A DNA stretch of 45,541 nt, from NCBI GenBank assembly GCA_002261195.1, contig MVBO01000119.1, forward strand, positions 1 through 45,541, in the 5' to 3' direction. The position numbers and the translations under genes are program-made. This document shows positions 1 through 45,541 of the stretch, in pieces; within the stretch, counting starts at the first letter, position 1, and the number at the start of each line of letters is the position of its first letter. The notes under the pieces were generated by a model. It had not been told where the DNA came from. It worked only from the letters and a program-made list of their open reading frames with translations, and did not search any database. Source of the stretch: Bifiguratus adelaidae. Taxonomy: Eukaryota > Mucoromycota > Endogonomycetes > Endogonales.

Positions 1-655
1 AAGTTCCGCGCTTTGATAGAGGTACCATTTTTATGGCGGGCGATCACACCCAGCGCTTTGATTGCGAGAGGTTCAGGGACGGGTGAGGCTAAGTCCTATT
101 TGTGTGTTTCTACAAGACATTACATGGCGCCCTCGGCTTCGTCCGAAGCCAAGAAATATATTTTAGCAGTGATAAACCTTGATCTTTGCAAAAGGGTGAT
201 CTGCTCACGTCATAAGGTCACACGGAACCGCTGTGTTACAATCTCGCACTAGGGACAAAAATATCTCTTTTGGGGTTGAGCCAGGAATCGAGATCTCGAT
301 TCAAGTACGGTAATATGCCTAATAATCCTAGTGACGTTATCCTTAAAAGGCAACAAATATAGGAATCCAGGCCGGAAAAGGTTAAGTTTCAACAAACCTT
401 CATTTGCTGGGGAGGGAAGAATTTCATGGGGGTTGACACCAGGCACACGTCACTACTAAACTGCCGCATCTTCACTGCGGGCTTGGGTTTTCGCCATCTG
501 CGTACATAATTTTCTTGCGTCCCCTTCTATGTGGTTTGGGTATTTTGGCAATGGGAAATAGCATTGAAGTATATGCCCCGTTGGTGAACCGTTCTTGCTT
601 TTTGGTTTACCTCTAGTTCTATAATCAACTAGAAACGACGGAACATCGCTCAGGC
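1..655. other. Upstream intergenic stretch, no gene recognised
   Basis: Only short unrelated reading frames occur here and none shows a recognisable motif or a consistent chain of spliced exons. A 7-bp perfect inverted repeat with a 2-nt loop (135-141 and 144-150, GGCTTCG/CGAAGCC) is the only structure noted. The final 200 bases probably hold the promoter and 5' leader of the GATA gene starting at 656. Confidence 0.5.
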
Positions 656-2787
656 ATGGCGGAGTATGACACCAGGCCAAGGTTACCGCCGATCCACGAA
701 ACATTGACAGGACTTGGCCAACGCTCCTTTACCACTGAGTTTCCGCGGTATGGAGCGCCGGAGGCAGCAGCCGCTGATAACCAGAGCGCAGCTGAACCAC
801 CGACGAGATCGATATCCTATCCGTCAGTATCGCGAGCTCCTCCCCCAAGGATACCAAATGATACGCTGCGACTGAGGCAGGAAGGAAGCTTAGGTTACAG
901 TGGCGTCAATAGTGGGTCTTATCGCAAGAATGCAGGAAGTGATACCCGCACCTCCCTCGCTTCCTCTCAGCACGGCCTGACGTCAAGCTCGTCTTTTGGT
1001 GATATGAAGGCGGACGATCTCGATGTAAGCGAGCTTATCGCAAAGACCTCTGTAGTATTGCTAACGCGTTTCCTTGCTTTCACGCAGTCTCAGCAGAGGG
1101 TAGTACCGCCGAGTCTTGCTTCACGTCAAACGGAGTACGCAGGATTTTCAGGCGCACCTACTTCATCATCTATACCGCAAATGCAATCCTCGATGCGAAG
1201 ATCTCTAGACAGGGAGGTGACCGCACCATCTTTTCAGCCAGTTCAAGGTGCCGTGACATTGCCTCCACTGCCGTCACCTGCTGGTGATCGTCCTTTACCT
1301 CATTTGCCGCCATTACCTACCCTATTATCACCATCGGGGCAGCAAGATGCATCACGGCCAGCTGCAAACCACCCTCACGCTCCATCAACCATTCCTCCTC
1401 TGTCATCCGAAGTCAAACCTACGCTTCCTCACGATAACCCGCTTCCCAATCGACCCTCTGCCTCAGAACATCCTATTCCATGGCCTCCTGTAGGAGGAGC
1501 GCAGACAAGTCAATACCGTCCCCCTCCTCCAAACAATCTCCCGACCCTTCCACTCTCTATGCCCGTAGAACCATCTAGTGCTTATCCACCTCAATGGGCA
1601 CCTGCAAATCAAACCGCATCTGTACATCCATTACAAGACGTTCGGCCAAGTTGGGATCTAAACCGAGCACGCGGTCCTGATAGAATGTACGATCGTAACT
1701 GCGAACTGGCCTTAGAAAAGGTAAGTGAAGCCTGTAATGACAGGATTGTTCATGTGCATGTTCCTAGATTGCGGATTCCTGCGATCTCTTATGTCACTAC
1801 GCTATCGCTCCTGATTCCCTACGATCACAGCATGGCCGATCGACCGGTTTAGATGGATCAATTGCTCGGCGACATGCTCATCAAGTTAGACAACTCCTTA
1901 GACAGCTTAGACATCACCTAATTACCGGGGAACCGTTCATCTTCGATGCAGCCTTTATAGACGACCATTCAGCAAAGCGCAGAATGATTCCAGATTATCC
2001 ATCAGAACAAGCCAAAAGAAGACGTTGGGAAGAACCACAGGAGCTGTACAAAGGTTCGCCATCCTTCAGTGTTTCACCTCGTAGCAGTTGGTCGAAGTCA
2101 CGATATTCGTCGACTCCGCTCAATCAATCGCGAGCAAGCAGTAATGGCAGCCAGTCAATGTGGATGTCTCAGGAGATGCCTCCTCATTTGCCAACCAAGC
2201 AAGAGTACGACTCTCAGGCTTTCCGTGTAGAAAATCAACGCCAGAAAAGCTTAGAATACGGTAACCCGCATTGGTTATCCGGTCACGCGCGTTGTGACTC
2301 TCACGCGTCGGCCAACAGTAAACCTTCCAGTGGAGGCAGCGAAGAGTACACAAAAGACGAGGACCAACTCAGTACATCTACAACGTTGACAAAGGTCAGT
2401 ATATCCCAGACGACTGACGATTGAATAACCACTATGAGCAGGCCGAGGAAGATGACATGGATTTCATTAGGAGCAAGCGCAACTCGCACTCGCACACAGC
2501 GTCCGTGCGATCTAAGTACCGTAAAAGAGGCGTAAGTCGTCAGGTTGCTTGAAAAAGAAACAATTATCAATCCAGTTCTAGGAGAGATCGGCGCCACCGG
2601 GACGATGCCATTCCTGTGGTACCTCAGACACACCTGAGTGGAGAAGAGGTCCTGACGGTCCGAGAACTTTGTGCAATGCTTGTGGTCTACGTAAGTTACC
2701 AACGAAATGGTAAGATGAGGTGTCTCAATTCTATGATTAGACTATGCCAAGCTAACTCGAAAACGGGCAAAAGCTACCAGAACTTGA
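656..2787 (+). CDS. GATA-type zinc finger transcription factor, NsdD/SUB-1-like finger
   Basis: Probable DNA-binding developmental regulator acting in the nucleus. Exons: 656-1024, 1088-1720, 1768-2394, 2442-2531, 2582-2690, 2741-2787 (624 aa); all joins keep phase. The first ~540 residues are Ser/Pro/Gln-rich and look disordered. A single class-IV GATA finger ends the protein: [18 protein letters not shown], then LCNACGLHYAKLTRK, i.e. C-x2-C-x17/18-C-x2-C, split by the last intron inside the codon after the CGL. The RCHSC...[10 protein letters not shown]...CNACGLHYAKLTRK pattern is what I know from the sexual-development regulator NsdD and Neurospora SUB-1, in which the finger is also C-terminal. 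The 63-nt first intron has no stop and is a multiple of three, so retention would only insert 21 residues. Family call is firm; the NsdD orthology is inferred from the finger alone. Confidence 0.8.
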
Positions 2788-3429
2788 TGTTATTCGAGCT
2801 GAGAGGAAAAGCCTGGGCTACTATGTCTATAAAAGGAGGGCGTCGCCGTTTTTTCGTTTATTGAAACGTTTTTTTACATAAGAAATTGACGCCCATAGGG
2901 CTTGTCTCGGGAAAGTCAACACAAGTGTCCAAGTCGCGTCTCGTCTTCCGTGCCACAACCACGTCTCTGACCCATGTGGCCGTGTAACACGAAGCAGAAA
3001 GTTTCGCTCAGTGGACAATCTCGAACCGGACCTTGAAAAGCAAATGAGCTCGTAGATCCGTATGCTCGAGGTCGCGGAAGGTCATCTGTTTTGTAATATA
3101 CATCCGTGTCAACACGGGGATACACAAGGGCCGTAATCGTCAGAATTTGTCTGAGATTCATTTACGGGGGCTTGTGTGTCATATTATGACCCTTACAGGT
3201 GTTGCGTGCCAAGGATGTGGAACGATGTGGAACGACTGGATGTCAATCTTCTTTCCATTTTTTTATTTCGTTCTTTTTTAGAACCGGGATAATTATCGTC
3301 TTCCCAAAACGTCGTTACTCGGCAAGCCGTCCGGAATGGATTGAAAATTACATCCCTGTTGCTATTGCTTCCTCCTTCAAAACGCGTTTTGATTGTCTCC
3401 TTTTCTCTTTAGGTGATTTTGGGTAGAGG
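2788..3429. other. Intergenic region, promoter of the Zn2Cys6 gene
   Basis: No conserved reading frame on either strand. It contains T-rich tracts (about 3255-3290 and 3395-3420) immediately before the ATG at 3430, as is common in fungal 5' leaders. A TATAAAAG string at about 2828 lies in the 3' region of the GATA gene and has no gene start at a suitable distance. Confidence 0.45.
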
Positions 3430-4597
3430 ATGCCAAGTCCACCACCGGAATCTACGTCGTCTCAGTCATCCTCAAGTATGATTGCCACAGCACACCCGGT
3501 TCAAACGCAACATACCGGTAGTTTCACCACCACGACACGCTTTAATCAACCTCAGCAACACGTTCTGTACACTGAACGTGCAATTCATCAACACAACCAA
3601 CATGCGCTAATATCACCGGCTTTTACACGGACATGTATACCTTGCCGACGAAAGAAACGTTCGGGTAACGGACGAATTCCTTGTCAACGCTGTGGTGCAC
3701 TTGCTCTAGAATGTACCTATCCATTGCCAGCTGGACATTCAGCCGCAGGCTCCCAGTCAGCTGTACCTAGACGTCTGTCGTCCGGATCAGCTTGTGAGAC
3801 ATGCCGACGGCGCAAGACAAAGTGCGATGGTAACATACCTTGTCATTTTTGTTTGACGAATGGCCTTGTCTGCGTCAACAACTCTGAACGATGGCGGCAA
3901 AAGGAAACGGCAGCACGTGCAGAGGGTACAAGCGCGTCAGCGGGCTATCACAAGTCGATTCTATCAATACCCGTGACAAACAATCCTGAAAAGTCGAACA
4001 AAGCGGGATCGTCGGAAAAACATACGTCAGTATCCATCAGCAGAGAGCCAGAAAATCTCAAGCGCCGGCATGAAGTCATGATGGAAGGCGTGAGCGACAT
4101 ACGTAGCAGTGAAGGTACATCGCAGTCACCAATACCCTCGAAGCTATCTTTTCCATCCAGCGTCGCTCCAGAAGGTAAGTCAATTCATGTCCGTTAGGTA
4201 TTTATCTCAACATTGAGCCTCAGGAACATCGGGATCTACGGTTAGCCGTCCGAGGTATACGCCAAAGTCCCCACCTACAAAGCTTACAATGCATGCCGAC
4301 CCTCACGTAACCCCTCGGCCTACATTGACTCAAGAACAATCCGCCAACCGCTGTGTAGACGCCACTATCTCCGAAGCTCATTCCGTACATCAACAATATT
4401 CTCATCCTCCACCATCTGAACGGCATTGGCATTTTCCCTCAACGGCGTTTCGGACGTGGGGAACGGAGCCTCGGCGGCTCCAAAGCTCAAGATACCACCT
4501 AAAGAATTCAGATGCTGAGCAGAGCAGAATCCTCCCCACTATCACCGGTAAGGACAATTCGCGCGCCGGTCAGACGTCGGCGCAAACCATGAATTAG
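3430..4597 (+). CDS. Protein with one degenerate and one intact Zn2Cys6 cluster
   Basis: Likely nuclear DNA-binding regulator of the fungal binuclear-cluster type. Exons 3430-4174 and 4224-4597 (372 aa), phase-1 join. Two clusters sit in tandem: residues about 69-96 read C-x2-C-RRKKRS-G-N-G-R-I-P-C-x2-C-x6-C, so the third zinc ligand is Gly (GGT, one base from TGT). Residues about 121-147 read C-x2-C-x6-C-x5-C-x2-C-x6-C, a complete cluster with the usual RRRKTKCD basic loop. No fungal-specific middle homology domain is visible; the remainder is low-complexity Ser/Pro/Thr. Most family members have one cluster, so this looks like an internal duplication followed by decay of copy one. Target genes cannot be guessed. 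Confidence 0.75.
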
Positions 4598-6152
4598 GAT
4601 GTTCATTTTAACGTCTCTTTTTGGGTCGTTTTACCAGATCAATTGTCCTCGTTCACCTTTCCACCGTACGCCTCCCAGCGCACTGTTTCTAGCAGGACTC
4701 ACATTTCCTTCTCTCCACATCCCTTACAACATCGAGGCACGCCCCCTTCTCAACCACCCTCGTCATCATGAGCTTGATACCCCGTTTGCCGTATAGACTG
4801 TCCTCGCAATTTCTCAGCCGCTTTCGTACTTCTTAGTATACCCCTAATTCTGCGTTTACTCAATGGGGCTTACGGACCTGTGATCCGCTCATTACCTTTG
4901 TACCAACGCTTAGATATCCAGCGGTGTTGTTGATGTATAGTATTCGACAATGAGCGCTCGGATACTCAATATAGACCGATCGACAATGACAAAGTCGAAA
5001 GCGAACATGAAGGGGGTTTTCACTTTATTTGTTCCCTTGGGCAAAATCGGCTACCTCTAACGTGGCAGGTCGAGCGCAATGCTTTCAATGGGTGCTTGAA
5101 ATGAGCGGTATGAGGCACCATAAATTTCTGCTGTACAGTTTCTAAGCCTTCCAAGCCTTGTACAAATGACATGGGCTTTTCGACCGCGGGAGTCCGCGCT
5201 CCCAACATTTTGTTCACTGGTTCAGCCCTACCATATACCAGCATTCCGTTTCCGTGTCGGTGATTTGGTACTAGGGGAGGTTATCGTGCGATCTGGGTGC
5301 CCCCTGAACGTATGTTCCCTGTCCGAGAAGGTACACATTTCCGCACGCGGACTTGGTCACACGATCGCCAAGCAAGTCAGTGCGTCGCATTCGCTACTGT
5401 CAAAAACGACGTTTTGATAATGTTATTAAAGAGTGCCACATCCGTGTCATCTTCCCCATCAATGTCAAATATGTGGTGTAATCAATGAATGTGTCGTGCA
5501 AGGTGGAGAATGCTTATGCACGATCCTGGCGATTTGCCTCCGCATATGCTATCATGTTCCGGTCAATTCCAAAGGTATGGAGCATGTACACGAATTTTTG
5601 AACGATCTTCTTGACGACAACGACGACTTTGCTCTCCATCGCGCCATTACCAGGGCCGAGCTGTGCAGTGTCTCACCAACTCAAGCTAGGTCCTGCAGTC
5701 ATGCCGCAGCATCGAGGCTGGGCCCAAGATGGAAGGATCAACAATAATTTGGAACGATCGAAGTTGTGTAGGCGGTGCAAGGTAGGATAGTATCATGAGG
5801 GCCATTCGATCGTAAGGGCTAACCCAAGATCGTGGGAATATCAGTGGCGACACATTCGGAGCATCATCACGTTGCCAAAATTCGGCACGTATGTGAACTC
5901 CGTTATGGCTCACGTTGCAGTCTACTTTGTGGCCAGCTTGAATTGTCCTTGCTCGTTGGTTGATGACACTTGGGCCAGTGATTGATGCATATCGTGTGGC
6001 TGCCCTCATCTGCATTACAATTACATTCTGTGCGTGCGAGCATTGTTACATCCAGAACAATGAGATTGAGACACCTTTTTTCACGAAGTCGTTTCTCGGT
6101 TAACCAAAGCTGTATTCTGTTCGAACTTTTACCAGATTTTCTTCATGTACAT
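4598..6152. other. Gene-poor interval with unassigned ORFs
   Basis: No gene can be identified. Several frames look mildly coding: minus-strand 5686-6015 (listed separately), a minus frame ending near 5020 and plus-strand fragments between 5300 and 5700, but I could not join them into a spliced model with homology to a known family. It could be a diverged gene, a decaying mobile element or simply long regulatory DNA. Confidence 0.4.
5686..6015 (-). CDS. Hypothetical small protein, unassigned
   Basis: An uninterrupted 109-aa frame beginning with ATG at 6015, 137 nt downstream of the stop of the NmrA-like gene on the same strand. Its composition is protein-like (mixed hydrophobic and charged, for instance the stretch HNGVHIRAEFWQRDDAPN followed by an IFPRSW motif and a hydrophobic segment MALMILSYL), but I do not recognise a domain. 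There is no intron and no targeting signal. It could be one exon of a larger gene or fortuitous. Confidence 0.3.
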   Translation of the reverse strand: MQMRAATRYASITGPSVINQRARTIQAGHKVDCNVSHNGVHIRAEFWQRDDAPNVSPLIFPRSWVSPYDRMALMILSYLAPPTQLRSFQIIVDPSILGPASMLRHDCRT

Positions 6153-7393
6153 TCATTTGCGATTCATGTTCGGGTCAAAATCTTCACGATGGTTAGTAAA
6201 GAAATCGCTTATGTCCATGGGCTTCCTTCCGAGAATCTTTTCGAGCTCATCTGTGAAGGTGACATACAAATTAGTGCCTCAGTAACCAAAACACAAGGAC
6301 TTACCAGTGACAATGTTAACGGATCCAGTCTTGATAAGCTCAAAGACATCCAACATTGTCTCGATAAACGCATCCGTCAAATGCTCTATCTGCGGTCTGG
6401 AAGGATCGTCTTCCTCGTTGCGTGCCATCGAGCGCATGTAGCGAGCATCTTCTTCTCTGCGAAGTGCTTGAAGATATTGCCGCAAATCATCGCGAGAAGT
6501 TTCCGAGTAAGACATGTTCATGTCGCGAACAGACCGATTCAATTTCTCGACCAAATCCTTCACAGTCATTACTTTGGGGCCGGTGAAGTGAAGAACTTGC
6601 TGATGATTAGCGATCATCATGTTGATGTCGTCTCGTTTATCCATGACAATGAGAAGAAGCGCATGTCCAATGTCCTCGACATTGACAGGAGCAAACTTAT
6701 CACCGTCGCGAAGGGACATCCTAATGGTCTTATCCCGTTGCATCATCGCGATCCACCTAGAGAATGGTCAAAACCGTACCGCCAATGTCAGAGCATCGAT
6801 GCTTACAGGTAGAGATACTGTTGGAAGAAGTCATTGCGAACAATGCAATAGCGACCTTGCTGGAATTTCTGCTTGACATGATCCTCAAGATCGCCATATT
6901 GAGCAATATACTGAAGGTTCTTTTGTCTGCCTCGATCAACAGCGGCCAAGGAGAGAAGAATGCAGTTCTGGACGCGAGCACTTTGAGCTGCGTCAATGAC
7001 ACGACGTCCGTGGTCAACGCGTGACGCATCGTCATCAGGCACGATAATCACCCAATCACAACTTCTCATGGCGGCCTCGACGCTTTCCTGATTCTCGTAA
7101 TCCACCTGCTGCAATTTGGCGTAGATGAGACCCCAATCAGGGAGTTATGCAAGCCTTACCATGACCTCGGCTCCGAGTCGCTTCAGATCCTCCAATGCAC
7201 GCTTATCCCGACCGATAACCCGGATGTGGGCCTGCGGGCTGTCACGACCTAGGCCAAACATGGCCTTAAACCCACTTCTCTGCCGAGGCTCGCACTTGCC
7301 TTGGCATAAGAAATGCACAGCGATCGCCCGGCCTAAGTGTGAGCCACCGTCGGTGATGCAAATACGCGGATGTTGTTCTGATCCAGAAAGCAT
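6153..7393 (-). CDS. NmrA-like family NAD(P)-binding protein
   Basis: Rossmann-fold protein related to the nitrogen metabolite repressor NmrA and atypical SDRs; these proteins often act as NAD(P) sensors rather than enzymes. Exons on the minus strand: 7160-7393, 6807-7108, 6305-6756, 6153-6250 (361 aa). The N-terminus ICITDGGSHLGRAIA carries the glycine-rich nucleotide-binding turn. The middle has RVIDAAQSARVQNCILLSLAAVDRG, typical of the NmrA beta4-alpha4 region, followed by DKFAPVNVEDIGHALLLIV, which matches the usual 'pv.v.Di...' motif, and a C-terminal TVKDLVEKLNRSV helix. The catalytic YxxxK of classical SDRs is not evident. The start at 7393 is the first ATG in frame; a second possible acceptor 3 nt further on would drop one Gln. 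Confidence 0.75.
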
Positions 7394-8063
7394 GATTGTG
7401 CAGACCAATGGTGTTAACAGATCTCTTTATATCGAATCCAGTAGCCGCCAGGAACATCCTGCTATGTTCAAGCAAGCACGAATGCCAGCCTGCTCGCTTC
7501 TTGGACTCTAGCTGTATAGACTTTGCGGATTCATTGCCTCCTTTCTGAACACACGGCATGAAACGATTTGGCCCAAAACTTGTATCTTATACCCTCATCA
7601 TTGGCCTGTCACAAACATAGCAACATGACTCCGCTCCACCCCTAAACGGACTTTGACTTTCAAAAATCTTGCCTCTCACCCGCCTGGTCCGGTGCACACA
7701 AGCTAGGACGTCAACCAAGATTACCAGTTGTATTGCACAGGGCACTTCACATAACCCCTTATCCCGATCGACTGTATCCGAATAGACCCGTCAAGGTTCT
7801 GCAGTGGCACCAAGTGGAGCATAACCTGTTAAAAACGGAACCCGTTTATTGTACAAGCCCCTCTTCCCTCCCAGAAACAGGTTTGAACCTGGCGAATTCT
7901 CATGTGGGATATCCAATTTTGAGATAACTGGTTTTGTACAAGGTGTGTTCCTTGGATCATTCAGAAATTTGACTCGCTCTGTTCTTGCCTCCTCCAAGAC
8001 GACTCCTTTACTTGACGTGTAGTACCTTTGCCATCATTTGACTTTACCGTATTCCATCACACC
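7394..8063. other. Divergent intergenic region (NmrA-like / G-alpha 1)
   Basis: The two genes are transcribed away from each other, so this interval should hold both promoters. It is CT-rich in places (7600-7700) and has no recognisable coding segment. Confidence 0.4.
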
Positions 8064-9281
8064 ATGGGTTGTTGCGCGTCGGTGGAGGATCAGGAGGAGA
8101 AGCTTCGAAATGATGAGATTGAGACGCAACTCAAAAAGGATCGCATGACGCTACGAAATGAAGTCAAGATGCTGTTGCTTGGTAAGTAGGCACTCGTCTG
8201 AGGCATCTCGGCTCATATTCCTTGTGCAGGCGCCGGTGAATCAGGCAAATCAACCATACTAAAGCAAATGAAACTTATTCACGATGGTGGATATTCCAAA
8301 GATGAAAAGGAATCCTTCAAGGAAATCATCTTCTCGAATACCGTTCAGTCCATGCGCGTCATTTTGGAAGCCATGGGTAACATGAACATAGAACTTGCGA
8401 ATCCGAACAACAAGCAACACGCTGGTGTGATATTGGCCTTACCGAGTCAAATTGAAGGTGATCAATTGCCTACCGAGGTTGCCATAGCTGTCAAGAACCT
8501 ATGGCAGGATGGCAATCTTCGCGTTTGTTTTGCGCGTAGTCGCGAGTACCAACTGAATGATTCCGCGAAATAGTGAGTATCGGAATTCCTTTGACATCAT
8601 GTGACTGACCACATCCTCGGGTAGTTACTTTGATTCCATTGATCGCATCGCGACCATCGATTACATTCCAAGTGACCAAGATGTACTTCGATCCCGCGTG
8701 AAAACCGCAGGTATCACCGAAACAACCTTTGTCATTGGCGACTTGACCTATAGGATGTTTGATGTGGGTGGACAACGAAGTGAACGTAAAAAGTGGATCC
8801 ACTGCTTTGAGAATGTGACCGCCATCATCTTCCTCGTTGCAATCTCAGAGTACGATCAACTGCTCTTGGAAGATGAGACGGTGGTACGTATTTGCGTGAT
8901 TGACGCGCGTCTTTCCTCGCATCATCTAACGCGTTATAGAATCGGATGCAAGAAGCTCTTACTTTATTCGACAGTATTTGTAACTCGCGTTGGTTTGTCA
9001 AGACGAGCATCATCCTCTTCCTCAACAAAATCGATCTTTTCAAGGAGAAGCTCCCCAACAGTCCACTCAAAGTCTACTTCTCCGACTATGACGGTGGTAA
9101 CAACTTTGAGGCCGCGTCCGATTATATATTGAATCGGTTTGTGAGTTTGAATCAAAGCGATGTCAAGACGATATATACCCACTTCACTTGCGCGACCGAC
9201 ACAGCACAGATCAAGTTCGTCATGGCGGCGGTTAATGATATCATTATACAAAACAACTTGCGTAGCTTTGGATTGCTGTAA
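8064..9281 (+). CDS. Heterotrimeric G-protein alpha subunit 1
   Basis: Membrane-anchored GTPase coupling seven-transmembrane receptors to cAMP or MAPK signalling. Exons 8064-8181, 8230-8572, 8625-8883, 8940-9281 give 353 aa, the normal length. Seen: MGCC N-terminus (myristoylation at G2, palmitoylation at Cys3/4), P-loop GAGESGKST, switch [11 protein letters not shown] (the Mg-coordinating Thr is present, the next Thr is Ala), switch [18 protein letters not shown] guanine specificity motif, and TCATDT. The C-terminus is RSFGLL, without the Cys at -4 that pertussis toxin modifies. Its stop lies 111 nt from the stop of the convergent SDHA gene. Assignment to fungal group I, II or III is not possible by eye. 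Confidence 0.95.
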
Positions 9282-9392
9282 GCTAGCATCCTTTCTCTTG
9301 TACTGTAGGCATATACGAAAAAAGCGGTTTTTGTCGTTCCAAAGATGCTATCCTGAACTTTACATTCACATTTACCAAATGCGCAAAACATT

Positions 9393-11573
9393 CTAATAGA
9401 CACGAGCGAAGGGTGGCACGCTCTTACACTCATTCTCGTCCAACGTCTTGGCCTCTACGGCGCGATATGATAGCTTGACATCACCGGTTTCCTGGTTTTG
9501 CCATGAAAGGGTGTGCTTCATCCAGTTCTCGTCGTCACGTTCCTTGTAATCTTCACGGGCATGAGCACCACGAGACTCCTTGCGGTTAGCAGCAGAATGC
9601 ATGGTTTGGGCGGCGCAGGTCAAAAGATTTTGCAATTCGAGCGTTTCGATGAGGTCAGAGTTCCAGATCATGGAACGGTCGCTGGTCTTCACGTTCTCAA
9701 ACGACTTCCAGACCTTGTCAATCTTCTCCACACCTTCGTCGAGTGATCCTTGAGTTCTGAATACAGCGGCATCGTTTTGCATGACTCGTTGCATTCTGTT
9801 GCGGATGTCAGCGGTGGAGGTTGTGCCATCTGCGTTGCGGAGCTTGTCGAGGTTGGCAATGGTCTTGGCTCCGGCGTCGGATTGCAACGGCTTGTGTGGC
9901 ATACCGGGCTCCAAGTTATCGCGGATGTGGTGAGCACAAGCACGGCCGAAAACGACAATGTCAAGTAGAGAGTTTGCTCCAAGACGGTTAGCACCGTGAA
10001 CTGACACACAGGCGGCTTCTCCAGCGGCGTACAAGCCAGGGACGATCTTGTCGTTGCCATTCTCGTCGACCGTCACGACTTCACCAGTGTACTTTGTGGG
10101 AATACCACCCATGTTGTAATGCACAGTGGGCAGCACAGGGATGGGTTCCTTTGTCACATCGACACCAGCAAAGATGGCAGCGGTCTCCGAAATACCAGGC
10201 AAACGCTCATGAAGCACCTCGGCGGGAAGATGAGATAGTTGCAAATAGATATGATCCTTCTCGGGGCCCACGCCACGTCCTTCACGGATTTCCATCGTCA
10301 TTGATCGAGAAACGACATCACGGGAGGCCAAATCCTTGGCGGTGGGAGCATATCGCTCCATGAAACGCTCACCTTGAGCATTCAAAAGATAACCACCTTC
10401 ACCACGGGAACCTTCGGTAATCAAACAGCCGGCACCGTAAATACCGGTAGGATGGAATTGGACGAACTCCAAGTCTTGCAATGGCAAGCCTGCGCGGGCA
10501 ACCATAGCATTACCGTCACCAGTGCAAGTATGGGCTGACGTGCAGGAGAAGTAGGCACGACCGTAGCCACCGGTGGCCAAGACGGTCTTGTGAGCACGGA
10601 AGCGATGGAGAGTACCGTCCTCTTGGTTGAGAGCAATGACACCTCGGCACTCGCCATCTTCCATGATGAGATCGAGGGCAAAGTACTCAACGAAGAAGTT
10701 GGTGTTGTGTCTCAGAGATTGACCGTATAGGGTGTGAAGAATAGCGTGACCGGTACGATCTGCTACGGCAGCGCAGCGATGAGCTTGTCCACCTACGGAA
10801 AGTCCATGAGCGTCATGTGAAGAAGCGCTGTTCGCCTTCCTACCTTTGCCATACTTCAAGGATTGACCACCAAAGGCACGTTGGTAGATCTTTCCTTCCT
10901 CCGTTCGCGAAAAAGGAACACCATAATGTTCCAACTCGATGACAGTGTTGGGTGCCTCACGACACATGTAATGGATAGCGTCCTGATCACCAAGCCAATC
11001 TGAGCCCTTGACGGTATCGTACATGTGCCAGCGCCAATCGTCTTCACCCATGTTGCCGAGAGCAGCGTTCACACCACCTTGAGCAGCAACTGTGTGACTC
11101 CGTGTAGGAAAGAGCTTGGTAATACAGGCCGTGTTGAAGCCGGCTTCGGCCAAACCGAAAGCAGCGCGAAGTCCAGCACCGCCGGCACCCACCACGATAG
11201 CATCATAGGTATGATCGATGACTGGATACTTTGAAGAAATCGGCCCCTGTGAAACAAGCCCTTTGTGATCAATCATCGTGCCCAAAACCCCTTGCGTCTT
11301 CCACTTACCGTGGCCTCCCTGGCCATCACCTGAAGCGAAGGTCGGGAATAGTGAATAGCCCGAGCGATGGACTTGATTGGTGCTGCACGCACAAAAGCAC
11401 CGTGTCAATACACGAAACCGACCCTGTCTATGCCCGTTTCTACTTACTCTTCGTCGTCATGCGACCCTACATTGCCCCACCAAAAAAACAACCATGACAT
11501 TAGCAACTTTGTCCCAGAATGTGCGTCTCTAGACTCTTACCATGACGGGTGCCACTGAGCGCAAGAACTGCAT
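9393..11573 (-). CDS. SDH1: Succinate dehydrogenase flavoprotein subunit, mitochondrial
   Basis: FAD-binding catalytic subunit of respiratory complex II, oxidising succinate to fumarate in the mitochondrial matrix. Exons (minus): 11541-11573, 11448-11466 (only 19 nt), 11309-11382, 10844-11246, 9393-10792 (642 aa). The first three exons encode a presequence beginning [10 protein letters not shown] with [11 protein letters not shown] further on. Seen: FAD dinucleotide fold [17 protein letters not shown], the flavin-linking His in [17 protein letters not shown], the substrate segment [18 protein letters not shown] and the end PPFARVY. A 51-nt intron without a stop (10793-10843) interrupts FGKG/GQAHRC; removing it restores the family consensus, whereas retention would add 17 residues. 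Very secure call. Confidence 0.97.
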
Positions 11574-11962
11574 CCTCAAACACTAAGACTAGGAGGGTAA
11601 GAGAATAGCCGATAGAAGAGAAGAGAGGAACCGACGGCTGTTTACGCTTGGCGATCGAGGAATTTTGTAAGCATGTGATTGGAATAAACAGTGAAGACCT
11701 ACGCTTGTATGCGCAGGAAGAGAGCGGGGTTGAGTGAAGGAGTGCATGGTTGCATACGATGAGACAGGTGGATGCCTTATTCTTTTGGTCGATTCACTGG
11801 TCGCTCTGGCTCTACTTGAAGGGTACACCCCTCCCCTCAAACCGCACCTTTGATTCACCGACCCTCAACAAATTATGTGACGTCTCTCCAACGAAACAGC
11901 TCCAAAGCCTGGGAGGACTTTGTACTCGCTCTCACTTGTACTTGCGGTACGCTGCTTTGGTC
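11574..11962. other. Divergent promoter region (SDH1 / RhoGAP)
   Basis: The interval of 389 nt between two divergently transcribed genes holds both promoters and leaders. No other coding signal was seen. An in-frame extension of the RhoGAP frame upstream to about 11750 is open, but it lacks protein character. Confidence 0.4.
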
Positions 11963-13693
11963 ATGTCTCAACGTCCAGCGCATTCCACAGCGCTGACAGA
12001 TCCTTATGCCCTTTCACTAGACGATACTTATCCTCGACAGCAAAAGGACAAGGACAAAAAGACATTGCGGGCTTGGTGGAGACGTGTTACCGCAGACAAG
12101 GACGGAAAGAACAAGGGTGTAGAAGGAGCGCAGGTACAGGACAAGAGCGTTAATGGAGGTGCAAGTGGACAAGGTGTTGGTCCAGTCACAGAAGCGCATG
12201 ATGGGGGACAACCGCACCGAGGTATGTATGGTCTGTTGAGTTGTGAAACGTTGTAAGACTCAATAGGTCTTTAGGCATATTTCATGTTCCTCTCGTGGAG
12301 TCTATTGCGTACGCCTCAGTGCCAATATCCTATGTAGACGATGAGACCGGTCAACAATGTTTTGGCGTCATACCGACCATCGTCGCAAAATGTGGCAGTT
12401 TTCTAAAAGACCAGGGCAAGTGTTTACATGGGTGCTGAGTGTTGCGCACAAAATCTAAGGGCGTGGTGAATAGGCACATTTACCGAAGGTGTCTTCAGAT
12501 TGTCCGGCTCAGCCAAGCGCATTGGACAGTTGCAACAAATTTTTGATACACCTCCACACTACGGTGCGAATCTGGACTGGCGAGGCTATTCCGTGCATGA
12601 TGCTGCCAACATCCTGCGACGCTATCTAAACTATCTTCCCGAACCTGTCATTACTCACTCATCCTACATGGAATTTCGGGCTGCCATGGGTAAGTGAACA
12701 TCGGGCTCATAATGTACGGTTAGACAAAGGTCAGATTCTCACGCAATATCCGTCTGGTCTATAGACCGTATACAGGATGATGATGCCCGTGTGGACGAAT
12801 TTCAACGTCTGATCCAATGCCTACCGCTGCCGCATCAATTTCTATTACTCTATCTGTTAGACTTGCTTGCCGTTTTCGCATCGCAATCGGACAACAACCG
12901 CATGGACTCCACTAACTTGGCGGCAGTGTTCACACCGGGGCTATTGTTCCATCCGACACATGAAATGAGTCCCGCGCAGTATCGCATATCGCAACGAGTA
13001 GTCGAATTCTTAATTGAATGGCAAGGATCATTCACAATGCCCAAGAAGAGTGCGACACTTCGTTTGGAGCAGAAATTTGCAATGATGGGAGTGTCATTGG
13101 ATACAGCAGATGCTGGCACATCCAAACCGCTTGCAGATACAACGGTCCAAGCGGTACCTGCGCCAGTAACGCCGCTGGTCGATGCATCCTTATTCCCAAC
13201 TGCTCCACCTCCATCGACTTCACCACTAGCGCAATCAACGCTAAGACAAGCTCGTCGTCATCAAACTTTGGATAGCGACACATACATGACTTCAGCCTCA
13301 GAGCGGCTTGACCGTCAGAATGGCAGCAATCAGCGCCCCGCGGTGGACGCCGTCTCATCCGCGCACCGACTGTCTGCACACTTTGGTAACGGATCCCGTT
13401 CCCCCTCGTCTATCTACATCCCGCAGCCGAACGACACGGCTCAATTTACCAAGTTTCCAACAACTAGCAAAGGAGCTGGTCTTTATCGTTCCAAGACAGC
13501 ACCGACACGTCGAGCAAGGTATGGCAATGACGACCCTGTACAAGTTGTGCATGTGGGGCGCAACAATAGTCAAGATCTGCGTGGAGGTCCGCCTGAAAAA
13601 TCAAAGAGTCATCGTCGTCGTCAACATGACTCTCGTCGGAAGGAGCGGTATCGAAAGAAAAGCCGAGACGATCAACAGCTGCAGACGACATAA
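11963..13693 (+). CDS. Rho GTPase-activating protein
   Basis: Accelerates GTP hydrolysis by Rho/Cdc42-type GTPases, so probably limits polarity and cell-wall signalling at the cortex. Exons 11963-12221, 12275-12415, 12474-12689, 12765-13693 (514 aa). The RhoGAP domain covers about residues 87-290: GIFHVPLVESIAYAS, IPTIVAKCGSFL, the arginine-finger segment EGVFRLSGSAKRI, and HDAANILRRYLNYLPEPVI, then NLAAVFTPGLL. The tail is Ser/Pro-rich and ends in a strongly basic Arg/Lys/His stretch, possibly for membrane or nucleic-acid contact. The second intron (12416-12473) needs a GC donor (GCAAGT): no GT donor keeps the frame. Start chosen at the first ATG followed by polar, intrinsically disordered sequence. 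Confidence 0.9.
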
Positions 13694-13740
13694 TGATTGA
13701 CATGTACATTCGTAACAACCTGTAAGTAGAATAATGTACA

Positions 13741-14295
13741 CTAATCTCCGCGACACCCTGCTGCATATTCTTTCAGTTGTCGTTCGAATCCACTATTGGG
13801 ATTGGTGGAGGGATGCGCCTTTTTCACCTTCGCCATCGCTTCCTCATACAATGCGCCCCGCGCAATAAGATAAGCCATCACAATCGTAGGCGCTCTCGAT
13901 TGTCCAGCGAAACAATGGACAAGTACACGCTCCGCACGCTCCATAAAGGCGATACACTGCATGAATACATCGTGGATCGGCGTGTCAGGCGCGTCAGGTA
14001 CATCAACGCGACAATAAACTGGCGGCGTCCAATCCACGGCCTCTAGTCCACGCTCTACCCGTCGTTGATTCTCTTGCGCAATTGCTTCTCTGGTCTCAAC
14101 GTTGTTACTACTCCCACACAAGTTCAGAATGTGCGTAAAGCTATACGGTGCAAGTAAGGGTAGTGAGGCAGCCGTCGAGGCGCTCGAGAGGTACACCTGA
14201 GGTGTAATGCGACTAGGTGGAGGTGGATCAGGCTCAAGTGCTGCGTCCAAGAGAAGACGACGCAACCGCTCCAAGGGCCGTTCAGGTCTCGGCAT
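13741..14295 (-). CDS. Dual-specificity protein phosphatase
   Basis: Cysteine-dependent phosphatase, intronless, 184 aa, essentially a single catalytic domain. The signature VHCFAGQSRAPTIVMAYL gives the P-loop HC-x5-R with nucleophile Cys128 and Arg134; the upstream VDVPDAPD segment should supply the general-acid Asp. The N-terminal part ITPQVYLSSASTAAS is the usual 'I...lylG....a' opening of the DSP fold. No MAPK-docking region is visible, so it is closer to the small atypical DSPs. Its stop is 47 nt from the stop of the convergent RhoGAP gene, and its start is 82 nt from the divergent proton channel start. Substrate unknown. Confidence 0.9.
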   Translation of the reverse strand: MPRPERPLERLRRLLLDAALEPDPPPPSRITPQVYLSSASTAASLPLLAPYSFTHILNLCGSSNNVETREAIAQENQRRVERGLEAVDWTPPVYCRVDVPDAPDTPIHDVFMQCIAFMERAERVLVHCFAGQSRAPTIVMAYLIARGALYEEAMAKVKKAHPSTNPNSGFERQLKEYAAGCRGD

Positions 14296-14377
14296 CCAAA
14301 CCCAAACCTGAAATCAAGGCGTTCCATATCTTGCGTACGTTCCACGGTCTCGTTAACCAGTGAACGTTAGAGTCCCC

Positions 14378-15238
14378 ATGACGACCTATGGGACAACCTT
14401 GTCGGATGACCAAGTTGCAGGTACAGATGCGCAAGTTCAAGTACAACAGGTTGAAGACCCTACCTCCACCACACCCCTCTACACACCGACCTTTTCTGGC
14501 AAAAGTTTACAAACGCTACAACCCTCCACGTCGCCTCTACCTCAACACAGCAAAGCGGAATGGCGACGTGCTCTGGGTGAACGGCTAGAATGCAAACAGA
14601 CGCATATCTTTATCTTGATTCTCGTCATTTTCGATGCGCTCTGTGTCCTTGTCGAAATCATTGTCTCGCTCTTTGAAGATTGCTCCACCACACAAAAGCC
14701 AGTGGAGTTTTGGGCCATAGATGTCTTAGAGATCTTGTCTCTGATTGTCAATGGTATCTTTATGCTCGAAGTAATCTTGTGTCTGGTTGCGTTTGGATGG
14801 CGGTACTATGCGCCGGGATGGCCGCATTGGGCCCTGCATTGCTTGGATGCTATTGGTGAGTTTTGTCATCGCATTGTGCACGTCAAGGCTCACTATGTGT
14901 TCTCCAGTGGTCACCACAACACTAGTATTGGAGCTGGCACTCAAGGGGAAGGACCGTGAAGTAGTTGGGTAAGTCAGGTATATGCGCGAACCAGGGGAGC
15001 GTCTAATGGTCGTATCAGATTATTGATCCTCTTCCGTCTCTGGCGTGTGATCAAGATCATGGAGACGGTGGCCATAGGTCTCACAGTCAACGAATATGAC
15101 CGCACAGAAACACTCAGTCGTCGCATTACGAGTCTTATAGAGCAACTAGATAACGAAAGGGCACTCACGCGAGAACTGGAAGCTCGAATCCAAAAGTTGG
15201 AGCACGAAAACCTCATGCTGCAAGGTAGCATCGTTTGA
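14378..15238 (+). CDS. Voltage-gated proton channel (Hv1-like)
   Basis: Four-helix voltage-sensor protein conducting protons outward across the plasma membrane. Exons 14378-14855, 14908-14968, 15019-15238 (252 aa). After a polar N-terminus of ~75 residues come S1 (about 76-99, with Asp86 in VIFDALCVLVE at the selectivity-filter position), S2 (about 112-140), S3 (about 152-170, CLDAIVVTTTLVLEL) and S4 (LLILFRLWRVIKIME, charges Arg186, Arg189, Lys192). Residues about 206-247 form a coiled coil with heptad leucines, the dimerisation element of Hv1. There is no pore domain, which separates it from ion channels proper. The third S4 charge is Lys rather than the Arg of animal Hv1 RxWRxxR. Known in several fungi; physiological role here is inferred (pH or redox balance). 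Confidence 0.88.
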
Positions 15239-15327
15239 TGATGCTTACGACCTCCATTCGTCTTTCATCTGTACATGTATATTGTATGGGATTTTTTGGT
15301 TTCTATACCTCTCGTCAATAGGGTGAT

Positions 15328-15894
15328 CTAATAACCCCCACGAAGAGCTAGGACAAGATGCAATACAGATCCACCTTCAATATTGTAGTCATTGGCCGTT
15401 TTCTCATCGGACCTGCGCATAAACTCGATGAACGCCTGCCTCGTTGGAGTATACCCAACTCACATTTGCTTCCCACCGAAAATCAAACGTTGTTGGGGTG
15501 GTGGTATACCTTCCTTCTCCTCCACGCGTTCCTTGATCCGAGTGATCTTGTCATTCGGTTCGATATCTATCTCAATCTATCGAATATGTGAGCATATCAT
15601 ACTTCGCATTGGTATGCAGTCATACCTCTTTGCCAGTGAGTGTCTGCAAGCCAGGTGAATGAGTAAACGTTAGAAGAGTGGTTTTTAAGAGTGGGGTAGG
15701 TCGGCAATGAGAGGCATGCAACAGCTCAACGACGCGAGTCAAGCATGACTGGGTCAGCAAGCGCTTTCTGGAGCGCTTCTTGCCGTCGTGGTTGGACAAG
15801 TCACACTCCTAGTCAGCATCTCCTCGCGACCGCACTCGCCAACTAATTGTCTCTTTAGCCTCCGCCATGCACTCACCTTGACCTTAATAAGCAT
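15328..15894 (-). CDS. RUB1: NEDD8/Rub1 ubiquitin-like modifier precursor
   Basis: Ubiquitin-like protein conjugated to cullins, switching on SCF-type ligases. Exons on the minus strand are tiny: 15877-15894 (18 nt), 15626-15643 (18 nt), 15464-15576, 15328-15412; 77 aa in total. The spliced product begins [20 protein letters not shown], continues [20 protein letters not shown] and ends [11 protein letters not shown]. Ala72 (LALRGG) rather than Arg72 separates NEDD8 from ubiquitin. One residue, Tyr, follows the diglycine and must be removed by a C-terminal hydrolase (YUH1/DEN1 type). The first intron (15645-15876 region, 233 nt) is several times longer than the others in the window. It converges on the proton channel, with 89 nt between the stops. 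Confidence 0.95.
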
Positions 15895-16149
15895 GGTATC
15901 AATCCAAGAACGAAGGAAGAGACGGTAAGCACGAGAACAGAAGGAAGAACGTTGCGTCCAATTAGACTACGTCATCAAATCCAGCTGCGTTGGGAAAGAA
16001 TGTGGGGATCCAAAAGAGGATGATATCTCACTCCGTTGTCGAGCTAATGCAGCAAATCCATCCATGAAAGCTCATCGTTTACATTCAATCAACCTGGATC
16101 GCGTTCACAATCAACAACAATGGCAAGTCTAGAATCATATGCATTTGGA
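15895..16149. other. Short intergenic region upstream of RUB1
   Basis: About 250 nt between the RUB1 start and the stop of the SH3 gene on the same strand. It must hold the RUB1 promoter and the SH3-gene 3' UTR. No further coding sequence was seen. Confidence 0.4.
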
Positions 16150-17245
16150 TCAGTACTTGATACCGCCGTACATAGAGCTAACACGTTTTGATCTTCGATC
16201 TCCTCCAGTGTTCATGGGGGTCAAAGCAGTGGCATCAGTGCCGGGAGCACCGCCAGCGGTGGCCGGTGAGATTTCTTCAATGCAATGCTTGGGGAAGACG
16301 CCACGAAGACCATTGCCAGCAGAATCATTGGTGCCAAGGCACCATCCATCGTCGTACTCAATGAATACGGTAACCTTGTCTCCCGGATGCACGACAAGCT
16401 CGTCCGAGAGGGTAGGGGTGTAGGTGGAGGTACATGTGTAGGTACCAATGGGTTGCAGATTGTCCATTTCAGGAGAGTACACCTCAGAGTAGGGTTGCTC
16501 GGTCTTTTGATCCATTGCACCAGCACCAGCACCCAGACCAGCAGCACCAGCGGCCAAAGCGTTCGAGTTTGGAGAGCCCATTTGGCTATGGTAAGAAGGA
16601 GCTGGGGGAGAAGAACCGTAAGGTGGCGATTGTACAGAGGGTGGAAATGCATTGGCAGACGAATTCTGACCTACTCCCATTGTAGTGAAGGGATCCTTTG
16701 ATTTAAATTCATACGCCGATTCTTTCTCAGCTGCTCTTGAACGTCTCTTTTTCACAAAGAATACGAGACCGATGATAGCGACAACTGCGATGGCAGCAAC
16801 GATACCACCAATGGCTCCACCAGATAAGCCTCCCGATGACGGGGAAGCTGGTGCAGAGGCAGAGGCGGAGGGAGCAGCCGAACTAGCAATACTTGAAACA
16901 GCGCTCAACGCTGTTGAATGCTTGGTTGTGACTACTGACGACGTCACAGCCTTACTGGAGGAGTGTGATGTTGTTGCGGGTACGGCAGTCGTCGTCGCTG
17001 CTGTGACACTGTCAACACCTGCGTGGCAATACATGCACCTTACCTTTGGAGGTGGTAGTTTTCGGCGTCGTTGTAGGCTTGGCCGCTGTCGTTTTGACCG
17101 TTGTCTTTGCTGCTGTGGTACTCGCGTGGGAGACTGCTGTATCTTTTGTCGTCGTCGTCACTGCACGCTTCACCACCGGGGCTGGAGCAGCTTGCGCAAG
17201 GGAGATGAGCACTGGAAGTGCAAGGTAAGGTGTGAGAGTGTCCAT
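16150..17245 (-). CDS. Secretory-pathway single-pass membrane protein with cytosolic SH3 domain
   Basis: Probable plasma-membrane adaptor. Exons 17044-17245 and 16150-17000 (350 aa), joined by a 43-nt intron with a TTGAC branch site. The order is: signal peptide (MDTLTPYLALPVLISLAQA), a Thr/Ser/Ala-rich extracellular stretch suited to O-mannosylation, a transmembrane helix at about residue 120 (GGIVAAIAVVAIIGLVFFV) followed by stop-transfer KKRRSR, a disordered Pro/Ser/Tyr segment, and a C-terminal SH3 domain (DELVVHPGDKVTVFIEYDDG, then WCLGTND and GLRGVFPKHCIEEI, with the usual WxxG and GxFPxxY-like positions). This layout recalls osmosensor or cell-fusion adaptors (Sho1/Fus1-like ideas), but it has one membrane span and is not a Sho1 orthologue. 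Partner unknown. Confidence 0.85.
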
Positions 17246-18156
17246 AGCTATGGAAAGGGAGAGTAAGCGAAGGGAAAGAGTGGGAGGTGGATAGGCAGTA
17301 CGCTATCGCCCTATCAACAAACAAAGGAGTGGGAGTCGAAAAGAGAAGGGAATGAAAGGAACTCTCTCAAGCGTGCCAAAAGGCCTGTGCAACAATTCTA
17401 TCCGTAGTGGTTTCTATATTTGGATATGATTTGATTAATGTGCAACATTTCGATATGGGATCATTGATGGATAGAAGGACGATGGCGGGCGCCGTCATTT
17501 TTGGAGCGTATGGACACAAGAATGAGGAAGGAGGAGTAAAGATGTCTGAAATTGCACGCACGCGCGCGCAATGTCTCGGGTTACATATAATTTTGAACTA
17601 CCAAGGTTTCTTACATGTCATGTATCATGTGCGGTATGAATACGCGGAATGTTACACGCAGAGTTACGTTTCAGCTCGTGTGGTGCGGATTGATCCATGC
17701 CGATTGTCGCGCATACGTTTTGACTTGAGTATTCCATGCCGAGCAGGGAGAGCGAGGTACAGAGGGGCTGACCTGTAAAAGTAACAATTGGGGTGGCTCG
17801 CGACACAAACATCGGAGACGTTGCTCTTACATGTCTTGTATTACTTACTTCATCACTTTCAGTGAGCAAGAAGGAGGGTTCCATGCCACACGGCAAGTTG
17901 GCTCAGGATATGCGAGGGTTTCAAAACTGTAGCACAAGATTTGTACCTTGTGTTCATCCATGACCGTGTACTCGGGGTAGCTCCCAGAGAGCATGACTTG
18001 GGCTCAACCTTGAGCCGTCGTAAACGATGCAGTGGCATTGGGTGCGAGTATTCATCGCTCTAGCCATTCTTTTTCTCTGGTAAATTGGAGTGTATGCGTT
18101 GCATTATATAGTAGGACTGAGACGGGGTTGCTTTATTCTGTGGGTTAAGGAGTGTC
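17246..18156. other. Gene-free interval between the SH3 and GDSL genes
   Basis: No confident gene, although the minus strand has an intron-like pair: donor GTAAGT near 17853 and a pyrimidine-rich acceptor TTTTACAG near 17774. The flanking frames give no recognisable protein. A CG/CA-rich run (17555-17570) is present. Both flanking genes are transcribed away from the interval, so it should contain two promoters. Confidence 0.4.
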
Positions 18157-19050
18157 ATGTGGGCATGTTTGCGAGCGCGAACGGCTGTTGCCGACGATTA
18201 CAAACCTTACAATAATTTTATCCTCTTTGGTGACTCTATTACACAGGTTTGCGGTCTCTTCACCTGTCATGAGCTTTGGGTTCATTCTCCTTGTTATATA
18301 GTTTGGCTTTGACGGTTCACTTCACGGGTGGGCTTCGCAACTGTCACAGGTAAAAATGCAGCGCTTGCATAGGCTTCCTCAAGGAAACAATGTCTTGACC
18401 TCGCAATGTTAGCGCTATGTCCGCAAACTGGATATATTGAACCGCGGATTTTCAGGATATACCACCCGAGACGCTGTGCGCCTCCTACCCCGCATCCTCC
18501 CACCTCCCGCACCTCACAGCCCCCAAACGCATCTCCTGTTTCTCTTTTTTGGTGCCAATGATGCCACACTCCCCGGTGACCGACAACATATTCCGCTTGA
18601 CGAATATCAACGCAATTTGCGTCAACTTGTCGCAACGGTTCAATCTCGATCGAGCGTTACCGTACCTGTCCTCATCACCCCACCACCCCTTGCAACTCAA
18701 CAATGGAAAGACCATAACCGTGGCCATCAAAATCGAACCTTTGACCACACCCGTCAATATGCAGAAGCAGCCCGAGATGTTGCCGTGAACTTGGACCTTG
18801 CCTACATTGACCTCTGGTCTTTGATCATGGACAAGGTTGATCCGGTTGGAGAAAAGGGACCCGGTTTGGAGGATTTTCTACAAGATGGCTTACACTTGTC
18901 TGCTTTAGGACAGCAGGTGAGTGCAGCGTGATCTTCATCTCACGAATACGCTAACGAAAAAATGAGGCTTTGTATTTAGGTGTGGTGGATTGTATAGAGG
19001 CGCGTTTTCCGCACTTGGCAGCCAAGCAATTGGCAGATGTGTTGACATGA
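18157..19050 (+). CDS. GDSL/SGNH esterase, isoamyl-acetate hydrolase-like
   Basis: SGNH-fold esterase resembling yeast isoamyl-acetate-hydrolysing esterase Iah1. Exons 18157-18246, 18302-18349, 18413-18916, 18967-19050 (241 aa). Catalytic blocks: block I NFILFGDSITQFG (Ser27), the Gly of NRGFSGYTTRDA, block III FFGANDAT (Asn95) and block V FLQDGLHLSALG (Asp and His). LPGDRQHIPLDEYQRNLRQLV is the typical IAH1 segment after GAND. No clear signal peptide, so probably cytosolic. The last join uses acceptor AATGAG; it restores GQQALYLGVVDCI at the family's usual position. The start is the only in-frame ATG before block I. Confidence 0.9.
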
Positions 19051-19229
19051 ATGTATATTAGGGTTGATTTACTAGGAGATCGCATTACCTTTTCGATGGT
19101 TACAGGGTATTGGAAGATTAGGCCACGAACAACAAAATAAACTACAGTTCAAAACGACGGCACAACGCATGAGGGTATCATTGGCGAGTCGAACAGAAAA
19201 AGGCAAGCGCAACGACAAGAATGGCATCT

Positions 19230-20996
19230 CTAGATCCTCTTAAAGTACGTCATGCGCTTCTCGGCACGTACCTTACCTCCTCGTCGTCGAAGGAGGTCTT
19301 TCATATCGCGGTCACAGTAAAAGGTATTCTCATAGTTATAATAGGTATCGACCAGCGGCATATGGCAAATCTAAAGGATGGATGTAAGCATTCGGAACAA
19401 TTGCACCCTAGAGTCCACTTACGCCGCAGGAAAAGCAAGATGGATGAAAGCGTCCATCATACGCGGTTTCGGCACAGTTGCCTTCGATGGGCTCATCGCA
19501 GCGAGTGCATAGTGACTTGTTCAATTTGTGATAATGGCGACGACAGTACGGTCGGCGATCAAGGACGTAGAATGTCGGCGTTTGAAAGGGCATACGGCAT
19601 GTCTAAAAGCCCACCGGAGATGAACACATGATTCGCCTACCTCAAAGGGGGTTGACTCACCTCGCAGCCGAAGCATTCACGGTGCCATTTGCCATCCAAA
19701 TCCTTGGAACTCACTGCTTCCATTTCCACTGGCTTTTGACATCCACGACATTGGGGAAAGTACAGGCGTTTATAATCTTCTTTACACAATGTCTTTGATT
19801 TGTGAAACACAGTGCTGGAAGCTGTCAAAGATCGACGGCTGAATGACGCAATGTCAGCATAACGGAGCATCGGCACCGATTGAGCGCTCAACTCACCAAA
19901 CGTCGCATTCATAGCTTTCCTCCTGATAGCGTCTACGCTCACCGGGTTGTCTGCGATCATCCCGAGGGCTCTTGGGGCTCTTGGAATCCATGTCAAGCAT
20001 GAGGTTAGCCAGTAAAGCGTCTAGACCACCAGACGGTGACGTTGGTGTGGGAGGCGTTCGTTGGGTATCAATAACAAGTCGCTCGCTGCGTTCATATCGG
20101 TCATTGCCGTAAGCAGGTGGCGTTGGGGGAGATGTGGATTTGATTGGATACGTAGGAAGCGGAGATCTGGAATTGTTAGTGCGAGTGGGCACATCGGCGT
20201 AACGTTCTCTGGAACGATCGGAGCCTTGCGGTCTAGATGGTTGGATAGATGAGGATGAATTAACGGACGAGGCCGATGATGATCCAGAGGATATGCTGTC
20301 TTGGTTCTGCTTGTGGTCGGAAGCGTAACCACGAGTATAGTCATCGATTATATTCCTTGACTTGGGTATCGGACGAGATGTTATGTAGTCAGAGGATGAA
20401 TAATCCTCGCGATAAGGGGAAGGTGGCTCCCGACGTGACGGCGAGTCTGCCAGACCTCCGTAAAGATCCTCTTCCAAGTCTTCTGGCTCTGCAGCCTTTA
20501 CTGTCTTACTCTCTGTAAGCTGCGAGTATTTCTCAAAGAAGGGTAGCTTTGGTTTGTTGTACGTCGGATTCCGAGGTGTAGTCGGTGCAGCGTGCTCATC
20601 CTCACCGTCCGGTGTCCTCGTTCTTGAAGCTGCTGATAAGCGTCTTAGTACTAGCCCTTTGAGTCTATGCAAACCACTTGCCTTGGACATTGGAGCGAGG
20701 TTCCCTGTATCTGTCCTGTTCTGTCCGTGCTAACCTTGCGTTACTACGTCAAACGACGAGACAATCTGCGCCAATCCCTTACCATATGCCTTGTCGTTGC
20801 CATAAAGTCGTTCATTGCTCTCCATATCCCCCTTCTTTGGATCCACCATCGACAGTGGCACCAGACCCATAGGCAACGGCGGTGCTTTGGAACACAAATG
20901 TTCACCGAGTCTGCGTATCTCGATATCTCTTCCACAGTCTGAACATTTCACCGTAGGCAATACCTGAGATATTCTCAGATGGGTATCTTGCGGCAT
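19230..20996 (-). CDS. Paxillin-like LIM domain protein
   Basis: Cytoskeletal/cortical scaffold of the fungal paxillin (Pxl1) type, acting with Rho signalling and the actin ring. Exons (minus): 20735-20996, 19897-20632, 19661-19838, 19423-19602, 19230-19370 (498 aa). The N-terminus holds a short zinc-finger-like motif LPTVKCSDCGRDIEIRRLGEHLC, followed by a long Ser/Pro/Tyr-rich linker with LDALLANLML, reminiscent of a paxillin LD motif. At the C-terminus lie a lone half-LIM (CDVC-x17-CKED, second zinc site only) and two complete LIM domains (CRGC...HRECFGC-E-TC...CRRH and CTRC...HPSCFSCGIC...CDRD). The acceptor of intron 1 (20632) is the least certain junction; another in-phase acceptor would add about ten residues. 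Confidence 0.85.
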
Positions 20997-22751
20997 GTTT
21001 AGAGATGACCAGCAAGGGCGGGAATGAGAAGAGATGAGGAAGTGGAAACGACCTGCAACTTATCCGTAAGCAGTGGAAAAGACTTGCCCAAAAAGGAAGG
21101 TCGCGCAAGGCGAAAAGGTACACGACCTAATTATATATTCGCATCCTGCGGATCACTGCCCTTTGTTGTCGTGGTTCATCTAAAAGGGGGGGCGGGATCA
21201 AGGAGATGGGTAGCGTGGGAGCACTGTTTGTAATCGGCCATACATAGTCATAGAAGGAAAACATTTTTTGAAAGAGCGCAATTTAGAGTTGAAGTTGGGT
21301 GTCACCATAAAGGGTCAAACGCGGTGCAAATGAGAATGTTTGGAACACCGGAAGGATGGATCACTTGATAGGGAAAGCGCTTAGCCTGAAACTGAGTTGA
21401 TCTGCATACCTAACAAGACGATTCGCACGCCTGGGCAGCTTGAAGCGGGTGGCATCAGTCGGCAACTGGCGTGCCCACAACCTGATCGGTGTACATATGA
21501 CTCTTTATGGTGGCACGCACAGGCACATCAGGGGGCCTCCTGACCAGCACCGTGCTACAATGTTTAGGTTCAAGCGCGTCTCATCGACAAAATCAAGTAT
21601 GGCTTCACATACCAAAAAATATGAACGAGCTCAGGTATTTATGTTTGGGATCGCCGTGGCCACATGTTGCCGGTAGTCTCCCAAGAACCACCATCTTGGA
21701 GGTAAGTGGCACCGTACCTGGTTATTGAGAATATTTCTCAATCACGGAACGCCGCAACGTCTCATTGCCATTTCTGGGTGGTGTGGCAAACCATCAAGCC
21801 ATGGCTGCCACGGCTGCCACGGCACGCGATCTTGGAGGCTCTTGGCCTTACCATGGTCAACCTCTTACCCTGATACGGCTTCATCTCAGGAGCCAAACCA
21901 TGGTAATAAAACGGCCGAAAAAATCAGGCTTTGAACTGGTCGAACCCGTCTTCTCGGCCAAGCCCAGCAGGTCGGAAATCGGGAATATCGAGTGGCGAGG
22001 ATCGGTGTGACACTTCAGCACGGACAAAAGTGAGGAAATGCCTGGGCCGGGCCGACGTGGTATCGGTGTGCCGGCAAAGCAACCTGTACGCCTCCTTGTA
22101 CCGGTGCACCAATCCTTATTTTTCGTCTTCTTCTTCCCTTCCCAACGTTTCATTGTGATTCTGCACTGTCATTTTGGACCTTGTGTTCCGTTATACAGCT
22201 CCCCTTGTTAGGCTTGGATCTGGATTTTTGCCGAAACCAGGTTTGCTCCAACGCCTGGCCGACTCATTTTCCCTCCCTTTCTTTTTCTCTCTCTCCTACA
22301 CTTCTCTCTTCCCTCATCAGCATCTCCTCGCTCTAGACCCGTTTCACAAACAAAACGCCTCACAGAATTTTCATTTGTGATGTGGACCAGATCGGGATTA
22401 TAACGACGACAATTTCCTCCCTTGTCGACTGACTGGTTGGTTCTCTTTTACGCCGTGGGTCAGTGTCGAGACGTACGTGAAAGAAAGGGTGAGTTGGCGC
22501 TTGGGTGTTATCTAGAGGTCTGACATGCCTATGATAGTAGCGTAGCATTGTGCTTCCGGATTTTTGGCGGCGAGCACTGTCGTGTACAGCTTCTACCTGG
22601 TGCCGTGAACATCGGTTGATATAGCCGAAGTCCCTCGTGCTGCTCTTCCCAGGCTATATCGACCTGGTCTGAAGCTTTCTTGCGCAGCAAGTACATATTC
22701 CTTTTCTTTTTCGGAGCATAGCATAAACAGTGTCATAGTCGTCAGCAGCCT
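20997..22751. other. Long intergenic region upstream of G-alpha 2
   Basis: About 1.75 kb without a recognisable gene. A TATATAAT-like string on the minus strand near 21130-21137 could serve the LIM gene. The short direct repeat GGCTGCCAC occurs twice in tandem near 21812-21830. A CT-rich tract (22240-22340) resembles a fungal 5' leader, so the G-alpha 2 mRNA may have a long 5' UTR that could itself contain introns. Confidence 0.45.
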
Positions 22752-24191
22752 ATGGGAAACTGCTTATCCGGGGGCAACCCCGATTCCGTGCGGAGCAAAG
22801 CCATTGACAAACAGCTTAAACATGAGGAGAAGAGACAGAAAACGGAGGTGAAGCTTCTTCTACTCGGTAAGTTGTCCTTCGGGATTGTCTCCGGTGGCAC
22901 CCCTGTCACTGTGTTGCTATGCGCTCGCATGCCTCCTTCGACCATCGCTGATCGAATTGTCTCTCTGATTTAGGTGCTGGAGAATCCGGCAAATCAACCA
23001 TCCTAAAGCAAATGCGGCTCATCCATGCCTCTGGATTCTCTCCGGTCGAACGAGAAAATTTCCGACTTGTGGTGTTTTCCAATATGACGGAAGCCATGCA
23101 CGCCATGCTCCAGGCCATGGAGCAGCTTAAGATTCCCATGGAGTCCAAGCAAAATTTGGTAAGTCCCGCTCCAAGCGCATAGAAGCGCGCGCGCAATCTC
23201 GGCTTAACCACCATTCAGGCATACGTACCTCTCTTCTCCGAATCTCCCTCTATTACACCCGGCAAAACATATCCCCGTGATTATTACAGACCGATAAAGG
23301 CATTGTGGGCTGATTCTGGTGTTCAAGAAGCCTTTCGCCACAGCAATACGTTTCCCTTAAACGATAACGTGAGCTAGTAAGTCACACAAGCCTCAATAAC
23401 GGTGATTGTTGTCTAAACGCACAACAGCTTCTTTGATCAACTCGATAGGCTGTTTGCCGAGAATTATATACCCACGGACCAGGATATTATACGATGCCGA
23501 GTCAAGACCACTGGCATCGTCGAGACCGTGTTTCAACTAGGCCCATTAACATATAGGTAAGTGATATTATTATGTGTCTCATCACGCTTGGTAATTCAGC
23601 GTTTTAAAGAATGTTTGATGTGGGAGGGCAACGCAGCGAACGCAAAAAATGGATACATTGTTTTGAGAACGTGACAGCGCTGTTGTTTGTTGTCGCCATT
23701 AGCGGCTACGATCAATGCTTGGTGGAGGACAAGGACGCAGTAAGTTCACGCTATGCTGTCTCCGCTCTGAACGGCCTACTCACACCTACTAGAATCAAAT
23801 GCAAGAAGCGCTCATGCTGTATGATTCCATATGCAATTCTCAATGGTTCATCAACACATCGATGATTCTCTTTCTCAATAAAATCGACATATTTCGGGAA
23901 AAGATTCATTACTCACCAGTCTCACGATATTTTCCCGATTACACTGGTAAGTCATTTTTGCTGCTAGAAAGCAACCATGGCGTAACCACGCGTCTGTCGC
24001 TAGGCCCAAATGATGACCTGCATCAAACCCGAGCGTACTTTCGACAACGTTTCCAACGTCTCAATCGCAGTGAAAACAAGGAGGTGTATCCCCATTTCAC
24101 CGACGCAACCGACACCAATCTTTTACGTCACGTCATGACCGCAGTCAGCGATATCATTCTCAACGAGAACCTTCAACTATTACTATTGTGA
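22752..24191 (+). CDS. Heterotrimeric G-protein alpha subunit 2
   Basis: Second G-alpha, 352 aa, exons 22752-22866, 22974-23158, 23219-23376, 23428-23556, 23610-23739, 23793-23946, 24004-24191. Seen: MGNCLSG (myristoylation G2, palmitoylation Cys4), GAGESGKST, switch [11 protein letters not shown] (canonical), [16 protein letters not shown] and TDATDT. The C-terminus NENLQLLLL lacks both the Gly and the Cys of most G-alpha tails, which would alter receptor choice. Three of its six introns (after the LLLG codon start, within the YF codon before FDQL, and before NQMQEAL) coincide with the three of G-alpha 1; the other three are extra. It is therefore a diverged paralogue, not a recent tandem copy. 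Confidence 0.95.
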
Positions 24192-24469
24192 GCCAGTAGA
24201 GGTGGCTTGCACGCTTATTCTATTCGCTTCGAGTGGTATACCTGCGATCCAGGCCTTGCGAAAGTTTGTCTTTGGTCTTTGTAATATGGTAGGCACAACT
24301 TGTATCATATACCTTTGGAAGTCCTGCACGTAACGTGTATTTTCTAGTTGAGATGTTATGAACAACCATGAGCAGCGCTATGGTATCAAAAATACACGTA
24401 ACATCGAGCTTTGTACAATTGGACGGTATATATCTACAGGCATTGTAAGCATTCTATGAGTCTATGACA

Positions 24470-24715
24470 TTACGAGCACCAGCGTTTTGCCAAAGCCGAT
24501 GTTCGGCTCTTCTCATAGGTTCGGCCGTAACCACAGCGTTCCCTCGACTCACTCGACATTCTAAGAGAATTGAGTTGGTTTTGAGTGTGTGCACGAAGTT
24601 GAGCTGAATACGCTCTCAATTGAGGGTCGAGTATAGGAGGTGTGAGGGGAGTGGAGCATGAACTACTTGAGCTCACTGATCCATCTGAACCGGTGTCTGA
24701 TTCAAGGGTAGGCAT
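24470..24715 (-). CDS. Hypothetical small Ser-rich protein
   Basis: ATG-initiated 81-aa frame without introns. The first third is acidic and Ser-rich (SDGSVSSSSSCSTPLTPP), the middle a predicted amphipathic helix with Gln/Leu/Arg, and the end basic. No domain recognised. It could be a genuine small regulator or a chance frame. Confidence 0.35.
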   Translation of the reverse strand: MPTLESDTGSDGSVSSSSSCSTPLTPPILDPQLRAYSAQLRAHTQNQLNSLRMSSESRERCGYGRTYEKSRTSALAKRWCS

Positions 24716-24794
24716 ATTAAGATGTGCAAGGAAAGGAAAGGCAAGGGAAGTTTATCATTTTATACTCTGCCCTTACATCAAAATCCGACTAAGC

Positions 24795-25103
24795 CTAAAG
24801 CGCAGCAAGGAACAATGATGCATTGTCGATGGAAGTGAAGCTGAGTGCGAATAATGTGGGGCAGATTGTTTCTGCGTATTTTCCAACCGAGCGATGATTG
24901 CCATTTAAAGTAGGTTTGATATCATCGACCACGTCAATGTGCCGTTGGATAACCATTTTGGACGTCATGGTGAGGATGAACTCCCTGGTGCGCCGAGCTT
25001 GAGACACTAGAATGTTTCTCCTACTCCCTTTGGTCTTGTATTGGAAAGCCATTTCACTTGGCTTCGGTATAGCTTCTGCAATCTTAAATAGGGCTGATAT
25101 CAT
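24795..25103 (-). CDS. Hypothetical 102-aa protein
   Basis: Intronless ATG-initiated frame, basic in the first half (KGSRRNILVSQARRTREF) and more hydrophobic at the end. Codon choice favours C-ending codons much as in neighbouring genes, which is mild support. No domain recognised; lies upstream of, and divergent from, the mS38 gene. Confidence 0.35.
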   Translation of the reverse strand: MISALFKIAEAIPKPSEMAFQYKTKGSRRNILVSQARRTREFILTMTSKMVIQRHIDVVDDIKPTLNGNHRSVGKYAETICPTLFALSFTSIDNASLFLAAL

Positions 25104-25316
25104 GCAATTTCAGAGACTATGAACAAAATAAAAATGAATACAGCCACATCGTAATCGACGATCACCTAGTTGGACATGTCCACCCGCCAGGATCAAGCAC
25201 AGCCCGATTGAAACAAACACCTTCTGAGCAATCTGAGCAAAGTCTTGTCCACGTAACATTTGATGACGAAATCATTTCCATTTTTGAGTTTACACTCGAG
25301 CGACGTTTCTTTCAGC

Positions 25317-26255
25317 ATGTCATCGACCACACGGTTACCTAGTCTTCTACTACGGTCACAGACACAGCGAGTGCTTCGGTCGCGCTCTACTGCTCGTCTC
25401 TCAACCCATAGCAACAACTTTGGCCGGGCGTCGTATTGTCTGCGACAGTCATCGTCCTCGTCGTCTTCCGATGACGGACGCAAGGCGAAAGCAGAAGCCG
25501 ATGCAACAAAAAGCGGAAACTTGAACTCGGCTTCAAGTACGAACAATGCGCATAAAGCAAACGCCCCTACACACAAGCAACCTTTTATCGCTGTTATCAA
25601 CGTCCCCGAAGGCGAATTTGCGCACAATGCCTTCTTCTCCTTGCATCGGCCATTGCTGGGACTAGCGAATGAGGAAAGGGCATTCTTTGATACCGATACG
25701 GATGAAGTTGAATACCCAGATAACAAATCAACCGAAGGTTAGTCGGGTTACATGCGCCCAGCCAGCGCAATATGCCTATCGCTGATTGCCTTTTCATGCC
25801 TTCCAGATTATGAGTCACTCGCGCAGTATTTTTCGTCACTGCGTCCCTTTGAAGGACCAGCACACAACAACGATCCTTGGAATCCGCTTGCGTCCATGGA
25901 CTCGTTCGAACCAACTTCAGAGTATGGCGTCGCTCCTGGCGATACCCAAGGGGTCCTCAGCTGGTTAGAAGCCATGCGAACACGGTCCTTGGGCAAAATG
26001 CAAAGCACCGACATTGTGGAAAAGATCAAGTTTCACCAATCAACGACTCAAACCTTGACTATTCATTTTCCAAAGAGTGAAAACACCATCACTGTTCAAA
26101 CCATCGTACCACCAGAGACGGCGGGCACAGAGCCGTCACTTCCGGCCATGCGACTTACCTCAGTCTTGCGCAAGCGACGACTAAAGATGAACAAGCACAA
26201 ACACAAGAAGCTTATGAAGAAGACGCGCGCTCTGCGAAAGCGTGTAGGCAATTAG
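25317..26255 (+). CDS. Mitochondrial small-subunit ribosomal protein mS38 (COX24/AURKAIP1 family)
   Basis: Mitoribosome protein with a very basic C-terminus that sits near the decoding site; the yeast relative is Cox24/Qri5. Exons 25317-25737 and 25807-26255 (289 aa), phase-1 join. The diagnostic end is TSVLRKRRLKMNKHKHKKLM, then KKTRALRKR. The N-terminus (MSSTTRLPSLLLRSQTQRVL) is rich in Arg, Ser and Leu without acids, fitting a mitochondrial presequence. An in-frame ATG 54 nt upstream (25263) is an alternative start. The middle is not conserved, as usual for this family, and contains WNPLASMDSFEP. Confidence 0.88.
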
Positions 26256-26344
26256 GCCATGGCTTGTATAGACTTTTTGAATTGTTCGTTCCATATAGAC
26301 TTGTTCCTCAATACACATTTATCCATTTTACTGTTCTAACTGTT

Positions 26345-28530
26345 CTAACTGTGAGAACGTAGTTGACTGAACCTGTCAAGCCAACCTTGTACCACAATGT
26401 CCTCGGAAAGGGCAGCAAGACCCTTTCCTGCGCCACCTGATAATCCATTTAGATCCTCTGTAAAGATGACAATCAAGTCACCCGGGAGGGATTCCTTGGC
26501 TTTCGCTACGCGTTCTTGGAATAACTCGATGCGAGTACGTGAGGATGTCGAGTCATGGCGTGTTGGTTGAATGCGCTTTTGATCGGGATGTCGGGGAGGT
26601 TTTAGCAGTGATGATGCTGTTTGGTGATCCCCGAGTAACGCAGGATCGCTGTTGGCTTTCACGTTAGCGTCGTGGATGCCCATGGATTGCGCAAGAGGAT
26701 GAGGTGTGGACTTGTTGTTCCTGTTATCTTCCTTTTCCTGGTTAGGTTTGCCTAGTCCATCGGATGGAGGTTGTTTTCCGTGGTCACTAAGGACGCTTTG
26801 AATGTTCATGTTCGGAAGACTGCTTGATCGAGGACCGAGTGAGCTTTTCTTGTCTGATTGGAATTCTGCGGGGAAGGTGGATGAACGCATACTTTCCTTG
26901 AGCGACTCAACCTCCTTTTGTCGTTCCTTCTCGTATTGATTCAAGCTGGTGACATCACGGATAAAGATGCGCACGATTTTCTCCGGGAATTCACGCGCGA
27001 GCCTAGTATAGATCTCCAGATCAATTTGTCCAGAGTCCCCTATGAGAACAAACTTTCTGTTTGGAAAGTCTTTGAATAGACCTAGAATGGATTCGCGCTT
27101 TGCCTTCCCCTGTTCTTGATACAGAGCAGAGAAGATTCCAGAATACAACTTGAGATGAGCGGATCCAGGTGGAAAGGAGGAATTGCGGAAGAAAGTTTGA
27201 AGCATGGGCAACAGTTGGAAAGGTGAGTTGCTCACATAGTGGAAGGATGCACCCTTCTTATACTAGGACGCGTCAACCAATAGTAAGAATAATATCAAGA
27301 GAATGACAGGTCGGGTACTTACCCACTCGGTGTACAGTGCTGACATACCCTCCACCTCTCTGGCCTCCTGCAGAAATGTTGAATTAAATACAGAGCGCAT
27401 ACCCCCAAGGACTTTTGTGTCCTTAATGGTGTCGTCGATGTCGGATATTATGGACAAGCCAACTGGCTCAACCAGATTGACCATACCAAAGGTCGGATCA
27501 AGCAACTTTGATTCAGCATCAAGCTGACGTTGAAGGGCTTGAGGTGCTGTCTTAATTTTCAAAAGCCTTGGATAGGTCATCTTCTCCTCCTTGTCACGTT
27601 CTTCTTGCATCCATCGATCTATAATATCGCTCGCAATATCCAATTCTCCACGAAAATGCCCCGAGTCTACCGTATAGAATGTGTTTCCTTGCTGTATTGA
27701 GCTCTGATTTAGTGAATTTAGCGAAGAGGATGAATCGGTCCTGAAAGCAACAGGCCGAATGTGAGACGCAGAGGTTTGTTTGGCTTGTGGATCCTTGCCA
27801 AGGTCCGAGAGTGCATCACCACCGTTGCTAAGCTTGGCTTGATGCGCGTTTGAATGCTGAGTCCCCTCTGGATCTTCGCCTTCAATTTCCATGTGATAGT
27901 TCTGTGTCAATCCGACAATCTCCACTTGCAATTGCTGATTTGAAGCATTCTTGGCCAGAAAGTATTGCATTCGTTCTTCAAGCATGGCTGATATCGACGG
28001 ATCCGTGTTTTTTGTTATTCCAGCAGCGTATCGAGCTATGCCTACCCGCATGTAAGCCAACGCGACCCTTATACATCAGGCAAGGTACCTAGCATGAAAC
28101 GTTTCCGTCTGCCGGTATTGTTACTGGCAAAGGCCCATCCTTTTACTCTGACTTTCCAAACAGTTTTACCTGCTTCTGTTCAACTTATTAGTCTTCCTTA
28201 AAAACCCTGCAATGAATGCTTACCGTCTTTGCTTTGAAATGCATATGTGGGAAAAAGCAAACACTGCTTCCTGAGCCCTGTAGCTTGAGCGAGTGCGGCA
28301 TTAGCCTCATCGACCTCGTCCTCAGGCTCAGGTAGAGACTCCGAACTGGATGATGGAGAGATGGTCGTCCCGAGCCCTCTCTCCGCGCCAAGACCAGGAC
28401 TGTGAGATATCCGTGCAATGTCAATGTCCTGGTGCAATGACTTGTAGAGTAAACGAGCCTTTTGAGATCCTCTAGAGAGCTTCCCAGACAGATACGCCAT
28501 GCTTGTATTAAAGGAGTCATTCTCTGACAT
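26345..28530 (-). CDS. APP1: App1-type phosphatidate phosphatase
   Basis: Mg-dependent phosphatidate phosphatase of the haloacid-dehalogenase type, linked in yeast to actin patches and endocytosis. Exons (minus): 28224-28530, 28089-28169, 27323-28041, 26345-27262 (674 aa). The N-terminal module reads LLFPTYAFQSKDGKTVWKV, then RVKGWAFASNN, and IARYAAGI, as in App1. The catalytic motif DxDxT appears as ISDIDDTIKDTKVLGG near residue 335, and the later HAD motif as KFVLIGDSGQIDLEIY; between them YVSNSPFQL is the serine motif. The C-terminal third is disordered. The ATG at 28530 (MSENDSF) is preferred; an in-frame ATG at 28638 would overlap the end of the upstream same-strand gene. Stop codon at 26345 converges on mS38, 89 nt away. 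Confidence 0.92.
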
Positions 28531-28604
28531 CACAGGAGTGTCTCTACACCAAAGTACAACGTTAACGAGACGCGGCTCTGCATGTAGATTTCGCCAATTT
28601 TGGA

Positions 28605-31600
28605 TCATTGCCATTGTGTGACTTGTTTTGTCATCCATTGTTGCCGTTCAAGGTTCTGCTGAGAGACTAGACGCTGCAAGTCTGAGGCGCTTGCTATGGC
28701 CATCTTGCTGCACATCGCTTGAACCTTTGTCTGCTTCTCTTGGAGTTTGTGTACAAAGAGCTTAGAGATGTTATATGCCAATCCTTGGAATATTTGTCTT
28801 TTTCTTACCTCTCCGAGCGACTGAAATAGGGCAACAATGGTATCATCGATGGCCGCCTCTGGTGATCTCTCTGTATCTTTGCTTGTTAATACCTTGTGTA
28901 CACCCGGAGAAGGTTTCTGTGGCGTGGGCGCCGTGGCGGACGAGATGCGAGAAATCTCGAACAAATCAGATATGCTGGTGTCGGCGTCCACAGAAGATAG
29001 CAGAGAGACGTCGTCTTTATGAGATTGATCAGAGTTCAGACGTTGATAAGAGATCGGATTCAACTGACCTCGAGGGACAATCGCAAATCTATTCTTTGGG
29101 GAGCTTTTAGCAGGCGAGTGCCTTACGGACTCGGGTGTCGTGAGATGTACTCTTTTCGCAGGTATTGGCGATATATCTAGCAGCAAGTATTTAGCTCGCG
29201 TCGGCATGTCAAATTTACTCCAAACCTCGAGTAGTTATGTCGGCTAGAGCAGTTCGCTTTGCGGCCGGAGTGCTGGCTGGCGTGCTTGACATCACCCTCT
29301 CAGGCCCAACTATGGGATGATTTGGTCAATTGCACGGAAATTCCCTAAGTTAAGCCACGACATACCCTCTTCCTCTTCCAAAACAGCTTTGGAAGCTCGA
29401 CTGACGCTTTTCATGCCACGCAATTCATAATCAGAAGCATCGAGAGCACTGGGAGGTGCTGGCTGTTTGGACAACGTTTTATCAGTAATATGAATTTTCG
29501 GCTCGGATTGCTCCGATACGCGTGCCACATTTTGCGGCTTCATTCTGGTAGTCAGAGGCTTTGGTTGTGGACGCCTTTCTCCTTTCTTTGCTGACCGCTT
29601 TGCCCGCCCTTTGACTGGCGTTTTCATCGATGCCACGCTCGATTTCGTACGGGTCATTGAGGCGACATTCGACATATTCGATTCCATGCGATTTGCCTCT
29701 CTGATGACATTTTCCGCCTTACTTTTCGTTTCAACCTTCGCTGCTACTGCATGGGTGAATCTCTCTCTGTGTGGACTGGGTTGCTCATCGTCGATATCGC
29801 TCGATTCTTGACGCCAATTCTGCGCTTCTTCAGAGGTGGTGAGCTCTTGATCCGGCGCTCTAGCCACAGTGTCCGCATGTCTCGTCAATCGTAGGCGAGA
29901 TTCAGGCACCGAAGTCTTTCGGCCAGGTGTCTAAAATCAGGACGCAAGTTAATAGACGGAGGTGGCTTGAAGAATCCCCAACCTTTCGTAGACTTGTCAG
30001 ATGATGGACAAGAATGTCCGTAACAGAGTCGTGATCGCTTCCTAGGTCGAGCGCAATACGTGATTGTGATTCGTTGGATTCCAACCATTCGATAAGCAAC
30101 AGGGTGGCTCTTGGACCTGGACACAAAGATTCAGACACTGTCCTGAGCTTTGTTTTCATACCATCAGCGTTTTTAGGTGCCGGGTCCCAACGAGTAATTG
30201 ATTCGAATGGTATGCGAAGATCTTCGCCTTCAATTGTCGACACTTCTGTATGAACGACAATCTCCCGCGAATGAACCGCGAGAAGAGCACGAGAGCGCAA
30301 TGTATCGCCATTGTTCGATCGATTTGGTGAGAGAGCCTTCACTTCGACATTCATGATTTTTGGACTACGGTTGTTAACTCGAAAGGAACAGCAAGACTAT
30401 ACCGATATTAACTTACAAAGTCATTTTTCCATCGTTTACTCGATCCACTTTTTGTAGAAACAATAGAGAGTCCTAGCGATATCGATTTGTTCAATCGTAA
30501 CAGGCAGGCTATCGAGGACTTACCATCCAAAAGCTCTCACGTGAGATGTTGTAAAATAGCTTGACCAATTCGGCTTTAGGACCATGCCTTTCCTGAAAAA
30601 GGGCCGAATTAAATGCATTTTCAAGCACTTTTCTCTTCTCCTTTGCATAGCGTTCGTTTGGCAAAAGGCTCCACATAACTTGAATGATGCGAAGTTGCGT
30701 CCTGAAATCTGCAAACTGGCTAAGGCCATCGCCTATCGGATCTCTAACGTTCTTGTCCTGCTCACCTTGACTGTACGCAATGCTCTCCGCTAAAATGCGA
30801 CTGTAAAGGCCGATGAAAAGAGTCGATATAACAGAAAACATGAACGCAATGTCACTCACAAATCTATATTGCGTTTGACCAAAGACTTGTTCTGAGGACT
30901 GCCGCTCATTATGCAGTATAGGCCTGTCACCACCTGGCGCAGCATCATTGGTCAGCGTTGCCCAGTAACCTCCTCATTCACCAATACTTACCTCGTGCCG
31001 CAAACTGTCAATCAGATGCCCTTGATGACTGTGTAAAAGTCTACACAACAGCGCTGCGACAATATCACCTAATTCTTTCTTGCCTTGCATCATACGTTGC
31101 ATCTCAATACATTTGAACTCGTCAGCTTCAACTGCCCCTTACCAACTTGATTTTGATCCACTGCGACCTGTATACTATGTTTTCAATAGAATGTACGACA
31201 AAATTCTATTTCCTACCTGAATAATACGGCATATATGCCTTACCAAAGTCTCAATGTCAAGACTACAGGCATCATCGTCGAAGATCTTATCGAAAGTTTC
31301 ATCCGACGGTACAAGTCCATTACCGAGAAGGACTGAAATTACTTCGGCGCAGTGAGACACGATCAGCTTGGCGAGTATACCGACAGAATCGGTAATTGAA
31401 CTCCCCGATCGTGCGGCTGGCATGTCATCTTTGCGTTCCAGCAGCTGGTGGACGACATCAAAGCCAATATTGAGCTGTTTCTGGGACAGCTTGATCTTTC
31501 CTTCCAGTACCTACAATAACGTGTCAATGATATTCTTTCCGATTGTATGCATGGTAGTATGTATTGAAAGGACCGAGATAGCGGCGGACATGGCTTGCAT

Positions 31601-31820
31601 CAAGATCTCTGGTACACCATCGACGGAAACTCACCTTTACGGTAAGCCGAAAGAATGCTCCCACGTCATCACATAGACTATTTGCAAAGTTTGTGATTTA
31701 TGCGGCATAAACTTTGCTGAATCGTTTGACTTACGCATCCAGAGGTAGGAACGCTCTATCCGAAGCATTTCGCTGTATGGCAGATGGTATCCATGCCTTC
31801 AAACGCTCTAGTACCTCCAT
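28605..31820 (-). CDS. Putative meiotic chromosome axis core protein (SYCP2/Red1-like)
   Basis: Large protein reconstructed from 12 exons (minus): 31735-31820, 31635-31677, 31217-31510, 31143-31160 (18 nt), 30992-31102, 30524-30898, 30417-30472, 29983-30364, 29366-29930, 29226-29309, 28809-29176, 28605-28760; 845 aa, every junction in phase. The N-terminal ~320 residues are helical-repeat-like (ALLCRLLHSHQGHLIDSLRHE; LRIIQVMWSLLPNERYA; ELVKLFYNISRESFWM). Next comes a beta-rich domain of ~120 residues (RSRALLAVHSREIVVHTEV, TLLLIEWLESN), then a ~330-residue Ser/Pro/Lys-rich linker and a C-terminal helix (LFVHKLQEKQTKVQAM...ERQQWMTKQV). ARM-like repeats, PH-like Spt16M domain, disordered linker, terminal coiled coil is the known order of SYCP2/Red1/Rec10. 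This assignment rests on architecture and length, not on clear sequence identity; another ARM protein is possible. Confidence 0.6.
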
Positions 31821-32453
31821 AAACCGTCGAAACAGGAACAAGGAGCAATTTCACTTATTGCCTCAATTGGAATTGAAATGCCACAATGGTCGGTGGGAGT
31901 TCATGGGCAGCAAAAGCTTCCGTGCGCTGATTTGGCACGGAAAACTGGCAAATTTGTCCCGTCATGGCACGAGAAAGGTGTCCTGGCACTAATAACAGGC
32001 TTACAGAGCTTTGATGATGTTCATTCTCTGACGTGCTTGCTTCTCAGACACCCAAAGATGCTCAAACACTGGAAGCAGTCGGAAAGGGCACAGAACAACA
32101 GCACTGTGTTCAAAAGAAGTGAGAAGAGACTTATTTAACGGCTGGGTAAGATGCCATCTCTTAGAAGTGGTCTTTTAGAGCATTGTCTTATGGGCTACTA
32201 GCCATCGAATGTTTAGCCTGGATGAGAACCTTTGGTTTTACGGAGTAGATAGACTCGCATAGGAAACAGCGCATCCTGCTCTTTTCGCAAATCAACACGC
32301 TGTTTCTACATTAACCGTCGTGCCTGCGCACCCGGTGTTAGTGGCGTATCCTGAGTCTAAATTGTCTGCCTTTTCCGGTAAGGAGCACGCGCAAGGTTAT
32401 CTTCCAGCTCGTATGTCGTACTTTCTATTGCAGGACACGCAACACGACCAGCT
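31821..32453. other. Divergent intergenic region (axis-like gene / hydrolase)
   Basis: Short open frames occur on both strands (for example plus 31714-31992 and minus around 31858-31968), but none joins to a neighbouring gene in phase or shows a domain. It should contain the promoters of the two divergent genes; a further 5' exon of the axis-like gene cannot be excluded. Confidence 0.35.
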
Positions 32454-33212
32454 ATGCCTACCTTTCTGAATAGGCGAGGCCACTGTATAGTATACACGTG
32501 TCAGGAACCGGTTAAGGGGCCTTGGCTCGTCTTTGTGCCTGGGTTTCGATCGAGTTGTCGCGCCTCCAAAAAGCACGCTCGTCTACGCGACGTTGCCCTG
32601 CATCGCGGTTGGGGATTCGCTTCCCTTGACCATGCGTCACAGGGCGACTCGAAGGCATCCTACTCGGAGGTTGACGTTGGTCTGTGGATCGAAGACTTGC
32701 AGCGCTTGCTCTCTACCTTGAATGGCATATCGTCCAATCCAATTATCCTGGTAGGCATCAGCCTAGGCGCGTGGATCAGCATCAAAACATCTCACACGAC
32801 AGCCTTGGCCGGTATATTCTGCATCGGTGGAGGGATAAACGGTACAGAAAAGTGGCTCGCTGAAGTTCCACCAGACCGACGCGCCGATCGATCATTTACC
32901 TATCATCGGCCAAGCGCCTACGCAGAGAGCGGCTATTATGAAATCCCCGTGTCGTTTCTGCTCGACTCCAAGCCCTATTGTATCGACTTGACGAAGTCAG
33001 TCTCCTTATCATGTCCGATCTTCTTCTTCCATGGTTGCAAGGACATAGATGCACCGTTGGGGTCGATTGAAGAGCTAATAGAGCACATGTCGAGTCCTTT
33101 AAAGACATTAGACGTTGTGGCCGGTGGAGATCATCGACTATCACGACCGCAAGATCTGGATCGGATGATCCAGTTGCTCGAGTCCTTTGTTGAAAATATC
33201 ACAAGCGAATAG
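32454..33212 (+). CDS. Alpha/beta hydrolase, ABHD10-like
   Basis: Single-exon serine hydrolase of 252 aa. Seen: strand-turn VFVPGFRSS (oxyanion region), the nucleophile elbow LVGISLGAW (Ser in GxSxG), an acid candidate in HGCKDIDAPLG and the catalytic His in AGGDHRLSRPQDLD. Size, the short lid and the GDHRLS ending resemble the ABHD10/small prolyl-oligopeptidase-like esterases; animal ABHD10 removes S-acyl groups in mitochondria, but the N-terminus here (MPTFLNRRGHCIVYT) is not a convincing presequence. Substrate unknown. Confidence 0.85.
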   Translation: MPTFLNRRGHCIVYTCQEPVKGPWLVFVPGFRSSCRASKKHARLRDVALHRGWGFASLDHASQGDSKASYSEVDVGLWIEDLQRLLSTLNGISSNPIILVGISLGAWISIKTSHTTALAGIFCIGGGINGTEKWLAEVPPDRRADRSFTYHRPSAYAESGYYEIPVSFLLDSKPYCIDLTKSVSLSCPIFFFHGCKDIDAPLGSIEELIEHMSSPLKTLDVVAGGDHRLSRPQDLDRMIQLLESFVENITSE

Positions 33213-33268
33213 TGGGTATATACTAGTCTTTGTGTTGCGTGTAATATACAATGAAATGTGTGATAATG

Positions 33269-34312
33269 CTACTCAACGTCCGTTAGATCCTCGACGGCCT
33301 CTAAGTCCTCATCTGGCGTTGACATTGACTTGTTCTTGCGGGCGTGAGATCCAAGTTGCTTTTCCCATTCCTTCTTGACATGCTTGTAAATCATCATAGT
33401 GACTCGGGCATCTTCTACTGAGCTATGCTTGCCAGATTGAACGTCCAGACCGAGTAACTCCTTGGCTAACTTTTTGAGACCAGGTGTACGACCACCCACA
33501 AGCTTTCTGAATGGTTTGTAACGTGACGTGTCTCGAATATCTCGCTTGGGATGCTCCATCAAGAGAGCCTTGAAATCGTTACGAATAGCATGTCCAACAA
33601 TGATCCGACCCTTGAGTATCTTTGCCACTTCCTTTTGTATTTCGCTAAAGTGAGGAGCTTTCACGTTATGTCAGCATGCGGGAGGAGGATATTGGTCGGC
33701 GTGCATGCATGTACTTACCATCCTTGATATGCTTGGGCTCGATACCACTCACAAATGTACGATAATCTGTCACCTTCTCCATGGGCTTGACATAACGATC
33801 CAACAGACAGGCACCATGGAAATTGACAATGCTCACACGTGCTAGGGCAGAATCCTTGCCTTCTGGTCCGACACCCACCATTTCACAATCGATGGCCACA
33901 TACTTGCCGAGTCTAGTATTCTCCGTCAATAAAGCATGCCGAAGTATCTCAAGATACTTACTTTGCTTTCCGGCCATCATTATTATCCATCTCTTTTAGT
34001 ACCTGTTTATTGTCTGCGCCAATCTCGCCATAAGCCGCCTTGATATCCTTTTCATTCACATCGTCAAACCACACGTCCTTGACGTTGACACTATCGATAC
34101 CGCGTGAGCTCTTGAGCTTGTGATGCACGATATACACCGCAGGCACCTACTCCTTGGACTTTTTACTGTCTGTTTCTTCTTTGGTATCCTCTAGTTTCCG
34201 TTTCTTGCTGTTCACTTTGGGTGTTATCCCCAATTGCTATAGATCGGTCAGTCAATGTGAGCATTAAAAGCGCATTCGCCACCTTTTGCAGTTTTCTCCA
34301 GTTGGAAGACAT
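33269..34312 (-). CDS. REX4: RNA exonuclease REX4
   Basis: DEDDh 3'-5' exonuclease of the REXO4 family, acting in the nucleolus in pre-rRNA processing. Exons (minus): 34283-34312, 34151-34236, 33962-34090, 33719-33912, 33269-33657 (275 aa). Seen: N-terminal [10 protein letters not shown] and a lysine-rich nuclear signal ([13 protein letters not shown]), the family's VWFDDV motif, Exo[13 protein letters not shown], Exo[13 protein letters not shown], and Exo[19 protein letters not shown] with the His of the DEDDh class. A TAG that would interrupt the frame after KSKE lies inside a 60-nt intron (34091-34150). Neighbouring UTP18, NAF1 and RPL10 share the ribosome-biogenesis theme. Confidence 0.95.
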
Positions 34313-34354
34313 CAAAAAGAACAATTCACGGTGGCTTAGCCAACTGCTCTCTTA

Positions 34355-36185
34355 ATGTCTGAAGCTGATTTGGAGGCATTGGTGTTTGGGAGGGGGCGAA
34401 GAGAGGCAGAGGAGGGCTCTGAGGATGGGTTTGAACGAGACTTGATCGTTGAGGACGAGAGTGATGTAGGAGAGCCTGAAGGTCCATTGGACGATGTAAG
34501 TTTTTGGGTGTGCAATGCAACACGACAGCTTAAACGGTCTTGTAGTTCTTCTTTCTTGACTCTGGTCCGGGAGGTTTGGCGGTAGATGGCAAGAAGGACG
34601 ACAAAGTATCCAAAAACGAGGAAGACGAGGAGGAAGAGAGCGACGTAGGCGAAGAAGAGAGCACATCCTCAGGTAGCGAAGACGAGTCAGAAGCGGAAAG
34701 CGAAAACGCCAAGGGCATGGACTTTGGGTATGGTCGGCCTCCTGCATGGCAAGATCCAGATGACGCCACTACACAAGTATCGATTGCATCGGTCAAGAGA
34801 TCCCGGAAACTGAGAGAGACCGAGGAAGAGGATGTCATTAGCGGATTGGAATACGAGCGGCGGTTACGCGAACAGTAAGTGCTTCTACTGGCCCTGGATA
34901 CTGTAGGACAGATAATTTAGATACATGGCTAGACACAAACGACTTAATCCCACACCTAAATGGGCCACGTTACCGTCCCAACTCAAGAAGCGCAAAGTGA
35001 CACGATACAGCGATGCTGATAGCGATTATTCGGATGAAGAACCCATTGTGGATACAGATGACATGCTCTTGTCCACTGAGAGTATACTTCAGGACAGAAA
35101 ACAAGTCTTGGCCTTGCCTAGCGATCGTCTGGATGTGACTCGTGTGAAGAATGCCAATCAAAGCAGCGTACATCAGGTAGGCATGACTTGTGAAGAGCAT
35201 GGAGAATCATTCTGACATGACCTCAGTCTGTTGTAACGTCCGTGTCGTGGCATCCTAGTGGCAATGTACTCATGACTTCGGGTCTTGACAAGACAATGAA
35301 ATTGTTCCAGGTACATGAGTGCAAGCCTATCCCATGCTTTCTGCTCACGGCAAGCATTAGATTGATGGCAGAGTGAATCCAAAAATCCAATCTGTACTCT
35401 ACAAGGACATGCCAATCCACAAGAGTTGCTTCCACCCCACAGGATCCGCCGTGATCTCTACCGGTCGACGCAAATATTACTATATTTTCGATGTCGAGTC
35501 TGGAAGAGTCCAAAAATGCTCGGGTATACGTGGACGAGACACCGACAAGTCTCTCGAGAATTTTAGTGTCAGTCCTTGTGGACGTTACATGGCTTTCCTA
35601 GGACGGGACGGTTATATCGTCCTCGTGAGCTATGAGACGAGACAATGGATTGCCAATCTCAAGATGAACGGCAGCGTGCGCAGCGTCGATTGGTCCGAGG
35701 ACGGCGAGAAGCTGTATAGCGTAGGAGGAGACGCCGAAGTGTACGAATGGGATATTGGCACCAGGGCTTGTGTGGCCCGATGGCCCGACTTCGGTGGGTT
35801 CAAACCCACTGCGATTGCGCGAGGCAAAGGCGGCCATGATTACGCAGCCATTGGTTCTCGTTCAGGCATTGTCAATCTCTACAGCTCGCCTACTTCCGAT
35901 ACACCTAAACCGACCAAAGTGATCATGAACCTCACCACCTCCATTCACGACCTCACATTTAATCACGATTCCAGCATTCTCGCACTCGCATCGCGTGCCA
36001 AGAAAGATCAACTTCGCCTCCTCCACGTTCCTTCACGTTCCGTGTTCAGCAACTGGCCAACACAAGGCACACCTCTCTCCTTTGTCAACTGCTTAGCATT
36101 CTCACCGTACAGTGGATACTTGAGTATCGGCAATGACAAGGGCAAAGTGTTATTGTACAGATTGAATCATTATCCTAGAGCATAA
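34355..36185 (+). CDS. UTP18: U3 snoRNP / SSU processome WD40 protein UTP18
   Basis: Component of the small-subunit processome in the nucleolus. Exons 34355-34495, 34546-34874, 34921-35176, 35227-35310, 35361-36185 (544 aa). The N-terminal third is strongly acidic (Asp/Glu/Ser), including DPDDATTQVSI; UTP18 uses this region to recruit the Mtr4 helicase through an arch-interacting motif in some species. RRLREQYMARHKRLNPTPKWA is the family's linker, followed by WD40 blades (SVSWHPSGNVLMTSGLDKT, SCFHPTGSAVISTGRRKYYY, SPCGRYMAFLGRDGYI, SVDWSEDGEKLYSVGGDAEV, INK-like FSPYSGYLSIGNDKG). Its start is 42 nt from the REX4 start on the other strand, so the two ribosome-biogenesis genes share a promoter; the stop is 21 nt from the NAF1 stop. 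Confidence 0.95.
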
Positions 36186-36206
36186 AGCGCTATAGATATG
36201 TGCCAT

Positions 36207-37908
36207 CTATTGTGGATATCCTTGATATCGATTGCCTCTACCACGTCCTCGGCCTGTCCATGGTTGCTGGTATTGCTGCTGACCGTTGGGCATATGTAGA
36301 GGGGGCGGGCCACCCTGGAAAAGCGAAATAGCAGGATAGCTTTGCTGTTGAACGTGCGAGGAAGGGTTTTGTTGGGGTGGATACGGCTGGCGGTGCTCAT
36401 AAGGATGAGGCTGCGCGTAAGATTGGGATGGTGCATAAGTTTGCTGGGAGAGGGTATGTTGTACCGCCTGAATTAGGGACGGAATGTCTGTTGGCATAGT
36501 GTATGTAGGTGGTTGTAGTTGTTGCGGTTGTTGTGGATAGTTGTAGGGTGCATATTGTGGTTGCTGTTGATGCGAGGGCCAATGAGAGGTGTATGGAGTT
36601 TGGTTTTGAGCGGGACTTGCTTGATACGCTTGGTGAGGGGCGGTCGTTGCGTGAGAGTTTGAAGAGGAATAGTATGCAGAATGATGCGGTTGAGGCCGTT
36701 GCTGCGGCTGTTGAGTTTGCGGCGGTGGATTTGGCTGTGCCTGACGATCAGGGCGCGGCAAAATGGTATAGTCTCCAAAGCCGTTAGTCCCCGCATTGTC
36801 CCTAAGAATGTAACTTGAGCCTCTCTCATGCAATGTCCACTTTTCCGACCTACGCTTGCGGATCCCGCTTTGCCTTCTTTCTCTTGGCTTGCTTGATCCC
36901 GCGCTTGTGCTCGGCCTCCTTTTCATCATCCGAAAACTCCATCTCGTCTTCGCCAACCTCCTCATCATATACGTTGCTAGCATCACTGCCTTTGACGTCC
37001 AATGTCCGCGTCTGTGTGAACTTTGTATACTCTGGGACATAATAGATCGGCGCCCCGACGATTGCTCTTGTGTTGTCAATCTCACTTGCATCATTGTACC
37101 GGACGGAATACATGGGCCGCCTCACCGGTCCAAAGGTTTCAAACACCTAGACAAGATGAGCGCCTGATTCGGCATATGAAACCTTACAAGGAGACCTACC
37201 TCTCCCATGACTTCACGGTCACTGTAAACGAAAACACTACCTGAATCCAAGACCTGCACTTCGCCATCCAGTAATCCTTGTACTACAATCACGTTCTCAA
37301 CTACCGAATAGATGGCGCCAGCATGGACAAGCGGAGCGTCAGGCGCAATCGAGATTTGAGGCTTAACGATTTCGATCTGGTCAATCTCATGTTGGCTTCG
37401 AATTGGTCCACTTGGTGCACCACCCTCTTCGTCGTTTGAATCGTACTCATGCAGCGCCTTTTCTCGGTCTTGTGGTGATACAGGTTGGGCTTCCGAATCA
37501 TCCGAGCTGGACGAATCACTGCAAAAGAATGAGCTCAATTGTCCACAACAGAGGCAAGCTTACTTACGTGTCGCTGCTGCTTTCATCACTATCAGATTCA
37601 TTCTCGCTTGCTTCCGTATTCCTCTCGGTGCCAGAGGCGTGCTTCTCTTCCGCATCGTTTGATCCCATGGCTCCAGCAATTGCTGCATCGAGAATGCTAT
37701 CTGCATTGTCGGTTGACGTTGCTTCGCTGGCTGCCATGGGTTCCGGGATTTCAGCTGATGTATCCTCTTTGGCAGGTGCTGACGTATCGCTGCTCTCCGA
37801 CTGGACAGTCAGAGTTGCTTCCGTGGAAGCCGCTTCGGTCTTCACTTGCCCATGAGAAATCTCTGCGACCTCTTCATTTGTCGGTGCGTTCTGTTCAGAC
37901 GCGAGCAT
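36207..37908 (-). CDS. NAF1: H/ACA ribonucleoprotein assembly factor NAF1
   Basis: Chaperone that binds Cbf5 during H/ACA snoRNP assembly and is later replaced by Gar1. Exons (minus): 37568-37908, 37200-37518, 36854-37146, 36207-36801 (515 aa). The N-terminus is acidic and Ser-rich. The Gar1-like core (about residues 150-260) reads VHAGAIYSVVENVIVVQGLL, DSGSVFVYSDREVMGEVFET, FGPVRRPMYSVRY and GAPIYYVPEYTKFT, then the NAF1-specific KGSDASNVYDEEVGEDEMEFSD and a basic KRGIKQAKRKKAKR. The tail of ~190 residues is Gln/Pro/Tyr-rich and ends in a GRGRGRG box. The first in-frame ATG is at 37908. Confidence 0.95.
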
Positions 37909-38197
37909 TGTTACTCTAGTGTCGTTTGCGCTTAACAACGAAGCGTGTATGCGTCAAGTGTTTTTCAAAGCACAATGACAGCAGCTGAAAGATGAGACAG
38001 GCAAGCAAAACGTGAATTATTTTTTTCTCTGAACGAATGTAATCTCGACATTCGAACAGCCACTGTGAATGACAATAGATGTATTCTACAAGACTGTAGA
38101 ATAAAGTATGTTATCGATTAGCAAAGCAGACATTGGGGTTCACGACCAAGTGTATTTTGGATACAGTGAAACAATTACAGGTATCATGTACAACTCT

Positions 38198-39035
<838 letters not shown>

Positions 39036-39096
39036 CTAAAGATGTGGTTGTCCGGCAGTTGTCTTTGATGGCATCTAAAATCGGATAATTTCAACC

Positions 39097-39129
39097 GGAT
39101 GGATGGAAGGCTCATACTCCCATCCATCC
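39097..39129. repeat. GGATGGATGG inverted repeat
   Basis: GGATGGATGG at 39097-39106 is followed after 13 nt by its exact reverse complement CCATCCATCC at 39120-39129. A further CCATCCA lies near 39145. It sits 134 nt upstream of the RPL10 start and may be a paired protein-binding site. Confidence 0.6.
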
Positions 39130-39568
39130 ATAATGTGTTGCCACATCCATCCAAACATTCACCCGGTCATGATGCTGACGCCTATTTAACATCCGGTATC
39201 ATTCCCCACTCTTCCTTCGCGCTCGCCACCACCTGCATGCATTCGCGCCATCAACTCACCTTAACTTATAGCCTCTAAAATGGATAAAGAGAGCACCGAC
39301 CATCCACGACTGAGTATATATATGGGACCCCAAATTAATTCATTTTGCTCACTTGCTTACTAAACGCCCGCTGAGTCAGCAATTGGAATATTGGGGCGAG
39401 TTGTACTAGAGCCGAGCAGCAGACGGGTACTTGATGCGTCGGTGACATGTTGGGAGGCGATATCTAATCGACCTTGTGCAGAATATGAAAAACAGAGTCG
39501 ACACCCAATGTTCGCTCTGCAATTCATCCATCCCATAATTACTGAAGATTTGGTCGACTTGCCACTCA

Positions 39569-39575
39569 TATATAT
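39569..39575 (+). promoter_or_regulatory. TATA box of tRNA-Sec gene
   Basis: TATATAT starting exactly 30 nt before the first tRNA base. External TATA at -30 is a known feature of eukaryotic tRNA-Sec genes, whose internal A box is degenerate because of the unusual D arm. Ordinary tRNA genes in fungi do not depend on such an element. Confidence 0.65.
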
Positions 39576-39598
39576 GGTCTCTGTACCTTCCATATTTT

Positions 39599-39686
39599 GC
39601 AGAGTTGAGATTCCCTGGTGGGGGTTGCTGGCTTCAAACCAGTAGACGACGAGAGTCGTAACGGTTCGATTCCGTCTACTTCTGCG
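39599..39686 (+). tRNA. Selenocysteine tRNA (anticodon UCA)
   Basis: An 88-nt sequence folding as eukaryotic tRNA[Ser]Sec. D arm: 6-bp stem 39610-39615/39620-39625 with loop TGGT only. Anticodon arm: 6-bp stem 39626-39631/39639-39644, loop CTTCAAA, anticodon TCA at 39634-39636, reading UGA. Variable arm: 5-bp stem 39646-39650/39655-39659 with loop GAGA. T arm: only 4 bp, 39661-39664/39672-39675, loop TTCGATT. Acceptor: 39599-39607 with 39676-39685; pairing is good at the outer five pairs and then needs a bulged T (39680) and one T-T mismatch. G39686 is in the discriminator position; G73 is required in Sec tRNAs. The B box GGTTCGATTCC is perfect. A serine tRNA is excluded by the anticodon and the 6-bp D stem; a mitochondrial Trp tRNA is excluded by the long variable arm and nuclear context. 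Confidence 0.87.
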
Positions 39687-39695
39687 CCATCTCTC

Positions 39696-39703
39696 TTTTT
39701 TTT
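39696..39703 (+). terminator. RNA polymerase III terminator (T8)
   Basis: Run of eight T residues beginning 10 nt after the last tRNA base, the normal stop signal for RNA polymerase III. Supports a transcribed tRNA gene rather than a decayed copy. Confidence 0.75.
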
Positions 39704-39878
39704 GTCTCGCATTAAGTATCCCACTCAGCTTGGACCTCACTCATTCTCTCTTCTGCCGGAGAGTGATTCCCTATATAGACATTTCATTTATAAAGCAGTC
39801 TCGAATCCGAGTGATTCAGACACGTGATCCAGGAGGCTACCTTTACCTTCAAGGTGCAAAGAAAAAGGCATTCCTCTT

Positions 39879-41310
39879 ATGCCTCCTACAACGTACGCTA
39901 CGCAGTTACCTCCGGGACCACCTGTGGGACACCATCCACATATGTTACAGGAGGCCCATCCTACGTCAGACGCAGATGATCGCAATCCATATGCATCACA
40001 GTACAACCAACCCTACGTGAAGCAGCCACAAGGGAAACGAGAGGCGGCCTTTCGGGTCAACTATTATCAGCCTATGGATCCAGAATACAGTACCGATGAT
40101 CGATACATGCCACCTCCTACTGCACCAATGTATAGCGAACCTCCCTACGGAGATCCGTCCTCCCACCCACCACCGACACCATCCCATTCCAACGTTCCCA
40201 CCGTGCTACCACCTCTTCAGCAAGTTGTAGGCCCCGACCATGGGGAAATGTATCAAGATAGTTACGGCAGCATTCCTACCGGTCCGCCTATCAGAGGTTA
40301 TGATACTTACAAGAAAGAACCACAATACTATGACAGAGCAAAGCCTGGCCATTGGCCTTATTCACGCGAAGAGATGCGACACGGCCCTTGGTATCCACCG
40401 AATATGCCGCCGAGAATGGATGCACCCGTAATGGAGGCTTGGGATGAAGGTCAGGATAGTGTAGCTCGCACCAAGCAGGACTGCGCAGATCTAAAGTTTA
40501 ATGTAGAGCGCGTAGAGAGCAAGCGGGAACGCAAACACCGAGACATTGCTGATCGGATGCAACGGCTCGATCAAGAGTTTATGGAAAATCGCGAAAGGTA
40601 TACAGTCCTTTGCGTCATCTGTGACCAACATGCTTACGGTTCGAGCAGGTTATTTATTGAAAAAATGCATGCCATCCGGGAAGAGATGAGAGCAGTTCAA
40701 GAAGGTGAGGCAGATCCTGTCGTACGAATTTGGCTGATTGCTCATCATGCTCTAGGAACTCATCCTGAGTTTTGGGAACGCTTGATGGACATTCAGCAGT
40801 CACAAGAGGATATGATTTTTTCTGCGCAGCTCTTTCGAGATTACCAAATAGAACGCATCGAAACTGAATACGAACAGGAACGTGCTGCTGCGGAAGATGA
40901 TTACAAGGTATGTATGCCGATTTATCATTTCTTTCTACCGTATTGATCAAATCAGGCCGAGAAACGCGGTCTACGCGATAAAATGATTGGCGATATTGAG
41001 GAGCGACGAAGGAGGCTCAAGGAAGAAAAGGACAGCCATGATCTCAACATTGACGTGATTGCTGATTCGAACGGAAGGCTAAATCGAAACTTGAGAAAGC
41101 GTGGCATGGAGTCGACCGAAACCAAGACAAACAAGCGCAAACAGGTGCAAGGACCAGCGTTCGTCATGACTTTGAAGGAAGAGGATATCATCATGGATCT
41201 TGCAGCAATTCGGAAGGTAATGCCTCCAAGGAATGTTGTAAATGGCATGCTCAAACTCGGCAATTTAGGGATACACGTCATCAAAGAAGGCGCGTGCAGC
41301 CAAACGATAG
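39879..41310 (+). CDS. Sds3-like subunit of the Sin3/Rpd3 histone deacetylase complex
   Basis: Likely chromatin corepressor subunit in the nucleus. Exons 39879-40597, 40649-40704, 40756-40907, 40956-41216, 41269-41310 (409 aa). The first ~190 residues are Pro/Tyr-rich and disordered. Then comes the Sds3/BRMS1 coiled coil: ADLKFNVERVESKRERKHRD, IADRMQRLDQEFMENRERLF, GTHPEFWERLMDIQQSQEDM, YQIERIETEYEQERAAAEDD and RLRDKMIGDIEERRRRLKEE. The last conserved block is GPAFVMTLKEEDIIMDLAAI, followed after the final intron by a short basic tail. Reading through that intron would give a longer, non-conserved Cys-rich tail, so splicing is preferred. Confidence 0.82.
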
Positions 41311-41467
41311 CCTACGTCGACCTGTGTCATAACATCCCGCCACCGAGGCCTAGATGTCTGTCATGTCGATTGAAATGTATGCTATCTTCACGTTGGCCCG
41401 GAGGAATGTGTATATAGCCCTTTACATTACTCGCGAAATACAGTGTTGTTTTTGCATCTAAGTTACT

Positions 41468-42070
41468 CTAGTGCCTACCCGTAGATCCGAAGCCATTTGA
41501 GCCTCGTTCGGTGGCAGGGAGGTCCTAGACGGAAAATTAATCATCTGACGTATACGCGCACATTCTCAATCCTGCTTACCTGTACTTCAACGACCTCGGG
41601 GGTGAAGATGCGTTCCAAGATCAACTGAGCCACGCGTTCACCTTTGGTCACTATAGAGGGGTCAATCAATCATTTGCTCCATGGCCGACCGTATACTACA
41701 TCGCACTCACCCTCATAGTCTTTTGATCCGTGATTAAACATGACGACGCCAACGGGGCCGCGATAATCTTCATCAATCACACCCGCCGCGACATCCAAGT
41801 GGTGCTTGGTCGCCAAACCACTACGGCCGGCGACACGGCCATAGGTGCCCGGTGGTACCGCAATAGAGATGCCGGTAGGCACAATGAGTTTACCGTGAGC
41901 TGGAATCACACAATCTTCCGAACTAGGTGGAGTCAGACGCGTCACCGAAGACTGGCATGAGCTTACCTATAGAGATCATACCCGGCGGCATGACTTGAAC
42001 CACGTGTTGGTAGGGTAGCCTTGGGAGAAAGTTTTTGAACGAGCAGTTGAGTTGCCATTCCGCCTGACAT
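41468..42070 (-). CDS. DUT1: Deoxyuridine 5'-triphosphate nucleotidohydrolase (dUTPase)
   Basis: Homotrimeric enzyme hydrolysing dUTP to dUMP and pyrophosphate, keeping uracil out of DNA. Exons (minus): 41967-42070, 41711-41922, 41580-41650, 41468-41524 (147 aa). All five motifs are visible: 1 AAGYDLYS, 2 [10 protein letters not shown], 3 [13 protein letters not shown] with the catalytic Asp, 4 [11 protein letters not shown], 5 [11 protein letters not shown] (P-loop-like lid over the triphosphate). Length equals that of nuclear fungal enzymes and there is no presequence. Converges on the Sds3-like gene; 157 nt separate the stops. Confidence 0.97.
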
Positions 42071-42231
42071 GGTGTGTTGTAAACGTGTAGAAGAAATAAG
42101 GCGAAAGGACGCGCGATTTAACGCGAACATTTAGACGCTCTTCCAATTTATAAAAAGCGCGATTTAGGCAAAATGAGGCTCCGAGAGGGTGTTAGACTCT
42201 CTGATAAATGTTGAATTATGGTACATGACAT

Positions 42232-43423
42232 TCAATATCCCCAATCGTTTTGTTCTCCTCGGCTACTATCTACTTCTTCTTTCAATTGCATCTGTACGTA
42301 GGCTAGCTTGTCCAGCAAAGTTTTCATACCCATGCTCACAACGTCTTCCGGCGGTATGGAGCCAACGGTCTGTGAGTGGTTTGGTCAACTATCGGCTTGA
42401 TATGATCTGCCTTGGTTGAAGAAACTTACCTCTGTCTCAAAGTAAAAGCGGTCCGGCTTAGCATTGTAGTCGAAAGCTAACAAAGCATCGAGATGAGTAT
42501 GCTGTTGGAATCGACAGATTTATAAAACTTACGAGCATTGGGATCTGGGGGAGCTTCTTGGCTTGCATTCTTGCTGAGAGGCCTGAAATCGTGAATGAGC
42601 ATCCGCTACAATTGTAACAGCATTTTTAAGCTTACCATTCCTTTTCAACGGATTCCTCTATCCAATAATGAGTGTGTCGCAATTTGTTGTGGGGGTCGTA
42701 CTCAAAGGCGATCGCCGACACGGGACTCCATTTTGCGTGTTCCTTGGCAACACCCTTCTTGGCTATACACTTGAGCTTCAGTTCATGGCCTTTTCGCAAT
42801 TTGCAGATGAGGATGCCGGGATCATTCTTGTCGGCCAGTACGGGTTGGAACTGAGGGTTGGATGATACGAGATCTCGGGAAGACACGTCTTTTGTGCGAT
42901 CGTCTGTACATTTCACATGGAGTGTCAGCTCTACGCTGCAATCTTGACAATACTGTGAGCATGTGCAATCCTGTAGCGTATAGATTAGCATCCGGAGCCG
43001 AGAGGATGAAACGCTCTACTCACTCTTGTATACTTTATCTTTTCCACTTCTGCACTGTCGATGGGGATCATACCCAGTCGGTGCGCTATAAATTCGTCCG
43101 CCAAAACGGTTGTGTTTGTCTCGATCTCTACCATGTCGATCGCTACGATGCACAATTGAGTCACGATTTTGAGGACGCGCATCCAAAGGAAAGCCTACCC
43201 ATCGTCGGCACTTCGGCAATCATGACTCGCCGTAGTGAGTTTGCCACACTTGCATGGCGTGAGTTTTTCAGGACAAGTGTACGAGCCGCGATTGGCCTCA
43301 TTTCACCTCTGCTTACCTCAGATCTGTGTCCGAAAGCGCAAAGCCAATCTTGTCCTTCTTGAGTTCCTGAATGCTAATGTTGGGACCACCCAAAGGTCCA
43401 TAAGAACCATTAACTTGAGCCAT
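42232..43423 (-). CDS. RPB3: DNA-directed RNA polymerase II subunit RPB3
   Basis: Alpha-like assembly subunit of RNA polymerase II, pairing with RPB11. Exons (minus): 43317-43423, 43199-43248, 43024-43142, 42636-42970, 42533-42582, 42430-42476, 42232-42369 (281 aa). Seen: [20 protein letters not shown], the alpha motif [34 protein letters not shown], the zinc-binding loop [17 protein letters not shown] (Cys ligands), [17 protein letters not shown] and [15 protein letters not shown], ending in a short acidic tail. Seven small exons, all joins in phase. Stop lies 161 nt beyond the dUTPase start on the same strand. Confidence 0.97.
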
Positions 43424-43515
43424 GGTAAAAAAAAGCGAGACAAATGGGGTCAATGGACAGAGAGAACCTTGCTCTAGCCCAATTGTGCACGGTGGCCCAC
43501 CTAAAATTTCACACT

Positions 43516-44781
43516 TTATGGAATTGCTTCTTGGTCTGCTTCTTTTGATGTCTTTTGGAATTCTCGCTTGACTTCTTCAAGAATGGACTTATCCTCTATC
43601 ACTCTAGCTCCAGTGAGTGCCATGCATTTGGCTGCCACCTTGCATCGTTCATGTGCCTTTGATGTCTTGGCTGCCAGTGCAAATGCTGGTGTGTGAAGGA
43701 CAGCAACTGTATCAATGGCAAATGTAGGATGGAGACCCGGTCGAACATAGCTGACGTTACCATAGTCGGTGGAAATGGTAATCAATGCGCTTTGCTCTGC
43801 ACGGGGAGGGTATGTGATGTGATTGCGCTCCATGAAACTCTGGAATAGATGGCCAAGGACCGAATTCGATACAATGTCCAGTGCCGGTTCTCGGTAGCAG
43901 ATATCGACAGTGCATCCGGTGGCTGTCGCAGCCGCATGAAAAATGTTGTCAACTTTACCGCGGAGAACAGTCAATTCGGCTTTGGAAGGAGCACGAATGC
44001 CGAATTGGCCAGAGGTTTTGTCCGGAATGATGTTGTAAGCTTCACCGCCTTTTGTGATAATGCCCTGCATCCGATGTGTGGGTGGCGTCTGCTGTCTCAG
44101 CATAGCGATGCTGTTGAATGCAATCAGCATGGCATCCAAAGCATTCTTGCCCTGCCAGGGTGCGGTGGATGCGTGCGACGCCTTGCCATGAAAGTCGACA
44201 AATATCTCCTGCACAGCAAGGAATTGTGGATACACTGCATCGACATTGGCTCCATGCAGCATCATGCAAATGTCCACGTCCTGAAAACCTCCCTTTTTGA
44301 TAATATGCTTTTTGCCGCCCCCACTCTCTTCTGCCGGAGTACCAAACAGAACAATGCGACCGCTGATCTGATGTCTTTGCAATACCGCGCGCAACCCTAT
44401 AGCTGATGCTATACCTGATATCGCAATGAGATTGTGTCCGCAAGCATGACCTAGGACAAAGATCAAAATTTGTCTGGCCAATACTCATGGCGCGTCCTGC
44501 GTACCAAGGCCTGGTAAAGCATCGTATTCACTACAATATCCCACACTTGGCCCACCAGAACCATGCTCAAACTCAGCAACGAATGCTGTCTCTAAACCAA
44601 ATGCATGTTTCGTCACCTTGAAACCTTGCTGTTCTAGATACGCCGTGAGAAGATCATGCGCGTAGTGTTCTTGAAAGGCTTCCTCAGGATGACTATGTAA
44701 TTCTTGGGAAAGTTTCCATATATCATCAGAGATCTCTTGTATCGCCTCCTCTGTAGTTTGACTGTAATCCTTGCCGTCCAT
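43516..44781 (-). CDS. M20-family amidohydrolase (PM20D2/aminoacylase-1-like 2)
   Basis: Zinc-dependent peptidase/amidohydrolase. Exons (minus): 44505-44781 and 43516-44450 (403 aa), phase-1 join inside the GlyHis of the metal motif. Seen: EYDALPGLGHACGHNLIA (first metal His and the following Asp/His region), LFGTPAEESGGGKKH (catalytic Glu pair), MMLHGAN, the dimerisation-domain motif KASHASTAPWQGKNALDAML, and RMQGIITKGGEAYNIIPD. This pattern is that of the M20D amidohydrolases, which include bacterial AbgB-like enzymes and animal PM20D2, a dipeptidase that removes aberrant beta-alanyl-lysine dipeptides. No targeting signal is clear. Substrate specificity is not readable from sequence. Confidence 0.9.

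Positions 44782-45541
<760 letters not shown>

Follow-up and report, generated by a model that had tools for sequence, protein, structure and literature searches.

A selenocysteine tRNA gene and its predicted decoding machinery in the mucoromycete fungus Bifiguratus adelaidae

Does a tRNA-like locus in Bifiguratus adelaidae encode a genuine nuclear selenocysteine tRNA (tRNA-Sec), and does this fungus recode UGA? Selenocysteine (Sec) has been reported in nine fungi from the Chytridiomycota, Zoopagomycota and Mucoromycota (PMC11378755). B. adelaidae itself is named among the Sec-using fungi (PMC7988114), and seven of the nine are assigned to the Harpellales in another account (PMC10386755). This agrees with the preliminary description of the locus, which gave fungal Sec as reported only in a few early-branching species. 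Two papers from 2021 nevertheless state that fungi encode no Sec, on the grounds that annotated proteomes contain no U (PMC7988114, PMC8559351). As the fungal Sec trait was published in 2019 and is already reported for early-branching fungi, the find is known rather than new. Three of its parts may be new: the architecture of SBP2, a candidate SECIS core and an encoded CCA.

The gene lies on the forward strand of the window, by which we mean the whole analysed stretch of 45,541 nucleotides. It is 88 nt long, comprising positions 39599–39685 and the discriminator G at 39686, as placed by the RF01852 alignment, ARAGORN and the sequence. The anticodon TCA, which reads UGA, occupies 39634–39636 (+; tRNA position 36 in ARAGORN). 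The D stem has 6 bp (AUUCCC/GGGGGU) and a loop of 4 nt (UGGU), the anticodon stem 6 bp (UGCUGG/CCAGUA), and the variable arm 5 bp and a loop of 4 nt; in the T arm, a 4-bp stem closes a loop of 7 nt. In the RF01852 alignment, the acceptor stem contains nine pairs, one of them a U-U mismatch, together with a single bulged U. Alignment and sequence confirm the length, anticodon and arms that had been described for this tRNA. The T arm, GGTTCGATTCC (39663–39673, +), fits the Pol III B-box consensus.

The flanking signals noted earlier, a TATA box near −30 and a T8 run, are also there. The TATA-like box ATATATAT is found at 39568–39575 (+), from −31 to −24 relative to the first base of the tRNA, and the T8 run at 39696–39703 (+) resembles a Pol III terminator; both would act in transcription, and neither is specific to tRNA-Sec genes. 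Immediately 3′ of the discriminator base, the DNA encodes CCA (39687–39689, +), for which the chance expectation is 1/64. Such a CCA, encoded in 3% of eukaryotic tRNA-Sec genes (PMC5330540), is unusual for a eukaryotic nuclear tRNA-Sec gene; this one is otherwise ordinary among its kind. Elsewhere on the same 45-kb contig, two stretches resembling G-protein alpha subunits were recognised by eye, at 8202–9281 and 23793–24191 of the window (both +).

The preliminary description had proposed a Sec covariance model as a check, and this was borne out. Aligned end to end over 39599–39685 with Infernal, RF01852 scored 67.1 bits (E = 1.2e-11 in the window), about 20 bits higher than its gathering cut-off of 47 bits. 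ARAGORN found a sole tRNA in the whole window and called it tRNA-SeC with anticodon tca. The locus combines the UCA anticodon, the 9/4 acceptor/T stems, the 6-bp D stem, the long variable arm, the G73 discriminator and a score above the curated cut-off, as expected of a eukaryotic tRNA-Sec gene. In the 18,628,366-base assembly, only 39599–39685 exceeded the RF01852 cut-off. A second match, at G000:C284, stayed below it with 34.6 bits and was rejected, as ARAGORN identified it as tRNA-Leu(taa). The tRNA-Sec strand folds more stably than its shuffled versions (z = −2.63; 1 of 200 equally good). Because the minimum-energy fold differs from the 9/4 cloverleaf, we regard the covariance model as the real evidence for tRNA-Sec.

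A tRNA-Sec in use should be accompanied by SecS, PSTK, eEFSec, SBP2 and SPS2, as had been predicted, and the assembly contains genes for four of these and a candidate gene for PSTK. Together with the tRNA gene on contig C23, these five are spread over six contigs. SepSecS, on contig C31, encodes 481 aa in eight exons and scores 577 bits with TIGR03531 (cut-off 225); its best match among the matches listed is a protein of the chytrid fungus Polychytrium aggregatum (56%). The PSTK candidate on contig C146 was modelled over its first half only, the first 176 aa. Its top NCBIfam model is TIGR03575, which it matches with 90 bits, far below the curated 382, and its top Pfam model is KTI12, a family related to PSTK; its motif DDNMYYRSMR is one that we take to be as in PSTK. 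eEFSec, on contig C249, has 575 aa in ten exons as modelled by hand, including one doubtful 26-nt intron. It matches human eEFSec (chain 7zjw_E) with E = 3.1e-144 and contains the eukaryote-specific third and fourth domains (PF21208 and PF21131). An EF-Tu-like match on contig C280, considered as eEFSec, was rejected as mitochondrial EF-Tu.

Proteins named SepSecS also appear in P. aggregatum (56%) and Hyaloraphidium curvatum (53%) among the matches listed. Neither species is among the Sec-using fungi named in the cited portions of the papers above, and both are possibly further Sec users.

The SBP2 homologue (G000:C233:42447–44628, +) matches SECIS Binding Protein 2 (chain 7zjw_B) with E = 2.2e-30; its model was made by hand, and the junction of exons 2 and 3 is uncertain. 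The last exon (C233:43271–44628) is a single open frame of about 451 codons, in which the second half of L7Ae is followed by ankyrin repeats (Ank_2, 93–95 bits). Because a stop-free frame of this length spans both L7Ae and ankyrin, the simplest reading is that SBP2 is fused to an ankyrin-repeat tail, a protein predicted from the open frame. Among 12 relatives of the SBP2 part, retrieved by a protein search that covers proteins of about 350–1115 aa sharing exact words, none had ankyrin among its precomputed domains. A literature search found no SBP2–ankyrin protein described among the matches listed, where co-mentions were incidental, judging by titles. The paralogue SBP2L is stated to be absent from fungi in a 2009 paper (PMC2746813).

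The recoding of UGA, also predicted, is reflected in two genes whose reading frame carries a TGA at the known Sec position. The selenophosphate synthetase gene (SPS2) on contig C2 encodes 361 aa in ten exons, separated by nine introns of 46–76 nt; the model includes an 8-nt micro-exon (C2:23815–23822, +) and one GC-AG intron (C2:24383–24439, +). Its product scores 239 bits with TIGR00476 (cut-off 125) and matches human selenide, water dikinase 1 with E = 6e-113. The sole in-frame stop is a TGA in the context SGLKG-U-GCK, aligned with a Thr of the human protein, and we take this position to be that of Sec in known SPS2. The second gene, on contig C33, encodes a GPX4-like peroxidase (PF00255, 149 bits), in which the TGA opens the third exon (NVASK-U-GLT). 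Its model is open except for this single Sec TGA, and the donor of intron 3 was placed by eye at CAGG|GTGAGT. The other GPx of the genome, on contig C228, has Cys at the Sec position, a call that rests on a first exon junction set by eye in a model that runs out of frame past exon 2.

These two are the only selenoprotein genes found across six searched families (TIGR00476, PF10262, PF00255, PF01625, PF02696 and PF00578); no Sec codon was seen at the active site of the Rdx, MsrA, SelO and AhpC-TSA genes examined. A TGA flagged in an Rdx (SelW-like) gene on contig C273 was placed within an intron, and the motif reads CTGC. Both MsrA genes have Cys. The C-terminus of the one SelO gene was read as Cys (CSCSS), with splicing partly modelled. 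Of the eight AhpC-TSA matches, which lie on seven contigs, seven were inspected and showed no active-site TGA, the eighth (L058) being an exon that adjoins L057; a TGA flagged on contig C185 is consistent with a splice donor. Most of the oxidoreductase genes examined carry Cys rather than Sec.

Of the components of the Sec trait in eukaryotes, SepSecS, eEFSec, SBP2, selenophosphate synthetase and an in-frame TGA at a Sec site are present, and PSTK is represented by the candidate on contig C146. Because the machinery genes occur together with SPS2 and GPx genes that carry a TGA at the known Sec position, UGA is very probably recoded in B. adelaidae, as judged from the genome sequence.

The SECIS elements that had been expected are not clearly present. 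Rfam SECIS models gave no match in the 3′ regions of SPS2 and GPx at E values up to 10. A genome-wide search with SECIS_1 returned a single weak match on contig C34 (20.7 bits, E = 1.83), about 2 kb downstream of a gene resembling mitochondrial processing peptidase by eye, and it was dropped as chance. Consensus SECIS elements are reportedly missing from most fungal selenoproteins, according to the 2019 work on the fungal trait.

A hairpin found by hand (ATGAC-11 nt-CAAA...CTGA) begins 25 nt past the SPS2 stop and folds into a 10-bp helix of −20.9 kcal/mol. In a shuffle test of 500 nt, 7 of 300 sequences gave an equally good hairpin and 53 of 300 gave any match. The same rule yielded nothing in the control 3′ regions of SepSecS, SBP2 and eEFSec, a weak hairpin (−9.6) in the fourth control, the Cys GPx, and no match in the 3′ region of the Sec GPx. 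Twelve genome stretches, totalling 229,576 strand-bases, contained 20 places of SPS2 grade, including that of SPS2 itself. As comparable places recur about once per 11 kb, this hairpin is a candidate SECIS that we grade as only suggestive. The SPS2 (C2:25187–25249, +) and GPx (C33, ~32525–32470, −) 3′ regions have in common the pattern ATATGACGC-10 nt-AAA, a possible minimal SECIS core.

We conclude that the locus is very probably a functional tRNA-Sec gene in the nuclear genome of a Sec-using mucoromycete. Points against this reading are the SECIS null with Rfam, the imperfect acceptor stem, the low PSTK score and the predominance of Cys in oxidoreductases, as well as the two 2021 papers that deny fungal Sec. 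The mismatched and bulged acceptor stem might be expected if the locus were a tRNA pseudogene, or encoded an ordinary serine or a UGA suppressor tRNA, and merely resembled tRNA-Sec, and ARAGORN is known to over-call fungal tRNA-Sec, with a specificity of 38% in a benchmark on fungi (PMC5330540). In the same benchmark, the RF01852 model had a specificity of 100% on 42 fungi regarded as lacking Sec (PMC5330540), and here every arm fits that model at 67.1 bits. The presence of the Sec pathway genes already largely refutes such a tRNA, the chance of which we consider close to negligible. A decaying relic, in which the genes persist and recoding of UGA has gone through loss of SECIS elements, would agree with the Rfam result and with the prevalence of Cys forms. 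We hold this to be very unlikely, since the reading frames modelled for SepSecS and SBP2 are open, those of SPS2 and GPx are open but for one Sec TGA each, and a SECIS-like hairpin follows the SPS2 stop at 25 nt.

The Sec genes might also derive from another eukaryote in the sample, given that Sec is rare among fungi and that the proteins placed by homology come from contigs other than that of the tRNA. Bifiguratus belongs to the Mucoromycota in the NCBI taxonomy. The closest named relatives of the mtIF2 on contig C250 are, among the matches listed, those of Umbelopsis (67%) and Jimgerdemannia (62%), followed by Mucorales, and therefore the host of the assembly is a mucoromycete. The Sec components are distributed over six contigs, the top SepSecS match among those listed is fungal (P. 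aggregatum, 56%) and the nine SPS2 introns are short, at 46–76 nt; short introns are usual in fungi. Together with the mucoromycete mtIF2 of the same assembly, these observations make contamination highly improbable.

In the working tRNA-Sec gene favoured here, transcription would be carried out by Pol III, perhaps aided by the upstream TATA-like box. From the roles of the respective families, seryl-tRNA synthetase would load the tRNA with serine, PSTK would phosphorylate this serine, and SepSecS would convert the phosphoseryl-tRNA into Sec-tRNA using selenophosphate derived from SPS2. eEFSec and SBP2 would then bring Sec-tRNA to the UGA of selenoprotein mRNAs. Decoding itself may have been remodelled, with the SBP2–ankyrin fusion acting on SECIS elements that retain no more than a minimal core (AUGA, 13 nt, AAA) and are missed by standard models. 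We put this forward tentatively, as a plausible proposal just short of an even chance.

Starting from raw sequence, the present analysis independently reproduces the use of Sec in a small-genome fungus. It also names two genes for selenoproteins whose Sec codon falls at the catalytic site, which bears on the published dispute over fungal Sec. The SPS2 and GPx Sec genes would go unseen wherever an annotation treats each TGA as the end of a gene. If true, the SBP2–ankyrin form offers a handle on UGA recoding in fungi with atypical SECIS elements.

Compared with known systems, the gene shares with eukaryotic tRNA-Sec (RF01852) the UCA anticodon, the 6-bp D stem with its 4-nt loop, the 6-bp anticodon stem, the long variable arm, the 4-bp T stem, the 9-pair acceptor stem and G73, and differs in the mismatch and bulge of the acceptor stem and in the DNA-encoded CCA. 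The two selenoprotein genes resemble SPS2 and GPX4-type Sec GPx in that their Sec codon specifies the catalytic residue of TIGR00476 and PF00255 proteins, whereas their 3′ regions are unmatched by Rfam SECIS models. Fungal and human SBP2 (7zjw_B) share the RNA-binding L7Ae domain and a conserved segment that precedes it (query residues 111–249); in the predicted fungal protein, however, C-terminal ankyrin repeats follow in-frame. With the fungal Sec trait as described by Mariotti et al. (2019), B. adelaidae shares a probably complete Sec machinery in a mucoromycete.
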